A DNA stretch of 64,000 nt from Sphingomonas crusticola (GTDB lineage: Bacteria > Pseudomonadota > Alphaproteobacteria > Sphingomonadales > Sphingomonadaceae): NCBI RefSeq assembly GCF_003391115.1, contig NZ_QTJP01000001.1:2046001-2110000 (forward strand), in the 5' to 3' direction. A program made the position numbers and the translations under genes. Below the pieces are notes generated by a model, which had not been told where the DNA came from, did not search any database, and worked only from the letters and a program-made list of their open reading frames with translations. Of the stretch, positions 1 through 64,000 are shown piece after piece (position 1 is the first letter of the stretch; each line of letters opens with the position of its first letter).

Positions 1-417
1 GGCTATGCGATCATTCAGGGCTATAGCGACAGGAAGAGCGAGGCCTTTGCCGTAGGCAAGCCAGGCCATGGCAATTGGCACGAACTCTACAGCCCCGATC
101 CGGTCGCGGCCTTGGATTATTATGCCGGCCAATATGGCTGGACCAGGGGCATGACCATGCCGATGGGCGCGATGGGCGACTACCAATTGGTCCAGGCCGA
201 CGGCGTCGACATCGGCGGCATGATGCGCGCGCCGGAAAATGTACCGCCCTCATGGGGCTATTATTTCGGCGTGGACGCCGCCGCCGATGCGATCGAGCGG
301 GCCAAGGCTAATGGCGGTGCGGTCCTGAATGGGCCGATGGAGGTGCCGGGGCCAATGTACATTGCCCAGCTGACGGATCCGCAGGGTGCCTATGTCGCCG
401 TAGTCGGGCCGCGCTGA
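1..417 (+). CDS. VOC family (glyoxalase/bleomycin-resistance fold) protein, 5' end cut off
   Basis: The reading frame is open from base 1 and stops at 415-417, so only the last 138 residues are visible. The fragment reads like the C-terminal half of a two-module VOC protein. It has an NWHELYS segment, typical of the opening strand of a VOC unit, then a DYY..YGW helix and a closing PGPMYIAQLTDPQGAYVAVVG-type strand rich in metal-site-like positions (H, E). VOC proteins bind a metal in paired beta-alpha-beta-beta-beta units and include glyoxalases, dioxygenases and resistance proteins. The substrate cannot be inferred. A second VOC gene follows 36 bases downstream, so the two are probably co-transcribed. 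Confidence 0.8.
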   Translation, partial: GYAIIQGYSDRKSEAFAVGKPGHGNWHELYSPDPVAALDYYAGQYGWTRGMTMPMGAMGDYQLVQADGVDIGGMMRAPENVPPSWGYYFGVDAAADAIERAKANGGAVLNGPMEVPGPMYIAQLTDPQGAYVAVVGPR

Positions 418-453
418 AACGCGGCACCAAAACGATATTTCAGGAGAGAGACG

Positions 454-939
454 ATGGCCCGTATCACCCCCTGCCTCTGGTATGATGGAACTGCCGAAGA
501 GGCGGCCAAGCTTTACGCCAGCATATTTCCCGATTCCTCGGTCGATGCGGTCCATCGCGCGCCCGCGGATTATCCGAGCGGCAAGGCCGGCGACGTCCTC
601 ACGGTGGATTTCACCGTACTCGGCATGAAGTTCATGGGGCTGAACGGCGGACCCTACTTCCAATTGAACGAGGCGGTTTCCTTCCAGGTCCACACTGCGG
701 ATCAGGAAGAGACCGACCGTTACTGGGACGCGATTATCGCCAACGGCGGCGCGCCCAACGCGTGCGGCTGGTGCAAGGACAAGTTCGGCCTGTCCTGGCA
801 GATTACGCCGAAGGTGCTGACGGAGATGATGACGAGCAAGGATGCTGCCGCATCCAAGCGCGCGATGGAGGCGATGATGACGATGCACAAGATCGACATT
901 GCGGCGTTGGAGCGCGCTTTCCGCGGAGAGGAAGCGTGA
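454..939 (+). CDS. VOC family protein, PhnB/3-demethylubiquinone-methyltransferase-like
   Basis: This 161-residue protein opens with ITPCLWYDGTAEEAAKLYASIFP, characteristic of the PhnB-like VOC subgroup often mislabelled 3-demethylubiquinone-9 3-methyltransferase. The middle has the FMGLNGGPYF and VSFQVHT strands and the C-terminal half has WCKDKFGLSWQITP. Its length is normal for the group. An AGGAGAGAG ribosome site lies a few bases before ATG 454. It follows another VOC gene in the same direction. No catalytic role can be assigned: the family fold is secure and the function is unknown. Confidence 0.85.
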   Translation: MARITPCLWYDGTAEEAAKLYASIFPDSSVDAVHRAPADYPSGKAGDVLTVDFTVLGMKFMGLNGGPYFQLNEAVSFQVHTADQEETDRYWDAIIANGGAPNACGWCKDKFGLSWQITPKVLTEMMTSKDAAASKRAMEAMMTMHKIDIAALERAFRGEEA

Positions 940-1001
940 GCGCGGATTTTTTTCGAGCTCTCGATCGAATGCACCGTCGAGACGGTCGCGAAGAGGCTGG
1001 T

Positions 1002-1018
1002 CGGGACGTAAGCGTCCC
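1002..1018 (-). terminator. Short hairpin after the J-domain gene
   Basis: CGGGACG and CGTCCCG flank a 3-base loop a few bases past the stop of the leftward J-domain gene. There is no clear U-run on the minus strand, so termination is only a guess. It also lies between two convergent genes, where a bidirectional element would fit. Confidence 0.3.
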
Positions 1019-1024
1019 GCCGCA

Positions 1025-1615
1025 TCAGGCGAAGGCGGCCGCGCCCTTCAGCAGCTTGTAGGAATCGATCACCTCCTGCAGTGCTTTCTCGTGCCTGCGA
1101 TCGCCGCCGTTACGGTCGGGATGATAGCGCCGCACCAATTCGCTGTAGCGTTCGCGCAGCGCGCGGCGATCGACATCCGCCTCCAGCCCCAGCACGCGCA
1201 ACGCACGACGCTCGTTGTCGCTGAGCGGCTTGCCGTCCTTACGCGCGGCGTGGCGGCCGGTGCCATAACGGGCCTGGATCGCATCAAGCGGATCGAGGAA
1301 GTCGGCCCAGCGCGGCGTGCCGCCAGCCCCGACGTTGAAGGCGCGCGTCTCGCGCTCCCAGCCGGCATAGGGGCGCTGTTGCGCGTTGATCTCTTCGGCG
1401 CTCATGCCGTTGAAGAAATTGTAGCGCCCGTTGAATTCGCGCACATGATTCAGGCAGAGGAAGCGCCATTCACCGGGTCCGTTGAAACCCGAACGCGGAC
1501 CGTCTTCCGGAGGCGCACGGAATTCGCCGGGCTCGGCGCATCCCGGCTCGCTGCACTGGCGCTCGCCCGGCACGCGACCGTGAAAACGCGGTTGTCTTTG
1601 CCCGGCATCTGCCAC
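1025..1615 (-). CDS. J-domain (DnaJ-like) protein
   Basis: This 196-residue protein has a C-terminal J-domain of about 60 residues with the HPD motif in RRYHPDRNGGD, the Hsp70-stimulating loop. The N-terminal half has two close cysteine motifs (CSEPGCAEPGEF, and C in FLCLNHVREFN) that could bind a metal, followed by YNFFNGMS and RPYAGWERETRAF. That layout is typical of sphingomonad cytoplasmic J proteins annotated only as DnaJ domain proteins. I chose GTG 1615, which has AAGGGAG eight bases upstream. An ATG four bases earlier is out of frame. It is divergent from bolA. The client is unknown; it probably acts with DnaK. Confidence 0.8.
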   Translation of the reverse strand: MADAGQRQPRFHGRVPGERQCSEPGCAEPGEFRAPPEDGPRSGFNGPGEWRFLCLNHVREFNGRYNFFNGMSAEEINAQQRPYAGWERETRAFNVGAGGTPRWADFLDPLDAIQARYGTGRHAARKDGKPLSDNERRALRVLGLEADVDRRALRERYSELVRRYHPDRNGGDRRHEKALQEVIDSYKLLKGAAAFA

Positions 1616-1651
1616 GCATGATTCTCCCTTAAACCCCGCTATATAAGAAGC

Positions 1652-1939
1652 ATGACGCAAACTCCCACCGGTCCCGTGGCCACCCAGATCGAACAATTGC
1701 TTCGGGCCGCCCTAGCGCCTGAACGGCTTGCCGTGATCGACGACAGCATCAAGCATCGCGGCCACGCCGGCCACGATCCGCGCGGCGAAAGCCACTTCAC
1801 CGTCGAGATCACGGCTAAGGCTTTTGCGGGTAAGGCGCGCGTGCAGCGCCACCGGCTGGTCAATCAGGCCTTAGCGGATCTGCTGCGCGATCGTGTCCAT
1901 GCGCTGGCGATCGTGGCGCGCGCCCCGGACGAGGGCTGA
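1652..1939 (+). CDS. bolA: BolA family protein
   Basis: This 95-residue protein has the BolA core: an N-terminal helix, IDDSIKHRGHAG, then SHFTVEIT, FAGKARVQRHRLVNQALADLL and a C-terminal strand HALAIVARAP. BolA proteins bind DNA and form [2Fe-2S] complexes with monothiol glutaredoxins, linking iron status and stress to morphology. The histidines in the HRGHAGH segment and H in the VQRH helix match the usual cluster-ligand positions. It is divergent from the J-domain gene and six bases before the SRAP gene, so it may be co-transcribed with the latter. Confidence 0.9.
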   Translation: MTQTPTGPVATQIEQLLRAALAPERLAVIDDSIKHRGHAGHDPRGESHFTVEITAKAFAGKARVQRHRLVNQALADLLRDRVHALAIVARAPDEG

Positions 1940-1945
1940 CGCGTC

Positions 1946-2566
1946 ATGTGCAACGAATTTGCCCGCCGCATTTCGCTTGATCAGCTTCGCGCCGGGTGGG
2001 TCGCGGCGGACACGAAATTGCTCTTCCCCGAAGCGCTGCCAAACATGCCCGCGCTGGACAGCATCCGCATCACCGATCCGGCTATCATCATCCGCGCAGC
2101 GCAGCGAGAAGAGGGTGCCGAGGTAATAACCCGCCGGTGGAGCTGGCCCCAGGCCAACGGCAAGCCGGTCTACAATTTTCGATCCGACGGGCGCGAATTC
2201 ACCAACGGCGTCACAAGCGGCCGCTGCCTGATTCCTGCCGACGGATTTTACGAGTTCACCACTCCGCCTCCAGCGCGCGAAGGCGAAGCTCCAACGAAAA
2301 AGCCGGCAAAGTCGAAATGGGAACTGCGCCTGCGCGGGTTCGACTGGTTCTGTATCGCGGGGCTGTGGCGGACCGATCCGAATGTTGGCGAGGCGTGGAC
2401 GATGCTGACCACGGCTCCAGGTCCGGACATAGCGCCGTTTCATGATCGCCAGGTCGTCCTGCTTACCCCCGCCGATTATGCGCGCTGGCTCGACGGCTCC
2501 GCACCCGCGGCGGAGCTGTGCCGTCCGCTTTCCGCCGGCACGCTCGACGTACGGCAGGTGCGCTGA
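1946..2566 (+). CDS. SOS response-associated peptidase (SRAP/YedK, HMCES family)
   Basis: This 206-residue protein has all SRAP catalytic positions. Cys2 comes immediately after the initiator Met (MCNEF), which forms the thiazolidine cross-link with abasic sites. Asn77 lies in PVYNFRSDG, Glu103 in IPADGFYEF and His166 in DIAPFHDRQV. The family protects single-stranded abasic DNA through a self-reversible DNA-protein link. The start cannot lie upstream because Cys2 must become the N-terminus. The family is often near SOS genes, but I see no LexA box at this gene; it is instead tight behind bolA. Confidence 0.93.
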   Translation: MCNEFARRISLDQLRAGWVAADTKLLFPEALPNMPALDSIRITDPAIIIRAAQREEGAEVITRRWSWPQANGKPVYNFRSDGREFTNGVTSGRCLIPADGFYEFTTPPPAREGEAPTKKPAKSKWELRLRGFDWFCIAGLWRTDPNVGEAWTMLTTAPGPDIAPFHDRQVVLLTPADYARWLDGSAPAAELCRPLSAGTLDVRQVR

Positions 2567-2653
2567 TCGCCGATCGGCAGGCGCATTGACGCGGACGGCA
2601 CGGAGGATCAGCATCTTGCCATCGCCGCGAGGCGATCCGGAGGAGAGACGAAG

Positions 2654-3073
2654 ATGATCCAGTTTCGCGCCGCTTTGATCCTGCTCGCTGCCGCCGCCCC
2701 CATTCCCGTTGCCGCAGCGACGACCAAATTCCAGGTGCAACTGGCCGGCGCCGCCGAGGTGCCGGGGCCGGGTGCCGCCCAGGGGATGGGAGAGGCTGCA
2801 CTGACTTTCGACACCGGCAAGAACCAGCTCTGCTACCGGCTCCACGCCATGGGTACCGACACGCCGACGATGGCGCATATCCACAAAGGTGCGGCCGGCA
2901 CTGCCGGCGGGGTCGTCCTACCGCTCACCGCGCCCACCGACGGGACGTCCGAGGGCTGCGCGGCGGTTGCGCGCGACCTGCTCGCGGCGATCCTGGCGAC
3001 GCCCTCCGACTATTACGTCAACGTGCATACCGCCGCCTTCCCGGCTGGGGCACTGCGCGGCCAGCTCAAGTAG
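2654..3073 (+). CDS. Exported CHRD-domain protein
   Basis: This 139-residue protein has an N-terminal signal peptide (MIQFRAALILLAAAAPIPVAAA) and then a single CHRD domain. Typical elements are FQVQLAGAAEVPGPG, GEAALTFD, LCYRLHA, MAHIHKG, GGVVLPL, DYYVNVHT and the closing PAGALRGQL. CHRD domains occur in chordin and in many bacterial exported proteins of unknown role; the conserved HIH and NVHT histidines suggest a metal site. A strong GGAGGAGAG site precedes ATG 2654. Its neighbours are small stress-type proteins. Confidence 0.9.
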   Translation: MIQFRAALILLAAAAPIPVAAATTKFQVQLAGAAEVPGPGAAQGMGEAALTFDTGKNQLCYRLHAMGTDTPTMAHIHKGAAGTAGGVVLPLTAPTDGTSEGCAAVARDLLAAILATPSDYYVNVHTAAFPAGALRGQLK

Positions 3074-3201
3074 CGGTTGCCCGGATCCTGCGGCCGGACG
3101 GCAGGCCGTGGAGGTATGAAAATGGGACGAGCGCCCCGGCACGCCGGGTCCTTTATGCGAGCAAGGGCGTTCTGCCCCTGTCTTAATCGAAGGAATTGCG
3201 C

Positions 3202-3660
3202 ATGGCCGGCAACGACCACGATATCAGCACGCTCAACTCGTTAATCGCCACCACCCTCGACAGCGTCGAAGGTTATCGCGAGGCGTCGAAGGACATTGAA
3301 GGCGGGCGCCTCGGTGCCCTGTTCAGTGATCGCGCCAACGAACGAACGCAAGTTGCCACCGCGCTTCAGGGTGAAGTGAGCCGCGTTGGCGGCTCTCCTG
3401 CACAGGGTGGCACGTTGCTCGGCGGCGCCCATCGCATGTTCGTCAATCTGAAGGCTGCGGTTACGGGACAGGACAAGCAGGCGATCGTCAACGAGGTCGA
3501 GCGCGGCGAGGATCATATCAAAGCGAAGTTCGAAGACGCGCTCAAGGATGATGCGCTGTCCTCGGCGGTGCGCGCGGCAATCGAAGCGGGCTACGGATCG
3601 GTTCGTGCAGGTCACGATCAGATGCGCGACCTCAAACATGCGCTGGAAGCTACCCACTGA
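3202..3660 (+). CDS. PA2169/DUF2383 family four-helix protein
   Basis: This 152-residue ferritin-like helical protein opens with ISTLNSLIATTLDSVEGYREASKDIE, diagnostic of DUF2383 (PA2169 family). The remainder has FSDRANERTQVATALQGEV, GTLLGGAHRMFVNLK, a DKQAIVNEVERGEDHIKAKFEDAL helix and a final helix. These proteins are usually stress-inducible and their biochemical function is unknown. I chose ATG 3202, with AAGGA eight bases upstream, over an in-frame TTG at 3196 that lies too close to the ribosome site. It is followed by another small stress-type gene. Confidence 0.88.
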   Translation: MAGNDHDISTLNSLIATTLDSVEGYREASKDIEGGRLGALFSDRANERTQVATALQGEVSRVGGSPAQGGTLLGGAHRMFVNLKAAVTGQDKQAIVNEVERGEDHIKAKFEDALKDDALSSAVRAAIEAGYGSVRAGHDQMRDLKHALEATH

Positions 3661-3729
3661 ACCGCCTCACCATCGGCGCCCTTTGACATCATTGTTACCG
3701 GGTTAGGCCCCCACCCAGGAGTATCTGTT

Positions 3730-4179
3730 ATGGGTATTTTCGACAGCATCAAGCACGCTATCTTCGGCGATCACGGCCCGCTCGGTTCGTTCAACCACCC
3801 GGTGTCCTCGCCGGGGGCGGCCGCCAATCCCGACACCGCGAATCGCGCGGCGATCCCGATGGGCAACGCTGCGCCACAGGCGGCGCCCGCCGCGCAAGGA
3901 ACGCCCGCCACGGCCGCCACGCCGGTCGACGTCGAGGCGATCCTGACTCAACGCGCAGCCGCCGCCGGCCGGCCGAGCAATTGGCGCACGTCGATCGTCG
4001 ACCTGCTGCAATTGCTCGGGCTCGATTCAAGTTTGCAGGCGCGCAAGGAGCTTGCCAACGAGCTCAACATTCACGTGGGGGCAGACGGCAGCGCCGAGGA
4101 GAATATCGCGCTTCATAAGGCGGTCATGCAAAAGCTGGCAGCCAATGGCGGCAAGGTTCCGGCCGACCTGACGGCCTGA
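3730..4179 (+). CDS. DUF3597 domain-containing protein
   Basis: This 149-residue protein starts MGIFDSIKHAIFG. An Ala/Pro-rich linker runs from about residues 30 to 62, and a DUF3597 domain follows with VDVEAILTQRAA, NWRTSIVDLLQLLGLDSSLQARKELANEL and a final helix. The domain resembles small LysM/BON-neighbour domains of unknown function and is common in proteobacteria as a short cytoplasmic protein. AGGAG precedes ATG 3730. A perfect 11-bp hairpin sits just after its stop. Confidence 0.88.
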   Translation: MGIFDSIKHAIFGDHGPLGSFNHPVSSPGAAANPDTANRAAIPMGNAAPQAAPAAQGTPATAATPVDVEAILTQRAAAAGRPSNWRTSIVDLLQLLGLDSSLQARKELANELNIHVGADGSAEENIALHKAVMQKLAANGGKVPADLTA

Positions 4180-4196
4180 TCCCCTTGACCCTGCAC

Positions 4197-4225
4197 GTCA
4201 CCGCGCGCCTATTCCGCGCGGTGAC
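4197..4225 (+). terminator. Strong GC hairpin between the DUF3597 gene and the cold-shock gene
   Basis: GTCACCGCGCG (4197-4207) and CGCGCGGTGAC (4215-4225) form a perfect 11-bp stem around a 7-base loop. It lies 18 bases after the DUF3597 stop. The usual U-run is missing (GCAAACG follows), so it may be a weak terminator, an mRNA-stabilising hairpin or a REP-like unit. The rest of 4226-4428 is the long untranslated region before the cold-shock gene; it contains TTGACG at 4236 and a TTATAA near 4300 as possible promoter pieces. Confidence 0.45.
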
Positions 4226-4428
4226 GCAAACGTGGTTGACGACAAGCGTATCGGTTTCCGGTCCTGCCGTGGGGCTCTGTCCTTTTGAGTTCACCTGAGT
4301 TATAAGGTTAGGGCTACCAGTCGCAAATCGATGGTCTTTGGCGCTTTGCGGCCCTTCTTCCTTCTTTCCCTGCCCTTGGCTCGCACGAGGCCGCCCGACG
4401 TCCGGGTTGCCGCAGAAGGAAGCAGACT

Positions 4429-4638
4429 ATGACCACCGGAACCGTCAAATTTTTCAATGCCGACAAGGGCTATGGCTTTATCGCGCCGGAGGACGGTACC
4501 GCCGATGCCTTCGTGCATATCAGCGCCGTGGAGCGCGCCGGCCTGTCGACGCTGCAGCAGAATCAGCGCCTGAGCTACGAGCTCGAGACCGGCCGTAATG
4601 GCCGCGTCAGCGCGATCAACCTGCAGCCGCAGGACTAA
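4429..4638 (+). CDS. Cold-shock protein, CspA family
   Basis: This 69-residue single OB-fold protein carries both RNA-binding motifs: KGYGFI (RNP1) and DAFVHIS (RNP2), plus the opening TGTVKFFN. The C-terminus is slightly divergent (LSYELETGRNGRVSAINLQP). It acts as an RNA chaperone that melts mRNA structure. GAAGGAAG precedes ATG 4429. The roughly 200 bases upstream that lack a gene are consistent with the long structured 5' leader typical of csp mRNAs, but I cannot fold it by eye. Confidence 0.95.
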   Translation: MTTGTVKFFNADKGYGFIAPEDGTADAFVHISAVERAGLSTLQQNQRLSYELETGRNGRVSAINLQPQD

Positions 4639-4725
4639 GCTTGCATGTTCGGGCGGCGGTCTTTGGATCGCCGCCCGTCTTCCTTTGTTTCGCGTTCACG
4701 CACTGTCCCTGAGGAGATGTCCGGG

Positions 4726-4917
4726 ATGAACGAGAGCAGTCTCTACCGCGCGCGTGCCGAACAATGCCGCGCCGAAGCGGATGCCGCGACGCTCGATAAT
4801 GTCCGCGAGCGCTGCCTGCGCGCTGAATCCGCCTGGATCGCCATGGCGGAGCGGGGCGAACGCACCGATGCGATGCGTCTGTCGCGCGAGCCCAAGCCTG
4901 CAGCCGTCGAGCAGTAA
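4726..4917 (+). CDS. Small conserved protein of unknown function (63 residues)
   Basis: The protein has a YRARAEQCRAEADAATLDNV helix followed by RCLRAESAWIAMAERGER. That pattern (YRxRAxxCRxxAxxAxLxNVRxRxLRxAxAWxxMA) recurs, in my recollection, in many short alphaproteobacterial proteins of unknown role. It is predicted entirely helical and probably cytoplasmic. I chose ATG 4726 because GAGGAG lies nine bases upstream. ATG 4717 directly abuts that site, and the ATG at 4645 has no ribosome site. It follows the cold-shock gene in the same direction. Confidence 0.75.
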   Translation: MNESSLYRARAEQCRAEADAATLDNVRERCLRAESAWIAMAERGERTDAMRLSREPKPAAVEQ

Positions 4918-4967
4918 TCCACAAGCGAACGGGCGGAGCGCAAAGCCCCGCCCGCCGCCGTACGGAA

Positions 4968-5240
4968 TCAGCCGGCGGTTGGAGCAGGCGTCCGGCGCTT
5001 CGGGACCGGATACGAGACCAGTTGATTGCCGATCGTGCCGCGCACGTAGCCGTTCTTGACGCGCAGTTCGAAGGCGTTGCCGGCGGTACGGTCTTCCCCC
5101 TTCAACACCTGGACGTCGCCCACCTGAGTAACGGTCCCGACGATGCGGTGACCTTCCCAGGTAAAATCGATCGGGGTGTCGGCGAAGGCAGGGGCCGCGA
5201 TTGCAACAGCAGCGAATGCAGTGAGGACAAATTTGGTCAT
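4968..5240 (-). CDS. Small exported protein of unknown function
   Basis: This 90-residue protein has a clear signal peptide (MTKFVLTAFAAVAIAAPAFA, then DTPIDF). The mature part, about 70 residues, is predicted to be beta-rich: FTWEGHRIVGTVTQVGDVQVLKGEDR, FELRVKNGYVRGTI, QLVSYPV. It ends in a Pro/Thr/Ala-rich tail. There are no cysteines. It is probably periplasmic. I do not recognise the family. It is convergent with the preceding 63-residue gene and divergent from the HIT lipoprotein gene. Confidence 0.72.
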   Translation of the reverse strand: MTKFVLTAFAAVAIAAPAFADTPIDFTWEGHRIVGTVTQVGDVQVLKGEDRTAGNAFELRVKNGYVRGTIGNQLVSYPVPKRRTPAPTAG

Positions 5241-5458
5241 CTTGGCAACTCCGTATTGGGGTGTGCCTCTCGCTGAACCATGTTTTCGTTGTGCACTGCA
5301 GCATTACCCGCCAGGCTAGTTTCTCGGCGATTGAGAAGACGTGTCGGGCGGGTGCGTTGCACGCATGCGGGCGAACACGTGCGCCGACAGCCCGACCATG
5401 TTAGGGGCCCTGAATCGCCGCCGTCACAGCAGACGCGGCAATCCCGCAAGGAATGGTG

Positions 5459-5968
5459 ATGCGCATCTGGATTCTGGGCGTGGCTGCGACGCTGGCTCTG
5501 ACGGGCTGTACGGGCGCCCCCCTGAACTCCATCCCCCTCACCGGCACTTACGATCCTACCAATATCTTCGCCAAGATCATTCGCGGCGAGGCCAAGTCGG
5601 TGAAGGTCTACGAGACCGATCGGGTGCTGGCCTTCATGGATCATGCGCCAGCGTCACCCGGGCATGTCCTCGTCATCTCCAAGGTCAGCCATGCGCGAAC
5701 GCTGCTGGAAATGCACCCGCAGGATTATGACGAGGTCATGGCCGCGGTTCGAAAGGTGGCGTTGGCGGAGGTCAAGGCGCTCGATTTGAAGGGCTTCACC
5801 ATCATCGAGAATAATGGGCTCGGTCAATCGGTGCCGCACCTCCATGTCCACATCATTCCCCGTTACGGCCGCATCCGCATCAAGGAGACGGCCGCGCCAA
5901 TCGCATCCGATGCCCAGCTGGAAGTGATTGCGGCGAAGATCAGGGCCGTGCTGGCGACGATGCCATGA
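5459..5968 (+). CDS. HIT-family (histidine triad) protein with a lipoprotein signal
   Basis: This 169-residue protein contains a complete HIT domain. It starts at YDPTNIFAKIIRGEA, continues with VLAFMDHAPASPGHVLVISK and ends with the histidine triad HLHVHIIPR, the nucleotide hydrolase/transferase active site. Before it lies a 17-residue lipoprotein signal (WILGVAATLALTGC) with lipobox LTGC and Cys17. I chose ATG 5459, which has AAGGA six bases upstream; ATG 5453 abuts the site. HIT proteins are normally cytoplasmic, so the lipobox is unusual. The stop overlaps the truB start (ATGA). Confidence 0.88.
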   Translation: MRIWILGVAATLALTGCTGAPLNSIPLTGTYDPTNIFAKIIRGEAKSVKVYETDRVLAFMDHAPASPGHVLVISKVSHARTLLEMHPQDYDEVMAAVRKVALAEVKALDLKGFTIIENNGLGQSVPHLHVHIIPRYGRIRIKETAAPIASDAQLEVIAAKIRAVLATMP

Positions 5969-6948
5969 CGGGCGCGCCGCTGCATGGCTGGATCATCCTC
6001 GACAAGCCGGTGGGGCTGGGTTCGACGCAGGCGGTCAGCGCGGTCAAGCGCGCCTTGCGGACCGGGGGGCATGGCAAGGCCAAGGTTGGCCACGGCGGCA
6101 CGCTCGATCCGCTCGCCAGCGGCGTGCTGCCAATCGCGATCGGCGAGGCGACCAAGCTGTCCGGGCGCATGCTCGACGCCGACAAGGCGTATGATTTCAC
6201 CATCCGCTTCGGCGAAGAGACAGACACGCTCGACGCGGAGGGCGCGGTCATAGGCAGAAGCGATGTTCGGCCGACGCTGGCGGAGGTCGAGGCAGTACTG
6301 ACCCGCTTTACCGGTCCGATCAGCCAGATACCGCCGGCTTATTCGGCGTTGAAGGTGGACGGGAAGCGGGCCTACGATCTGGCGCGCGCCGGTGAGACGG
6401 TCGAGCTGGCGAGCCGCAACGTGACGATCCACGCGCTCACGGTTCGTCAACCCGGACTTGTTCCGAGGTCCTCCGAGCCACGTGCGTCAGCGCAAGCCGT
6501 AGAATGGATGCCGGAACAAGCCCGGCATGACGGGCTGCACCACGACATCACGCTCTCGGCCCGCGTCTCGAAGGGCACCTACATACGGTCGCTCGCCCGC
6601 GACATCGCTTACGCGCTGGGCACGGTGGGTCACGTGACCATGCTTCGCCGTACCAAAGCGGGCCCCTTCGCCCTTGAATCGGCGATATCGCTGGACATAT
6701 TGGACCAAGCCGCTAAGGACGCGCGGCTGCAGGAGCTGCTCTTGCCGCTGACGGCCGGACTGGACGACATCCCGGTTCTCGCCGTCTCCCCCGATCAGGC
6801 TCAAGCGCTCCGCCAGGGACGCCGGCTTATCGGTCACGCAGCGCCACCAGGTCTCAACCTCGCAATGCTGGGCGATTTGCCCGTCGCATTGGTCGAAGTC
6901 GGAACCGATATTTCGGTGGTGCGCGGTTTCAACCTGATGTCGGAGTGA
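5965..6948 (+). CDS. truB: tRNA pseudouridine(55) synthase TruB
   Basis: This 327-residue enzyme isomerises U55 to pseudouridine in the T-loop of tRNAs. The catalytic Asp48 is in GGTLDPLASG. Other family blocks are KAYDF near residue 72, PPAYSALKVDGKRAYDLAR, and KGTYIRSLARDIAYALG near residue 200. It starts inside the stop of the HIT gene and is followed six bases later by rpsO. Residues about 161-189 (PGLVPRSSEP...MPEQARHDG) have no counterpart in ordinary TruB and are encoded by a palindromic repeat; the frame is kept open and both flanking family blocks are intact. Confidence 0.95.
   Translation: MTGAPLHGWIILDKPVGLGSTQAVSAVKRALRTGGHGKAKVGHGGTLDPLASGVLPIAIGEATKLSGRMLDADKAYDFTIRFGEETDTLDAEGAVIGRSDVRPTLAEVEAVLTRFTGPISQIPPAYSALKVDGKRAYDLARAGETVELASRNVTIHALTVRQPGLVPRSSEPRASAQAVEWMPEQARHDGLHHDITLSARVSKGTYIRSLARDIAYALGTVGHVTMLRRTKAGPFALESAISLDILDQAAKDARLQELLLPLTAGLDDIPVLAVSPDQAQALRQGRRLIGHAAPPGLNLAMLGDLPVALVEVGTDISVVRGFNLMSE
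6446..6531 (+). repeat. Palindromic REP-like element inside truB
   Basis: Arms 6446-6465 and 6512-6531 are inverted repeats matching at 17 of 20 positions (GTCA..CCGG.CTTGTTCCG). The middle is about 46 bases. An intergenic copy at 18710-18794 has nearly identical arms and length (85 versus 86 bases). The element is read through in frame and adds about 29 residues to TruB just before the KGTYIRS block. Confidence 0.8.
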
Positions 6949-6954
6949 AGACAC

Positions 6955-7224
6955 ATGACGATCACCGCCGAACGCAAAGCCGAAGTCATCAAGGAACATG
7001 CCCGCAGCGAGGGCGACAGCGGCTCCCCCGAGGTCCAGATCGCAATCCTGACCGAGCGGATCGTCAACCTGACCGAGCATTTCAAGACCCACGCGAAGGA
7101 CAATCACTCGCGCCGTGGTCTGCTGATGATGGTGAACAACCGCCGCAGCCTGCTCGACTATCTCAAGCGCGAAGATGCTGCCCGCTACACCGCTTTGATC
7201 GGCAAGCTCGGCCTCCGCAAATAA
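6955..7224 (+). CDS. rpsO: 30S ribosomal protein S15
   Basis: This 89-residue protein has the S15 signature [33 protein letters not shown] and C-terminal [13 protein letters not shown]15 binds 16S rRNA early at the central-domain three-way junction. Its length matches the family. It lies between truB and pnp, the classic truB-rpsO-pnp order, with a strong terminator separating it from pnp. In enterobacteria S15 represses its own mRNA; whether that applies here is not visible. Confidence 0.98.
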
Positions 7225-7226
7225 TC

Positions 7227-7252
7227 AAAGGGCGCCCACGGGCGCCCTTTTC
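7227..7252 (+). terminator. Rho-independent terminator after rpsO
   Basis: AAAGGGCGCCC (7227-7237) pairs perfectly with GGGCGCCCTTT (7240-7250), followed by T-rich bases. It starts two bases after the rpsO stop and should separate rpsO from pnp, though read-through is common at this site in other bacteria. Confidence 0.85.
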
Positions 7253-7325
7253 GCATTCTGCTCATCCGTCGCCGGCATAGCCGCGACGAACTGACGGGAC
7301 CAATCGGCAATTCGGCCGACGTCCA

Positions 7326-7339
7326 GGGACCAAGGTCCC
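7326..7339 (+). promoter_or_regulatory. Hairpin in the pnp leader
   Basis: GGGACC and GGTCCC pair around AA, 75 bases before the pnp start, in an untranslated stretch of about 160 bases. In E. coli the pnp leader folds into a stem cut by RNase III for autoregulation. This hairpin is in the right place, but the longer RNase III stem is not obvious by eye. Confidence 0.35.
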
Positions 7340-7413
7340 ACACCGCCGCAGGCCGGTAAGCCTGCAATCGATGGCCCCGGCGCGCATCTGGCCGCCGGTG
7401 TGAAGGAAAACAC

Positions 7414-9798
7414 ATGTTCGATATCAAGAAGACGGAAATCGAGTGGGGCGGCAAGACGCTGACCCTCGAAACGGGGCGCGTCGCCCGCCAGGCTGACGGT
7501 GCGGTCATCGCGACGCTCGGCGAAACGGTCGTGTTGTGCGCGGTCACCGCCGCCCGCTCGGTCAAGGAAGGGCAGGACTTCTTCCCGCTCACCGTTCACT
7601 ATCAGGAGAAATATTCGGCCGCGGGACGCATCCCCGGCGGTTTCTTCAAGCGCGAACGCGGCGCGACCGAGAAAGAGACGCTCACCTCGCGTCTGATCGA
7701 TCGCCCGATCCGACCGCTGTTCCCGGAAGGCTTCTACAACGAGATCAACGTCATCGCTCAGGTGCTGAGCTATGACGGCGAGAACGAGCCCGACATTCTC
7801 GCGATCGTCGCCGCCTCTGCCGCGCTCACCATCTCCGGCGTGCCCTTCATGGGCCCGATCGGCGCGGCCCGCGTCGGTTACATCGACGGCGAATATATCC
7901 TCAATCCGACGCTCGACCAGATCAAGTCGGGCGACCTCGACCTCGTCGTCGCCGCCACCGGCAACGCCGTGATGATGGTTGAATCCGAAGCCAAGGAGCT
8001 TTCGGAAGAGGTCATGCTCGGCGCCGTCGTGTTCGCGCACGATGCGTCGAAGAAGGTCGTCAACGCGATCATCGATCTCGCCGAAAAGGCTGCCAAGGAT
8101 CCGTGGGAACTGACCCAGAGCGACGACAGCGCGCTCAAGAAGCAGGTCCACGACACGATCGGCGCCGGCATTGCCGCCGCCTATAAGATCACGACCAAGG
8201 CCGAGCGCGTTGCCGCCATTGCCGAAGCCAAGGCGCCGCTGAAGGAAGCCTTCGCCGACGCGGACAGCGCGACGAAGCTCAAGGTCGCCAAGCTCGGCAA
8301 GAAGGTCGAGGCCGAGATCGTTCGCGGCCAGATCCTCAATGAGGGCGTCCGCATCGACGGCCGCGACACCAAGACGGTTCGTCCGATCGAGGCGATGGTC
8401 CACTTCCTGCCGCGCACGCACGGTTCGGCTCTGTTCACCCGCGGCGAGACGCAGGCGATCTGCTCGACCACCCTGGGCACCAAGGAAAGCGAGCAGATGA
8501 TCGATGGGCTGACCGGCCTGTCGTATGAGCGCTTCCTGCTCCACTACAACTTCCCGCCTTATTCGGTGGGCGAGGTCGGCCGCTTCGGCGCGCCGGGCCG
8601 CCGCGAAGTCGGCCACGGCAAGCTGGCATGGCGTGCGCTGCACCCCGTGCTGCCGAGCGTCGAGGAATTCCCCTATACGATCCGCGTATTGTCCGACATC
8701 ACCGAGAGCAACGGCTCCTCGTCGATGGCGACGGTCTGCGGTGGTTCGTTGGCCATGATGGACGCGGGCGTTCCGCTCAAGCGTCCGGTCTCTGGCATTG
8801 CCATGGGCCTGATCCTGGAAGGCAAGAAGTTCGCGATCCTGTCGGACATTCTTGGCGACGAGGATCACCTCGGCGACATGGACTTCAAGGTCGCGGGCAC
8901 GTCCGAAGGCATCACCAGCCTGCAGATGGACATCAAGGTCGCCGGCATCACCGAGGAGATCATGAAGGTCGCGCTCGCGCAGGCGAATGAGGGCCGTGCC
9001 CACATTCTCGGCGAGATGGCCAAGGCCCTCGACAGCACACGCACCGAATTGTCCGCCCACGCACCGCGCATCGAAACGATGCAGGTGCCCAAGGACAAGA
9101 TCCGTGAAGTGATCGGCACCGGCGGCAAGGTGATCCGCGAGATTGTCGCCACCACCGGCGCCAAGGTCGACATCGAGGATGACGGCACCGTCAAGATCTC
9201 GTCGTCGGATCCGGCGCAGATCGAGGCCGCGCGCAAGTGGATCGAAGGCATCACGCAGGAAGCCGAAGTAGGCAAGATCTACAACGGCAAGGTCGTGAAT
9301 ATGGTCGATTTCGGCGCGTTCGTGAACTTCATGGGCGGCAAGGACGGCCTGGTTCACATTTCCGAGATCAAGAATGAGCGGGTTGCCAAGGTCTCCGACG
9401 TCCTGACGGAAGGCCAGGAAGTGAAGGTCAAGGTCCTCGAGATCGATCCGCGCGGCAAGGTTCGCCTGTCGATGCGTGTAGTCGATCAGGAAACCGGTGC
9501 CGAGCTGGAGGACACGCGTCCTCCGCGCGAAGCCGGGGATCGTCCGGAGCGCAGCGATCGTGGCCCGCGCCGTGACGGCGAAGGCCGTGGCGACCGTGGC
9601 CCGCGTCGGGATGGCGATCGTGATCGCGGCCCTCGTCGCGAAGGCGGCGATCGTGGTCCGCGTCGCGAAGGTGGCGGCGAGAATCGTGGCGAAGGCCGTG
9701 GCGATCGCGGTCCGCGTCCTGCCCGCACCGAAGGCGGCAATGATGAAGGCCCCGCGCCTGAATTCGCGCCCGCCTTCCTTACCCGCACCGACGACTGA
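7414..9798 (+). CDS. pnp: Polyribonucleotide nucleotidyltransferase (PNPase)
   Basis: This 794-residue phosphorolytic 3'-5' exoribonuclease is a core degradosome enzyme. Two RNase PH-like domains are visible, the second with [28 protein letters not shown] and [27 protein letters not shown] domain ([12 protein letters not shown], near residue 568) and an S1 domain ([28 protein letters not shown]) follow. The C-terminal 75 residues after about 705 are an Arg/Gly/Asp-rich tail of repeated RGDRGPRR units, a likely RNA- or partner-binding region not present in E. coli PNPase. GTGAAGGAA precedes ATG 7414. Confidence 0.98.
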
Positions 9799-9821
9799 TC
9801 TTCAGTTCAACGCTGAAACGG

Positions 9822-9849
9822 AAAGGGCGCCTCTCGGGGCGCCCTTTTT
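9822..9849 (+). terminator. Rho-independent terminator after pnp
   Basis: AAAGGGCGCC (9822-9831) pairs with GGCGCCCTTT (9838-9847), followed by TTG. It sits 24 bases after the pnp stop. The sequence is almost the same as the rpsO terminator. Confidence 0.85.
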
Positions 9850-9885
9850 GTATCAACCGTTCCCCTCGGGGAACGATGATCAAGC

Positions 9886-10680
9886 TTACCGCACCCGCCC
9901 CGCCCGATTCTCGACTACGACATTGCTGAGCAATGCCGTGTCGAGCTTGTCGGGCAGGTGCGAGCAGAAGCCGATACCGACATAGAACGGCCCGTTCAGG
10001 TGGAGCGTGATCGGCGGTCCCCAGGCATGCATCGGCTCGCCCAGCAGGCTGACGAACAGCTGGAAGCTATCGCCCTTCTTCTCGATCCCGATGCGTTTGG
10101 CGATGGCGGGCACAAGGCTGTCGGGCGATTTGCCGCCGGGCAGGCCGCCGCGCGAGCCGATGCGATATTCCATGTCCTTGATGCGGATGCCGGGCGCGCC
10201 GCGATAGGCGAGGTGAATCATGCCTGCGCCGTGGAGCGCAACCAGCGCCTCCGGGCTGTCATCATCGAGGCTTTGGCGGATGACGAGGACCGCCTTGCGG
10301 TCGCCATAGCCATTGGGGTCCGGATAGGCGATGTCGGCGGCGAGGCTGACATCGCCCGCCATCTGTTTCCACAGGTAACGGAACTCGTCGCGCGTGTACC
10401 AGACATTGTAGCCGGCCGACGTGATCCGATAGGTTCGCGTGGCGGGGTCATAACTGGAAGAACCCCGCACGACCGCACTGCCGACATCGGTCTGACCGGT
10501 AAAGGCGCCGATCGGCCTGTGCTCCGTGGTTGGCGGGCGATGGAAATCCGGTGGTGGCGCAACCTGATGATGGGTGGGGGTATCGGGATAAGCCCAGTCG
10601 GGGGCGAGTGGCGCGGTCTGTGCGGCGAGCGGCGATGCGACCGCTAGAAGACAGGCGGGCAGCAGGCGCGTCGCGATCAT
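9886..10680 (-). CDS. Exported protein, probably DUF1349/concanavalin-like beta-sandwich
   Basis: This 264-residue protein has a signal peptide (MIATRLLPACLLAVASPLAAQ) and then a Pro-rich stretch. A beta-rich domain follows with RTYRITSAGYNVWYTRDEFRYLWKQM, GDVSLAADIAYPDPNGYGDRKAVLVIRQ and FYVGIGFCSHLPDKLDTALLSNVVVEN. The pattern of a measured beta-sandwich with AVLVIRQSLDDDSP and VGIGFCSH resembles DUF1349-like lectin/glucanase folds, and relatives are sometimes misnamed TolB-like transporters. The start at 10680 is supported by GGAGAG. It is probably periplasmic. No catalytic residues can be named. Confidence 0.75.
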   Translation of the reverse strand: MIATRLLPACLLAVASPLAAQTAPLAPDWAYPDTPTHHQVAPPPDFHRPPTTEHRPIGAFTGQTDVGSAVVRGSSSYDPATRTYRITSAGYNVWYTRDEFRYLWKQMAGDVSLAADIAYPDPNGYGDRKAVLVIRQSLDDDSPEALVALHGAGMIHLAYRGAPGIRIKDMEYRIGSRGGLPGGKSPDSLVPAIAKRIGIEKKGDSFQLFVSLLGEPMHAWGPPITLHLNGPFYVGIGFCSHLPDKLDTALLSNVVVENRAGRVR

Positions 10681-10759
10681 CTTTCTCTCCGCTCCGTTGT
10701 CGAGACGGATGTGCACGCGCAGCGATGATCGCGCAATCAGCGGAAGGTAGGGGATAAGT

Positions 10760-10787
10760 GGGGAGCTTCTGTTGCTCGGTGCTCCCC
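10760..10787 (-). terminator. Hairpin downstream of ssrA
   Basis: GGGGAGC (10760-10766) and GCTCCCC (10781-10787) form a 7-bp stem about 20 bases past the 3' side of the tmRNA gene on the minus strand. There is no U-run; it could be a terminator or a processing barrier. Confidence 0.35.
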
Positions 10788-10805
10788 GTACCGCCGGAAT
10801 CCGAT

Positions 10806-11096
10806 TCTGTTGCCCGGTTCGGCCCGAACCGCGTTCAAGCTTTGTAATCTTAGCCGTTAGGCCTCAATTACGCAGCAATCGCGAGCGCCTCGTTATCGTT
10901 GGCACTTGTGGTTTTGATCGGTTTTACGGCTCAATCACGCCGGGCAAAAACATAATATCCGTACACACGTCGATCCTAGTTCGGCCCCGTCAGGACCGGC
11001 TCCGAAGAGCCGTTCTTGGTGGAGCCGCCGGGTACTGCCCCCGGGTCCGCTGCGCCAAACACTATGCACTTTATCACCATAGCCGGGCGACCCGGC
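10806..11096 (-). ncRNA. ssrA: tmRNA, circularly permuted two-piece form
   Basis: The minus strand encodes the acceptor piece first. That piece includes T-arm CCGGG-GGCAGTA-CCCGG and ends GGCTCCACCA, with the CCA end at 11017. Next is a 28-base intervening segment (10989-11016) with a TTCG-capped hairpin, and then the coding piece starting GGGGCCG at 10988. GGGGCCG pairs with CGGCTCC to form the acceptor stem. The tag frame at 10903-10868 reads ANDNEALAIAA then TAA. tmRNA with SmpB rescues stalled ribosomes and tags proteins for ClpXP. A TATATC at 11103-11108 fits a -10 box. Outer ends are approximate. Confidence 0.93.
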
Positions 11097-11158
11097 ACCC
11101 CTGATATAGGCGTAATGCAGACGCCATTAAAGGGGGCATGCGGCGCCTCCCTTAGCTA

Positions 11159-11184
11159 CCATCACACCAGCGAAAGCTGGGTCT
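11159..11184. repeat. Degenerate half of a REP-like palindrome
   Basis: CATCACACCAGCGAAAGCTGGGTCT is an imperfect copy of the GTCACCCCAGC..GCTGGGGTCT unit seen at 22258. It lies in the intergenic space between ssrA and mscL. I see no further feature in 11109-11158. Confidence 0.4.
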
Positions 11185-11210
11185 CGCAACGTGGGGCGCC
11201 CTTCCCCCTC

Positions 11211-11240
11211 CCGAGATGCCAGCCGGCGCTGGCATCTCGG
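11211..11240 (-). terminator. Perfect 13-bp hairpin after mscL
   Basis: CCGAGATGCCAGC and GCTGGCATCTCGG flank a 4-base loop, ending 13 bases beyond the mscL stop. On the minus strand it is followed by GAGGGGGAAGG, not a U-run, so its role as a terminator is uncertain, but the pairing is perfect. Confidence 0.5.
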
Positions 11241-11253
11241 TAAACGGCGGGGC

Positions 11254-11748
11254 TTATTCGCCCTCGAGTGGCAGCGATCCGGCCCCGCGTGTCGGCGCCG
11301 CAGGCGGCGTGCCCCCCTTCAGCGCATCCCGGATCTCGCGCAGCAGGATGACCTCGGCGGGGTTAGCCGGGGCCGGCGCGGCGGCTTTCTCCTTCTCAAG
11401 CGCCGTGATCGCCCGCGTCAGGCCACGCACGATCAGAAAGATGATGAAGGCGACGATCAGGAAATCGACCACCTGGGTCAGGAACTCGCCATAGCCGATC
11501 AGCGGCACGCCCGCCTTTTTCAGGTCGGCATAGGAGGTGAGCGAACCCTTATAGTCCGCCGGCACCGCGCCGAGTCGTACGAAATGGCTGGAGAAATCGA
11601 GCCCGCCAGACAATTTGCCGATGACCGGCATGATGATGTCATCGGTCAGGCTGGTGACGATCTTGCCGAATGCGGCGCCGATGATCACGGCAACCGCCAG
11701 ATCGAGCACGTTGCCGCGGGCGATGAACGCCCGGAACTCCCTCAACAT
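11254..11748 (-). CDS. mscL: Large-conductance mechanosensitive channel MscL
   Basis: This 164-residue inner-membrane protein forms a pentameric emergency valve that opens on hypo-osmotic shock. TM1 is in NVLDLAVAVIIGAAFGKIV, with the conserved FIARGNV lead-in. TM2 is VVDFLIVAFIIFLIVRGL, followed by the usual charged C-terminal helix (EVILLREIRDAL). A periplasmic loop of about 50 residues separates the two. I chose ATG 11748, since GGAGGG lies just upstream, over ATG 11760, which adds MEGS and has no ribosome site. Confidence 0.95.
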   Translation of the reverse strand: MLREFRAFIARGNVLDLAVAVIIGAAFGKIVTSLTDDIIMPVIGKLSGGLDFSSHFVRLGAVPADYKGSLTSYADLKKAGVPLIGYGEFLTQVVDFLIVAFIIFLIVRGLTRAITALEKEKAAAPAPANPAEVILLREIRDALKGGTPPAAPTRGAGSLPLEGE

Positions 11749-11870
11749 CGAACCCTCCATCGTCTTGGAAAGCCGATTAGGCGCTTGCAGCGGGTCATGA
11801 TCAAGCCCGATTGCGCAACGTGTATTGCCGCACTAAAACGCCGCTCGTCGATCCCCGACGGAGGTCCGCT

Positions 11871-12467
11871 ATGTCCCGCCTGAACCGTTTTGCCCCCGCT
11901 CTACTCGCTCCGGTCGCCGCGCTGGCGTTGAGCGGCTGCGGGCTCAACTCGATCCCGACCGCCGAAGAAGCCGCCAAGGCGCGCTGGGCCGACGTCCAGA
12001 ACGAATATCAGCGCCGTGCCGATCTCGTGCCGAATTTGGTCAACACGGTGAAGGGTTATGCCAAGCAGGAATCGAGTGTGCTCGTCGGCGTGACCGAAGC
12101 GCGCGCCCGCGCGACCTCGATCCAGGTCAGCGCCAACGATCTTCAGGATCCCGGCAAGCTACAGCAGTTCGGCGCCGCGCAGGGCCAGCTGTCGCAGGCG
12201 CTCGGCCGCCTGCTCTCGGTTACGGAAAATTATCCGGACCTGAAGTCGAACGCCAACTTCCTCGCGCTGCAATCGCAGCTGGAAGGCACCGAGAACCGCA
12301 TCACGATCGCCCGGCGCGACTACAATGCGTCGGTGCAGAGCTATAACACGCTGATCCGCACCTTCCCCAATTCGGTTGGTGCCAAGGTCTTCTATGGTGC
12401 CAAGCCGATGGCGACGTTCCAGGCCACCGCCCCCAACGCGCAGGCCGCGCCGACGGTGAACTTCTGA
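11871..12467 (+). CDS. LemA family lipoprotein
   Basis: This 198-residue protein has a lipoprotein signal ending LALSGC and the LemA core: NEYQRRADLVPNLVNTVKGYA, VTEARARA, GRLLSVTENYPDLKSN.NFLALQ, EGTENRITIARRDYN and VQSYNTLIRTFPN. LemA proteins are helical and often encoded with TPM-domain proteins, as here. GGAGG lies six bases before ATG 11871; an upstream ATG at 11811 has none. It is the first gene of a lemA-TPM-TPM-Nudix run with one- to four-base gaps or overlaps. Confidence 0.93.
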   Translation: MSRLNRFAPALLAPVAALALSGCGLNSIPTAEEAAKARWADVQNEYQRRADLVPNLVNTVKGYAKQESSVLVGVTEARARATSIQVSANDLQDPGKLQQFGAAQGQLSQALGRLLSVTENYPDLKSNANFLALQSQLEGTENRITIARRDYNASVQSYNTLIRTFPNSVGAKVFYGAKPMATFQATAPNAQAAPTVNF

Positions 12468-12468
12468 G

Positions 12469-13350
12469 GTGAGCGTGCTTGGCATTTGCAGGCAATGGCG
12501 GGCGCTGCTCGCGTTGCTTGTGCTCGTGCTGCTGCCATCGGCGGCCCAGGCTCAGACCTTCCCCAAATTTACCGGCCTGGTCGTCGATGCGGCCAATGTC
12601 CTGCCGGCTGACCGTAAGGCTGCCCTGGAAGCGAAGCTTGAGGCGTTACAACAGCAAACCAACCATCAGCTGGTTGTGGCGACAATTCCCGATCTGCAGG
12701 GATATGAACTTGCCGATTACGGCTACAGGCTCGGGCGTGCCTGGGGCGTCGGCCTGAAGGGGGCCGACAACGGCATTATTCTTTTCATCGCCCCCAACGA
12801 GCAACCCGGGCACCGTGGTCCACGGATCGAAGTCGGCGATGGCCTCGAAGGCGTCGTCACCGATGCGCTTTCCAGCGTGATCATCAACACCCGGATGATG
12901 CCGTTGCTCAAGGCCGGCGATGTGCCGGGCGCCATCGATGCGGGCGCCGATGCGCTCATTCAGCAGCTCAGCCTGCCGGATGACCAGGCAAAGGCGCGGG
13001 CGGCTGCCGCCGTAGCCGAATATGACAAGGCGCACTCTGCACGGCGTAGCAACAGCCACATTCCCTTCGGTGCGATCATCTGGTTCGTCATCATCGGCTT
13101 CATCCTGCTGTCGCATCTCGGCCGACGTGGCGGGCGGCGCTACGCGCGCGGCGGCGGCAGCAACTGGCCGGTATGGCTGTGGGCGGCGAGCGAGATCGCC
13201 AACAGCAGCCGGAGTAGCGGTTCGTCGTGGGGCGGCTCCTCCTGGGGTGGCGGCGACAGCGGCGGCGGCGGTGGCGGCTGGGGTGGCGGCGGGTTCACCG
13301 GCGGCGGGGGCGGCAGCTTCGGCGGCGGCGGTGCATCGGGGAGTTGGTGA
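12469..13350 (+). CDS. TPM-domain exported membrane protein (YgcG-like)
   Basis: This 293-residue protein has a signal peptide ending AAQAQ and then a TPM domain: FTGLVVDAANVLPADRKAALEAKLEALQQQTNHQLVVATIPDL. The domain continues through YGYRLGRAWGVGLKGADNGIILFIAP, IEVGDGLEGVVTDALSSVII. One membrane segment (IIWFVIIGFILLSHLG) is near residue 203, and the protein ends in a Gly/Ser/Trp-rich tail. Relatives (YgcG, psb32-like) are implicated in membrane or photosystem maintenance. It starts with GTG 12469, one base after the lemA stop. Confidence 0.9.
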   Translation: MSVLGICRQWRALLALLVLVLLPSAAQAQTFPKFTGLVVDAANVLPADRKAALEAKLEALQQQTNHQLVVATIPDLQGYELADYGYRLGRAWGVGLKGADNGIILFIAPNEQPGHRGPRIEVGDGLEGVVTDALSSVIINTRMMPLLKAGDVPGAIDAGADALIQQLSLPDDQAKARAAAAVAEYDKAHSARRSNSHIPFGAIIWFVIIGFILLSHLGRRGGRRYARGGGSNWPVWLWAASEIANSSRSSGSSWGGSSWGGGDSGGGGGGWGGGGFTGGGGGSFGGGGASGSW

Positions 13351-14015
13351 TGCGTCTCGATCCTGACGACAGCGCCAAGGTGGCGACCGCAATTCGCGCG
13401 GCGGAGGCCGGCACCGATGGCGAGATCAGCACGATCGTCGCGCCTTCGTCGGACAGCTACACCGACATCGTCCTGCAATGGGCGTTGATCGCCGGTCTGT
13501 TCCCGCTTGCGATCAGTGCCGCCTGGCCGAACCTTTTGCTCTGGACGCTCGCACCCTTGACGGGGTGGGAGGCACCGTCGCTGCGATTGCTGCTGAGCCT
13601 GCTGGTGGTGAAGTGCATCATCCTGTTCCTGATCGCACGGTTCGTGATCGGCCTCCCGGCCGTCCGTATGGCGCTGACGCCGGGCGGGACCAAGGAGCGC
13701 CGCGTGCGCGCTCGGGCGCTCATGCTGTTCCGTGCCGGGACCGAGCAGCGCACGCTCAGCAAGACAGGCGTCTTACTCTATCTGAGCCTGGCCGAGCGCC
13801 GCGCCGAGATCGTCGCGGACGCGGCGATCCACGCCAAGGCACCGCAGGAGGTCTGGGGCGAGGCCATGACCGCCCTGGTGGAGGCCATGCGCGACAACCG
13901 TCCGGGCGACGGCATGGCCGCAGCGGTCGAGCGGATCGGCGCCGTGCTGGCGCAGCACTTCCCTTATACCGGCACCGACCCCAACGAGATGCCCGATCGA
14001 CTGATCGAGCTGTGA
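13350..14015 (+). CDS. Second TPM-domain membrane protein without signal peptide
   Basis: This 221-residue protein starts RLDPDDSAKVATAIRAAEAGTDGEISTIVAPSSDSY, the TPM opening. Two membrane segments lie near residues 45-65 and 80-105, followed by TPGGTKERRVRARALMLF and GVLLYLSLAERRAEIVADAAIH. The IAERRAEIVAD motif is characteristic of the DUF477/TPM subgroup that follows LemA in proteobacteria. Its ATG overlaps the stop of the first TPM gene (TGATG), so the two are translationally coupled. The function is unknown; it may assemble with the first TPM protein and LemA. Confidence 0.85.
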   Translation: MRLDPDDSAKVATAIRAAEAGTDGEISTIVAPSSDSYTDIVLQWALIAGLFPLAISAAWPNLLLWTLAPLTGWEAPSLRLLLSLLVVKCIILFLIARFVIGLPAVRMALTPGGTKERRVRARALMLFRAGTEQRTLSKTGVLLYLSLAERRAEIVADAAIHAKAPQEVWGEAMTALVEAMRDNRPGDGMAAAVERIGAVLAQHFPYTGTDPNEMPDRLIEL

Positions 14016-14539
14016 GCAGCCCGCAATCCGGCGTGCCGGAGATCGTCTGGCAGGGGAAATATATCACCGCCCGCAGGTGGGGAACGTGGGAATATGTCGG
14101 CCGCACGCGCGGCATCCACGCGGCGGTGATCCTCGCGGTAGTCGACGGCGACGTGTTGCTGGTCGAGCAATATCGCGTTCCCCTCGGCGGACCCTGCCTG
14201 GAGCTTCCGGCCGGCCTTGTCGGCGACAAGGAGGAGGGCGAGGAGATCGAACTCGCGGCATCGCGCGAACTGGAAGAAGAGACCGGCTATCGCCCGGAAA
14301 GGATCGAGATCATCGGACGCTTTGCCTCGTCGCCGGGCATGGTGTCGGAAACCTTCAGCTTGGTGCGCGCAACCGGGCTGACCAAGGCCGGCGAGGGCGG
14401 CGGCGAACCCGGCGAGAACATCACCGTCCATCGCGTGCCGCTGCCGCAGGTGCCGGCCTTTGTGGCCGCCAAGCGCGCGCAGGGCATGTTCATCGACGTG
14501 AAATTGCTGGTCCTTCTGGGCGGTGGAATGCTCGACTAG
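14012..14539 (+). CDS. Nudix hydrolase (ADP-ribose pyrophosphatase-like)
   Basis: This 175-residue protein has a complete Nudix box, GDKEEGEEIELAAS then RELEEETGY (GX5EX7REUXEEXGU). Upstream strands AAVILAVVDGDVLLVEQYRVPLGGPCLELPAGLVG are typical of ADP-sugar pyrophosphatases. FASSPGMVSETFSLVRAT after the box matches the NudF-like subgroup. It starts with GTG 14012, overlapping the TPM stop by GTGA, so it closes the lemA-TPM cluster. Substrate choice (ADP-ribose or other) is inferred from the family only. Confidence 0.93.
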   Translation: MSSPQSGVPEIVWQGKYITARRWGTWEYVGRTRGIHAAVILAVVDGDVLLVEQYRVPLGGPCLELPAGLVGDKEEGEEIELAASRELEEETGYRPERIEIIGRFASSPGMVSETFSLVRATGLTKAGEGGGEPGENITVHRVPLPQVPAFVAAKRAQGMFIDVKLLVLLGGGMLD

Positions 14540-14567
14540 GTGGAGTTTTCTACTGACGCCGACCACG

Positions 14568-15284
14568 CTAAATCATCAGCGATATCGAATTGCCGAAATT
14601 GTGCATGAGGATCGGAAGCAGCACACTGCCGGTGCGCAGCCGCAGCCAAACGGCGATGAACGACGGCAGCGCCGTCAGCCCCATCGTCACCGGGTCGAAC
14701 ACGAAGTGCCCGCCCGAAAAGCCGAACGCATGGGCCAAGCCGAACAGCAGGCATGACAGCACGGCGCCCCATCCCCAATCGACGCCCAGGAAACGCACCC
14801 GGCCGGCAAACGCGCGATCGAGCGCGAATAACAGGATACCACGGTAGAACGGCTCTTCCTCGAGCCCCGGCATGGTCAGCTGGAAGGCAATTTCCTCGCC
14901 GCTCGCCCTGCTGCCAGGAAACGCCAGTGCCAAGCCGACGAAAAAGGCACAGTAGAGAAGCGCGACCGGGATCGATGCCTTCAGGCTTCCTGGTTCCCGT
15001 GCCAGCCTCAGGCCCACAGAGCTCCAGCCGAAGGCAGGTAGAGCTGCGATGCCCAGCGTCGACGCCAGTGCCAAGATCTTGCCTTGCCAGTTCCAGTCGG
15101 CACCCGGAAGCAGATCTGGCAACATCCCATATCCGCGTGTGAGTAAGGCATCGTTGATCGCCACCAGCAGCGCCGCGATCAGCAGCCATCGCGGGAAGAA
15201 GCGTTTGCGGGTTGCGGCGCCGATCAGCCCTCCCAGCCCCACGAGAAGCACCAAAGTTCCACACAGCCCGATAAGTCCGTTCAC
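14568..15284 (-). CDS. CPBP family intramembrane metalloprotease
   Basis: This 238-residue membrane protein has about seven hydrophobic segments. The CPBP (Abi) motifs are EEEPFYRG near residue 142, FGLAHAF near residue 188 and HNFGN close to the C-terminus. Together they supply the glutamates and histidines that bind zinc in this Rce1-like family. Members cleave CAAX-like or signal-type substrates or confer bacteriocin immunity; the substrate is unknown here. It is transcribed leftward, and the AraC regulator upstream in the same direction could control it. Confidence 0.88.
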   Translation of the reverse strand: MNGLIGLCGTLVLLVGLGGLIGAATRKRFFPRWLLIAALLVAINDALLTRGYGMLPDLLPGADWNWQGKILALASTLGIAALPAFGWSSVGLRLAREPGSLKASIPVALLYCAFFVGLALAFPGSRASGEEIAFQLTMPGLEEEPFYRGILLFALDRAFAGRVRFLGVDWGWGAVLSCLLFGLAHAFGFSGGHFVFDPVTMGLTALPSFIAVWLRLRTGSVLLPILMHNFGNSISLMI

Positions 15285-15341
15285 TATAATCTCCCCGCAC
15301 CGAGAGATCGTGGATTTACCGGCGAAGCGTGTGTACGCTTC

Positions 15342-16487
15342 TCAAAACACGGCCGATCGTTTCTTGAAACCGGGCACCGACACCCCATCGGCCGGTTTCC
15401 GGGACGTAGCGGGTGGCAATCGATCCCGCAGGGCGTCTCGATATTCGCTCGGGGTGCAGCCTTCGATGGCACGGAAGACGCGGTTGAAGCTGGGAAGCGA
15501 CGCGAATCCGCTGTCCAGCGCGATTGTGATCAGCTTGTCGGCGGATCGGTGCGGGTTGGCTAATAAGCGACGCGCTTCGATCATCCGATAATGGTTCAGG
15601 AAAGTACGAAAATGATCGAATCCGAGCTCGTGGTTCACGAGCTTGCGCACGTTGCGCTCCGGCGCCTCCATCTGTTCCACGAACCGCCCGAATGTCAGGT
15701 CAGGATCGAGAAAGACGCGCCGGGTCTCGATAAGCGCCGATAGCCGTCCATGTAGCGCGCCATCTGCGCGATCAACGCCCTGGTCGATTGGGGAAGAGGA
15801 CGGTGCTAGCTTGGCGACCCGTGCTAGCCCGAAGGAGAGCACGTCTGTCCTGACGTCCAGCAGCTTGCCCGCCAACCACAGGCGGAAACCCAAAATCGCG
15901 ATGTTCTGCGCCATAGAGAAAGCGAGCGGGCGCCATGCAACGCCGAACAGCGCATCGACCGACAGATCCACCAGAAGCTGGCCGCCGAGCAGGACCGCGA
16001 CCATCATCCGCGCATCGTGGCGTCGCTGGACCAGGTCGCCCTGACGTTCTGCGGCCAGTCGCCAGATGAGATGGCCGACGATGCCGAACCCCAGGGCGAT
16101 AAGCACATAGGACAGGCCGCTATCGGCTGCTGCGGAGCCAATAAGCCCGCGGTCGGCACTTGCTAACAGCGCCCATACGCACCCCACAGTCAGCACTCCG
16201 CCTTTGGGTCTGAAGCTGCGGTCGAAGCAGGAAAGGCAGAACCACCACAGAAAGACGACCGCGAAGCCGCTGGCGAAATGCGGAACCGCGCCGGCTGGGC
16301 CCGTGGGGCGCAGTGCGTCCAAGGGCGTATTTCCGATCAGGAAGCCGGAGAGGCAGACTGCCAGCGGTAGGAATAGCCATGCCGGCATGCCGATTTCGTG
16401 CCGCTGCCGGAACAGCAGCCAGGCGAGCAGCAGGAGTGTCGCTATCGCGAAAATGCGAATGGCAAAGTCGAATTGTGCCACGCCCAT
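15342..16487 (-). CDS. AraC family regulator with membrane N-terminus
   Basis: The first about 200 residues of this 381-residue protein contain six to seven hydrophobic segments (AIATLLLLAWLLF, FASGFAVVFLWWFCLSCF, LSYVLIALGFGIVGHLIW and others). A C-terminal AraC/XylS domain follows, with LGFDHFRTFLNHYRMIEARRLLA and the conserved second helix-turn-helix IALDSGFASLPSFNRVFRAIEGCTPSEYR. This membrane-sensor plus AraC layout is common in sphingomonads. The signal and targets are unknown. It lies just upstream of the CPBP protease gene, which is the most likely partner. Confidence 0.9.
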   Translation of the reverse strand: MGVAQFDFAIRIFAIATLLLLAWLLFRQRHEIGMPAWLFLPLAVCLSGFLIGNTPLDALRPTGPAGAVPHFASGFAVVFLWWFCLSCFDRSFRPKGGVLTVGCVWALLASADRGLIGSAAADSGLSYVLIALGFGIVGHLIWRLAAERQGDLVQRRHDARMMVAVLLGGQLLVDLSVDALFGVAWRPLAFSMAQNIAILGFRLWLAGKLLDVRTDVLSFGLARVAKLAPSSSPIDQGVDRADGALHGRLSALIETRRVFLDPDLTFGRFVEQMEAPERNVRKLVNHELGFDHFRTFLNHYRMIEARRLLANPHRSADKLITIALDSGFASLPSFNRVFRAIEGCTPSEYRDALRDRLPPATSRKPADGVSVPGFKKRSAVF

Positions 16488-16572
16488 CAGGGCAGGCTAG
16501 CTCACCCGTCCGCGACAAACCATCGTCACGATGCACGTTTTTCGGCGATGAATCTTCCCGCAAGCGCTGCCG

Positions 16573-17064
16573 CTAACAGTTGCCCAGCAGGCGCAGCGCC
16601 AGCAGTGCGACAAGTGTCTCGCAGCCCGCCTGGTCCTCGGCATCGAAGCGGGCGACGTTGGGGCTGTCGAGATCGAGGACGCCGAGCAATTCGCCATTCA
16701 CAACGATCGGAACCACCAGTTCGGACGCCGATGCCGCATCGCAGGCGATGTGCCCTGGGAAAGCGTGCACATCCTCGACCAGCTGGCTTTCGCGGGTTGC
16801 CGCCGCCGTACCGCACACGCCGCTGCCAAAGGCGATGCGAATACAGGCAGCCTTGCCCTGGAACGGCCCGAGCACGAGCTCGCCGCCGACATTGCGATAA
16901 AAGCCGGCCCAATTGAGATCGGGAAGATATTCCCACAGCAACGCCGCGGCATTCGCCATGTTGGCTATGGCATCGGGCTCATCCGCAGTAAGCCCGTCGA
17001 GCGCGCTCGCCAGGTCGCGGTACAGCTCGGCCTTGCTTCCGGCGGCGATGTCGAATTGATACAC
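16573..17064 (-). CDS. Free methionine-(R)-sulfoxide reductase (GAF domain, fRMsr)
   Basis: This 163-residue single GAF protein contains the fRMsr signature LGPFQGKAACIRIAFGSGVCGTAA. Cysteines 74, 84 and 108 keep the spacing of the three catalytic/resolving cysteines of E. coli YebR (84, 94, 118). The enzyme reduces free Met-R-sulfoxide and belongs to oxidative damage repair. I chose GTG 17064, which has GAGG eight bases upstream. It is divergent from the FAD oxidoreductase, whose start lies only 29 bases away, so the two promoters must overlap. Confidence 0.93.
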   Translation of the reverse strand: MYQFDIAAGSKAELYRDLASALDGLTADEPDAIANMANAAALLWEYLPDLNWAGFYRNVGGELVLGPFQGKAACIRIAFGSGVCGTAAATRESQLVEDVHAFPGHIACDAASASELVVPIVVNGELLGVLDLDSPNVARFDAEDQAGCETLVALLALRLLGNC

Positions 17065-17092
17065 GGATTGATCCTCGAGGAACGGAGCTTGT

Positions 17093-18697
17093 GTGAAGCC
17101 TGACGTATTGATCGTGGGCGCCGGCCACAATGGGCTGACCTGTGCTTTCTACCTCGCCAAAGCGGGGCTCAAGGTGCGGATGCTCGAGCGGCGCGGTGTC
17201 GTCGGCGGCGCGGCGGTGACGGAGGAGTTTTATCCCGGCTTCCGCAATTCGGTCGCGAGCTACACGGTCAGTCTGCTGCAGCCCAGGGTCATCAACGATA
17301 TGGCGCTGCACCAACGTGGCTTGCGTATCCTCGACCGGCCCTTCTCCAATTTCCTGCCGCAGCCCGACGGGCGGTACCTGCTGGTGGGCGGCGGGCTTGA
17401 GAAGACCCAGGCCGAATTCGCCAAATTCTCAGAAGCCGATGCGCGCGCGCTGCCGGCTTATTATGCGATGCTCGACGGCGTCGCCGACGTGCTGCGCGAC
17501 CTTGCGCTCCAGATTCCGCCCAATGCCGGCGGCGGCCCCGCGGCCTTGTTGGCCGCCGCCAAGCAGGGCGGGCGGCTGGCGCGCATGCCGATCGAGAAGC
17601 AGCGCGACGTGCTCGACCTCTTCACCAAGTCTGCACGCGCTTTCCTCGATGGCTGGTTCGAAAGCGACGCGGTCAAGGCGGGTTTCGGTTTCGATGCGGT
17701 CGTCGGCAATTATGCCAGCCCCGACACGCCGGGCTCAGCGTACGTCCTGCTCCACCACGTCTTTGGCGAGGTCAACGGCGTCAAGGGGGCATGGGGCCAT
17801 GCGGTCGGGGGCATGGGCGCGATCACGCAAGCGATGCGCCAGGCGTGCGAGGAACAGGGGGTCGAAATCCTTACCGGCGCGCCGGTGGCGCGCGTGCTGG
17901 TCGAGCAGGGCAAGGCAGTCGGTGCGCGGCTCGAGTATGGCAGCGAACATCGCGCTGCAATCGTCGCCGCAAATGTCGGGCCGCGCCTGCTTTACGACCG
18001 GCTGATCGACCCGGCGGACCTCGATCCCGATTTCGCACGGCGGGTAAAGGGCTTCAAGGTGGGCTCGGGCACATTTCGCATGAACGTCGCGCTGAGCGAA
18101 TTGCCGCGCTTTACCGCCAAGCCGGAGCCGGGAGATCATCTCAAGTCCGGCATCATCCTCGCGCCGACGCTGGATTATATGGATCGCGCCTTCACCGATG
18201 CGCGCGCCACCGGCATGTCGAAGGCGCCGATCGTGGAGATGCTTATCCCGTCGACCGTCGACGACAGCCTCGCACCCAAGGGTCAGCATGTCGCCAGCCT
18301 GTTCTGCCAGCAGTTTGCGCCGGTCCTGCCCGACGGCCGCTCCTGGGACGACGAGCGCGAAGCCGCCGCCAATCTGATCATCGCCACGGTCGAGCAATGG
18401 GCGCCGGGTTTCACCAACAGCGTGCTCGGCCGGCAGATATTGTCGCCGCTCGATCTGGAGCGGACCTTTGGGCTCATGGGCGGCGACATCATGCACGGCG
18501 CGATGTCGCTCGATCAATTGTGGTCGGCGCGGCCCATTCTCGGCAACGCCGCCTATCGCGGGCCGATCGCCGGGCTCTACATGTGCGGTGCAGGCACGCA
18601 CCCCGGCGGCGGCGTCACCGGCGCGCCGGGGCATAATGCTGCCAAGGCGATCCTGCAGGATCGATCAATTCTGGGGCGGATGTTCAGGCGGGCTTGA
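17093..18697 (+). CDS. FAD-dependent oxidoreductase, phytoene-desaturase/PYROXD2-like
   Basis: This 534-residue protein has an N-terminal dinucleotide fold (VLIVGAGHNGLTCAFYLAKAGLKVRMLERR). The second signature is VVGGAAVTEEFYPGFRNS, and the C-terminal FAD-binding segment is GLYMCGAGTHPGGGVTGAPGHNAA. Length and motifs match the CrtI-like superfamily branch that contains human PYROXD2 rather than true carotenoid desaturases; there are no carotenoid genes nearby. GTG 17093 is preceded by GGAG. The substrate is unknown. Confidence 0.88.
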   Translation: MKPDVLIVGAGHNGLTCAFYLAKAGLKVRMLERRGVVGGAAVTEEFYPGFRNSVASYTVSLLQPRVINDMALHQRGLRILDRPFSNFLPQPDGRYLLVGGGLEKTQAEFAKFSEADARALPAYYAMLDGVADVLRDLALQIPPNAGGGPAALLAAAKQGGRLARMPIEKQRDVLDLFTKSARAFLDGWFESDAVKAGFGFDAVVGNYASPDTPGSAYVLLHHVFGEVNGVKGAWGHAVGGMGAITQAMRQACEEQGVEILTGAPVARVLVEQGKAVGARLEYGSEHRAAIVAANVGPRLLYDRLIDPADLDPDFARRVKGFKVGSGTFRMNVALSELPRFTAKPEPGDHLKSGIILAPTLDYMDRAFTDARATGMSKAPIVEMLIPSTVDDSLAPKGQHVASLFCQQFAPVLPDGRSWDDEREAAANLIIATVEQWAPGFTNSVLGRQILSPLDLERTFGLMGGDIMHGAMSLDQLWSARPILGNAAYRGPIAGLYMCGAGTHPGGGVTGAPGHNAAKAILQDRSILGRMFRRA

Positions 18698-18709
18698 GCT
18701 CCCGCAACC

Positions 18710-18794
18710 GTCATGCCGGACTTGTTCCGGCACCCACCCGCCCACGAGCGATACGCTTGCTGCGTGGTGTACCCCGGAACAAATCCGGGGTGAC
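18710..18794. repeat. REP-like palindrome, intergenic copy
   Basis: Arms GTCATGCCGGACTTGTTCCGG (18710-18730) and its near-complement ending GGGGTGAC (18774-18794) flank about 43 bases. The element fills the gap between convergent FAD oxidoreductase and hydrolase genes. It is the same family as the copy inside truB and could terminate transcription from both sides. Confidence 0.8.
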
Positions 18795-18809
18795 GATTGA
18801 GAGCCTAGC

Positions 18810-19640
18810 TCAGGCTTCGATGAAGGCCAGCAGATCCGGATTAATCACGTCGGCATGGGTGGTCGCCATGCCGTGCGGGAAGCCCTCATAGGTCTTGAGC
18901 GTGCCGTGCTTGAGCAGGTTGATCCCGATCAAAGCAGCGTCCGCGATCGGCACGATCTGGTCATCGGTGCCATGCATCAACAAGACCGGCACGTCGACCG
19001 ATTTCAGATCCTCGGTGAAGTCGGTCTCGGAGAAGGCTTTCACGCAATCGACATGCGCCTTGATCCCGCCCATCATTCCTTGGCGCCACCAATTGTCGAT
19101 CACGCCCTGGACGATCTTCGCGCCCGGCCGGTTGAAGCTGTAGAAAGGCCCGGTCGGCAGATCGATATAAAATTGCGCGTGGTTGAAGGCGGTCTGCTGG
19201 CGGATGTCGTCGAACACCTCGATCGGGGTGCCGCCGGGGTTGCTGTCCGACTTGACCATGATTGGCGGGACCGCACCGATCAGCACCGCCTTGGCGACGC
19301 GCCCCGGCTTGGCGCGCGCGACATAATGGATGCACTCGCCGCCGCCGGTCGAATGGCCGACATGGATTGCGCCTTTCAAGTCGAGATGGTCGGTGACCAC
19401 CGCGACGTCGGCGGCATAGGTATCCATTTCGTTGCCAGTGTCGGTCTGGGTCGAGCGGCCGTGCCCGCGGCGATCATAGGCGATCACGCGATAGCCCTTG
19501 CCGAGGAAATACATCATCTGGATGTCCCAGTCGTCCGCGCTCAGCGGCCAACCGTGATGGAAGAAGATCGGCGTGGCGTCCTTGGGACCCCAATCCTTGT
19601 AGAATAATTCGGTCCCGTCGGCGGTGGTGACGAAAGGCAT
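18810..19640 (-). CDS. Alpha/beta hydrolase, non-haem chloroperoxidase-like
   Basis: This 276-residue alpha/beta hydrolase starts PFVTTADGTELFYKDWG. It has the oxyanion HHGWPLSADDW, the nucleophile elbow GHSTGG, the acid in HGTDDQIVP and the histidine in FPHGM. These match cofactor-free chloroperoxidases/esterases; physiologically it is more likely an esterase. I chose ATG 19640, with AGGAG seven bases upstream, over an ATG 42 bases earlier. It is divergent from the SDR gene across 168 bases. Confidence 0.92.
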   Translation of the reverse strand: MPFVTTADGTELFYKDWGPKDATPIFFHHGWPLSADDWDIQMMYFLGKGYRVIAYDRRGHGRSTQTDTGNEMDTYAADVAVVTDHLDLKGAIHVGHSTGGGECIHYVARAKPGRVAKAVLIGAVPPIMVKSDSNPGGTPIEVFDDIRQQTAFNHAQFYIDLPTGPFYSFNRPGAKIVQGVIDNWWRQGMMGGIKAHVDCVKAFSETDFTEDLKSVDVPVLLMHGTDDQIVPIADAALIGINLLKHGTLKTYEGFPHGMATTHADVINPDLLAFIEA

Positions 19641-19808
19641 GGCGAATCTCCTGGGCTGTGGCTCATTGCGATGGCGCAACAATGCGACTCCGGCGTGAAT
19701 CGGCCAAGTGCGGAAAGGGCAATGGTGGGTTGCATTTTAGTCCATATCGCGCCGGACATTCGCCGCCGTCGCTGCGTTGTGGCGACATTCCATTCCTGAG
19801 GAACGATC

Positions 19809-20666
19809 ATGAGCGACACGCCCGTCTGGTTCATTTCCGGCTGTTCGACCGGCTTCGGCAATGCGCTTGCCAAATTGGTGCTCGACCGTGGCTGGGGCGC
19901 GGTCGTCACCGCGCGCGATGCCAGCCGGGTCGCGCAACTGGCCGAGCCCTATGGCGATCGTGCGCTGGCGCTGGCCCTCGACGTCGCCGATCAGGGGCAG
20001 ATCGACGCTGTCGTCGCGGCAGCGACGGAGCGCTTCGGGCGCGTGGACGTGCTCGTCAACAATGCCGGCTACGGTTACCAATCCAGCATCGAAGAGGGCG
20101 AAGAGGCGGAGATACGCGCGCAGTTCGACGTCAACGTGTTCGGCCTGTTCGCATTGACGCGTGCGGTGTTGCCGCTGATGCGTCGCCAGCATCGCGGCCA
20201 TATCCTCAACATCACCTCGGTCGCCGGGCTCGTCGGCTTCCCCAGCTCGGGCTATTACGCGGCCTCCAAGCACGCGGTCGAAGGCTGGTCCGATGCGCTA
20301 CGCGCGGAAGCGGCACCGCTCGGTATCAAGGTTATCTGCGTCGAGCCGGGGCCCTTCCGCACCGATTGGGCCGGCCGTTCGCTCCGCCAGACGCCCAACC
20401 GCATCGCCGATTATGCCGAAACCGCCGGCAAGAGGCTGGAAGGGACCAGGGCCGTCAGCGGCACGCAGGCGGGCGATCCGGTGCGGGCCGGCGAAGCGAT
20501 GATCGCGCTGACCGAGATGGCCGATCCGCCGAGCAATGTCGTGCTCGGCGCCTGGGGCTATGATGCGGTCACCAAGGCGCTGCGCGAACGGCTCGCCACG
20601 ATCGAAAGCCAGCGGGATCTTGCACTCGGGACCGATTATCCTGAAGGCGAGTTGGCGGCCGGTTAA
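19809..20666 (+). CDS. Short-chain dehydrogenase/reductase
   Basis: This 285-residue classical SDR has cofactor motif SGCSTGFG, NNAGYGY, catalytic Ser in ITSVAG and YYAASK (Tyr and Lys). The SGCSTGFG variant and LGIKVICVEPGPFRTDW are typical of a widespread oxidoreductase subgroup. The C-terminal extension runs to EGELAAG. CTGAGGAACGATC precedes ATG 19809. It is divergent from the chloroperoxidase-like hydrolase. The substrate is unknown. Confidence 0.92.
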   Translation: MSDTPVWFISGCSTGFGNALAKLVLDRGWGAVVTARDASRVAQLAEPYGDRALALALDVADQGQIDAVVAAATERFGRVDVLVNNAGYGYQSSIEEGEEAEIRAQFDVNVFGLFALTRAVLPLMRRQHRGHILNITSVAGLVGFPSSGYYAASKHAVEGWSDALRAEAAPLGIKVICVEPGPFRTDWAGRSLRQTPNRIADYAETAGKRLEGTRAVSGTQAGDPVRAGEAMIALTEMADPPSNVVLGAWGYDAVTKALRERLATIESQRDLALGTDYPEGELAAG

Positions 20667-20691
20667 CGGCTGGACCGAGATTGCTTTATGA

Positions 20692-20726
20692 GCGTCATCG
20701 CGAGCGCAGCGAAGCAACCCAGGCCG
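20692..20726. repeat. Half of a dispersed repeat (GCGTCATCGCGAGCGCAGCGAAGCAA)
   Basis: A CGTCATCGCGAGCGCAGCGA-type unit, often seen as an arm of a REP-like palindrome in alphaproteobacteria, sits between the SDR stop and the glnA terminator. The opposite arm is not present nearby, so this is probably a remnant. Confidence 0.45.
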
Positions 20727-20743
20727 CAACCAAGGAAAAGGCT

Positions 20744-20777
20744 CACAACAAAACGCCCGGAGGTTTCCCCCCGGGCG
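20744..20777 (-). terminator. Rho-independent terminator of glnA
   Basis: On the minus strand ACGCCCGG (20777-20770) pairs with CCGGGCGT (20759-20752), followed by TTTTGTTGT. It lies 25 bases after the glnA stop. Confidence 0.85.
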
Positions 20778-20801
20778 TCTCGCTCGCTCGATCTGACAGG
20801 A

Positions 20802-22214
20802 TCAGGCCGAATAATACATATCGAACTCGACCGGCGCCGGGGTCATCTCCCAGCGGGCGACTTCCGGCCACTTGAGCTCCATATAGCTTTCGATCTGGTC
20901 CTCGGTGAACACGCCGCCCTTGAGAAGGAAGGCGTGGTCGGCGGCCAGGCTGTCGAGCGCCTCGCGCAGCGACGCGCACACGGTCGGCACCAGGCTCAAC
21001 TCCTCCGGCGGCAGGTCATAGAGGTTCTTGTCCATCGCCTCGCCGGGGTGGATCTTGTTCTCGATCCCATCGAGACCGGCCATAAGTAGCGCGGCATAGC
21101 AATAATAAGGGTTCGCCATCGCGTCGGGGAAGCGGAACTCGACGCGCTTGGCCTTGGCGCCCGCGCCGTACGGGATGCGACACGAGGCGGAGCGGTTGCG
21201 CGACGAATAGGCCAGCAGCACCGGCGCCTCGTAACCCGGCACCAGGCGCTTGTAGCTGTTGGTGGTCGGGTTGGTGAAGGCATTCAGCGCCTTGGCATGC
21301 TTGATCACGCCGCCGATGAAATACAGGCACATGTCGGACAGGCCGGCATAGCCGTTACCGGCGAACAACGGCGTGCCGCCGTCCCAGATCGACATGTGGG
21401 TGTGCATGCCCGAGCCATTATCCTTGGCGATCGGCTTCGGCATGAAGGTGACGGTCTTGCCGTAGGCCTGCGCCACCTGCCACACGACATACTTATAGAT
21501 CTGCATGCGGTCGGCGGTGGTTACGAGCGTGCCGAAGGTCAGGCCGAGCTCGTGCTGGGCGGCGGCCACCTCGTGATGGTGCTTGTCGCACGGCAGGCCC
21601 ATTTCCAGCATGGTCGAGACCATCTCGCCGCGGATGTCGACCGCGCTGTCGACCGGCGCGACCGGGAAATAGCCGCCCTTGGCGCGCGGCCGGTGGGCGA
21701 GGTTGCCCTGCTCATATTCCTTGCCGGTGTTGGTCGGCAGCTCGACATCGTCGATCTTGTAATAGCTCTCATTGTAGGTGGTATCGAACTGCACATTGTC
21801 GAACATGAAGAACTCGGCCTCAGGGCCGACATAGACCGTGTCGCCGATACCCAGCGTCTTCAGATAGGCCTCGGCGCGCTTGGCGGTGGAACGCGGATCG
21901 CGGCTGTAAAGATCGCCGGTCGAAGGCTCGACGATGTCGCACACCAGGATCAGCATCGGGGTGGCCGAGAAGGGATCGATCCACACCGCGTCCAGATCGG
22001 GCTTCAGGATCATGTCGGATTCGTTGATCGTCTTCCAGCCCTCGATCGAGCTGCCGTCGAACATGAAGCCGTCGTTGAGCTCGTCGTCACCGACAACACT
22101 CGCGACCATCGTCAGATGCTGCCACTTGCCCTTGGGATCGGTGAAACGAAGATCGACCCACTCGATCTCCTTGTCCTTGATCATCTTGAGAACGTCGGAC
22201 GCCTTGTTCGCCAT
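20802..22214 (-). CDS. glnA: Type I glutamine synthetase
   Basis: This 470-residue enzyme makes glutamine from glutamate, ammonia and ATP. Motifs include [19 protein letters not shown], the ATP-site [30 protein letters not shown] and [10 protein letters not shown], whose Tyr is the adenylylation site of GS-I beta enzymes. Its length is normal. It lies downstream of glnB in the same direction, so uridylylated P-II can control both expression and adenylylation. A REP-like repeat fills part of the 144-base glnB-glnA gap. Confidence 0.98.
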
Positions 22215-22257
22215 GTCTGTCTTCCCCGTGTCGTCGCCGCAGCGACTTCTTTAAGCC

Positions 22258-22347
22258 GTCACCCCAGCGGAGGCTGGGGTCTTCTGTGAATTGCCCATTC
22301 GGCTTGACGCCCACCTCCCGCGATCCTGACTTTCGTCAGGATAACGA
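22258..22347. repeat. REP-like element in the glnB-glnA gap
   Basis: Two hairpins lie in tandem. CCCCAGC..GCTGGGG (22262-22279) follows a GTCA start, and ATCCTGAC..GTCAGGAT (22323-22342) follows it. The outer GTCA...TAAC ends recall the intergenic elements at 18710 and 37673. It lies inside the probable glnB-glnA transcript, where such elements often set relative mRNA stability. Confidence 0.6.
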
Positions 22348-22358
22348 GGCGTGCGTCG

Positions 22359-23135
<777 letters not shown>

Positions 23136-23140
23136 CTAGT

Positions 23141-23920
23141 CTAACGCGGGAGGATCGGCGGGACCCGGCTAGCCACCAACTCCTTAGTCGCCCGCTCGAT
23201 CGACCATAACGTGCGCGGCCGCTGGCGATCCCAGTCGATCGCCTGGCCGCCGGTAGGCATGGCGATCACTGCCACCAGCTCGAGCACCCCGCCTTCGTCC
23301 GGAACGCGCAGCGCATAGACTTCCGCGCGATCGTGGCCGGTGACGTATAGCAGGCCGTCTTTGCCCCACGCGCCGCCCGACGCGCTTTTTGGCGCCATCC
23401 GCCCCAGCACAGCCTCCGGGAAGGCCCATTGCGCCTGTTCATGCCACTCAGGGTCGTAGCGTACCAACGTCGTAGTGCGGTGGTCGCGGCCCGGCTCACC
23501 GCCATGCCCGTCATAATTGGCGAAGCACGCCCACCAGCTGCCCTTGTGGCGTAACACCCAGGTCAGCGAGCCCTGGCCGTGGCCGATATCCTGCGTCCCG
23601 AGGTGATGCAGATCGCGCGCGTCGAAGCGCTCGATCATGCTCGCCATCGGCACGTCCGGATAATTGGACGCGGCGCAGATAAGGGTCGCATGCTCGACCG
23701 TGCAGCTGTTGATATGGCGGAAATGCGCCGGATCGCCCGTCCATCGCGCCACCTGCCGGCCGGTCCGGGCGTCGATCTTGGCGATGGTGTGGTTGTCGAT
23801 CGCATAGACGTGGCGGCCGTCCGACGCGACGCCCTGATCCGCATCGGCCGCGGCGATCCGGCGCAGCTCCTGCGCCTGCAGCGCCATCGCGGCGGCGAGG
23901 ATGACCGGCATGGCGAGCAT
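23141..23920 (-). CDS. Exported propeller-like protein coupled to a TonB receptor
   Basis: This 259-residue protein begins MLAMPVILAAAMALQAQE, a signal peptide. The mature part has repeating strand patterns (VASDGRHVYAIDNHTIAKIDARTGRQVARW, ASNYPDVPMASMIERFDA, GSLTWVLRHKGSWWACFANYDG, GGAWGKDGLLYVTGHDRAEVYALR) that look like beta-propeller blades of the YncE/NHL type. Its ATG overlaps the stop of the TonB-dependent receptor (TGATG), so the two are translationally coupled and probably act on one ligand at the outer membrane. The ligand and fold are inferred. Confidence 0.8.
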   Translation of the reverse strand: MLAMPVILAAAMALQAQELRRIAAADADQGVASDGRHVYAIDNHTIAKIDARTGRQVARWTGDPAHFRHINSCTVEHATLICAASNYPDVPMASMIERFDARDLHHLGTQDIGHGQGSLTWVLRHKGSWWACFANYDGHGGEPGRDHRTTTLVRYDPEWHEQAQWAFPEAVLGRMAPKSASGGAWGKDGLLYVTGHDRAEVYALRVPDEGGVLELVAVIAMPTGGQAIDWDRQRPRTLWSIERATKELVASRVPPILPR

Positions 23921-26514
23921 CAGAATTTGACCGATACGCCGCCATAGAAGGTTCGGCCATAACGTTCGTTCTGGATCAGCCAATCGGGATTGCCCGCTTG
24001 ATATTGGCGGGTCGGCTCGTCGGTCAGATTCTGCGCCTCGAAGAAGATCTGCACGTTGCGCAGCAGGGCCACGCTCGCCTTGGCGTCGAGCCGGCGCAGA
24101 TCGTCATTGTACTGATCGTTATAGGAAGGCGTGCCGATCGCCAGCAACGCATGGCCGGTATTGTGATAGGCGATCGACGCCTCGACGGGGCCCTTCTGGT
24201 AGAATAATTCGGCGCCGTACAGATATTTGGACTGGTTGGGGAAGGTGGAGCTGCGCCCGTCGGGCAGGGTCAGCGTCGACTCGGTCAGCGTGCCGGTCAG
24301 CTGGATGCCGAAGCCCGACAGCAGGCCCGGCAGGAAATTGAACTGCTGCTGATATTGCGCCTCGATTCCGGCAATGTCGCCCCTGTCGGCATTGAGCGGC
24401 TGCGTGATCGCGAGCGTGGCATAGGATACGCCCTGATAAACGGTGTTGCGCAACACGGTGGTGGCGCTGAAGATCGGATTGGCGACCTTCTTGTAGAACA
24501 CGCCCGCGCTGAGCACCGCGCCGCGCGCGAAATACCATTCGGCGGTCGCGTCGTAATTGTCGGCGCGATAGGGCTTGAGGTCGACATTGCCGAGCGAAAC
24601 CGCGCCGTTGACCGTGTCGATCGATCCTCCGGGCGACAAATTGCTATATTCCGGCCGGCCCAGGCTGCGCGAATAAGCCAGCCGGAAGACGGTATTGCCC
24701 GACGGACGGACGTTCACCAGCAGCGACGGCAGCCAGTCGCCATAGCGGTTGGTGCGCGCCGCCGGCGTCACGCTGGTGCCGGTCAGCTGGAAGCCGGTCA
24801 CGTCCAGCTTGGTATGTTCGTAGCGCACGCCCGGCGTCACCGTCAGCGCACCGAAGCGCAGGATCGCCATCGCATAGGCCGCGCCGACATCCTCGGTCAG
24901 CTTGAAATCGGCGGTGGTGTTGGCGAGCAATGTTGCCGCCGGGTCGATCGGCATTAGCGGCCCGCCGAGATTGGTGGCGGTGAAGGCCTGCAGCGCCGGG
25001 ATATTGAAGGTCGGGCTGTTATTATAGCATTGGCTGGTGTCGGCGCTGTTCGGCTGCACGCAGATGCCGGGCCCGCCGAGACCATATTGGCCGAGCGTGA
25101 AGCGATTGGCCGTGGGCGTCGCGCGCACATAGGTCGGGTTGTCCTGGTCGAAATCGCGGTCGGTATTGCGATATTTCGCCCCGAACTGCAGCAGGCTGCC
25201 CCCGCCCAGATCATATTTGGCGTCGATCTTGCTCTGCCAGATCTTCTCGGTGTTGAGCTGGTGGAACTTCGTATACTGCCGGAACTGCATCTGGTCGGCG
25301 GTGCATTCGGTCACCGGCGCGGCGGAATAGACCTTGTCGCTGAAATCGAAATTGACCGGCCCGGTATTGCAGCGGAACTGCCAGATCGGGTAGCGGTCGA
25401 GCGTCTGGTTACGGCTGTAGGCGCCCTCATAATCCAGCTTGAGCGCACCCAGCTCGGTCGATCCGCCGGCCATGCCGGTCGCCAGATATTTGGACTTATA
25501 ATCCAGCCGCAAATCCTCGCGCCGCTCCGGGCCGGTGCCGGGCGTTCCGGTCTGCGAGCTCGGCGTGCCCGCCACCGTGCCGGTCAAGCCATTGGCGTTG
25601 AGCACGAATGCCGGCGTGCCGGCCAGCGCGGCGGTCGCGAAATCCAGCCGGTAGCGCGGGCGGACCTCGTCCTCGGTGAATTTGGAATAGACGCCGCGCA
25701 CGAAGAAGCTCTGCGTATCGCTCGGATGCCAATCGAACGATCCGGTCGCGCCGATCCGCTTCCGGTCGAGCGAATATTCGGTATATTTGACATTGTCGGG
25801 CACGCCGCCGCGCGCGAAGCGCGCGTCGGGCCGCCAATTGTCCGGATAGAAGCCCTCGCTCACGAAATCGCGGTTGGAGTAGCTCGCGCCGAGCGTCACG
25901 CCGAACTGCTCGTCCGCGCCGAAGCGCTTGGCGACACTGACGTCGCCCTGCACCGGCACCTTGTCGTTCAGCTGCTGCTTGCCGGCCTTGCCGCTGGCGG
26001 CGAGCGAGAAGCTTTCCTTGAAGTCGAACGCGGTCTGCGTGACCAGATTGACCACGCCGCCAATGCCCTGGCCGTCCATATCGGCGGTCTTGACCTTGGC
26101 GATCTCGACCCGGTTGAGCAATTGGCCGGAGACGATATCGAGCGGCAGCGAACGCGTCGCCCCGTCCGGGTTGCCGATCTCCAGCCCGTTCAACGTGTAA
26201 TTGTTGAGATAGGATGGCACGCCGCGGATCGAGACGTAACGGCCCTCGCCCTGGTCGTAGGTCACGCCGACGCCGGGCAGATGCTCGATCACCTCAGCGA
26301 CATTGCGGTCGGGGAGGCGCCCGATCTCGTCGGCCGCTGCGACGTCCAGCACGCCCAACGCGTCCCGCTTGGCGGTGATCGCGCGCTGCTGGCTGGCGCG
26401 CTGCCCGGTGATGACGACCTCTTCGCCGGGCGCCGGATCGTCGGCAGCGACCTGAGCATGAGCGGCGGAAGCCAGGGCCGCGAGAGCTACGGCGGCAAGC
26501 AAGCGAATACGCAT
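23920..26514 (-). CDS. TonB-dependent receptor
   Basis: This 864-residue outer-membrane protein has a signal peptide ending AAHAQ. A TonB-box-like EEVVITGQR follows, then a plug with GRLPDRNVAEVIEHLPGVGV, YVSIRGVPSYLNNYTLNGL and IGGVVNLVTQ. The rest is a beta-barrel ending YGRTFYGGVSVKF with a terminal Phe. The architecture matches sphingomonad carbohydrate/catecholate-type receptors, but the substrate is unknown. I chose ATG 26514 before the signal peptide; a longer open frame upstream lacks a signal. It is translationally coupled to the following propeller gene. Confidence 0.93.
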   Translation of the reverse strand: MRIRLLAAVALAALASAAHAQVAADDPAPGEEVVITGQRASQQRAITAKRDALGVLDVAAADEIGRLPDRNVAEVIEHLPGVGVTYDQGEGRYVSIRGVPSYLNNYTLNGLEIGNPDGATRSLPLDIVSGQLLNRVEIAKVKTADMDGQGIGGVVNLVTQTAFDFKESFSLAASGKAGKQQLNDKVPVQGDVSVAKRFGADEQFGVTLGASYSNRDFVSEGFYPDNWRPDARFARGGVPDNVKYTEYSLDRKRIGATGSFDWHPSDTQSFFVRGVYSKFTEDEVRPRYRLDFATAALAGTPAFVLNANGLTGTVAGTPSSQTGTPGTGPERREDLRLDYKSKYLATGMAGGSTELGALKLDYEGAYSRNQTLDRYPIWQFRCNTGPVNFDFSDKVYSAAPVTECTADQMQFRQYTKFHQLNTEKIWQSKIDAKYDLGGGSLLQFGAKYRNTDRDFDQDNPTYVRATPTANRFTLGQYGLGGPGICVQPNSADTSQCYNNSPTFNIPALQAFTATNLGGPLMPIDPAATLLANTTADFKLTEDVGAAYAMAILRFGALTVTPGVRYEHTKLDVTGFQLTGTSVTPAARTNRYGDWLPSLLVNVRPSGNTVFRLAYSRSLGRPEYSNLSPGGSIDTVNGAVSLGNVDLKPYRADNYDATAEWYFARGAVLSAGVFYKKVANPIFSATTVLRNTVYQGVSYATLAITQPLNADRGDIAGIEAQYQQQFNFLPGLLSGFGIQLTGTLTESTLTLPDGRSSTFPNQSKYLYGAELFYQKGPVEASIAYHNTGHALLAIGTPSYNDQYNDDLRRLDAKASVALLRNVQIFFEAQNLTDEPTRQYQAGNPDWLIQNERYGRTFYGGVSVKF

Positions 26515-26615
26515 GGTGGAATGCCCCTTTGCCGACGCGCTAGCGCGGGAATGTGACACTTGTGTTCGCGGTTCGTGACGCTTCCGCGACAGGCAATGCA
26601 ACAGTTCGGCCGCCG

Positions 26616-27038
26616 CTATGACCGCGCATAGAGATAAGCCGCAATGTCGCGGGCGGCGGCATCGGTCACGCCCATTTCCGGCATCCCGCTTCCCGGCCGC
26701 AACGCCTGGGGATGCTGTAGCCAAAGGATCATTGTCTTCGGATCGTTGGGCAGCGATCCGGCGATCGTGGTGCGCTTGGAAATTCCGGAGAGGTCGGGCC
26801 CGACCTTGCCATTGGCTCCGGTGATACCCGGAATGATATGGCAGCTTCCGCAGCCATAACCGGCCATCAACGCGGGGCCGTTCGCAACCTTGCCGCCGGT
26901 GATCGCTTCGGCCCGCGCCTGGGTTTGTCCGCGATTTTGCAGATAGAGGGTAACACCCCCGATCCCGGCGGCGGCGATCGCCAGCAGCACGAGCGCGGCA
27001 AGAAACATCAGGGTGGAGGGGACGTGGCGCTTACGCAT
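26616..27038 (-). CDS. Membrane-anchored cytochrome c
   Basis: This 140-residue protein has one N-terminal membrane segment (LMFLAALVLLAIAAAGIGGVTLYL) and a class I cytochrome c domain. Haem attachment is CGSCH (residues 63-67) and the axial Met is in GSGMPEMG. It is the last gene of the cytochrome oxidase operon and overlaps the CtaG stop by eight bases. It is likely the periplasm-facing electron donor to, or partner of, the caa3 oxidase. Confidence 0.93.
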   Translation of the reverse strand: MRKRHVPSTLMFLAALVLLAIAAAGIGGVTLYLQNRGQTQARAEAITGGKVANGPALMAGYGCGSCHIIPGITGANGKVGPDLSGISKRTTIAGSLPNDPKTMILWLQHPQALRPGSGMPEMGVTDAAARDIAAYLYARS

Positions 27039-27909
27039 AAGCCGGCCTCAGCAAGCGCCGGACGACCAGCAAAGCGGCGCCCGCATGGATGAGGCCGCCC
27101 GGCACCCACATCAATAGGCCGGCAAATTGCTGGTCTTCGGCGGGCGACAGGCCGAACGGCGCAATCCCCAGTCGGGCATAGCCAGCATACCAGGGGCTGG
27201 TCGCGAACGCCATCAGCGCACCGAGCGCACCGGAGATGATGGAGGTGGCGATCAGGCACAGTGCGGCAATGCCGGGCGCGGTCCGCCGGCTCAGCATCGC
27301 CGTCCAGAATAGGAGCGCGCTGATCAGGAAGGACAGATGCTGCGCCGCATGCCAACCCTCGCTGGCAAGCGCGAGGTCGAATAAGGCGGGCGCGTGCCAT
27401 AACCACAAGGCGGCGGCCTGGAGCAAAGTCGCCGTGACCGGGCCGGTGAGGAAATGCCATGCGCTTTCGACCGGGCGGGCATTGGCGAGCAGGCCGATGC
27501 GGCGCCGGTCGCCCGGCGAGAACGCCCAGATCATCACCGCGAGCGGCTCCGCAAGCACCAGCAGCGGCGCGGCCAGCAGCATGATCAGCTCATGTTCGAA
27601 CATGTGCGCCGCGAAAGAGCGTTCGCCGGCCTGGTGCAATGGCGAGATTAGCGCGATGGCAAGAACAAGCCACCCGCCGGCGAACAGCCGGGCGCGCGCC
27701 ACCAGGCGGTAGGCGCCGAGCGACGAACGCGCATGAAGCCGCCGCCAGCCAAACGCGAACAGCGTTGCCGCAATCGCCAGCGGCACGATTATCCAGGGGT
27801 CCCACGTCCAGCCGGGTGTCTCGAAATGGGCGGCGCCCGTGTCGTGTGCCCAGGCCGGCATTGCCCACAGCCCGGCGAGCGGTGCTAGCTGCCTTCTCAG
27901 CGCAGGCAT
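27031..27909 (-). CDS. ctaG: Cytochrome c oxidase assembly protein, CtaG (caa3) type
   Basis: This 292-residue membrane protein has seven or so hydrophobic segments. Motifs match the caa3 CtaG family: PLHQAGERSFAAHMFEHELIMLLAAPLLVL, and the AAALWLWHAPALFDLAL, WHAAQHLSFLISALLFW and PEDQQFAGLLMWVPGG-like segments. It helps copper centre maturation of caa3 oxidases. I chose ATG 27909 (MPALRRQLA), which overlaps the preceding small membrane gene by 13 bases. Longer upstream starts run into that gene. Confidence 0.88.
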   Translation of the reverse strand: MPALRRQLAPLAGLWAMPAWAHDTGAAHFETPGWTWDPWIIVPLAIAATLFAFGWRRLHARSSLGAYRLVARARLFAGGWLVLAIALISPLHQAGERSFAAHMFEHELIMLLAAPLLVLAEPLAVMIWAFSPGDRRRIGLLANARPVESAWHFLTGPVTATLLQAAALWLWHAPALFDLALASEGWHAAQHLSFLISALLFWTAMLSRRTAPGIAALCLIATSIISGALGALMAFATSPWYAGYARLGIAPFGLSPAEDQQFAGLLMWVPGGLIHAGAALLVVRRLLRPAYA

Positions 27910-28205
27910 GGCGGCACCATCAGCAAAGCGAGCAGCTGAAAGGCGATGGCGAGCGCGAAGAAGCCCGCGACCACCAATGCCAGCCGCGCCAGCCACGGAT
28001 GGACCAGCACGCCCTCATGTGCGTGCAACGGCCAGGCGATCCGGAAGGCGACGGCGCAAACGGCCAGGCTGGCCACACCCCAGGCGATGCCGACGCCGGC
28101 CCGCGTGCAATCGGCGTGCAACAAGGCGGACAAGCCCTGCTCGAACAGGAACCACGTCACCGGCGGCAGCAGGAGCGCGGTCCAGGCGCGGGCGCGAATG
28201 CTCAT
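27897..28205 (-). CDS. Small three- to four-helix membrane protein in the oxidase operon
   Basis: This 102-residue protein has TM segments TALLLPPVTWFLFEQGLSALL, GIAWGVASLAVCAVAFRIAW and ARLALVVAGFFALAIAFQLLALLMV. It starts at ATG 28205 inside the stop of the subunit III gene (ATGA). Its position recalls small subunit IV-like or DUF proteins of caa3 operons, but no signature confirms it. It may be an accessory subunit or assembly factor. A longer upstream extension is only an open frame under subunit III. Confidence 0.8.
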   Translation of the reverse strand: MSIRARAWTALLLPPVTWFLFEQGLSALLHADCTRAGVGIAWGVASLAVCAVAFRIAWPLHAHEGVLVHPWLARLALVVAGFFALAIAFQLLALLMVPPCLR

Positions 28206-28819
28206 ATCGCCCTCGGCGCCCAATAGATGAGCGTATAGATAGGCAGCCAGGTGAGGACGACGAACGTCCAGTAATTGCAATTGTCCTCGACGTCGCAAAA
28301 CTGGTCGTCGCCGATGCGGTGGGTGAACAGCCAGGCGGTCTGGACGAGGCATTCGCCCAACTCCGTCACGATATGCGTGGTGTGGAGCACCAGTAGCAGC
28401 CACACGACCGATCCGTAGGCATCCTGATGCCAGCTCACACCGAGATGCGCGAATTCGAAGCCGCGCGGGACCAGTAGCGCTAGGCCGAACAAGGACATGA
28501 CGAGCGTGCCCCAGCGAACGCCGTTGGCATCGTGGGCGCGGGCGCGGCGCAGCACCCATATTGCCACGACTTCGCTCACCAGCAGCAATGCGGTGAAGAT
28601 GCCGCTCCACAATAAGCCCGGCAGCTGATCGCCCTTGGGCGGCCACGCCGCCGCCTGGGTCATCAGGTAAAGATATGCCGCCGCCGCCAGCGCGAACCCG
28701 GTTCCCTCGATTACCATGAAGCCGATATTGCCCCACCACACCAGATGGCGCGGACCGCTGGCGCTAGTCGGCAGATCGGCCACATTGCCGACGATCTCGA
28801 TCTCGCGCGGGCTGTTCAC
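28202..28819 (-). CDS. ctaE: Haem-copper oxidase subunit III
   Basis: This 205-residue membrane protein has five or six helices. The motifs LVWWGNIGFMVIEGTGFALAAAAYLYL, ALLLVSEVVAIWVLRRA, GLALLVPRGFEFAHLGVSWHQDAYGSVVWLLLVLHTTHIVTEL and YWTFVVLTWLPIYTLIYWAPR are typical of subunit III, including the conserved Glu in a helix and the final helix with aromatic residues. GTG 28819 overlaps the subunit I stop (GTGA). It stabilises proton uptake in subunit I. It is shorter than mitochondrial-type subunit III, as usual in caa3 operons. Confidence 0.9.
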   Translation of the reverse strand: MNSPREIEIVGNVADLPTSASGPRHLVWWGNIGFMVIEGTGFALAAAAYLYLMTQAAAWPPKGDQLPGLLWSGIFTALLLVSEVVAIWVLRRARAHDANGVRWGTLVMSLFGLALLVPRGFEFAHLGVSWHQDAYGSVVWLLLVLHTTHIVTELGECLVQTAWLFTHRIGDDQFCDVEDNCNYWTFVVLTWLPIYTLIYWAPRAI

Positions 28820-30708
28820 GATCGCACACCCAGTGGCCCGGTCGTCGCGCGCCCCCGCTGCGGCCAGAACCAGCCGGTCAGTGCGACGCCAATCAACGCC
28901 GTGCCGATGGGAACTGCCCATGCGGTGAAAATGCTGGCGATGAACATGACGCTGACGGCCAGCGCCGCGATGACCGGCCAGATCGAAGGCCCGCTGCTCT
29001 TGTGGCGGTAGATGGGGGCGCTATCGGTCACCGATGTGATCAGCACTTCACGATGATCGTTCGCCAGGCCCTGCATTACGGGAAGCCGGGGCTCGTCGTC
29101 CCATAGCGGCGCCGCGCTGTGGACGACCGGTATATAATCCATATTCCAGGGCGGCGGCGGGGAGCCGGTTGCCCATTCCAGCGTCGATCCCTGCCATGGA
29201 TCCGGCCCGGACGGCGCACCCCGCCAATAGCTGATGATCGCATTGGCGACGAAGACCAGCCCTCCCAATACGGATATGACGCTGCCGGCGGTGGCGATCT
29301 GGTTGAGCAGGTCCCAGCCCATGCCCGCCGGATAGGTATAGACCCGGCGTGGCATGCCGAGCAGCCCGAGCAGGTGCATCGGAAAGAAGCCGAGGTTGAA
29401 GCCGCCGACGATCGCGGCCAGCGCGACCTTGCCCCAGCGCTCCGACATCAGCCGGCCGGTCGCCTTAGGATACCAATAACAGAAGGCCCCGAAGAGCGGG
29501 AACAGAGCGCCGCCGACGAGCACGTAATGGAAATGCGCGACGATGAAATAGGTGTCGGTCAGCTGCAGGTTGAGCGCCGCAGAGGCGGTCATCACGCCCG
29601 ACAGCCCCCCGATGACGAAGGTCGCGAAGAAGGCCAGCATCCACAGCATCGGCGTGTCGAGGCGCGGCCGCCCGCTCCAGATCGTCGCGATCCAGCAGAA
29701 GATCTGCAAGCCGGCCGGAAGCGCGATCGCCATGCTCGCCGCGGTGTAGAAATCGTTGCCGAGCCGCGGCAGCCCGACGGCGAACATGTGATGCACCCAC
29801 AGGCCGAAGGCGAGCGCGCCGATCGAAATGATCGAAAGGACGATCACGCTGTGGCCGAACAGGCGGTGGCGCGAAAAGGTCTCGACGATGGCGGAGACGA
29901 AGCCGGTGGCGGGAATGAAGATGATGTAGACTTCGGGATGGCCGAAGAACCAGAAGAGATGCTGGAACAGCACGACGTCGCCGCCCGCCGCCGCCGAGAA
30001 GAAATGGGTGGAAACCAGCCGGTCCGAGATCAGCATGCTGGTCACCAGCATGATCGCCGGCATCGACAGGATCGTCATGATTGATGCGATCAGCATCGCC
30101 CACAGGAACACCGGCATGCGCGCGAGCGTCATGCCTGGCGGGCGCATCTTGAGGATGGTCACCGTGACGTTGACCGACGCGCACAAGGCGGCGACTTCGG
30201 TGAAGGTGATCATCTGTGCCCAGATGTCGGCGCGGTGGCCGGGAGAATAGTTCGGCCCCGCCAGCGGCGGATATTCGAACCAGCCGAGATCGGGCGTGAT
30301 GTCCATCGCGTGCGCGATCCACAGGGTCAGCACGCCGCCCAGATACAGCCAGAAGCTGAACGCGCCGAGGCGCGGGAACGCCATGTTGCGCGCGCCCAGC
30401 ATCAGCGGCACGAGCCACATCGCCATCGCCTCCATGATCGGCACGGAGACGAGGAACAGCATCGTCGAACCATGTAGCGAGAAGCTCTCATTATAGAGCT
30501 GCGGGCTCATCCGGGTATTTTCGGGCACCGACAGCTGCCAGCGCATGTCGAGCGCCAGCATGCCGGCGAGGAACAGCAGCAGCAGCGCGGTCACGATGTA
30601 GCGCGCGGCGATCCGCTTGTGATCAACCGTGACCAGGAACCCCCACAGTCCCGGCGGGTCGCGCCAGGTCGCGGCGAGCTGATCGTGCTGGCCCTGATCG
30701 GGCGTCAC
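28816..30708 (-). CDS. ctaD: Cytochrome c oxidase subunit I
   Basis: This 630-residue catalytic subunit reduces O2 and pumps protons. Visible motifs are LHGSTMLFLVSVP (haem a ligand), FWFFGHPEVYII (Cu-B His and cross-linked Tyr), HHMFAVGLPRLGNDF (two Cu-B His region) and IVAHFHYVLVGG (haem ligands). HPEVY places it in the A-type family. GTG 30708 overlaps the subunit II stop. The C-terminal portion after about residue 520 has two extra helices (MFIASIFTAWAVPIGTALIG). The upstream open frame into subunit II is spurious. Confidence 0.96.
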   Translation of the reverse strand: MTPDQGQHDQLAATWRDPPGLWGFLVTVDHKRIAARYIVTALLLLFLAGMLALDMRWQLSVPENTRMSPQLYNESFSLHGSTMLFLVSVPIMEAMAMWLVPLMLGARNMAFPRLGAFSFWLYLGGVLTLWIAHAMDITPDLGWFEYPPLAGPNYSPGHRADIWAQMITFTEVAALCASVNVTVTILKMRPPGMTLARMPVFLWAMLIASIMTILSMPAIMLVTSMLISDRLVSTHFFSAAAGGDVVLFQHLFWFFGHPEVYIIFIPATGFVSAIVETFSRHRLFGHSVIVLSIISIGALAFGLWVHHMFAVGLPRLGNDFYTAASMAIALPAGLQIFCWIATIWSGRPRLDTPMLWMLAFFATFVIGGLSGVMTASAALNLQLTDTYFIVAHFHYVLVGGALFPLFGAFCYWYPKATGRLMSERWGKVALAAIVGGFNLGFFPMHLLGLLGMPRRVYTYPAGMGWDLLNQIATAGSVISVLGGLVFVANAIISYWRGAPSGPDPWQGSTLEWATGSPPPPWNMDYIPVVHSAAPLWDDEPRLPVMQGLANDHREVLITSVTDSAPIYRHKSSGPSIWPVIAALAVSVMFIASIFTAWAVPIGTALIGVALTGWFWPQRGRATTGPLGVRS

Positions 30709-31682
30709 CGCCGCGTCGCCAGATAATGCGCGATCGCATTCGCGTCGGCTGGATTGAGCGGGATGGTGGGCATCATGGTGCCGGGCTTCAGCGCCTGCGG
30801 TTGCGTGATCCATCCCTGCAGATTGCCCCGCGTCATCGGCAATGTGCCTGCCGCGATCGAGCGGCGCGCGGCGAGATGGGTCAAATCGGGGCCTGCCCGG
30901 CCGGCGGCAGCGCTTCCGTGTACGACATGGCAGGCCGCGCAGGGGCCGGCGAACGCAGCGGCGCCGCGTTGCGCGACCGGGTCGGACGGCGCGGCCGCCG
31001 GAAGCGCCTGCGCCGCCAGCCAGGCGTCGAACGCAGCCGGTGGTTCGACCTTGACGTCGAACGCCATGTGCGCGTGCTGGGCACCGCAATATTCGCTGCA
31101 TTGCCCACGGAACCAGCCGAGCTGGCGCGGCGTGAGATCGATCAGGTTGCGCCGGCCCGGAATCATATCCAGCTTGCCCGCGACATTGGGTACCCAGAAG
31201 CTGTGGATCACGTCGGCCGAGCCGAGCGACACGCGCGTCGTGCGGCCCTGCGGCAAGTGCAATTCGTTGGCCGTCTCAATCCAGCGGCCGGTTGCGGCAT
31301 CGCGATATTCGATCCGCCACCAATATTGATGGCCGGTCACGCGTACCTTCATCGCGTCGCGGCCGCGCGTCGCGAACACCGCGCGATCTGCAAGGAAGCT
31401 GCCTACGATCAGTACGGTCAGCCCGACCAGGATCACCCCGGCAGCGACCCACACACCGCGGTCGAGCGCCGACTGATCGACCGCTGATCCTGTGCGCCTG
31501 CGATACAAGCCCCAGCCCAGCCCGGCCAACACCAGCACATAGATTATTCCGCACACGACAATGGACAGCAGCAGCAGGTTGTACAGTGCGACCGCCTGAT
31601 CGCCGCCGGGCGACAAGGGCGACTGATTGCCGCCGCACCCAGCGAGCATGAGCGGGGCGGACATGGCGATCAGCCGTCTCAT
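30705..31682 (-). CDS. ctaC: Cytochrome c oxidase subunit II with fused cytochrome c domain
   Basis: This 325-residue protein has a lipoprotein signal ending LMLAGC and two TM helices. The cupredoxin domain has VTGHQYWWRIEY and Cu-A ligands in GQCSEYCGAQHAHM. A C-terminal class I cytochrome c domain carries CAACH and a methionine in GTMMPTIPL. This fusion defines caa3-type oxidases, in which the haem c accepts electrons directly. ATG 31682 overlaps the upstream cytochrome stop (ATGA). Confidence 0.95.
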   Translation of the reverse strand: MRRLIAMSAPLMLAGCGGNQSPLSPGGDQAVALYNLLLLSIVVCGIIYVLVLAGLGWGLYRRRTGSAVDQSALDRGVWVAAGVILVGLTVLIVGSFLADRAVFATRGRDAMKVRVTGHQYWWRIEYRDAATGRWIETANELHLPQGRTTRVSLGSADVIHSFWVPNVAGKLDMIPGRRNLIDLTPRQLGWFRGQCSEYCGAQHAHMAFDVKVEPPAAFDAWLAAQALPAAAPSDPVAQRGAAAFAGPCAACHVVHGSAAAGRAGPDLTHLAARRSIAAGTLPMTRGNLQGWITQPQALKPGTMMPTIPLNPADANAIAHYLATRR

Positions 31683-32146
31683 TGCGGCCCCTGCCAATTG
31701 TCGCCGACCGGCTCCGCCCGCTGGTCCAGCGCTACGCGCCGCCGCTTCTCCGGAGTATGACTGGACAGGTCACGCACGTAAGCGGTGATCTGCCACAGCT
31801 GCTCGACCGGGATGCGCCGGCCGTAATCGAGCCGGCCATGGCGCGCGGTGATCGCATCATAGACATGGGCGAAGCCGAAGCCGTAGCGCCAATCGCTATC
31901 GGCCAGGTTCAGCACCTTGTCGGCGCTTTCCGTGTGACAGCGCGAACAGCCGTACCAGGCGAAATAGCGGCCGCCCTGCGACACCTGATTAAGATTGGCC
32001 TGATACTGAGCGATGCGCGGGTCATTATCGCCGGCGGGAAGGGTCTGCGGCGGCGTCGGCCCGACTTGGCGAGCCTCATTGCTGCACGCACAAAGTGCGA
32101 GTAGCGCGCCGATCGAAGCGATGCGTGCCACCCGCCTCAGCGCCAT
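31679..32146 (-). CDS. Lipoprotein cytochrome c, first gene of the caa3 operon
   Basis: This 155-residue protein has a lipoprotein signal (IGALLALCAC, Cys21) and one haem c site, CSRCH. A long QYQANLNQVSQGGRYFAWYGC lead-in and WRYGFGFAHVYDAITARHGRLDYGRRIPVEQLWQITAYVRDL follow. This resembles the mono-haem cytochromes that begin caa3/ACIII-type operons and deliver electrons. ATG 32146 is preceded by a GTG three bases upstream that could also start it; no clear ribosome site is visible. It is divergent from the second TonB receptor across about 270 bases. Confidence 0.88.
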   Translation of the reverse strand: MALRRVARIASIGALLALCACSNEARQVGPTPPQTLPAGDNDPRIAQYQANLNQVSQGGRYFAWYGCSRCHTESADKVLNLADSDWRYGFGFAHVYDAITARHGRLDYGRRIPVEQLWQITAYVRDLSSHTPEKRRRVALDQRAEPVGDNWQGPQ

Positions 32147-32419
32147 CACGTTTTGGTACGAGAGCCGCCGCCGAGGAGCTCCCTTTTACGCTCGGCGACA
32201 GGGCTGGCAGCTGCCAAGAAGATCTCCTTTGGTTCGGCGCCGCCTCGCATGCGCACGAATTGACGCCGCCTTTTGAGGGTGATGCCAACCGATTTCTTTT
32301 ACCTATGTTTATTCGACCGTTCCAGCCGACTGTTCCTGGCGCTCCCAGTTAGACGCTTTTTTTCTGGGGCGGCGCTCTTCTCAAATGCGGCAGTCTGGCG
32401 ATAACCTGCCACCGCACGG

Positions 32420-34984
32420 ATGGACCATCGCAACGCGGCGGAGGGGGGATTGGGCTTCACCAGCTGCGGGTTTGCGATCGTCATGCTGCTGGCCGCTGGC
32501 ACCGCCCCGACCGCGGACACGGCGCGCGTGCCCGATCAAACGGAGCCATCGCCCTCTGCTGAGGTGGTCGTGACCGGCCGCCGCGGATCGGCCGTGACTG
32601 ACATCGCCCCCCTGGCCACGCTCGACGCAGATACGATCGCGGCCACCGGTGCCAGCAGCATGGCCGAGCTGTTGCGCGCGATCCGCTCCGTAACCACAGC
32701 CGCCGACGGCTCGCCCCCCATCTATCTGCTCAATGGGCAGCGGGTTTCGGGCTATGACGAGATTGGCACCTTGCCGCCGGAGGCGCTTGAAAAAACCGAG
32801 GTGCTGCCCGAGCCGGCAGCGCTCAAGTTCGGCTATCCCCCAACGCGGCGCGTCGTTAATTTCATCACCAAGCGCCGTTTCCGGACGATCGAGACGAGTC
32901 TGTCGGCCGGTGCATCCACCGATGGCGGGGCCGGCAACGCGACTGTTCATGGGGCGCTGACGCGGTTGCGCAACAAGAGCCGGCTGACCTTGTCGACTGA
33001 TTATAGCCACACCGATGGTCTGCGTGCCTCGCAGCGGCCGATCGTCGCCGATCCCGAAGTACCGTTCGATGCGATCGGCAATGTGGGCGGGATCGGCGGC
33101 GGCGAGATCGACCCGCTCCTTACGGGGTTGGCCGGTACCGTCGTCACCAGGGCGCCGGTGCCGGGTGCGGTCGCGCAACGGTCCGATCTGGCGGCTTATG
33201 CCGCCGGCGCGGGCACGCTGCGGCCGTTCGAACCGGGCCGGCTGCGCTCGCTGACCGCGACCAACGACACGCTTAAGGGGAACGCCATTCTGTCTGGTCC
33301 GATCAGCAGATCGGTCGCCGGAACGATCAGTCTTTCGGCCGAACGCAGCATCGAACGTGGCCTCGCCGGTCCGGCGCGGGCGGTGCTTACCATACCGGGT
33401 GGCAACCCCTTCTCGCCGTTCGATCGCGACGTGCTGCTTTACCGCTCGCTGACCGAGGCCGACCCGCTGCGGCAGCATCAGGTCAAGACCACGCTGCACG
33501 CCGGGGGGACATTGCGCGGCGCCATAAGGGGCTGGCAGTGGGACGTAACCGGCGCCTACGACCAGCAGGAAGCCAATGCGCGCAACGGCCGTTCGGTCGA
33601 TCTTGCCGCCGCCAATGCCGCGATCGCCGCCGGGGCCAATCCGTTCCTGCCGCTGGACCCGTCCCTGCTCGGCGCCCGCCTCATCGATCGGCTGCACAGT
33701 CTGGTGACCACCGCCAACAGCAAGGCGGTCGTCACCGGTTCTCCCCTGCTGCTGCCGGCGGGGAAGGCGACGCTGACCGCGAGCGCGGAAGCGGAGCGGG
33801 CGACCGCCGACGCCACCACCCGCGGCTCGGATCCCTACCGTGCAAGCCTCGGCCGGAACCGCGCCGAAGGCAGCCTCGCCATCGATCTGCCGATCACCAG
33901 CAAGCAGGCCGGAATCTTGCCGTTCGTCGGAGATTTGTCGATCAACGCCTCGGCCAATGCACGGGCAGTGACCGGCTATGGCACGCTCCATGATACCACC
34001 TACGGAGCCAGCTGGAGCCCGCTTGCGGGCGTGCAATTGCTGGCGACGGCCAAGCAAAGCCAGGCCGCGCCCGACATGGCCGCGCGCTCCAACCCGGTCA
34101 CGCGCGGCGACAATGCCAGCATACTCGACTACGCGACCGGGCGGACGCTGATCGCGACCATCGTCAGCGGCGGCAATCCGGACTTGGCGCCGGAGCGGCG
34201 TAGGGTTCGTTCGCTCGCGCTCACCATAAAGCCGTTCGCGAAAAGCGAGCTGCGTCTCAGCGCCACGTTCGAAGCGACGCGCGTGCGCGACGCCGTCGCG
34301 ACTGTCTATGCCCTCACGCCGTTCACCCGCGCAACGCTCCCCAATCTCTTCGTGACCGACGCCAAGGGGCAGCTCACGGCGGTGATCTTCCGGCCGATCA
34401 ACATCGATCGCACCTGGACGAAAACCCTCAATCTCCAGCTCAATGCGTCGGGGCAGATCGGGGCGACTCCTCGGCCGCCGAAGGCCGGCGAGGCCAATCC
34501 CAAGCCGGTCGAGCGTGCATTCTATTATAGCGGGATCGGTGCCTATCTGACGCTCGAGAACCGCCTCCGCCTCATGCCGGGCACGCCGACGCTGGACATT
34601 ATAGAGGGCGGCACGATCACCGGCGGCGGTAGTCCCCATGCCGTGATCTACAGCTGGGGCGGGATCGGCTATCGCGGGCTCGGCGCCAAGTTCGATGCGC
34701 AGTGGGTCGGCAGCAGCCGGGTGCGCGGCGACGCGCCCGCCGCAGATCTCCGCTTCTTGGCGCAGCCCAATCTTGATGTGGGCATCTACATCTGGCCGCG
34801 CATGCTCATTCCGCATGCTCCGGCATGGATGCAGAAGCTGAAGTTCAGCCTCGACGTGGCGGATGCGCTCAACAGCCGCCAGCGCGTTCGCGACGGGAAT
34901 GGTCGCGTCCCCAGCCGCTTTCAGGCGGCGCTGCTCACGCCGGTCGGCCGCACCCTCAAGTTTACAATACGCAAATTGTTCTAG
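32420..34984 (+). CDS. Atypical TonB-dependent receptor-like protein
   Basis: This 854-residue outer-membrane protein has a poor signal-like N-terminus (GFAIVMLLAAGTAPTADTA) and a TonB-box-like EVVVTGRRG. A reduced plug follows: IYLLNGQRVSGYDEIGTLPPEALEKTEVLPEPAALKFGYPPTRRVVNFITK. There is no usual IRG motif. The barrel region runs from about residue 160 to RTLKFTIRKLF with terminal Phe. The plug is shorter and more variable than in classical receptors. The substrate is unknown. Codon use resembles the neighbours. It may start at the internal ATG 32480 instead. Confidence 0.8.
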   Translation: MDHRNAAEGGLGFTSCGFAIVMLLAAGTAPTADTARVPDQTEPSPSAEVVVTGRRGSAVTDIAPLATLDADTIAATGASSMAELLRAIRSVTTAADGSPPIYLLNGQRVSGYDEIGTLPPEALEKTEVLPEPAALKFGYPPTRRVVNFITKRRFRTIETSLSAGASTDGGAGNATVHGALTRLRNKSRLTLSTDYSHTDGLRASQRPIVADPEVPFDAIGNVGGIGGGEIDPLLTGLAGTVVTRAPVPGAVAQRSDLAAYAAGAGTLRPFEPGRLRSLTATNDTLKGNAILSGPISRSVAGTISLSAERSIERGLAGPARAVLTIPGGNPFSPFDRDVLLYRSLTEADPLRQHQVKTTLHAGGTLRGAIRGWQWDVTGAYDQQEANARNGRSVDLAAANAAIAAGANPFLPLDPSLLGARLIDRLHSLVTTANSKAVVTGSPLLLPAGKATLTASAEAERATADATTRGSDPYRASLGRNRAEGSLAIDLPITSKQAGILPFVGDLSINASANARAVTGYGTLHDTTYGASWSPLAGVQLLATAKQSQAAPDMAARSNPVTRGDNASILDYATGRTLIATIVSGGNPDLAPERRRVRSLALTIKPFAKSELRLSATFEATRVRDAVATVYALTPFTRATLPNLFVTDAKGQLTAVIFRPINIDRTWTKTLNLQLNASGQIGATPRPPKAGEANPKPVERAFYYSGIGAYLTLENRLRLMPGTPTLDIIEGGTITGGGSPHAVIYSWGGIGYRGLGAKFDAQWVGSSRVRGDAPAADLRFLAQPNLDVGIYIWPRMLIPHAPAWMQKLKFSLDVADALNSRQRVRDGNGRVPSRFQAALLTPVGRTLKFTIRKLF

Positions 34985-35019
34985 GTCGCGCCACCTCGTG
35001 TCGGCTGGCCCGGGCGATC

Positions 35020-35628
35020 CTATTTCGCCGTGACTACCAGTTCGATCCGCCGGTTCTTCGCGCGCCCCGCCGGCGTCGCATTGCTAGCGACGGGCTGGGT
35101 CAGCCCGCGCCCGTCGGTCGCGATCCGGCGCGGCTCGATGCCGCTGCGCAGCAGCAGCGCCGCCATGCGCTCGACCCGCTCGCGCGACAGCGCCAGATTT
35201 TGCTCGGGCGTCCCATCATTGTCGGTATGTCCGATCAGCGTCACCTGGGCATGTGGATAGGCGCGCAGGATCTGCGCGACCGCATACATGGTCCGCAGGG
35301 TCGCGGGATTGGGCTTGCTCTGCCACGGCTCGAATTCGATGCCGGTAAAGCGGAATTTCCGCGGCGCCGGCTGGGCTGATTTGAGGAAGGCGGCGAGTTG
35401 CTCTTCGGTCGATCCGCGCTCCACCGAAATCGCGCTGTCGGGCAGGAGGATCAGGTGCGCCGTCGGCGAGGGCTGCGCCCATTGCGGCTTCTTGCGATGG
35501 AATAGCTGCAGCTTGTGCTTGGCCGCCTGCGGCTTTTGCTCGGCGGCTGCCGGCTGCTCGCGGCATGCGCTCACGCCGGCTACCAAGGCGAATAACATCG
35601 CCGCCTGCAATCCGATCCGAAGTCTCAT
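35020..35628 (-). CDS. OmpA-family lipoprotein
   Basis: This 202-residue protein has a lipoprotein signal (LFALVAGVSAC). A basic linker (KPQAAKHKLQLFHRKKPQW) follows, then a C-terminal OmpA/MotB peptidoglycan-binding domain: FEPWQSKPNPATLRTMYAVAQILRAYPHAQVTLIGHTDNDGTPEQNLALSRERVERM, ending NRRIELV. The OmpA domain binds diaminopimelate of peptidoglycan. ATG 35628 lies right after a G-rich ribosome site. It is probably an outer-membrane lipoprotein tethering to the wall. It is divergent from the peptidase gene. Confidence 0.9.
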   Translation of the reverse strand: MRLRIGLQAAMLFALVAGVSACREQPAAAEQKPQAAKHKLQLFHRKKPQWAQPSPTAHLILLPDSAISVERGSTEEQLAAFLKSAQPAPRKFRFTGIEFEPWQSKPNPATLRTMYAVAQILRAYPHAQVTLIGHTDNDGTPEQNLALSRERVERMAALLLRSGIEPRRIATDGRGLTQPVASNATPAGRAKNRRIELVVTAK

Positions 35629-35801
35629 GCCGCCCCGCCCCCGAACCATTCCCGCGGACAATATGGCGAGCGGCCCTGCGGGTGCAATGGGCGGCCACGT
35701 TTAGGCGCGCTCGCTCGATCCCGCCACTAGCGGCGCGGCGGCTTATGCGCTTTACAGCGTGCAGGCCCGTGGCTGCGGGCGATCTTCTTGATGGGGCATC
35801 C

Positions 35802-37661
35802 ATGACCGAACTTTCCCGCCGCGAAGCCATGATCTCGGCCGCCGCCGTCGGTGCGCTCGCATTGTCGGCAGGCGCCGCCGCCGCCGATGCCGCCCCGGCC
35901 GGCGCGGTGTGGGATCTGACCGATCTGTATCCCAACGATACCGCCTGGGCGGCCGAGCGCAATGCGGTGATGGCCCGCCTGCCTGAGATCACCGCCTATA
36001 AGGGCCGCCTGGGCGAGGGCGCGGGCACGCTGCGCGCCATGCTCCAGCTGCAGTCGGATCTCGCGCTAAAAGTCTATCGGCTGTTCACCTATGCCGGGCT
36101 CAAGGGCGACGAGGATTTGCGCGTGGCGCCCAATCAGGAGCGGCGCCAGCAGGCGGTCGACCTTTTCACCTCGTTCGGCGAGGCAAGTTCGTGGGTGAAC
36201 CCAGAGCTGCTCGCGCTCGGCGCGCCCAAGGTCCAATCCTACCTTGCGGCCGATCCCGGCCTCGCCAAATTCCGCTTCCAGCTGGAAGACGTCGTGCGCC
36301 AGGCGCCGCATACCCTGTCGCCCGAAGGCGAGGCTTTGCTCGCCTCCACTGCGGCGCCGCTCGCCGGTCCGGGCGACATCCGCGTCCAGCTGGTCTCGTC
36401 GGACATGCCGCGCCCCACCGTCACCTTGTCGGATGGCAGGAAGCTGCGGCTCGACGATCAGGGCTATACGCTCGGCCGCACGGCTCCCGCCCGTGCCGAT
36501 CGCAAGCTCGTCTTCGATCAATTCTGGGCAAGCTATAAGAGCTTCGAAAGCTCGCTCGGCGCGTCGCTCGCCAGCCAGACCAAGGGGGAGATGTTTCAGG
36601 CGAAGGCGCGCAAATATCCCAGCGCCCTGGCCTCGGCCCTGTCAGGCCCGAACATCCCCGAAGGCGTCTACCGGTCGCTGGTAGCGGAGGCGAATAAGGG
36701 CCTGCCCGTGCTGCACCGTTATTTCGAGTTGCGGCGCCGCATGCTCAGCCTGCCCGAAATCGCCTATTACGATATTTACCCGCCTTTGGTGTCGCTCGAC
36801 CGGAGCTTCACGCTCGACGAGATGCGGTCGCTGACACTGGCGGCGATCAAGCCGCTCGGGCCGGATTACGGCGCACAATTCGCCAAGGCGACCGCCAACA
36901 AATGGATGGATCCGCGCCCGCGTCCGGGCAAGCAATCGGGCGCCTACATGTCGGGCTCGGCCTATGACGTGCACCCTTATCTGCTGCTCAATCTCAGCGA
37001 CAAATATGACGGGCTGACCACCTACGCCCACGAATGGGGCCACGCGATGCACACGTTGCTCGCCAACAAGGCGCAGCCATTCGAGACCGCCGGCTACCCG
37101 ACCTTTACCGCCGAGATCGCCTCGACCTGCCATGAATTGCTGCTCGCCAATTACATGCTCGGTCAGGCCAAGACCAAGCAGGAGAAGCTCTTCTATCTCG
37201 GCCAGATGATGGAGAATTATCGCGGCACCTTTTACCGCCAGGCGATGTTCGCCGAGTTCCAGCTCGCCGTCCACGATCTCGCCGAGAAGGGCGAGGGCCT
37301 GTCAGGCGAGAAGATGACGACCGTCAATCTCGACTTGCTCAAGAAATATCATGGACCCAAATTCGTGATGGACCCGGCCTACGGCATCGAATGGGCCTAT
37401 ATTCAGCATTATTTCTACGGCTTCTACGTCTTCCAATATGCGACCTCGATCACCGCGGCGAACTACTTCGCCGACAAGGTGATGCGCGGCACGGCCAATG
37501 ATCGCGAGAATTATCTGTCGGTGCTGCGCGCCGGCGGTTCGGATTACGGCTACAACATCCTCAAGAAGGCAGGCCTCGATATGGCCACCGCGACGCCCTA
37601 TCAGACGATCATCCGCAGCTTTTCCGACGTGCTCGACCAGGCGGAGAAACTGCTCGCCTGA
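35802..37661 (+). CDS. Exported M3 family oligoendopeptidase (PepF-like) with Tat signal
   Basis: This 619-residue protein has a twin-arginine signal (LSRREAMISAAAVGALALSAGAAAADA). The M3B/PepF fold follows, with zinc motif HEWGH (residues 410-414) and a downstream ETAGYPTFTAEIASTCHELLLANY segment providing the glutamate. C-terminal segments GIEWAYIQHYFYGFYVFQYATS and SDYGYNILKKAGLDMATATPY match oligopeptidase F. PepF is usually cytoplasmic, so Tat export of a folded metallopeptidase to the periplasm is notable. Short peptides are the likely substrates. Confidence 0.92.
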   Translation: MTELSRREAMISAAAVGALALSAGAAAADAAPAGAVWDLTDLYPNDTAWAAERNAVMARLPEITAYKGRLGEGAGTLRAMLQLQSDLALKVYRLFTYAGLKGDEDLRVAPNQERRQQAVDLFTSFGEASSWVNPELLALGAPKVQSYLAADPGLAKFRFQLEDVVRQAPHTLSPEGEALLASTAAPLAGPGDIRVQLVSSDMPRPTVTLSDGRKLRLDDQGYTLGRTAPARADRKLVFDQFWASYKSFESSLGASLASQTKGEMFQAKARKYPSALASALSGPNIPEGVYRSLVAEANKGLPVLHRYFELRRRMLSLPEIAYYDIYPPLVSLDRSFTLDEMRSLTLAAIKPLGPDYGAQFAKATANKWMDPRPRPGKQSGAYMSGSAYDVHPYLLLNLSDKYDGLTTYAHEWGHAMHTLLANKAQPFETAGYPTFTAEIASTCHELLLANYMLGQAKTKQEKLFYLGQMMENYRGTFYRQAMFAEFQLAVHDLAEKGEGLSGEKMTTVNLDLLKKYHGPKFVMDPAYGIEWAYIQHYFYGFYVFQYATSITAANYFADKVMRGTANDRENYLSVLRAGGSDYGYNILKKAGLDMATATPYQTIIRSFSDVLDQAEKLLA

Positions 37662-37672
37662 CCTTCTCAGCG

Positions 37673-37776
37673 GTCACCCCGGCGAACGCCGGGGTCGATC
37701 GTGTCATAAGCAATGCCGCCCAGGTTTCCGTGACGCGCCAAGCTGCCGCATGAACCCCGGCCTAGGCCGGGGTGAC
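37673..37776. repeat. REP-like double hairpin between convergent genes
   Basis: Hairpin GTCACCCCGGC..GCCGGGGTC at 37673-37696 and its partner ACCCCGGCC..GGCCGGGGTGAC at 37754-37776 are also inverted with respect to each other. This is the common sphingomonad REP pair. It lies between the pepF and dienelactone hydrolase stops, where it probably ends both transcripts. Confidence 0.75.
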
Positions 37777-37844
37777 GGTAATGGAGCGCCACCGGACCCC
37801 CGTTGCCGCCCTGAAACGCGACTTCCCGCTAAACAGGAAACGCG

Positions 37845-38693
37845 TCAGCCGACGCCATTCGCCTTGAAGTGCGCGAGCATCCGCGCCCACCCATCCTTGG
37901 CGTCGGCTTCATTGTAGCTGTCGCGATAATCGGCGTGGAAGCCGTGACCCGCATCGGGATAGACGTGGATCGACGAGCCGCTCTTGCCCGCCTTGCGCAG
38001 CGCTTCCGCCATCGCCTGGACCTGATCCTGGCCGATGCCCTGATCCTTGGCGCCATATAGTCCCAGCACCGGCGCGTGCAGTTCGCCCGCCCGCGCGATC
38101 AGTTTCTCGACATGGCCGTACCAGGCGACGCCCGCGCGGATGTCGGGATTGACCATCGCTGAGCGCCACACCACCGCCCCGCCCCAGCAGAAGCCGGTGA
38201 TGCCGATGCGGTCGGCTTTGGCGAAGGGGGTCTGCTTGATCCAGGCGGTGGTCGCGCGCACGTCGCCGTCGACTTGGGCTTCGCTCGCCTGGGCGACGAT
38301 TGGCATGATCTGCTTGAAATCGCCGATCGCGGGCAGGTTGACGCCGGAGCGATAGAAGAAATCGGGCGCGACCGCGACGTAGCCGAGCTTCGCCAGCCGC
38401 CGGCAGATGTCCTTGATATAATCGTGTATGCCGAAAATCTCGTTGACGACGATGATCGTGGCATGGCGCCCCGCGCCCTTGGGCCGCGCAACATAAGCCG
38501 GCAGCGGCTTGGGCGCGCCGTTCGGGATCAGCACCTCGTCGATCACCAGCCCGGCATCGGGCGTGCGAATCGGTTTGGCATCGGCCGCGAGCGCCGCCAC
38601 CGCATAGCCGGCGAAGAACATCGTCACCGCCGGGCGACGGCCAATGTGCAGGTCTTCGGCTTGAGTACCTTCAGGGCGGGTGAGGGTCGGCAT
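37845..38693 (-). CDS. Dienelactone hydrolase family protein
   Basis: This 282-residue alpha/beta hydrolase has a cysteine nucleophile in GFCWGG, the acid in YGAKDQGIG and the histidine in PDAGHGF, the DLH triad. A short N-terminal extension (PTLTRPEGTQAEDLHIGRRPAVTMFFAGYAVAALA) includes a hydrophobic stretch that may be a signal anchor. DLH enzymes open dienelactones in chloroaromatic breakdown, but many relatives are general hydrolases and no aromatic genes are adjacent. GGAGGATGCC precedes ATG 38693. Confidence 0.9.
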   Translation of the reverse strand: MPTLTRPEGTQAEDLHIGRRPAVTMFFAGYAVAALAADAKPIRTPDAGLVIDEVLIPNGAPKPLPAYVARPKGAGRHATIIVVNEIFGIHDYIKDICRRLAKLGYVAVAPDFFYRSGVNLPAIGDFKQIMPIVAQASEAQVDGDVRATTAWIKQTPFAKADRIGITGFCWGGAVVWRSAMVNPDIRAGVAWYGHVEKLIARAGELHAPVLGLYGAKDQGIGQDQVQAMAEALRKAGKSGSSIHVYPDAGHGFHADYRDSYNEADAKDGWARMLAHFKANGVG

Positions 38694-38818
38694 GGCATCC
38701 TCCGTTTCAATCGATGTGCGAGCTACGCTCGGATCACCCCCATATGCAATTGGTCGCTTTCGGCCGCTCAAGAAAAGCGCATGGTGCATGGACGTCAATC
38801 CGCTTCTAACGATCCGCC

Positions 38819-39505
38819 ATGACGCAAAAGACAGCTCGCTCGACCTTGCCTTTGCTCGCGCCGCTGCTCGCCGGCGCCTCCTCGCGCGACCGGCTGATCG
38901 CGAGCGTCGGCGCGCTGCTCGCGATCACCGTCGTCGCCGCCTTGTGCCACCGCCTGCTGCCGCTCGCGCCGGGGCTACCCTATCTCGCCGCACCGCTGGG
39001 CGCCTCCGCCGTGCTCGTATTCGCCGTACCGGCGAGCCCGTTATCGCAGCCGTGGCCGGTGATCGGCGGCAATATCGCCTCGGCCATCGTCGGCACGGTC
39101 GCCGCGCAACTGATTCCGCGACCGGAAATCGCCGCCGGCGTCGCGGTAGCGGCGGCGATCCTTGCCATGTCGCTGCTGCGTTGCCTTCATGCGCCCGGCG
39201 GGGGCACCGCCCTCGTTACCGCAATGGCATCGCCCGCCATCGCCGCGTCGGGCTATGGATTCGCGCTGCTGCCGATCGCGGCCGACGCCATCCTGTTGGT
39301 CGCAGTGGCGTGGCTGTTCCACCTCGTATCCGGCCATAGCTATCCCCACCGGCCGGCGACCAAGCTGGCGCCCGCGGCACCGGCGCTCTTCCACCGGACC
39401 GATATCGATTATGCGCTTGCCGATATGGGCGATGCCTTCGACATCAGCCGCGACGATCTCGACCTGCTGCTGACGCGGGCCGAATATCACGCCGCAGCAA
39501 GGTGA
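38819..39505 (+). CDS. HPP family membrane protein
   Basis: This 228-residue protein has four hydrophobic segments from about residues 25 to 170. Conserved HPP-type motifs are LPYLAAPLGASAVLVFAVPASPLSQPWPVIGGNIASAIVG and LHAPGGGTALVTAM. A soluble C-terminal segment (YALADMGDAFDISRDDLDLLLTRAEYHA) follows. HPP proteins are implicated in nitrite or anion transport, mostly by plant homologues. The function here is unproven. It is divergent from the dienelactone hydrolase and convergent with map. Confidence 0.88.
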   Translation: MTQKTARSTLPLLAPLLAGASSRDRLIASVGALLAITVVAALCHRLLPLAPGLPYLAAPLGASAVLVFAVPASPLSQPWPVIGGNIASAIVGTVAAQLIPRPEIAAGVAVAAAILAMSLLRCLHAPGGGTALVTAMASPAIAASGYGFALLPIAADAILLVAVAWLFHLVSGHSYPHRPATKLAPAAPALFHRTDIDYALADMGDAFDISRDDLDLLLTRAEYHAAAR

Positions 39506-39509
39506 AGCC

Positions 39510-40346
39510 CTAGCCCTCGTTAGGGCGGTGCGGCAGGTCGAGGCCCTTGGGGCTTTTGGTGAAGATTTCTGCGCCGGTCTCGGTGATACCGATCGAATGT
39601 TCGAACTGGGCCGAGAGTGAGCGATCGCGCGTTACCGCCGTCCAGCCGTCGTCCAGCACCTTCACGTCGGGGCGGCCGATATTGATCATTGGCTCGATCG
39701 TGAAGAACATGCCCGGCTTGAGTTCGGGGCCCGTGCCTGGGCGGCCGAGATGAACCACCTCCGGTGCGTCGTGGAACAGGCGCCCGACCCCATGACCGCA
39801 AAAGTCGCGTACGACGCCGTAGCGATGCTTCTCGGCATGCGTCTGGATGGCGTGGCCGATATCGCCCAGCCGCGCCCCGGGCTTTGCCGCCGCGATCCCC
39901 AACATCAGGCACTCATAGGTCACCTCGACCAGCTTGCGCGCTTTTAGCGGCACGTCGCCGGCGAGATAGGTGCGGTTGCTGTCGCCATGCCAGCCGTCGA
40001 GCAAGGGTGTCACGTCGACGTTGACGATGTCGCCCTCCTTGATCGTCTTGCTGCCGGGAATGCCGTGGCAGACAACATGGTTCAGGCTGATGCACGAGCT
40101 GTGGGTATAGCCCCGATAATTGAGCGTCGCCGGCACCGCACCACCCGCGAGCGTCATGTCATAGACGATCCGGTCGATCTCTTCGGTCGTCACGCCCGGC
40201 CTGATATGGGCGGCAAGCTCGTCGAGAATTTGGGCCGCCAGCCGGCCGGCGCGGCGCATGCCTTCAAAGCCTTCCGGTCCATAAAGCTTGATCGCGCCCG
40301 TGCGGGTGACTGCCTCGCCCGCCGCGATAGTCTGATATTGGGTCAT
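39510..40346 (-). CDS. map: Type I methionine aminopeptidase
   Basis: This 278-residue enzyme removes the initiator methionine. Metal ligands are visible: VNVDVTPLLDGWHGDSNRTY (two Asp), GHGVGRLFHDAPEVVH (His), TIEPMINIG (Glu) and AQFEHSIG (Glu). Length is typical of type Ia enzymes with an extra 20-residue N-terminus. Two in-frame ATGs (40355, 40346) are possible; I prefer 40346 after GAGG, although the spacing is short. It is divergent from the CinA-N-type gene and convergent with the HPP gene. Confidence 0.96.
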   Translation of the reverse strand: MTQYQTIAAGEAVTRTGAIKLYGPEGFEGMRRAGRLAAQILDELAAHIRPGVTTEEIDRIVYDMTLAGGAVPATLNYRGYTHSSCISLNHVVCHGIPGSKTIKEGDIVNVDVTPLLDGWHGDSNRTYLAGDVPLKARKLVEVTYECLMLGIAAAKPGARLGDIGHAIQTHAEKHRYGVVRDFCGHGVGRLFHDAPEVVHLGRPGTGPELKPGMFFTIEPMINIGRPDVKVLDDGWTAVTRDRSLSAQFEHSIGITETGAEIFTKSPKGLDLPHRPNEG

Positions 40347-40408
40347 AAACCTCATATAGAAGACGCTCGCGGGCTTTGCGAGAGCCCGGCGAGCCGCTAT
40401 CGAAGCTT

Positions 40409-41164
40409 ATGTCTGAGCGTATCTGGACTGCCGCCCTCGCGATCATCGGCGACGAGATCCTGTCCGGGCGAACCCAGGACAAGAATATCGCGCAGCTCGC
40501 TTTGTGGCTGAACCTGCAGGGAATCAGGCTGCGTGAGGTTCGGGTCGTCGCAGACGAAATGGAGGCGATCGGCGCGGCGGTGACCGCGCTGGCGCATGAC
40601 AACGACTATCTGTTCACGACCGGCGGCATCGGCCCGACCCACGACGACATCACGGTCGATGCGATCGCGGCGGCACTTGGCGTGCCGGTGATCGTCCATT
40701 CTGGGGCGCGCGCTATCCTCGAGGATTATTATGTCAGTCGCGGCGGACTGACCGAGGCGCGGCTGCGGATGGCGCGCACGCCGGAGGGCGCGTCATTGAT
40801 CGTCAACGAGCGGTCCGGCGCGCCCGGCATCCGCATCGGCAACATCTTCATCCTGGCCGGCGTCCCGCATATTGCCGCCGCCATGCTCGACAGCCTCACC
40901 GGCAAGCTGGAGGGGGGTCGTCCGGTGGTTTCCGCGACGATCGGCTGCTGGGTGCAGGAAAGCGAGATTGCCGACCTGCTGGGGGAGACCGAGAAAAGCC
41001 ATGAGGGCTGTCAGATCGGGTCATACCCATTCTTCCGCGACGGCAGGACCGGCGCCAATTTCGTGATCCGATCGATTGACGAGGCCAAGCTTACGGCCTG
41101 CACCGCCGATCTGACAGCGGCGCTGGTCGCGTTGGGCTATGCGCCGGTCGCGGGCGGGATCTGA
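40409..41164 (+). CDS. CinA N-terminal/MoaB-type molybdopterin-binding domain protein
   Basis: This 251-residue protein has the MoCF-binding fold: AALAIIGDEILSGRTQDKNI, a TTGGIGPTHDDITVDAI loop, and IVHSGARAILEDYY, ending with PFFRDGRTGANFVIR. It is the N-terminal half of CinA (competence/damage-inducible protein A); the C-terminal nicotinamide-nucleotide amidase half is missing. Such short forms are often labelled molybdopterin-binding, and some hydrolyse ADP-ribose. ATG 40409 follows a poor ribosome site. Its 3' end overlaps the convergent MFS gene by 28 bases. Confidence 0.9.
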   Translation: MSERIWTAALAIIGDEILSGRTQDKNIAQLALWLNLQGIRLREVRVVADEMEAIGAAVTALAHDNDYLFTTGGIGPTHDDITVDAIAAALGVPVIVHSGARAILEDYYVSRGGLTEARLRMARTPEGASLIVNERSGAPGIRIGNIFILAGVPHIAAAMLDSLTGKLEGGRPVVSATIGCWVQESEIADLLGETEKSHEGCQIGSYPFFRDGRTGANFVIRSIDEAKLTACTADLTAALVALGYAPVAGGI

Positions 41165-42369
41165 GGCGCGCGCCGCATCAGCAAAAGCGTGAGCAGCGCT
41201 ACCAGCGCCGCCGCCGTCGCCATCGCAAAGACGATGCCCGGAAAGCGGAACACCGCGTCCGGGCGGGTGAACCAGGCGAGCGCAGGGTTGTAGAGCGCGG
41301 GAGCCGCAATCGCACCCAATGCGGCGATGCTGCCGCCGAACCCCTGCAGTTCCCCTTGCGCGTCGGCAGGTACCCGCCGTGACATCAGACCGTTCATCGA
41401 CGGCATCACCAGACTCTGCATGGCGGTCAGGCACAGGAAAGCGAACACCAGCCAGCCCGTATGGAGGAAGGTATAGGCGATAAAGCCGATCATCCCGCAC
41501 AGGATGCCGATCTCGGCCGCGTGCCGCTCGCCGACGCGTTTCACCACGCGGCCGACGACGAAGACCTGCGACAGCGCCATCAGCAGCCCAACCAACGCCA
41601 GTGACGCGCCAATTATGCCTGGCGTCCAGTTGAAGGCGGCGATGGTGAAATAAGCCCACGTAGCCGGGTAGACCATACCGGCGAGGTTCCACCAGAAGCT
41701 GGCAAAGGCGACCGGCAGCACTCCAGGATGGCGCCGCAATGCCAGTAATGCGCCGAGCGGATTGGCGCGCTTCCACTGAAACGCGCGCCGATTTTCCGCT
41801 TTGTGCGTCTCCGGGAAGGCGGCCAACCCGAACAGGAAGTTGGCCGCCGCCAACATTGCTGCCGCATAGAAAGGGGCGCGCGGCCCGATTTCGCCGAGCA
41901 GTCCGCCGATTGCGGGCCCGATCACGAAGCCTACGCCGAAGGCTCCGCCGATCATGCCGAAGTGGCGCGCGCGATCTTCCGGCGCCGAGAGATCCGCCAT
42001 CGCTGCCCCGGCCGGTCCGAACGACGCGCCGAACAGACCGGCGAGCGCGCGGCCGACAAAAAGCCAGCCAAGCGAAGGCGCGAATCCCATCAGCGCGTAA
42101 TCCAATGCGAAGCCGGCGAGCGAGCCGAGGATCACTGGACGCCGCCCGAACCTGTCCCCAAGATTGCCGACCAGCGGGCCGGTCAGGAACTGGACGGCGG
42201 CGTAGATCACGCCCAGCCATCCGCCGATGCGCGTCGCATCCGCCAGCCCGACATGGCCAAGCTTCATCACGATCCCCGGCAGCACCGGCATGACGATGCC
42301 GAACCCGATCGCATCGATCAGCACGGTCAGGACGACGAAGCGCACCGCGCGCTGGTTGGAGACGGGCAT
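41137..42369 (-). CDS. TetA-like MFS drug transporter (TCR subfamily)
   Basis: This 410-residue protein has 12 hydrophobic segments. It opens [22 protein letters not shown] with the TCR/Tet signature and MFS motif [15 protein letters not shown], in loop 2-3. Further segments match DHA1-type pumps ([41 protein letters not shown], motif C). It is likely a drug/H+ antiporter; true tetracycline export cannot be assumed. No tetR gene is adjacent; a MucR-like regulator lies 53 bases upstream in the same direction. Confidence 0.9.
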
Positions 42370-42421
42370 GGGCTATCCGGGAATGAAGTTGCGGTGTGCG
42401 CGCACTCCGCGCCAGGACGTC

Positions 42422-42865
42422 CTACTTTTTGGCGGGACGACCCCGCTTGGAGGCGGGCGCGGCGGCACCGCGCTTGCGGCCAAGGCCGATCGCCTTCGCC
42501 AGCGTACGACGCTTGTCCGCATAATCGGGCGCCACCATCGGATAGTCCGCCGGCAGCTTCCACTTCGCGCGATATTGCTGCGGAGTCATGTCGTAGTTGG
42601 TGCGCAGATAACGCTTAAGCATGGTCAGCTTCTTGCCATCTTCGAGGCAGACAAGATGGTCGGGCTTGATCGAAGCACGTATTGAAACCGCCGGCTTCTG
42701 CTCTGCGGGCGCCGTTTCGACGGTTTCGCCAAGACCGGCCAGTGCGGAATGGACCTTGCCGATCAACTCCGGCAATTCACTGACAGTCACGCGGTTATGG
42801 GCGACGTGCGCGGCAACAATGTCCGCCGTCAGCGCCAGGAGTTCGATTGCGGGTTCTTCGGCCAT
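42422..42865 (-). CDS. MucR-family regulator lacking zinc-finger histidines
   Basis: This 147-residue protein has N-terminal helix ALTADIVAAHVAHNRVTVSELPELI, matching the MucR/Ros oligomerisation part. A linker follows, then VCLEDGKKLTMLKRYLRTNYDMTPQQYRAKWKLPADYPMVAPDYADKRRTLAKAIGLGRK, the Ros/MucR DNA-binding core. The C-x2-C/D position is Cys-Asp but both expected His ligands (KRH, THY) are Tyr (KRY, TNY). MucR proteins bind AT-rich promoters as H-NS-like silencers. It ends in an AAPASKRGRPAKK AT-hook-like tail. Confidence 0.9.
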   Translation of the reverse strand: MAEEPAIELLALTADIVAAHVAHNRVTVSELPELIGKVHSALAGLGETVETAPAEQKPAVSIRASIKPDHLVCLEDGKKLTMLKRYLRTNYDMTPQQYRAKWKLPADYPMVAPDYADKRRTLAKAIGLGRKRGAAAPASKRGRPAKK

Positions 42866-42974
42866 TGTTTCGCTGCCCTGTGTGAGGCCTATGTATAGGC
42901 GACACGAACTAGCAGATCGTTACGGCGGGGGCGAGCAATTTTGCTGGCGGAATTCGCAGACGGATTGTCAACTT

Positions 42975-42999
42975 CGGGATGCATTCCGATCGCATCCCG
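42975..42999. promoter_or_regulatory. Hairpin upstream of the MucR-like gene
   Basis: CGGGATGC and GCATCCCG pair around ATTCCGATC. It lies about 110 bases before the mucR-like start and 17 bases from the SWIB gene's terminator. It could be an operator or a second terminator unit. The rest of 42866-42974 shows no gene. Confidence 0.3.
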
Positions 43000-43015
43000 G
43001 GACCGTGCCAGAAAT

Positions 43016-43046
43016 GAAAGGGCCGGCGACCAGCGCCAGCCCTTTC
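43016..43046 (-). terminator. Terminator after the SWIB gene
   Basis: On the minus strand GAAAGGGCTGGCG pairs with CGCCGGCCCTTTC, with one mismatch, and ATTTC follows. It lies eight bases after the SWIB stop. Confidence 0.75.
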
Positions 43047-43053
43047 AATTCAA

Positions 43054-43305
43054 TTACTTGACGTGGTTGGAGACGTGCTTGTTCATCTCGAACATGCTGA
43101 CGCTCTTCTTGCCGAACACCTTTTCCAGCGAACCATCGGCGTTGATCTGCCGCTTGTCCTTGCTGTCCTGAAGATTGTTCTTCTTGATATATTCCCACAG
43201 CTTGCTGACGATCTCGCTGCGGGGCATCGGGCCCTTGCCGACAACGGCCGCCAGTTCAGCGGACGGGGTTACGGGCTTGTGAATGCCACCGGTCTTTGTT
43301 GCCAT
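43054..43305 (-). CDS. Standalone SWIB/MDM2-domain protein
   Basis: This 83-residue protein is a whole SWIB domain: KPVTPSAELAAVVGKGPMPRSEIVSKLWEYIKKNNLQDSKDKRQINADGSLEKVFGKKSVSMFEM. SWIB is known from eukaryotic chromatin remodellers and, in bacteria, from chlamydial topoisomerases and short standalone proteins in alphaproteobacteria. It probably binds DNA or a nucleoid partner. AGGAGGAC precedes ATG 43305. The neighbouring DUF2945 gene is in the same direction, 80 bases upstream. Confidence 0.93.
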   Translation of the reverse strand: MATKTGGIHKPVTPSAELAAVVGKGPMPRSEIVSKLWEYIKKNNLQDSKDKRQINADGSLEKVFGKKSVSMFEMNKHVSNHVK

Positions 43306-43384
43306 GTTAAAGTCCTCCTCTTGCGGCCCCTCTCTCAAGGCTGACGCTGCTATTCCGCGAGGAGGCGCCTTTGGCAAGCCTCTC

Positions 43385-43588
43385 TTAGTCCGGGGTGAGC
43401 GCCTTCTTCTTATGTGCCGCACGCTTACCGGCGTCGGTTTCGACGATATATTCCGGATTATCCTTTGATGCCGCGACCTTATGGCCCTTGATGGTGGTCG
43501 GGCTGGTCTGTTCCTTCACGACATGGCCATGCGCTGTGCCGCCGTGCGATTTCCAACTTACCTTGTCGCCCTTGCCCAGTCCGGCCAT
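43385..43588 (-). CDS. DUF2945 (hypervirulence-associated, TUDOR-like) protein
   Basis: This 67-residue protein is a single SH3-like barrel: KGDKVSWKSHGGTAHGHVVKEQTSPTTIKGHKVAASKDNPEYIVETDAGKRAAHKKKAL. The pattern matches DUF2945/HVA1. The domain is found in small bacterial and fungal proteins of unknown biochemical role, often near stress genes. GAGAGGAGGCAGGAC precedes ATG 43588. It lies upstream of the SWIB gene and divergent from GH130. Possibly nucleic-acid-associated, by analogy with TUDOR folds. Confidence 0.9.
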   Translation of the reverse strand: MAGLGKGDKVSWKSHGGTAHGHVVKEQTSPTTIKGHKVAASKDNPEYIVETDAGKRAAHKKKALTPD

Positions 43589-43671
43589 GTCCTGCCTCCT
43601 CTCAACGCTTCGAGGGAGCCAAACGCGAGGCGCGTCATTTGTTGCCGTATAAACCAACGCTCGGGGGCGGA

Positions 43672-44793
43672 ATGGATCGAAAGCGCGATTATCTGATCTT
43701 CACACCCGGCGACGTAGATCTCGCCCGCTCGCCGCTGCGAGGATCGCTCGACGCTGAAACCTACGTCCTGGGCGCCTTCAATCCAGGCTTCACGCGCTTG
43801 CCCAACGGCAATTTGCTGATGATGGTACGCGTGGCAGAGGCATTGCTGGAACCGGTGATCGGCGATCATGTCCGCGCGATCCGCTGGACGGCCGCCGGCT
43901 ACGTGCTCGACAACCATCTGCTTACCGGCGTTGCAATGACCGACCCGCGCCAGTTCGATGTCGCCGGCGGTAATTACCGCACGCTGGCGCTGACCTCGAT
44001 CTCGTGGCTGCTGCCGGTCGAATTGACTCCCGATGCGCAAGCCGTCGTTGCGGTTCATTACGACAAGGCGATCGAGCCGGCCGCCGATTATCAGCAATAT
44101 GGCGTCGAGGATGCCCGCATCACCCGCATCGGCGACACATGGTACATGACCACCTGTTCTGTCTCGGCGGAACGCCATTCAACCACGCTGCACGTTTCCA
44201 CCAACGGGCTCGACTATGAGCTGCTCGGCATCGTGCTGGATCATCAGAACAAGGACATGATCCTGTTCGAAGGCCGGATCGGCGGTAAGTTCATGGCGCT
44301 GACCCGGCCATTGGGGGAGGTCTATTTCGCCTATCCGGATGAAAGCCCTTATCGAGGCGGGCCTTCGATCAACCTCGCGCAATCGCCCGATGCACTGCAC
44401 TGGAAGCCGCTCGATCAGCCGTTCCTGCGCGCCCGCAAGGGCTCGACTTCATCGATGAAGCTGGGTGGCGGGACGCAGCCTATTCGAACTGATAGCGGTT
44501 GGCTGATGCTGTATCATGGCGTGGAAACGCGCGCGAAGGTGGGCGTCTATCGAACCTTCTGGGCGCTGCTCGATGCGGACGAACCCTGGAAGATCCTGCG
44601 CCTGGAAGACGGCGCGCCGCTGATCGAGGCCGCCCCGGCCCTGACCGCGCCGATCGCGCATCAGCTCTATTTGCCCACCGAAGTCGTATTCTCCACCGGC
44701 ATCGCCGACGGGGGCGATGATTATATCGTGGCGAGCGGCGAAGCCGATCTCGCCTGCCGCATCACCCATATTCCCAAGAGCCGGTTCGCATGA
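43672..44793 (+). CDS. Glycoside hydrolase family 130-like phosphorylase/glycosidase
   Basis: This 373-residue protein has the five-bladed propeller features of GH130. These include FNPGFTRLPNGNLLMMVRVAE, the diagnostic YGVEDARITRIGDTWYMT, NKDMILFEGRIGGKFMALTRPL, SPDALHWKP, KLGGGTQPIRTDSGWLMLYHG and LYLPTEVVFSTGI. GH130 members phosphorolyse or hydrolyse beta-mannosides (mannosyl-glucose, mannobiose, mannosyl-GlcNAc). The exact substrate cannot be read off. It starts at ATG 43672, GTG-poor upstream. It overlaps the next gene by ATGA and heads the carbohydrate cluster. Confidence 0.92.
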   Translation: MDRKRDYLIFTPGDVDLARSPLRGSLDAETYVLGAFNPGFTRLPNGNLLMMVRVAEALLEPVIGDHVRAIRWTAAGYVLDNHLLTGVAMTDPRQFDVAGGNYRTLALTSISWLLPVELTPDAQAVVAVHYDKAIEPAADYQQYGVEDARITRIGDTWYMTTCSVSAERHSTTLHVSTNGLDYELLGIVLDHQNKDMILFEGRIGGKFMALTRPLGEVYFAYPDESPYRGGPSINLAQSPDALHWKPLDQPFLRARKGSTSSMKLGGGTQPIRTDSGWLMLYHGVETRAKVGVYRTFWALLDADEPWKILRLEDGAPLIEAAPALTAPIAHQLYLPTEVVFSTGIADGGDDYIVASGEADLACRITHIPKSRFA

Positions 44794-46361
44794 GCGACAC
44801 GCAATGGTGGCAGAGCGGCGTGATCTATCAGATCTATCCCCGCTCCTTCCAGGACAGCAACGGCGATGGGGTGGGTGATCTTGCGGGGATCGAGCGGCGG
44901 CTGGATTATCTTGCCGATCTGGGCGTCGACGCGCTGTGGATCTCCCCCATCTACCCGTCACCGATGGTCGATTTCGGCTACGACGTTGCGGACTACACCG
45001 ATGTCCACCCGGTGTTCGGCACCCTTGCAGATTTCGATCGGCTGCTCGCCGCCGCGCACAGCCGAGGGTTGAAATTGCTCCTCGATTTCGTGCCCAACCA
45101 TTCGTCGGATCGCCATCCCTGGTTTCTCGAAAGCCGCGCTTCGCGAAGCAGCCCGAAGCGTGACTGGTATATATGGCGCGATCCGGCCTCGGACGGCGGG
45201 CCACCCAACAACTGGATCAGCGATTTCGGCGGGTCGGCCTGGGAATGGGATGAGACAAGCGGCCAATATTATTATCACGCCATGTTGCGCGAGCAGCCCG
45301 ACCTCAACTGGCGCAATCCCGAATTGAAGGCGGCGATGCTGGATGCGATGCGCTTCTGGTTCGATCGCGGCGTTGACGGATTCCGCGTCGATATACTGTG
45401 GCATATGATCAAAGCGGCCGCCTTTCCCGACAATCCGGTGAACCCGCAATGGCACGCCGGAATGGCCGATAAGGAGCGCGTGCTTCAGCTCCATTCCACG
45501 GATCAGCCGGAAGTGTTCGACATCGCCGCCGAAATGCGCGCGCTGGCCGACAGCTATGGCAACCGCGTCCTGATCGGGGAGATCTACCTGCCGATTGAGC
45601 GGCTGATGGCCTATTACGGGAAGCGGGGGGGAGGCGTGCACCTGCCCTTCAACTTTCAGCTGATTGAGGCGCCGTGGCATGCCCGCACGCTGCACGCGAT
45701 GGTTGCGGAATATGAAGCCGCGCTTCCCCCGGGGGGGTGGCCCAATTGGGTGCTCGGCAATCATGATCGCCCGCGCATCGCCTCCCGCATCGGCCTTGCG
45801 CAGGCGCGCGTAGCGGCGATGCTGCTGCTGACGATGCGCGGCACCCCGACCGTTTATTATGGGGACGAACTCGGCCTGTCCGACGTCCTGATTCCTGCCG
45901 CCGACGTGCAGGATCCGCGCGAGCTGCGCGAACCCGGGCTTGGTTTCGGGCGCGACCCGGCGCGCACGCCTATGCCGTGGGACGGATCGCCCAATGCCGG
46001 CTTTACCAGCGGCCACCCGTGGCTACCGCTCAATGCCGACTGGGGGGAGCGTAATGTCGACGTGGAAAGGCGCGATCCCGGATCGATGCTCACACTATAC
46101 CGCAACCTGCTACTGCTGCGGCGCGCGCATGCCGCGTTGAGCGTGGGAGCGCTGCGGTTGATAGAGGTCGATGGCGACGTGCTCGCGTACGAACGCGTGC
46201 ATCAGGGGGAGCGGATCGTGATTGCGTTGAACCTAAGTGCCGAAGCGCACCCAACCAGCTTGCCGACCGGCCGATTGCTGCTGTCGACCGTCACGGAAGA
46301 TTATGTGCCGAATATGCTCGCGCCCAACCAAGGCGTTATCCTGGCGGCGGAATTCGCCTGA
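44790..46361 (+). CDS. GH13 alpha-glucosidase-like enzyme
   Basis: This 523-residue alpha-amylase-superfamily enzyme has region I (DFVPNHSS), region II GFRVDIL with nucleophile Asp, region III GEIYLP with acid/base Glu and region IV GNHDRPR. The start SGVIYQIYPRSFQDSNGDGVGDLAGI and the 5' part are like oligo-1,6-glucosidase and sucrose/trehalulose isomerases (GH13_23-type). It cleaves or transfers alpha-glucosyl units; the exact linkage is unknown. It begins inside the GH130 stop and overlaps GT4 by TGATG, so co-expression is firm. Confidence 0.93.
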   Translation: MSDTQWWQSGVIYQIYPRSFQDSNGDGVGDLAGIERRLDYLADLGVDALWISPIYPSPMVDFGYDVADYTDVHPVFGTLADFDRLLAAAHSRGLKLLLDFVPNHSSDRHPWFLESRASRSSPKRDWYIWRDPASDGGPPNNWISDFGGSAWEWDETSGQYYYHAMLREQPDLNWRNPELKAAMLDAMRFWFDRGVDGFRVDILWHMIKAAAFPDNPVNPQWHAGMADKERVLQLHSTDQPEVFDIAAEMRALADSYGNRVLIGEIYLPIERLMAYYGKRGGGVHLPFNFQLIEAPWHARTLHAMVAEYEAALPPGGWPNWVLGNHDRPRIASRIGLAQARVAAMLLLTMRGTPTVYYGDELGLSDVLIPAADVQDPRELREPGLGFGRDPARTPMPWDGSPNAGFTSGHPWLPLNADWGERNVDVERRDPGSMLTLYRNLLLLRRAHAALSVGALRLIEVDGDVLAYERVHQGERIVIALNLSAEAHPTSLPTGRLLLSTVTEDYVPNMLAPNQGVILAAEFA

Positions 46362-47383
46362 TGCGCATCGCGATGCTCGCACCGATTTCGTGGCGGACTC
46401 CGCCGCGCCATTATGGCCCGTGGGAGCTGGTCACCAGCCTGTTGACCGAGGCGCTGGTGGCGAAGGGCGTGGACGTGACCCTCTTCGCTACGGCCGATAG
46501 CGAAACGGCAGGGACGCTCGCGGCAGTGGTGCCGGCGGGTTATTCGGAAGACCGCACCCTCGACGCGAAGGTGATGGAGATGCTCCACGTCTCCCATGTG
46601 TTCGAACGCGCGGGCGAGTTCGACCTGATCCACAACCAGGCTGATTTCGTACCGCTCGCCTTTTCACGGCTGGTCGACGTGCCGCAGGTGACAACCATCC
46701 ACGGCTTCTCATCCGAACGGATCGTGCCGGTGTTCAAGCGCTATGAAGACCGGGTTCATTATGTCGCGATTTCCGACGCCGATCGCCATGCCGACCTGAA
46801 ATATGCTGCGACGATCCACCACGGCATCCGCCTCGATGAATTCCCGTTCGATGTCGAAGGCAGCAGCGATCTTCTCTTCTTCGGGCGTATTCACCCCGAC
46901 AAAGGGGCGGCCGACGCGATCCAGGCTGCGCTGGCGACCGGCGATCGCCTGCTGATGGCCGGGATCATCCAGGATGAGGGTTATTATGCGCGCGAGGTCG
47001 AACCGCATATCGATGGCGAGCAGATCATCTTCAACGGCCCGGTCGGCGGTGCCGCACGGACGAGGGCGCTGGGCCACGCCAAGGCGCTCTTGCACCTGAT
47101 CCATTTCGACGAGCCCTTCGGCTTGTCGGTCGTCGAGGCGATGGCGTGCGGCACGCCGGTAATCGCCTATAATCGCGGATCGATGCCGGAGCTGATCGAG
47201 CATGGCGTGACCGGCTTCCTGGTCGAGACCTTCGACGAGGCGCTCGAGGCGATCAGCCGCATTGGCGAGATCGACCGTTCGGCGTGCCGTAAAGCAGTCG
47301 AAACACGGTTCACCGTCCAGCGGATGGCGGATCGATATCTGGAATTGTACCGCGAAATCATCGACGGAACCGTCGCAGGCTGA
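46361..47383 (+). CDS. Family 4 glycosyltransferase
   Basis: This 340-residue GT-B retaining glycosyltransferase opens RIAMLAPISWRTPPRHYGPWELVTSLLTEAL. The C-terminal donor-binding EX7E motif is EPFGLSVVEAMACGTPVIAYNRGSMPELI. The family transfers a sugar from a nucleotide donor. It starts inside the GH13 stop (TGATG). Next to GH130 and GH13 this suggests a small pathway that makes and remodels a glucoside or mannoside. No membrane helix or polymerase genes are adjacent, so a soluble glycoside is more likely than a polysaccharide. Confidence 0.92.
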   Translation: MRIAMLAPISWRTPPRHYGPWELVTSLLTEALVAKGVDVTLFATADSETAGTLAAVVPAGYSEDRTLDAKVMEMLHVSHVFERAGEFDLIHNQADFVPLAFSRLVDVPQVTTIHGFSSERIVPVFKRYEDRVHYVAISDADRHADLKYAATIHHGIRLDEFPFDVEGSSDLLFFGRIHPDKGAADAIQAALATGDRLLMAGIIQDEGYYAREVEPHIDGEQIIFNGPVGGAARTRALGHAKALLHLIHFDEPFGLSVVEAMACGTPVIAYNRGSMPELIEHGVTGFLVETFDEALEAISRIGEIDRSACRKAVETRFTVQRMADRYLELYREIIDGTVAG

Positions 47384-47399
47384 GGAACGCTTGTCCGTC

Positions 47400-48128
47400 A
47401 TGGCGCGGCTGTTTCATGTTTCGGATTTGCATTTCGGCCGCGAGGATCAGGCGGCGGTGCGCTGGTTTGCGGACTTGGTGCAAGCCGAACAGCCGGACGC
47501 CGTGATCTGCACCGGCGACCTGACGATGCGCGCGCGCAAGGCGGAATTCGTCGCCGCCGCGGAATGGCTTAAGAGCCTGAACGTGCCGGTGACGGTGGAG
47601 CCGGGCAATCACGACCTTCCGTATTTCAACCCGCTTGCGCGGATGCTCGACCCTTACCGTCGTTATCATATCGTCGAAGCAGCGATCGAGCGCCCGCTCG
47701 AGCTGCCGGGTGTCCTGATCGTCCCGCTCAAGACGACGGCGCGCTTCCAGTTCCGCAATCTGTCGTACGGACGCGTGTCGCATTCGGGATTGAAGGTCGC
47801 GCTGGAGATGCTGGCCAACAAGCCGGCGGGGGCGGTCGCGATCGTTGCCTGCCACCACCCGCTGATCCGCACCGGCTTCGTCGGACACGGCGACACGCGG
47901 CGCGGAAAGGATGCGCTGGCTTTGCTGGCCGAAGCCGGCGCGGATGCGGTGGTGAGCGGGCACATTCACGATGCTTTCGACGTGCTGCACGAGCAATCCG
48001 GCAGGAAGGTGCGCCTGCTGGGCGCCGGCACGCTATCGGAACGGCTGCGCACGACGCGGCCTTCGTTCAACGAACTCCATGTCGAAGACGGGCAGATGGA
48101 AGTCGTGAACCGCCTGATGGGCGGCTGA
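47400..48128 (+). CDS. Calcineurin-like metallophosphoesterase
   Basis: This 242-residue protein has the complete dimetal motif set: DLHFG, GDLT, GNHD, a HHP loop and GHIH. The fold and length are close to cyclic-nucleotide phosphodiesterases of the CpdA/3',5'-cAMP type, though no nucleotide specificity is evident. It follows GT4 by 16 bases. An in-frame TTG at 47391 has a better placed GAGGA ribosome site and could start a form with an added SV dipeptide. It may dephosphorylate a product of the cluster. Confidence 0.88.
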   Translation: MARLFHVSDLHFGREDQAAVRWFADLVQAEQPDAVICTGDLTMRARKAEFVAAAEWLKSLNVPVTVEPGNHDLPYFNPLARMLDPYRRYHIVEAAIERPLELPGVLIVPLKTTARFQFRNLSYGRVSHSGLKVALEMLANKPAGAVAIVACHHPLIRTGFVGHGDTRRGKDALALLAEAGADAVVSGHIHDAFDVLHEQSGRKVRLLGAGTLSERLRTTRPSFNELHVEDGQMEVVNRLMGG

Positions 48129-48181
48129 GTGGCTGAGCGGCTGAGCTTGTCGCAGGCGCGGTTCCGCGCCATCGTCCACTG

Positions 48182-49456
48182 ATGCGCTTCACGATCCTCG
48201 CCGCCATTCTGCTCGCCACACCCTCGGTCGCCGCACCACCGGACGCGATTGCCGCCCGCGTCGCGCGCATTCTCAAGGCGACGCCGCTGATCGACGGTCA
48301 CAATGACTGGGCGGAATCGCTGCGCGAGCGCGAAGGCGAGAGGCGGTGGACGATCGATCTGACGAACGGCCTCGGGCAGCGCGCGGTGCCATATAACACC
48401 GATATCACCCGGCTGCGGCAGGGCATGGTCGGCGGGCAATTCTGGTCGGCGTGGGTGTCGGCCAGTCTGCCGCCGCTCGAACAGGTCAAGGAGACGCTGG
48501 AGGAGATCGATCTCATCCGGACCATCGTCGCCCGTTATCCGCAAACGTTCGAGCTCGCAGTCACCGCTGCCGATGTGCGTCGCATCCATAAGGCCGGCCG
48601 GATCGCAAGCATGATTGGCGTCGAGGGCGGCAACCAGATCGACAACAGCTTTTCCGTGTTGCGCGCCTACAAGGCGTTTGGTGCCGGCTATCTGACACTC
48701 ACGCACGCCAAGACGATCGAGTGGGCGGATTCGGCGACCGACGATCCGAAGCATGGCGGGCTGACCCCGTTCGGCGAGGCGGTGGTCCATGAACTCAACC
48801 GGCTGGGAATGCTGGTCGACCTCAGCCACGTCAATGAAGATACGATGCAGGATGCACTGCGCGTCACCAAGGCGCCGGTCATCTTCTCGCATTCCGGAGC
48901 CCGCGGCGTCGACGATCATCCGCGTAACGTATCGGACACGCTGCTCAAACTCGTCGCCGCCAACGGGGGTGTGGTGATGGTTAACTACTCGCGGTCCTAC
49001 GTGTCCGATGCGTATCGCCGCTGGGCCGCGGACGAAGCCGCGGAAAAGACGCGCATGAATGCGCCGCCCTATGCGGGGCTGTATATCGGCCAGCCCGATA
49101 AGGCTGCTGCCGCTCTGGAGCAATGGCACAAGGCGCACCCCGAGCCGCAGGTAACCTTGGCCCAGGTCGCCGATCACATCGATCATATCGTCAAAGTGGC
49201 CGGAATCGACCATGTCGGGCTCGGCTCGGATTATGATGGCGTCGGCAACAGCCTGCCGGAGGGGCTCGAAAGCGTCGCCACCTATCCCGCGCTGTTGGCG
49301 GAGTTGCTGCGGCGCGGCTGGAGCGATGCCGATGCGGCGAAGCTCGCCGGCGGCAATGTGCTGAGGGTGATGGAAGCGGCGGAGAAGGTCGCGGCGTCGA
49401 TGAAAAGCGAATTGCCCGCGACGGCGACGCAACCGGTGCTGGACGGCGGGAAGTGA
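48182..49456 (+). CDS. Exported membrane dipeptidase (peptidase M19, renal dipeptidase family)
   Basis: This 424-residue protein has a signal peptide (MRFTILAAILLATPSVAA). M19 motifs include DGHNDWAESL (zinc His/Asp), IGVEGGNQ (bridging Glu), LTLTHAKTIEWADSATD, DLSHVNEDTM, and IFSHSGARGVDDHPRNVSD. A final HVGLGSDYDGVG segment matches the second zinc-site Asp. It hydrolyses dipeptides in the periplasm and may act on D-amino-acid-containing substrates. It starts at ATG 48182 with no strong ribosome site; upstream repeats of GGCTGAG are seen. Confidence 0.92.
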   Translation: MRFTILAAILLATPSVAAPPDAIAARVARILKATPLIDGHNDWAESLREREGERRWTIDLTNGLGQRAVPYNTDITRLRQGMVGGQFWSAWVSASLPPLEQVKETLEEIDLIRTIVARYPQTFELAVTAADVRRIHKAGRIASMIGVEGGNQIDNSFSVLRAYKAFGAGYLTLTHAKTIEWADSATDDPKHGGLTPFGEAVVHELNRLGMLVDLSHVNEDTMQDALRVTKAPVIFSHSGARGVDDHPRNVSDTLLKLVAANGGVVMVNYSRSYVSDAYRRWAADEAAEKTRMNAPPYAGLYIGQPDKAAAALEQWHKAHPEPQVTLAQVADHIDHIVKVAGIDHVGLGSDYDGVGNSLPEGLESVATYPALLAELLRRGWSDADAAKLAGGNVLRVMEAAEKVAASMKSELPATATQPVLDGGK

Positions 49457-49463
49457 TCCCGCG

Positions 49464-49658
49464 TCAGCGCCGGAAGCGGTAGTAAATCGCGATGCCGCAA
49501 TAAGCGAGCAAAGTCAGCTTGAACCAGACGCACAGCGCGATGACCGCGGCGGCACGGACTGCCAGAGCCGGCACGCCGCTCGACTGGCTGATTTCCGCGC
49601 AGGTGCCGAACAGCAGGCCGCGGCTCGGCACCTGGGGATTATAGTCTTCTCGGATCAT
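49464..49658 (-). CDS. Small PspC-domain membrane protein
   Basis: This 64-residue protein has a soluble N-terminus (REDYNPQVPSRGLLFGTCAEISQSSGVP) and a PspC-like core: LAVRAAAVIALCVWFKLTLLAYCGIAIYYRF. PspC domains sit in the inner membrane and respond to envelope stress; this stand-alone form is short. AGGAGAGGAAC precedes ATG 49658. It follows the 36-residue membrane peptide gene in the same direction by 29 bases. Confidence 0.85.
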   Translation of the reverse strand: MIREDYNPQVPSRGLLFGTCAEISQSSGVPALAVRAAAVIALCVWFKLTLLAYCGIAIYYRFRR

Positions 49659-49687
49659 GTTCCTCTCCTTCTTAGAGTGGAAGCCGA

Positions 49688-49798
49688 TCATGCGACGTGG
49701 ACGGGGCCAACGGCGGCGAGGATGCAGGTCGCGCTAACGACGAAAGCGAAGAAGCCGACGCCGAGCTGGGTCACGAGCGAAGAAGCATTGTTGAGCAT
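49688..49798 (-). CDS. 36-residue membrane peptide upstream of the PspC gene
   Basis: A strong AGGGAG site six bases before ATG 49798 starts a 36-codon frame. It has one hydrophobic stretch (LGVGFFAFVVSATCILAAV), short polar ends and a final PVHVA. It lies 29 bases before the PspC gene on the same strand, so they probably form a bicistron. The composition is that of a single-pass small membrane protein. No family name is known to me; the good ribosome site and the hydrophobic segment support it. Confidence 0.72.
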   Translation of the reverse strand: MLNNASSLVTQLGVGFFAFVVSATCILAAVGPVHVA

Positions 49799-49963
49799 TG
49801 TAGGTCTCCCTGAAGTGTCATGTCGCCGAACCATTCCGGCGATGCAAAACACTTTGCAGGGAGCGTGCCAATTGCCTGCAAGAGGCGTTTCCGGGCGAAA
49901 TGTGCCGCGGAGATGGCGAGGATCGCCAACCGGTGGCGTAAATTACGACAAGTTCGGGAAGTA

Positions 49964-50938
49964 TCAGTCGATAATCCCGCGCCGGTGCTCGCCCTTCACC
50001 CAGCGCACAGTTCCGGAACTGGCGCGCATCACGACGCTGTCGGTCGTCATCTTGCCCGCCCGGCGCTTCACGCCCTGTAGCAGCGAGCCGTCGGTAACGC
50101 CCGTGGCGGCAAAGATCGCGTCGCCGCGCACCAGATCCTGCAGCTGATAGATGCGATCGAGATCGGTCACCCCCCATTTGCCCGCGCGCGCGCGCTCGTC
50201 GTCGTTGCGGAACAACAGACGTCCTTCGAACTGGCCGCCGACACAGGCGAGCGCCGCCGCCGCCAGCACGCCTTCCGGCGCACCGCCGGAGCCCATATAA
50301 ATATCGATCGTCGTCTCGGGGTTGCTGACCGCGATCACGCCGGCGACGTCGCCATCGGGGATCAGCATCACGCCGCAACCGATGGCGCGCAGCTCTGCGA
50401 TCAATTTGTCATGGCGCGGCCGGTCGAGCACGCAGGCGATGATCTCATTCGGGGCGACGCCCTTGGCCTTGGCCAAAGCGTGGACGTTTTCGGTCGGGGT
50501 GCGCTTCAGGCTGACGAGGTTCTTGGCGAAGCCGGGGCCGATCGCGATCTTTTCCATATAGACGTCGGGCGCGTTGAGCAGACAGCCCTCCTCGGCGATG
50601 GCGAGCACCGCGAGCGCATTGGGTCCGGCCTTGGCGGTGATCGTGGTTCCCTCGAGCGGGTCGAGCGCGATGTCGATCTTGGGACCGGTGCCCCTACCGA
50701 CCTTCTCGCCGATATAGAGCATCGGCGCCTCGTCGCGTTCGCCCTCGCCGATCACCACGGTGCCGTCGAAATCCAGTTCGTTGAATGCCTGGCGCATCGC
50801 CTCCACCGCCGCGGCGTCGGCAGCCTTCTCGTCGCCACGCCCGACCAGGCCGGAGGCGGCGATCGCCGCGGCCTCCGTCACCCGCACCATTTCCAACACA
50901 AGCACGCGATCGAGCGTCTTTGAAGCCTTCACCGCCAT
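49964..50938 (-). CDS. glpX: Class II fructose-1,6-bisphosphatase
   Basis: This 324-residue protein has signatures GTVVIGEGERDEAPMLYIGEKVG and IDIALDPLEGTTI, the metal-binding Asp/Glu sites. It continues with GPNALAVLAIAEEG, YMGSGGAPEGVLAAAALACVGGQFEGRL and FAATGVTDGSLLQGVKR. It catalyses the gluconeogenic dephosphorylation of fructose-1,6-bisphosphate. I chose ATG 50938; the long upstream open frame (52 residues) is unlike the family. It is the second gene behind hom on this strand, separated by a rightward small gene. Confidence 0.96.
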   Translation of the reverse strand: MAVKASKTLDRVLVLEMVRVTEAAAIAASGLVGRGDEKAADAAAVEAMRQAFNELDFDGTVVIGEGERDEAPMLYIGEKVGRGTGPKIDIALDPLEGTTITAKAGPNALAVLAIAEEGCLLNAPDVYMEKIAIGPGFAKNLVSLKRTPTENVHALAKAKGVAPNEIIACVLDRPRHDKLIAELRAIGCGVMLIPDGDVAGVIAVSNPETTIDIYMGSGGAPEGVLAAAALACVGGQFEGRLLFRNDDERARAGKWGVTDLDRIYQLQDLVRGDAIFAATGVTDGSLLQGVKRRAGKMTTDSVVMRASSGTVRWVKGEHRRGIID

Positions 50939-51120
50939 CGTCGTGCCTGTTCCTCTATTGGGGTGACGGCGCGATAGGCTGGGCATGTGACCTTGTCGAG
51001 AAACACGCTGGTAGCGCTTTGCATTTTGCGGACACCAGCCGGCCGTGACCACGGTCGCGCTCGATCTATGGCCAAAATGCCGATTTTTACGCATGTTGCG
51101 AATCGCCGACGGAGACGCAC

Positions 51121-51576
51121 ATGCGCCTGATCCTTGCCGCGATTGTCATTGGAGCCGGCCCGGCCTTCGCAGCGCCAATCGGCCCGGAGATTCCGCCCAA
51201 TTCAAGGACCACTCCCGCGCAGCAGGCCATCGCGCTTTATCGAGATCAATATCGCCATGGCTACGCACCATGCCCGGTGCCGACACACGCGAACGAAGTA
51301 GTCGTGTGCGGCAATGGACGGGGTGGTTCCGCCAACCGCCTGCCGTTACCGGACGAGCGCGGGCCGCGTGCCGGTCCGCGCACGGCTACCGGGGAAATTC
51401 CGGGCGCATCGGGCGGACTTGCAAACCCCGATTCATGCGGACCGGTCGATTGCGGCGGCGGCGGCCCGGTCAACTTGATCGCCGCAGCGGCCGCGGGCGT
51501 ACAGCTCGTCCGCGCGATCGTCGATCCGGAGGCTGCCTCCGATCATGCCGATCGTCAGCATCCGGGACAGCGGTGA
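51121..51576 (+). CDS. Small exported Pro/Gly-rich protein of unknown function
   Basis: This 151-residue protein has a signal peptide (MRLILAAIVIGAGPAFAA). A helix (PAQQAIALYRDQYRHGYAPC) follows, then a low-complexity Gly/Pro/Arg section and two cysteine pairs (C in APCPVP, VVVCGNG, SCGPVDCGGG). It ends in a short hydrophobic helix, LIAAAAAGVQLVRAIVD. The four cysteines suggest disulfides in the periplasm. It sits between hom and glpX and points the other way. No recognised domain. Confidence 0.65.
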   Translation: MRLILAAIVIGAGPAFAAPIGPEIPPNSRTTPAQQAIALYRDQYRHGYAPCPVPTHANEVVVCGNGRGGSANRLPLPDERGPRAGPRTATGEIPGASGGLANPDSCGPVDCGGGGPVNLIAAAAAGVQLVRAIVDPEAASDHADRQHPGQR

Positions 51577-51580
51577 CCCG

Positions 51581-52873
51581 TTAGCCTTCCAGAATATGCA
51601 TCAGCATCGGCGCGCCCAGCAGACTGGGTGAGCCCTCAAGCTTGTCGAGCGCGGCGATGACGCAGCGCTCAGGCCCCTCATGGGTGACCATCACCAGCAG
51701 CACGCTGCCGTCGGCTGTCGCACCGCGCTGGATCAGGCTTTCGATCGACACGCCTGCATCCCGCATCGCGGCGGTCAGCTCGGCCAATACGCCCGGACGG
51801 TCGCTGACCGTGAAGCGCAGATAGGCGCGGCCGCGACGCTCGCCGGCGGGGGCAGCGTTCGCTTTGATCAAGCTCTTTACCGGCATGGCAAAGGCGGGGC
51901 CATATTCGCGCCGCGCAATGTCGATGAGATCGGCGACGACGGCACTTGCCGTCGGCCCCTCGCCTGCGCCGCGTCCCTGGAACAGCAAGCGGCCGACGAA
52001 ATTGCCCTCGGCCACAACCGCATTCAACGATCCGGTGACGTGGGCGAGGGGATGGCCGAGCGGGACGAGGCAGGGATGGACCCGCTGGAACAGCCCCTTG
52101 GCATTGGCCTCGCCGAACCCGACCAGGCGCACCCGGAAACCGAGCGCCGCAGCTTCCGCGATGTCGGCTGCCAGCACATGGCGGATGCCGGTGATCGCGA
52201 CCGCGCCGAAATCGATCTCCGTGCCGAACGCCAGGCTGGAGAGGATGGCCAGCTTGTGCGCGGCATCGATACCATCAATGTCGAAACTGGGATCGGCCTC
52301 GGCAAAGCCGAGCGCCTGCGCCTCGCCGAGGACCTCGGTAAAGTCGCGGCCTTCGGCTTCCATCGTCGTCAGGATGTAATTGCAGGTGCCGTTGAGCACG
52401 CCATAGACATGGTCGATCACATTGGCGGCCGCACCCTCGCGCAGGCCCTTGATCACGGGCACACCGCCGGCGACCGCGGCTTCATATTTGAGCGCGGTGC
52501 CCGCCGCTTCCGCCGCCGCGGCAAGTTCGAGGCCGTGGTGGGCAAGCATGGCCTTGTTGGCCGTGACGAGCGCCTTGCCATGGGCAAGTGTCGCGCGCGC
52601 CAGCGTCAGCGCCGGGCCGTCGGACCCACCGATTAGTTCCACCACCGCGTCGACATCGTCGCGCGCGGCCAGGCTGGCCGTGTCGTCGACCCAATCCACG
52701 CCGGTAAGATCGATGCCGCGGTCGCGCGTGCGGTCGCGCGCGGAGACCGCCACGATTTCCAGCCCTCGTCCGGCGCGGCGCTCGATCAGCGCCGCATTCT
52801 GCGCCAGAACCTTGACCACGCCCGCGCCGACGGTGCCGAGCCCTGCGAGGGCGATACGGAGCTTCTCTGCCAT
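51581..52873 (-). CDS. hom: Homoserine dehydrogenase
   Basis: This 430-residue enzyme has an N-terminal NAD(P) fold (IALAGLGTVGAGVVKVLAQ), and LVTANKAMLAHHG and YEAAVAGGVPVIKGLREG at the catalytic region with the family Lys. ILSSLAFG and a C-terminal ACT domain (YLRFTVSDRPGVLAELTAAMRDAGVSIESLIQRG) follow. It reduces aspartate-semialdehyde to homoserine for Thr, Ile and Met synthesis. The ACT domain gives feedback control, probably by threonine. AGGGGGAAAAG precedes ATG 52873. Confidence 0.97.
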   Translation of the reverse strand: MAEKLRIALAGLGTVGAGVVKVLAQNAALIERRAGRGLEIVAVSARDRTRDRGIDLTGVDWVDDTASLAARDDVDAVVELIGGSDGPALTLARATLAHGKALVTANKAMLAHHGLELAAAAEAAGTALKYEAAVAGGVPVIKGLREGAAANVIDHVYGVLNGTCNYILTTMEAEGRDFTEVLGEAQALGFAEADPSFDIDGIDAAHKLAILSSLAFGTEIDFGAVAITGIRHVLAADIAEAAALGFRVRLVGFGEANAKGLFQRVHPCLVPLGHPLAHVTGSLNAVVAEGNFVGRLLFQGRGAGEGPTASAVVADLIDIARREYGPAFAMPVKSLIKANAAPAGERRGRAYLRFTVSDRPGVLAELTAAMRDAGVSIESLIQRGATADGSVLLVMVTHEGPERCVIAALDKLEGSPSLLGAPMLMHILEG

Positions 52874-52930
52874 CTTTTCCCCCTAGCTGTGCAGTCCGAC
52901 GTTGCAAGCCCGCGGCCCGCCGCATTGCCT

Positions 52931-52956
52931 GGAACGGGTGCGCGCTCCCCTTCGTT
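52931..52956 (+). promoter_or_regulatory. EcfG-type general stress promoter
   Basis: GGAAC (52931-52935) and CGTT (52953-52956) are separated by exactly 17 bases, matching the alphaproteobacterial EcfG consensus GGAAC-N16-17-CGTT. It lies 29 bases before the ATG at 52985, a suitable distance for a short leader. No other gene in the window has this pairing that I can find by eye. Confidence 0.65.
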
Positions 52957-52984
52957 CTGCCTGTGATTTGTAAGGAGAGTGATC

Positions 52985-53200
52985 ATGGCCGACGAACAGA
53001 CCCCGCTGGACGAGACCGGTACGCTGACCGAGGAAGAGCGCGCCGCTATCGAGGCGAAAGACTTCGCCAAGCGCGAGCAATTCGGACAGTCGGGCGATCG
53101 TGTCGATCAGACGATGGGCCATATGGGCGGCGCCGGAGCCGCTGGGTCGGGCCCCGATATATCGAAGCAGAGCCAGCCGGTGGACGTTTCCGGTCAATGA
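52985..53200 (+). CDS. Small acidic protein behind an EcfG promoter
   Basis: This 71-residue hydrophilic protein has LDETGTLTEEERAAIEAKDFAKREQFGQSGDRVDQTMGHMGG. The N-terminal half is helical and acidic, and the C-terminal half is Gly/Ser-rich and probably disordered. It has the size and composition of stress-induced hydrophilins. TAAGGAGAG precedes ATG 52985. It overlaps the next gene by ATGA. Function unknown; general stress control is inferred from the promoter. Confidence 0.8.
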   Translation: MADEQTPLDETGTLTEEERAAIEAKDFAKREQFGQSGDRVDQTMGHMGGAGAAGSGPDISKQSQPVDVSGQ

Positions 53201-53424
53201 TCGATGATCCCAACCAAGGCGATCCGGGGGGCGCAGAGCGCGGCCACCGGGCGTCGGTTGCGAAGGATGGCAGCGTCCATGGCTCCGGCGCGGGCGCCGG
53301 TGGTGGTGGTACGCCTGAGGATTTCGACTCAGACGCCGCCGGCGGCGACACGGGCGACCTTGAACCTCGCCAGCCTCCCCGACCGGGCACAGGCGCCGAC
53401 GCGCCCAGTCATGGCAGCCGCTAA
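53197..53424 (+). CDS. Second small Gly-rich disordered protein of the stress bicistron
   Basis: This 75-residue protein starts ATG ATC in the stop of the preceding gene (ATGA). It is very rich in Gly, Asp and Ser, with GDPGGAERGHRASVAKDGSVHGSGAGAGGGG and a PRPGTGADAPSHGSR tail. The composition is that of an intrinsically disordered, hydrophilin-like protein. No ribosome site of its own is needed because of the overlap. The frame is supported by coupling rather than by a family. Confidence 0.6.
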   Translation: MIDDPNQGDPGGAERGHRASVAKDGSVHGSGAGAGGGGTPEDFDSDAAGGDTGDLEPRQPPRPGTGADAPSHGSR

Positions 53425-53532
53425 AGGCTGTTGGGGCGTGGTTTGGCTCAATATCCGATTCGCCGCTGCCCGAAGCAATTCGCCCGTATCGAATTATGTG
53501 ACGTTTGCATGAAAAGACCCCCGTTATCCTCG

Positions 53533-53541
53533 TTATCCACA
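53533..53541 (+). other. Perfect DnaA-box sequence TTATCCACA
   Basis: TTATCCACA matches the DnaA 9-mer consensus and follows a second TTATCC eight bases before. It stands alone; I see no cluster of further boxes or an AT-rich melting region, so an origin is not supported. It might serve DnaA-controlled transcription of the RNA candidate just downstream. Confidence 0.3.
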
Positions 53542-53574
53542 GGGCTGCCCCCCTATTTTCCGCTGGCGCGACTC

Positions 53575-53922
53575 GGCCGGGCATGAGAGCTTCTGGATGT
53601 GCTCGGGAGACGGGCTCGGACGGAAACGGAAGAGCCAGAACCTAGAGGACATCCGAAGCGGAAGGACCGCGAAACCCTTCGGGGAGACGCGGAACGGAAG
53701 TTGCGGAGGGCGCCGGAAGAGCAGCGATGGCAGATGGGGCCGCAAGGCTAACGTCAGCGATCGATGCTCCAAGAAGGGCCGCTGACCAGCTGGAGGCTTC
53801 GGCCCGAGGCAAAGCAGCGACGCCTGAGCGATCAAGGACCAGAGCCCGCAAGGGATCTTTGGAGACCGGAGCCAGCTCGGCGCAGTGGGGGCTGGTGGAG
53901 ACACCAGCCCCCATTTTCGTTG
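53575..53922 (+). ncRNA. Candidate structured GGA-rich RNA of about 350 nt
   Basis: No convincing protein frame covers this region; frames on both strands have poor third-position bias. The plus strand has many paired segments: TTCTGG/CCAGAA, GGCTC/GAGCC, CCGCG-AAACCC-TTCG-GGGAGA-CGCGG near 53668-53692, TTGCGG/CCGCAA (53701/53740), GGGCCG/CGGCCC near 53776-53805, and a perfect terminator. GGA motifs occur at least a dozen times between 53610 and 53720, mostly in loops. It is not ssrA, RNase P, 6S or SRP RNA by their signatures. The 5' end is a guess. Confidence 0.55.
53887..53922 (+). terminator. Perfect 11-bp terminator of the RNA candidate
   Basis: GGGGGCTGGTG (53887-53897) and CACCAGCCCCC (53902-53912) flank GAGA, then ATTTTCGTTG. 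It has the form of a rho-independent terminator for rightward transcription with no protein gene in front of it. Confidence 0.85.
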
Positions 53923-54061
53923 TTGAGCGGTCGCCCGATCAGGTGTGCGCCGAAAGCCTGCTGCCCCAATTCATGCGCGCACTACAGTGTCGGGAGACCG
54001 CCTACGTGCAGCCGCAACTCTCGGACTCAGCAGCTCCGAGAGCGACCAACCTTGATCGCGG

Positions 54062-54238
54062 TCAGAGCGCTGGAATGAACTCGATCGCGTCCGGGCTGCG
54101 TTCGGCGCGCTGGCGCTCGATCTGCTCGGCATAAAGTCGCGCCAGCTTGCAATAACCGCGGCGCGCAGCCGGCGACCGTCCAAGCTTCGAGCGCACCAAC
54201 GATATGCCGCGACGATGATATAGGTCGATCAGGTCCAT
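54062..54238 (-). CDS. Small conserved-looking basic protein (58 residues)
   Basis: AGGAGA lies six bases before ATG 54238. The 58-residue protein has DLIDLYHRRGISLVRSKLGRSP, then AARRGYCKLARLYAEQIERQRAER and a PDAIEFIPAL tail. It is helical and basic, possibly nucleic-acid-binding. It is the last gene before the RNA region and follows rbfA on the same strand, 145 bases downstream of that gene's stop. I do not know a named family. The ribosome site, G/C-biased codons and an open frame with no chance start support it. Confidence 0.75.
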   Translation of the reverse strand: MDLIDLYHRRGISLVRSKLGRSPAARRGYCKLARLYAEQIERQRAERSPDAIEFIPAL

Positions 54239-54316
54239 AGCCGGTCTCCTTCACGCCAAAAGCGGGAGCCGTTCTGTCGCTCGAGTCTCACCGAACCCTG
54301 GCTCACGGGCCGGTCG

Positions 54317-54351
54317 CGCGACTCGCATATCATGAGTCGGGGTGAGTCGCG
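54317..54351. terminator. Inverted repeat downstream of rbfA
   Basis: CGCGACTC (54317-54324) and GAGTCGCG (54344-54351) form an 8-bp stem, with an inner GACTC/GAGTC alternative. It lies 33 bases after the rbfA stop and before the 58-residue gene. No U-run on the minus strand, so a terminator role is uncertain. Confidence 0.35.
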
Positions 54352-54383
54352 GAATCGATTCGCTCGAGCGTTCTCGTAACCGG

Positions 54384-54782
54384 TCAGACGTCGCCCGGAT
54401 CGAGGTCGCGCGCGACCGCTGGCTTGCGCAGCAACTCGTCGATGCGCGCACCCTCGTCAAAGCTTTCGTCCGGGCGAAACCGGATTTTGGCGGCATATTT
54501 GAGATTCACGCGCTTGGCGACTTCACTCTGGAAATAGGCCGTGTTGGTGCGCAGCGCCTTGAGCACCTTTTCCTCGTCCGCACCGAGCAAGGGCTTCACG
54601 AATACGATCGCATGTTTCAGGTCAGGCGACATCCGCACCTCGGTCACCGACACAAGATGCGAGGCGAGCACCTCGTCATGGACGTCGCCGCGCATCAATA
54701 TCTCGGCAAGGATATGGCGCACCTGCTCGCCCACCCGCAGGATGCGGACCGATTTTCCTTCAGGGCTCTCATTGTGCCGCAT
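54384..54782 (-). CDS. rbfA: Ribosome-binding factor A
   Basis: This 132-residue KH-like protein has [25 protein letters not shown], then [78 protein letters not shown]. It is a late 30S maturation factor needed for 16S 5' end processing and cold growth. It follows infB by 56 bases and closes the nusA operon, as in most proteobacteria. Confidence 0.95.
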
Positions 54783-54838
54783 GACGCCGGCCTTCCCAAG
54801 GTTGCGTCACCCCGACAACCGCGGGGGCGACGAACAAC

Positions 54839-57388
54839 TTACAGCGTGCGCTCGCGCTCTTCGACTTCGAACGTCTCAAGGAAATCGCCCGCCTTGATGT
54901 CGATCGATCCTTCGAGCGTGACGCCGCATTCCAGGCCGGCGCGGACTTCGGCCACGTCATCCTTGAAGCGTCGGAGCGACGCGATGGCGCCGGTGTAGAT
55001 GATGACGTCGTCCCGCGTGACGCGCGCCCGCAAGGCCTTGCGGATATAGCCTTCGGTAACGAGCAGGCCTGCCGCCTTGCCGTGCTTGCCGGCGGAGAAG
55101 ACCTCGCGGATTTCGGCGCGGCCGACGACCGTCTCGAAATATTCCGGGCCGAGCTGGCCCGCCATGGCCGCCCGGATCTCATCGAGCAGATCGTAGATCA
55201 CGTCGTAATATTTAAGCGCGACCCCGTCCCGCGTGGCGATCTCGCGCGCCTTGGCATTGGCGCGGACGTTGAAGCCGATGATCGGCGCCTTCGATGCCGA
55301 CGCCAGGCTGACGTCGCTTTCCGTAATGCCGCCCACGCCCGCGCTGAGGATGCGGACCTGGATATCGTCCGTCGAGATCTTGTTGAGCGAACCGACGATC
55401 GCTTCGACCGAGCCTTGAGCGTCGGCCTTGATGACGACGGGATATTGCTGCGCCTGCTTGTCGCGCAGCGCCGAGAACATCGATTCGAGCGACGCGGGCG
55501 CGCTGGTGGTACGCTTCTGCTGGATGACGCTGGCCCGATAGGAAGCGACCTCGCGCGCGCGCGCCTCATTCTCGACCACGGTCAGCTGATCGGCCGCCGA
55601 CGGAACGCCGGACATGCCGAGGATCTCCACCGGGGTGGAGGGGCCGGCAGTCTTCACCTGCTTGCCCTTGTCGTCGACCAGGGCGCGGACCTTGCCGCTC
55701 TCGGCACCGACGACGAAAATGTCGCCGGTTCGGAGCGTGCCGCGGCGGACGAGCACGGTCGCGACCGGGCCACGGCCCTTGTCGAGCTGTGCCTCGATCA
55801 CGACACCCTCGGCGGCGCGGTCGGGGTTTGCCGTCAGTTCGAGCAGTTCCGCCTGGAGCTGGATCTTCTCGATCAGTTCGTCAAGCCCGGTCTTGGCGGT
55901 GGCGGAAACCTCCACATCCTGAACGTCGCCGCCCATCTCTTCGACCTGGACGTCATATTGCAGCAGGGCTTCCCGCACGCGCTGGGCGTTGGAGCCCGGC
56001 TTATCCATCTTGTTGATGGCCACGATCATCGGCTTTTCGGCAGCCTTGGTGTGCTGGATCGCCTCGATCGTCTGCGGACGGATGCCGTCGTCACCCGCCA
56101 CCACGATCACGACGATGTCAGTCACATCGGCACCACGTGCGCGCATCGAGCTGAAGGCTTCGTGGCCCGGCGTGTCGAGGAAGGTGATCTTCGATCCGTC
56201 CTTCTGCGTCACGACATAAGCGCCGATATGCTGGGTGATTCCGCCCGCCTCGCCAGCGGCGACATCAGTACCGCGCAGCGCATCGAGCAGGCTCGTCTTG
56301 CCGTGATCGACATGGCCCATGATCGTGACGACCGGCGCACGGGGCTGCAGCGTGTCGGCGGGATCGACGTCGACCTCGGTGACAATGTCGACATCGCTTT
56401 CGGAAACGCGGCGGATATTATGGCCGAATTCGCTGACCATCAGCTCGGCCGTGTCCTGGTCGATCACCTGATTGGAGGTGACCGGCGTGCCCATCTTGAA
56501 TAACGCCTTCACCAGATCCGCGGTACGCTCCGCCATACGATTGGCGAGTTCGGCGACGGTGATGGCTTCCGGCACGACCACGTCGCGCACCTGCTTGACG
56601 GTAGGCCCGCCCGCCTGATGGGCGCGCTTGTCCTTTTCACGCGCCCGCTTGAGCGCGGCGAGGCTGCGTGCGCGCGCGCCGCCGTCGCCATCGTCCAGTG
56701 CGCGGGTGACGGTAAGCTTGCCCGATTGGCGGCGATCATCGCCCTGGCGACCGCGTGACGGACGCGCCGGCGGTTCGGGACGCTTGGGCGCAATAACCGG
56801 CGTGAAACGGCGCGGCGGCGGCTCGCCACCGGGGCGGCGTTCCGCTTCCTCGTCACCGGCTTCGGCGGCAGGCAGTGGCGTTTCGGCAGCGGCTTCCGGT
56901 TCCGGGGCAGGCGCCGTGACAGGCTCCGCGGGCGGATTGGCAGCAGCCTCTTCGGCCGCGCGGCGATTTTCCTCGGCGCGGCGCTTTTCTTCCTCGGTCG
57001 CCTCGCGGGCGGCATTGTCCTGGCGGCGGCGCGCTTCCTCCAGCGCGTTCATGCGCGCCTCTTCGGCTTCGCGCAGCAGGCGTTCCTGCTGCTCGCGCCG
57101 TTCGAGCGGCGTCATCGCGCGCGCGGGCGGAACCGGCGCCGCCGGCTGCGGGCGCGGCGCCACAGGCGCTGCGACCGGGGCAGGGGCTTCGACCGCGGCT
57201 TCAACTTCTGGCTCCGGAGCAGGCGCGGGATCCCCCGGCTTGCGCAGGATGCGAGCCTTCTTGGTCTCGACGATGACCGTGTTCGAGCGGCCATGGGAGA
57301 AGCTCTGCTTCACCTTGCCCGTCTCAACCGTACGGCGCACGCCCAGCGGCACGCTAAGACCCAGTTTCGGCTTTTCGTTATCGCTCAT
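54839..57388 (-). CDS. infB: Translation initiation factor IF-2
   Basis: This 849-residue GTPase delivers initiator tRNA to the 30S subunit. The N-terminal about 230 residues are low-complexity Ala/Pro/Glu/Arg (EAEERRREEN-like helices, many PAPE). An IF2_N segment ([23 protein letters not shown]) follows, then the G domain: [20 protein letters not shown] and NKMDK. Domain II and C-terminal parts finish with the tRNA-binding C2 region. Length is normal for sphingomonads. It lies between ylxR and rbfA. Confidence 0.97.
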
Positions 57389-57453
57389 CTAGTAACCCGA
57401 ACCCTCATAAAATCACTGTGCGTCGAACGCACCTTGCGAAAGCCTCGCAAGGG

Positions 57454-58209
57454 CTAAGACACACCATCCAGTCCAATAAAGCCGCGCCACCGGCCGAGCG
57501 CCTGGTTGACGCGCGCGGCGGCGGCCGGCGCGATCAACGCAAGATGTACCACATTCTCGCGCCCAAGCGCCATCGACAATATGGCGCGCGTTGCCGGGAT
57601 TGCCAGACCACGCAGGTCAGAACCTTCGGCGTCCAGCCCGACGCGCAGCGCCTGGTCCAGCTTGCGCGTGCCGTCTGCCGCGGCGTCCCGCGCGTGAAGC
57701 AGCAGCTCGACCCCGCCCTTGCGCGCGGTGTCGATGATCTTTTCGGTACCGGTCACGATCTGGCCGGCGCGCGCCTCGAGCCCGAGCCGATCGAGCGTCG
57801 CGCGCTCCAGCGCGCGCTCGATCTGATCGGCGAGATCGGCCGGAACATTGACCGCGGTCTTGAACGCGCGCGACAGCGCCTTACCGAGCTTGCCCTTGGT
57901 GATGGCCTCTTCCAGCGTGGCCCGATCGACCCCGATCCAGGCGCCGCGGCCGGGCGCCTTGGCACGAACATCGGGCGCGACGATTCCGTCGGGGCCGAGC
58001 GCCAGCCGGATCAGCTCGTCGCGCGATGCCTTCTTGCCGGATAGCACGCAGGTGCGTTCCGGGTCCGCCTTCCCGTGCGGCGGAAGAATTGGGGTGTCGT
58101 CCTCCCCCGCGATAATATCTGCTGCGGGCACAATCGTGCCCTCAGCCTCTCCCGCCCGCGGGAGAGGGGGGTGCCCGGCGTCTAAACCCTGCCGATCATT
58201 GTCCGCCAT
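57454..58209 (-). CDS. ylxR: YlxR (DUF448)/L7Ae-like RNA-binding protein
   Basis: This 251-residue protein has an N-terminal extension of about 46 residues, a DUF448 domain and a C-terminal L7Ae-like part. The DUF448 domain has ERTCVLSGKKASRDELIRLALGPDG and KAPGRGAWIGVDR; the L7Ae-like part has GTEKIIDTARKGGVELLLHARDA and NVVHLALIAPAAAARV. The YlxR-plus-L7Ae form is usual in alphaproteobacteria and is linked to RNase P or nucleoid control. ATG 58209 overlaps the tautomerase stop by 14 bases. Residues 14-24 (PPLPRAGEAEG) come from a palindromic repeat. Confidence 0.9.
   Translation of the reverse strand: MADNDRQGLDAGHPPLPRAGEAEGTIVPAADIIAGEDDTPILPPHGKADPERTCVLSGKKASRDELIRLALGPDGIVAPDVRAKAPGRGAWIGVDRATLEEAITKGKLGKALSRAFKTAVNVPADLADQIERALERATLDRLGLEARAGQIVTGTEKIIDTARKGGVELLLHARDAAADGTRKLDQALRVGLDAEGSDLRGLAIPATRAILSMALGRENVVHLALIAPAAAARVNQALGRWRGFIGLDGVS
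58146..58167. repeat. Palindrome inside ylxR
   Basis: CCTCTCCCGC and its complement GCGGGAGAGG face each other with a GCC core. This CCTCTCCCGCGGGAGAGG type is a common dispersed intergenic hairpin in GC-rich alphaproteobacteria. Here it is read as coding, giving PPLPRAGEAEG near the YlxR N-terminus. Confidence 0.65.
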
Positions 58210-58426
58210 TCGCGTTCGCGACCTCCTGTGCAGGAGCGGCGGGGCGGTCGGCGATGAGAATGCCGTTCGCGCCATAATTTTCGGGGCTATGCTCGTTGAT
58301 CACGACCTGGACGGCGGCGGCGGGCTTCCCCAACCGCTCGACCATCGAACGCGTGATATCGGCGACGATGGCCGCCTTCTGCTCGCGCGTTGCGGATCCC
58401 GCCAGTTCGATCGCGATGAACGGCAT
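58196..58426 (-). CDS. 4-oxalocrotonate tautomerase-like protein in the nusA operon
   Basis: This 76-residue protein begins MPFIAIELAGSATREQKAAIVADITRSMVERLGKPAAAVQVVINEHSPENYGANGI. Pro1 after Met removal is the catalytic base of the tautomerase superfamily, and the length fits 4-OT-like hexamers. The start overlaps the nusA stop by one base and its stop overlaps ylxR by 14 bases, so it is tightly built into the operon. A tautomerase here is unexpected; substrate unknown. Arg residues at position 14 and 26 may be catalytic. Confidence 0.88.
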   Translation of the reverse strand: MPFIAIELAGSATREQKAAIVADITRSMVERLGKPAAAVQVVINEHSPENYGANGILIADRPAAPAQEVANANGGQ

Positions 58427-60048
58427 CAGGCGTCGGCCTCCGTCGTGTCGGCTTCGGCTTCCGGTGCTTCCTCGTCGCCGAACCAGCCGGCGGCCTGACG
58501 CGCCGCCATGATGATCTCCTGGCCCTGGTCCATCGTCAAACCGTAGGAAGAGAGCACGCCGCCCTTGTCGGGCTTCGGCGCAGGCGCGCCTTCCTTGCGG
58601 CGGCGCGGCTCAGCGCGCGGCTTCTCGATCAGTTCGTCGGTCGAAAGATCGCCGACATCGTCGAGCGTCTTGATGCCCGCCTTGCCGAGCGTGACCATCA
58701 TCGCTTCGGTGATGTGCGGCAATTCGCCGACGGCATCCTCGACGCCAAGCGCGGTGCGCTCTGCGCGATTCGCCTGCTCGCGGCGATCGATCGCCTCGGC
58801 CGCGCGATTCTGGAGCTCACCGGCAATCTCGGTATCGAGGCCTTCGATCTGGGCCAGTTCCTCTGGCTCGACATAAGCGACTTCCTCAAGGCTGGTGAAG
58901 CCCTCGGCGACCAGCAACTGCGCGAGCGTCTCGTCGACGTCGAGCTCGTTCTGGAAGATCTCGCTATTCTGGACGAATTCGCGCTGGCGCTTCTCGCTCG
59001 CATCCGCCTCGGTCAGGATGTCGATCGCCTTGCCGGTCAGTTGGCTGGCGAGACGGACATTCTGGCCGCGACGGCCGATGGCGAGGCTGAGCTGATCGTC
59101 GGGAACGACCACTTCGATCCGCTCTTCTTCCTCGTCGATCATGACGCGCGCGACTTGAGCCGGCTGCAGTGCGTTCACGACGAAGGTCGCATTGTCGGGC
59201 GACCAGGGAATGATGTCGATCTTCTCGCCCTGGAGCTCCTGCACGACCGCCTGGACGCGGCTGCCCTTCATGCCGACGCAGGCGCCGACCGGGTCGATCG
59301 AGCTGTCGCGGCTGATCACGCCGATCTTGGCACGCGAGCCCGGGTCGCGGGCGGCGGCCTTGATCTCGATGATGCCGTCGTAGATTTCGGGCACTTCCTG
59401 CGCGAACAACTTCTTCATGAAGTCCGGATGCGCGCGGCTCAGGAAGATCTGCGGCCCGCGATTCTCGCGGACGACCTTCATGATCAAAGCGCGCACGCGA
59501 TCGTCCTTGCGCAGCACTTCGCGCGGGATTTGCTGGTCGCGCCGGATTACACCCTCGGCGCGGCCGAGATTGACAACGACATGGCCGAACTCGACCGACT
59601 TGACCGTGCCGACGATGATCTCGCCCGCGCGATCCTTGAATTCCTCATATTGACGCTCGCGCTCGGCATCGCGGACCTTCTGGAAGATCACTTGCTTGGC
59701 GGCCTGGGCGGCGATGCGGCCAAACTCGATGTTCGGCAGCGGATCGACGATATAATCGCCCAATACCGCGCCCGGCTGCAATTTCTGCGCCTCGGCAACC
59801 GACACCTGGGTGAAGTAATTCTCGACCTCTTCGACGACCTCGACGACGCGCCACAAGCGGACGTCGCCGGCGCTGGTATCGATCTTGGCGCGAATGTCGT
59901 TCTCGGCGCCATAACGGGCCTTGGCGGCGCGCTGGATCGCGTCCTCCATCGCCTCGATCACGATCGCCTTGTCGATCAGCTTCTCACGCGCGACGGCGTC
60001 GGCGATGGCAAGCAGCTCGGCCTTGTTGGCGGAAATGGCAGTAGCCAT
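58426..60048 (-). CDS. nusA: Transcription termination/antitermination factor NusA
   Basis: This 540-residue protein has an N-terminal RNA polymerase-binding domain (VAREKLIDKAIVIEAMEDAIQRAAKARYG). An S1 domain (GTVKSVEFGHVVVNLGRAEGVI) and KH domains follow: KIGVISRDSSIDPVGACVGMKGSRVQAVVQEL and LAIGRRGQNVRLASQLTGKAIDI. The two C-terminal acidic repeats contain HhH motifs (GFTSLEEVAYVEPEELAQIEGLD, LGKAGIKTLDDVGDLSTDELIE). It modulates pausing, termination and rRNA antitermination. It lies ten bases after rimP. Confidence 0.97.
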   Translation of the reverse strand: MATAISANKAELLAIADAVAREKLIDKAIVIEAMEDAIQRAAKARYGAENDIRAKIDTSAGDVRLWRVVEVVEEVENYFTQVSVAEAQKLQPGAVLGDYIVDPLPNIEFGRIAAQAAKQVIFQKVRDAERERQYEEFKDRAGEIIVGTVKSVEFGHVVVNLGRAEGVIRRDQQIPREVLRKDDRVRALIMKVVRENRGPQIFLSRAHPDFMKKLFAQEVPEIYDGIIEIKAAARDPGSRAKIGVISRDSSIDPVGACVGMKGSRVQAVVQELQGEKIDIIPWSPDNATFVVNALQPAQVARVMIDEEEERIEVVVPDDQLSLAIGRRGQNVRLASQLTGKAIDILTEADASEKRQREFVQNSEIFQNELDVDETLAQLLVAEGFTSLEEVAYVEPEELAQIEGLDTEIAGELQNRAAEAIDRREQANRAERTALGVEDAVGELPHITEAMMVTLGKAGIKTLDDVGDLSTDELIEKPRAEPRRRKEGAPAPKPDKGGVLSSYGLTMDQGQEIIMAARQAAGWFGDEEAPEAEADTTEADA

Positions 60049-60057
60049 GGACTTAAC

Positions 60058-60582
60058 TCATCCTTCCTGTGAAATCCGGTCCGCGCCCTCGGTCGAGAGC
60101 GGCGCGGTTGCCTTGATTAGTTCGTCGGTCAGCAACAGCTTGGCGCTGGCGATCTGGCCGAACGGAATCTCTATTTCGCCGACCTTGTCAGCATACACCT
60201 TCACGGTGTCGCCTTCGAGTCCGACGATCTTCGCGTCGAATTGCTTGCGGCCATTAAGCGGTGCCGCGAGCCGGATGCGCGCGTCGAAGCCCGCCCAGTC
60301 AGTATAATCCTGCCCCCGGGTGAGCGGGCGATCGATGCCTGGCGACGATACTTCGAGGCGATACGCCTCCTCGATCGGATCGCTCGCGTCGAGCACGTCG
60401 GAAATACGACGCGACAATGCCTCGCAATCCTCCAGTCCCAGCTGGCGGGTATCGGGCCGCTCGGCCATCACCTGCAGCGTCGGATCGGTCCGGCCGCCGA
60501 ACATCGCGACGCGCACGAGTGCGAATCCGAGCGCTTGCGCCTCGGGCTCGATCAACTTCGTCAGCGCGGCAATGTCCGTCAT
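60058..60582 (-). CDS. rimP: Ribosome maturation factor RimP
   Basis: This 174-residue protein has the RimP N-terminal domain (LTKLIEPEAQALGFALVRVAMFGGRTDPTLQVMAE) and the conserved EAYRLEVSSPGIDRPL. A C-terminal Sm-like domain follows: FDARIRLAAPLNGRKQFDAKIVGLEGDTVKVYAD. It assists 30S maturation before RbfA. It is the first gene of the rimP-nusA-tautomerase-ylxR-infB-rbfA operon. The 206 bases upstream contain a CTCCGCT/AGCGGAG hairpin (60724-60740) but no clear promoter. Confidence 0.96.
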   Translation of the reverse strand: MTDIAALTKLIEPEAQALGFALVRVAMFGGRTDPTLQVMAERPDTRQLGLEDCEALSRRISDVLDASDPIEEAYRLEVSSPGIDRPLTRGQDYTDWAGFDARIRLAAPLNGRKQFDAKIVGLEGDTVKVYADKVGEIEIPFGQIASAKLLLTDELIKATAPLSTEGADRISQEG

Positions 60583-60788
60583 GGTCTCTATCTGAAAATC
60601 CTAAGCGCCTTCGCGCCGGTGCCTTGCGGCGCCGGCCTCGGCAGAGTTTCCAATGTCGAGAAGACGATGGCCACATAGGCGGTCGCGCCCGCGGCTGCAA
60701 GTCGCTGCGATAGTCGGTCGCATCTCCGCTAGGAGCGGAGGCGGTGAGGCGCTATCCCGAGCAAAATAACACGTCTTGAGGATGATCG

Positions 60789-62009
60789 ATGCTCCGTCAT
60801 GCACTGACCGCTGCCGCCTTGTTCGCCCTGTTGCCGGCCTACGGCTCCGCCCAGATCAATTATGGCGATACCAAGCCCACTGCCGATCAGCCGTTCACGG
60901 CAACCCCGGTGGCCACCTTCGACGTGCCGTGGAAGCTCGCTTTCCTGCCCGACCAGCGCATTCTCGTCACCGAAAAGCCCGGCAAGGTCTGGCTGGTCAC
61001 GCCGGGCATGAACAAGATCGAAGTCACCGGCGTGCCCGCGGTCGCCTATGCCGGCCAGGGCGGCCTGCTCTCGATTGCAACCGCGCCGACCTTTGCCAAA
61101 GACGGTATAGTCTATCTAACCTATTCGGAGCCGGGCGAGGGCGGATCGAGCCTGGCGCTGGCACGCGGAAAATTGGTGATCGGCAACGGCACGGCGCGAC
61201 TCGAGGGAATGAAGGTGATCTGGCGCGACTGGGCCAAGGGCAAGGGTGGCCAGTTCGGCGCCTACATCGCTTTTGCGCCCAACGGCAAAAGTCTGTTCCT
61301 GTCGTCCGGCGAGCGGCAGCGCTTCACGCCGGCACAGGATCCCAATTCGGCGCTAGGCAAGATTCTGCACCTCACGCTCGACGGAAAACCTGCGGCCAAT
61401 AATCCGGGCGCCGGCAGGACGGGCGCGACCACGCTCTCCGTCTTCGATCCGCCGTCCGACACGATCGCGGCCAAAACCGCGCCTGCGCGCCAGGTCAAGG
61501 TGCCCGCCCCCAATCTTGTGCCTGCGGAAACCTGGACCAGCGGGCACCGCAATCAATATGGCCTGGCGTTCGATGCCGCCGGCAAATTGTGGGAAACCGA
61601 AATGGGTCCCAAGGGGGGTGACGAGCTCAACCTGATCGAGCCCGGCAAAAATTACGGCTGGCCGCTCGTCAGCTACGGCATGAACTACAATGGCAAGCCG
61701 ATTCCGAGCCCCGAAGGCCATCCCGAGTTCCAGAAGCCCACGCTTTACTGGACGCCGGTAATCGCGCCGGGTGGGCTGACCTTTTATTACGGCTCGCTTT
61801 TCCCGCAGTGGAAGGGATCGGCGTTCATCGGCGGTATGGCGGCGCAATCGCTGATCCGCGTCTCGTTCGATGGCGGCACCCCGCGCGAGGCGGAACGCTT
61901 CGCCATGGGCAAGCGCATCCGCGACGTAGTGGCCGGCCCCGACGGCGCATTGTGGCTGCTCGAAGACGGCAAGGACGGTCGCCTGCTGCGCCTGACGCCC
62001 AAGCAATAA
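60789..62009 (+). CDS. Exported PQQ-dependent sugar dehydrogenase-like protein
   Basis: This 406-residue protein has a signal peptide (MLRHALTAAALFALLPAYGSAQ). Beta-propeller motifs of soluble PQQ glucose dehydrogenase type (YliI/Asd-like) follow: LDVPWKLAFLPDQRILVTEKPGKVWLV, GQGGLLSIATAPTFAKDGIVYLTYS, SGHRNQYGLAFD, ETEMGPKGGDELNLIEPGKNYGWPL and PGGLTFYYGSLFP. Relatives oxidise aldoses in the periplasm; not all bind PQQ. No pqq genes are in the window, so the cofactor may be supplied from outside. Confidence 0.92.
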   Translation: MLRHALTAAALFALLPAYGSAQINYGDTKPTADQPFTATPVATFDVPWKLAFLPDQRILVTEKPGKVWLVTPGMNKIEVTGVPAVAYAGQGGLLSIATAPTFAKDGIVYLTYSEPGEGGSSLALARGKLVIGNGTARLEGMKVIWRDWAKGKGGQFGAYIAFAPNGKSLFLSSGERQRFTPAQDPNSALGKILHLTLDGKPAANNPGAGRTGATTLSVFDPPSDTIAAKTAPARQVKVPAPNLVPAETWTSGHRNQYGLAFDAAGKLWETEMGPKGGDELNLIEPGKNYGWPLVSYGMNYNGKPIPSPEGHPEFQKPTLYWTPVIAPGGLTFYYGSLFPQWKGSAFIGGMAAQSLIRVSFDGGTPREAERFAMGKRIRDVVAGPDGALWLLEDGKDGRLLRLTPKQ

Positions 62010-62036
62010 GCCTGGCACAGTAAGAGGAGCGTGATC

Positions 62037-63668
62037 TTGGCGGACGGCAGCATTTTCGTCGGCGCGACTGCGGGTGGCGAGCGCGAGGAGCTCAATCTCA
62101 AGCGTGCCAATCGCCATGGTCTGATCGCCGGCGCCACCGGCACCGGCAAGACGGTGACGCTGCAGGGGATTGCCGAAGGCTTCAGTCGCGCCGGGGTGCC
62201 GGTGTTCGTCGCCGACGTGAAGGGCGATCTGTCGGGGCTGGCCATGCCGGGATCGGCGATGGCGCCGACCCATGCCGCCTTCGCGCAGCGTGCGGCCGAT
62301 ATCGGCATGACCGACTGGGCCTATGCCGACAATCCGGTGATCTTCTGGGATTTGTTCGGTCGGCAAGGCCATCCCATCCGCACGACGATCAGCGAGATGG
62401 GGCCGTTATTGCTCGCGCGGCTGATGGACCTCAACGAGGTCCAGGAAGGCGTATTGCAGCTGGTATTCAAGGCTGCCGACGAACAGGGCATGCTGCTGCT
62501 CGATCTTGCCGATCTGCAGGCGATGCTGGCCTGGGCGGCGGAGAATGCGGCCGATCTATCCGCGCATTATGGCAACGTCACCCGCGCCACGGTCGGCACG
62601 ATCCAGCGGCAATTGCTGCAGCTCGAGGCGCAGGGCGGCGACAATTTCTTCGGTGAGCCCGCGCTCGACATTCACGACATGCTGATCGTCGGCGAAGACG
62701 GGAAGGGTATCGTCAACATACTCGCCGCCGACAAGTTGATGGCCGCGCCCAAGCTCTATGCCACCTTCCTGCTGTGGCTGCTGAGCGAGTTGTTCGAGAC
62801 GCTGCCCGAGGTCGGCGATCCCGATAAACCCAAGCTCGTCTTCTTCTTCGACGAGGCGCACCTGCTGTTCGACGACGCGGCCCCGGCATTGCTCGACAAG
62901 ATCGAGCAGGTCGTGCGCTTGATCCGCTCGAAGGGTGTCGGCGTCTATTTCATCACGCAGAACCCGATCGATGTTCCCGACGATGTCGCCGGCCAGCTTG
63001 GCAATCGCATCCAGCACAAGTTGAACGCCTTTACCCCGCGCGAGCAGAAAGCGGTCCAGTCGGCCGCGACGACGTTCCGGGCGAGCCCGGGCGTGGACGT
63101 CGCGACCGCGATCACCGAGCTGAAGGTCGGCGAGGCATTGGTGTCGCTGCTGCAGGCGGACGGCGCGCCGAGCCCGGTGGCGCGCACGCTGATCCGGCCG
63201 CCCTTCTCCCGCGCCGGGCCGCTGACCGACAAGGAGCGCGCGATCATCGTCTCGACCTCGCCGCTGGCGGGCAAATATGACACGCTCATCAACCGCGAAA
63301 GCGCGGCGGAAATGCTTGCGGCCAAGGCTGGCGACGCCAGGGCGGCGGCAGCGCAGGCGCAGGCGCAGGCCGTAGCGGCCAAGGCGCAGGCGGAGCAGGC
63401 CAAGGCCGCCGCCGCACAGGCCCGGCTAGATGCCCAGGAGCAGGCGCGGCGCGACCGCGAAGCAGCCCGTACCGCGCAGCTACAGGCGCAGGCGGAAGCG
63501 CGTGCCGAGGCGGCGGCAGCACGGGAGGCAGCCAAGCCGACGCTGACCGACAAGATGCTTCAATCGGCGGCGCGGTCGGTCGCGTCGTCCGTCGGGCGGC
63601 AAGTCGCGGGCCAGCTCGGCGGCCAGTTGCTGCGCGGCTTGCTGGGCGGACTGTTCAAGGGGCGGTGA
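62037..63668 (+). CDS. HerA-like ATPase (DUF853 family)
   Basis: This 543-residue P-loop ATPase has Walker A GATGTGKT in the opening RHGLIAGATGTGKTVTLQ and Walker B LVFFFDEAH. Downstream are VGVYFITQNPIDVP and DVAGQLGNRIQHKL (sensor/arginine-finger region). A long Ala/Gln/Arg coiled-coil (about residues 430-500) precedes a Gly-rich tail. DUF853 proteins resemble HerA-FtsK helicases; the role is unknown. TTG 62037 fits GAGGAG spacing and gives ADGSIFVGAT; GTG 62031 lies too close. Both starts keep the frame. Confidence 0.9.
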   Translation: MADGSIFVGATAGGEREELNLKRANRHGLIAGATGTGKTVTLQGIAEGFSRAGVPVFVADVKGDLSGLAMPGSAMAPTHAAFAQRAADIGMTDWAYADNPVIFWDLFGRQGHPIRTTISEMGPLLLARLMDLNEVQEGVLQLVFKAADEQGMLLLDLADLQAMLAWAAENAADLSAHYGNVTRATVGTIQRQLLQLEAQGGDNFFGEPALDIHDMLIVGEDGKGIVNILAADKLMAAPKLYATFLLWLLSELFETLPEVGDPDKPKLVFFFDEAHLLFDDAAPALLDKIEQVVRLIRSKGVGVYFITQNPIDVPDDVAGQLGNRIQHKLNAFTPREQKAVQSAATTFRASPGVDVATAITELKVGEALVSLLQADGAPSPVARTLIRPPFSRAGPLTDKERAIIVSTSPLAGKYDTLINRESAAEMLAAKAGDARAAAAQAQAQAVAAKAQAEQAKAAAAQARLDAQEQARRDREAARTAQLQAQAEARAEAAAAREAAKPTLTDKMLQSAARSVASSVGRQVAGQLGGQLLRGLLGGLFKGR

Positions 63669-63736
63669 CGCGGCTCTTGCCCCCCGAAATTAAAAAAACA
63701 CCAGAAACGAACTTGATGATTGTGCTTGACGAGCCG

Positions 63737-63752
63737 CGTTTCACGTGGAACA
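63737..63752. promoter_or_regulatory. parS-like sequence
   Basis: CGTTTCACGTGGAACA differs from the ParB parS consensus TGTTTCACGTGAAACA at two of 16 positions and keeps the central TTCACGTG. It overlaps an SOS-box-like sequence by four bases. It is single and far from any parAB genes in the window, so it may be chance or a distal parS. Confidence 0.35.
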
Positions 63753-63762
63753 TTTAGCGAAC
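63748..63762. promoter_or_regulatory. LexA SOS-box-like sequence
   Basis: GAAC-N7-GAAC (63748-63762) is the complement of the alphaproteobacterial LexA box GTTC-N7-GTTC. It lies 132 bases before the oxygenase start and 30 bases before a 30-codon frame (63792-63884). A TATAGT at 63764 could be a -10 element directly next to it. Which transcript would be repressed is not resolved. Confidence 0.5.
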
Positions 63763-63893
63763 ATATAGTGCCGGGCGCCGGCGGGCGCAACATGGAAAAG
63801 GGCTTTACGCGCCATGCTGGACATTTTTTTCGGGCTATGGCTTGGGTTGAATCATCCCGTGATTTTGCATCCCGGGCCGATTAGAACCGGCTT

Positions 63894-64000
63894 ATGGCCA
63901 CGACTCTAGACCGACCCGCCGTCCCGACCGTCTCACTCGCGCAGGAGGCGGACGACCCCGAAGGTTTCGCCCAGGCGCTCGGCGGATCGTTTGAGCGGTA
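63894..64000 (+). CDS. Start of an isopenicillin-N-synthase-like 2OG/Fe(II) oxygenase (partial)
   Basis: Only the first 35 codons are visible (ATTLDRPAVPTVSLAQEADDP, then EGFAQALGGSFERY). The P.VSL...D..GFA..LG..FERYG pattern is the N-terminal signature of the isopenicillin N synthase family of non-haem iron oxygenases, which in sphingomonads act on unknown substrates. The catalytic domain is beyond the window end. Codon use looks normal. The call rests on a short stretch. Confidence 0.55.
   Translation, partial: MATTLDRPAVPTVSLAQEADDPEGFAQALGGSFER

Follow-up and report, generated by a model that had tools for sequence, protein, structure and literature searches.

A CGTC-tagged REP dimer captured in frame by truB of Sphingomonas crusticola and the recurrent filling of the same TruB hairpin across a bacterial family

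The closest described relatives of the element analyzed here are the REP sequences with a CGTC tag, which Di Nocera, De Gregorio and Rocco (2013) define as a superfamily that includes the Rickettsia palindromic elements RPE-6 and RPE-4 (PMC3733652). According to that paper, CGTC-REPs have no dedicated transposase, and dimers or groups of them located within genes encode 20-30 residues. In three species (E. litoralis, S. alaskensis and S. maltophilia) the gene for tRNA pseudouridine synthase B is reported there to contain REPs, and its R. conorii counterpart to contain RPE-1; their effect in these genes is called unclear, and the gene is presented as one among several targets (PMC3733652). Where genes from one functional category carry REPs, these are stated to occupy different sites, with the exception of recB of two Xanthomonas species (PMC3733652). 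Elements of this kind are therefore already known, as REPs inside truB, including those of two sphingomonads, have been in print since 2013 (PMC3733652). What is new is that several repeat types have been captured repeatedly at a single site. A literature search that reached only a minority of subscription journals did not retrieve any description of truB as a repeat hotspot or of several repeat families filling a single TruB hairpin.

The truB element and its copies in the genome

The truB gene of Sphingomonas crusticola lies at 5965..6948 on the forward strand of the window (the whole stretch of 64,000 nucleotides that was analyzed) and encodes a tRNA pseudouridine synthase B of 327 aa, the only TruB match of the genome. 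Pfam profiles were matched to residues 38-160 (TruB_N, 5.4e-48) and 208-266 (TruB_C_2, 4.6e-13). Residues 161-190, between both domains and inside the single truB ORF, are encoded by a CGTC-tagged REP dimer captured in frame (6445..6532, forward strand), which was delimited by its sequence and an inverted-repeat search. The original prediction had described two inverted arms inside truB that are translated in frame between conserved TruB blocks, and this description was borne out, with the dimer being one base wider on each side. The element measures 88 bp and its tags are outermost (CGTC at 6445-6448, GACG at 6529-6532), so that each unit end carries the tag of the superfamily (CGTC, or TGTC/CCTC). 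The two arms found by the inverted-repeat search, a decayed left arm (6445..6465, forward strand) and a right arm (6512..6532, reverse strand), are 21 nt each, 86% complementary and spaced by 46 nt. The units of a CGTC-REP dimer should have a stem of 8-9 bp that opens with two A-T pairs, and a loop of 4-5. In the truB element, the right unit (ATGCCGGG-CTTGT-TCCGGCAT) forms, by eye, 7 of 8 pairs, the first of which are A-T and T-A, and the left unit is decayed. The gene upstream of truB (5453-5965) encodes a HIT-domain protein whose N-terminus, read from the given start, resembles a lipoprotein signal by eye (LALTGCTG); its true start may lie further in. Judged from their ORFs, the genes downstream of truB are presumably rpsO and pnp.

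Within the protein, the insert forms part of a hairpin loop of 36 aa (residues 159-194; 6439..6546, forward strand), which was obtained by loop extraction and lies between the predicted strands 151-160 and 194-201. AlphaFold2 modeling with 31 sequences yielded a mean pLDDT of 88.6. Residues 165-190 were the only run below 50, a very low confidence of the kind seen for disordered loops, and are flanked by confident beta strands. In the solved TruB structure 1k8w, which we take to be the E. coli enzyme, the matched parts that flank the insert sit two residues apart. The low pLDDT, the flanking strands and this adjacency are the basis for a prediction that the insert is a disordered excursion from the hairpin tip, and it is translated as a loop that is probably floppy. 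Such a loop may be surface-exposed and near-neutral, as was originally suggested. The loop RNA folds better than 200 of 200 shuffles (z -4.18), and a neighboring truB segment of the same length gave a z of -0.17.

The arms of the truB element recur in the genome. An intergenic twin with the same arms, which had also been predicted, was located by sequence and inverted repeats at 18709..18795 (forward strand), where no spanning ORF with conserved flanks is listed. Its arms extend over 18705-18730 and 18774-18799 (26 nt, 85% complementary), and its left unit (ATGCCGGA-CTTGT-TCCGGCAC) forms 7 of 8 pairs by eye. The truB dimer and its twin have arms and length in common but differ in their middles. 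A third CGTC-like dimer with another stem (GTCACCCCGGC...GCCGGGGTGAC) is found at 37673..37776 (forward strand), by eye directly behind the end of a reading frame. With 33 inverted pairs of at least 14 nt in the window, an inverted repeat of such strength alone is not rare, and it is the recurrence of the arms that exceeds chance. When up to one mismatch was allowed, the core CCGGACTTGTTCCGG matched the 3.37 Mb genome 15 times, in several cases as head-to-head pairs. At two mismatches the reversed control equals the signal (33 vs 34), so that only matches with 0-1 mismatch are informative. A pattern of tag plus stem matched 22 times in the genome, with no match for its reversed control. A looser tag-to-tag pattern gave 118 matches (7 in the control), with true palindromes making up about a quarter of the rows listed, by eye. 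A chance inverted repeat was ruled out by this recurrence. Among 60 fetched loci, which hold part of the genome's copies, ten strict dimers were counted. Seven of these have no long spanning frame, and the other three (L002, L004, L327) have one that, by our own reading, does not show coding-like G+C at the codon positions on both sides.

An intact, REP-flanked RAYT gene (Y1_Tnp) was not found in the S. crusticola genome by profile search. The sole Y1-transposase match above the cut-off (G000:C1:604-789; 25.9 bits, profile positions 7-70 of 121) is located at a contig start and contains one internal stop. A RAYT was rejected as the mover of the repeats because this broken match is the only one in the genome.

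Filling and turnover of the TruB hairpin

The bacterial family of S. crusticola, which holds Sphingomonas, Sphingobium and the Erythrobacter group, was sampled by an even draw. TruB was matched in 118 of 119 genomes and 115 loops were readable; the remainder comprises G016 and G022 (truB split over two contigs), G082 (place not listed) and G067 (no match). A two-arm palindromic element is present in 29 of the 115 family TruBs, in frame in every case, and falls into six arm types termed B (9), A (6), C (5), D (5), A2 (2) and C2 (2). The other loops are short (51 loops, 8-18 aa), contain only a GRPDPYDP segment (26), are long and unassigned (7) or carry a single arm (2). The frame continues into the post-loop motif in all 115, although the motif behind the insert of L160 looks error-ridden. 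When the same arm scan was applied to 345 TruB segments of equal length outside the loop, no pairs and 8 single arms were obtained, and 192 shuffled loops gave no pairs and 2 singles. A set of 80 named genomes, which is biased as it was chosen by likeness to the S. crusticola TruB, contained 32 pairs and 11 single arms. The loop is filled in all seven genomes of the genus (B 4, A 2, C2 1), with a 21-aa B remnant and a half-decayed C2 judged by eye. The proposal that sphingomonads have an in-frame element of this type is thereby supported, but the truB insert is not a one-off: it is one of many fillings of the same site. In G016, both contigs that carry truB end near the loop, as would be expected if a dispersed repeat were located there.

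Types A and A2 are CGTC-REPs with different stems. By eye, CTCCC/GGGAG stems are common to B, C and C2, which may be related, and D, which ends in CGTC- or CGCC-like sequences, may be a distant CGTC relative. Given the common stems of B, C and C2 and the CGTC-like end of D, only two kinds are surely unrelated among the six arm types. A non-palindromic segment of about 24 residues (SAFATTAGRPDPYDPSAPLELADS; L141-L168 and others) is found at the same hairpin, without a repeat arm in 26 of 115 loops and under stacked elements in others. This GRPDPYDP segment seems to be an insertion of greater age that has become fixed, and in one branch elements are stacked before it (L158, L169, L188, L195, L196, L201, L202).

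The filling repeats are themselves dispersed through genomes. Forward plus reverse whole-genome matches of the arm cores were counted for B, D, A, C and A2, with reversed controls of 0-3. The B core reached 223 matches in G066, 141 in G028 and 78 in G027, with 9 (control 3) in G043 and 1 (control 1) in S. crusticola. The D core matched 148 times in G042 and the A core 30 times in G050. For the C core 116 matches were found in G042, which correspond to about half as many sites since this core is nearly its own complement. The A2 core matched 10 times in G014 and 20 times in G002, the two A2 carriers of the sample. In G095, the only two B-core matches (at most two mismatches) are both in truB, and truB accounts for two of the three C sites of G050. 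The truB gene can hold the last recognizable copies of a repeat. A longer residence there than elsewhere is suggested by the sequences of G095 and partly by those of G050, with more decayed copies being possible at other places. A BLAST search of 115 long loops against DNA outside truB gave 176 matches, compared with 2 for three shuffles of each loop. A control with conserved truB pieces gave 201, which we put down to unmasked truB halves in split contigs. The TruB of G295 (L365) contains a B-like element, and 13 more stretches of this genome match the query, nearly all in the loop part, which indicates that loop-like peptides are spread through its reading frames.

Outside the family the loop is short. 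In sister families of the order, 22 loops were read among 31 matched genomes, and all 22 measure 9-14 aa without such an insert. Five of these 22 genomes hold 10-33 CGTC-REP arms yet have short loops, so that genomic REPs are not enough for filling. The class was sampled at close to one genome for each family. Loops were read from 80 of the 131 matched genomes, and none of the 80 contains an arm. The loops are 9-15 aa long in 78 of them (L233 and L241 were re-read by eye as 9 and 10 aa), and L230 and L231 have 22-23 low-complexity residues, likewise without an arm. The insert is thus not conserved in distant TruBs, in line with the original prediction. An anciently conserved TruB insert was ruled out by the short or armless loops read in sister families and class.

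Selection of an RNA hairpin or of the loop itself was considered as a cause of the filling, for example a transcript hairpin that tunes the processing of truB and the downstream genes, or a loop that contacts RNA, either of which could be met by any palindrome. The elements are inverted pairs, the S. crusticola loop RNA folds well, the downstream genes are presumed to be rpsO and pnp, and the non-palindromic GRPDPYDP segment has been kept at the same place without a repeat arm, all of which would be consistent with such selection. However, the 51 short loops among 115 family TruBs indicate that the hairpin is not needed, and filled and short states alternate among close relatives. We regard selection of this kind as improbable.

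The turnover of the elements was followed on a single-gene FastTree of 192 TruBs from which the loop had been removed and in which 49 of 184 inner branches are starred. Carriers (n=70) include single-arm rows. A further 17 rows were classed as 'other long'; among them, L063, L078, L088, L089, L149 and L170 resemble decayed B by eye. Presence and absence on this tree require at least 47 changes and type among the 70 carriers at least 33, with gain and loss being indistinguishable. With only the starred branches considered, the changes required are 11 for B, 9 for A, 6 for C2, 5 each for C and D and 3 for A2. TruBs whose cores are 93% identical were found to differ as B versus A in one close pair and as B versus a short turn in another. 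A single ancient insertion whose present variety arose as sequences diverged or as species exchanged truB alleles would agree with the A element of like sequence in S. crusticola and in L340, its relative with the best TruB match (85% identical), and with the clustering of label A on the tree. None of 500 label shuffles was as low for A, compared with 1 for C2 and 34 for C (weak), and B, A2 and D were unclustered. Nevertheless, no resemblance between arms with CGTC tags and arms with CTCCC stems is visible by eye, both kinds are dispersed repeats and even the starred branches require 3-11 changes per type. A single origin thus appears extremely improbable.

Excess at the loop, entry points and other targets

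A scan that was blind to repeat family was carried out on 86 stretches (1.65 Mb) and detected 29 long inverted repeats, 7 in the truB loop and 22 elsewhere, with 2 in shuffled DNA. Its threshold of 15 was set after a first run at 18, which gave 6 in the loop and 19 elsewhere with spacers below 15 included. If 5% of the DNA, an assumed share, were open to repeats, the 9-codon sites should hold about 0.6 of them, and the occupancy of the loop looks higher than tolerance alone would give. Of the 22 repeats outside the loop, 19 lie in no ORF that is conserved on both sides; L149 is just behind rpsO, L194 may be due to chance and L166 is inside ligA. A family-based scan placed 28 of 76 arms in the truB loop, 2 elsewhere in truB and 46 outside truB, a proportion that is partly circular because the arm families were drawn from truB loops. 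Among 31 elements outside truB, nine have a spanning ORF that is conserved on both sides in some frame. Seven of these are single arms, one of which lies in the ligA gene of L166 and another at the end of the window ORF 7414-9798, and two are dimers (L176, L228) just behind rpsO. Directly behind rpsO, a normal post-gene place, inverted-repeat elements were seen in four genomes (L176, L184, L149, L228). The ligA gene of G089 (NAD-dependent DNA ligase, L166:16844-19246) contains an in-frame D-type repeat near the adenylation domain and, judged by its peptide, a probable second D-type repeat further on. This D element demonstrates that truB is not the only target.

The excess fits two readings, of which retention at a tolerant hairpin tip is ranked first and a preference at entry second. 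Under the latter, palindromic repeats would insert preferentially at the hairpin tip or into its DNA. Besides the excess over other DNA in the family-blind scan, the uniform position at which family A begins (+6 nt in 13 of 15, +9 in 2 of 15) points in this direction, although it also fits shared ancestry or allele exchange, and by eye a D-like piece lies within the right arm of the A element in L340. In many cases the flanks encode VT...VT as GTGACG ... GTCACC, a sequence similar to the CGTC tag, but such a flank would not serve tag-less repeats, and at least two unrelated repeat kinds would have to share the target. No sequence-conserved target beside the loop was seen when flanks of close pairs were compared by eye. 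Furthermore, two frames are used by B, mostly with entry at +2, +3 or +8, and the entry points of D are scattered. Five sister-family genomes that bear 10-33 CGTC-REP arms keep short loops, and the only Y1-transposase match of S. crusticola is partial and interrupted by a stop. An insertion preference is therefore considered unlikely.

We favor, with fair but not full confidence, an in-frame capture at a permissive hairpin tip that has been filled recurrently by repeats of six arm types, which belong to at least two unrelated kinds, the inserts being retained since only in-frame loss is tolerated. In S. crusticola, a CGTC-tagged REP dimer has entered the tip of the TruB beta-hairpin, where the first predicted strand ends, in a stop-free frame, and is now translated as about 30 residues that are predicted to be disordered. 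Across the family, the tip has been filled many times by CGTC-REPs and by repeats with CTCCC/GGGAG stems, which replaced one another or became nested and then decayed. The loop presumably takes inserts without loss of function, and decay would proceed by point mutation and in-frame internal deletion. As only in-frame removal would be viable, copies in truB would outlast intergenic ones, and truB would keep a fossil of repeats that were lost from the rest of the genome. A stronger version, in which the hairpin tip is a genuine landing pad that gains or keeps different palindromes at a rate far beyond that of other DNA, coding or intergenic, is possible but doubtful. If it holds, truB continuously documents which repeat families have passed through a given lineage. 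Repeats in genes are usually read as scattered accidents, and the TruB loop provides a natural and replicated experiment. With it, tolerance can be told apart from target choice and from retention; it also illustrates how protein loops are gained from repeat DNA and offers a marker of past repeat activity. The question of how CGTC-REPs move becomes testable at one known address.

Comparison with known repeat systems

An inverted unit of two REPs is named BIME, and the truB element shares this arrangement with the REP/BIME elements mobilized by RAYTs. It differs from them in that its genome has only a broken Y1-transposase match. The comparison with Rickettsia palindromic elements in the original prediction proved apt, as the truB element is a CGTC-tagged REP dimer and RPE-6 and RPE-4 are placed in the same superfamily (PMC3733652). 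Like RPE-1, RPE-4 and RPE-6, it is a palindrome translated inside a gene, and it is likewise inserted in frame. In contrast, the host order is different and RPE-1 is longer (PMC3733652). The likeness to CGTC-tagged REPs, as described there, includes the tag, apparently the stem and loop size, the occurrence as dimers, an alphaproteobacterial host and a mostly intergenic, in some cases intragenic, location (PMC3733652). Unlike the CGTC-REPs of that description (PMC3733652), one and the same hairpin tip here takes both CGTC-REPs and tag-less repeats across a bacterial family.
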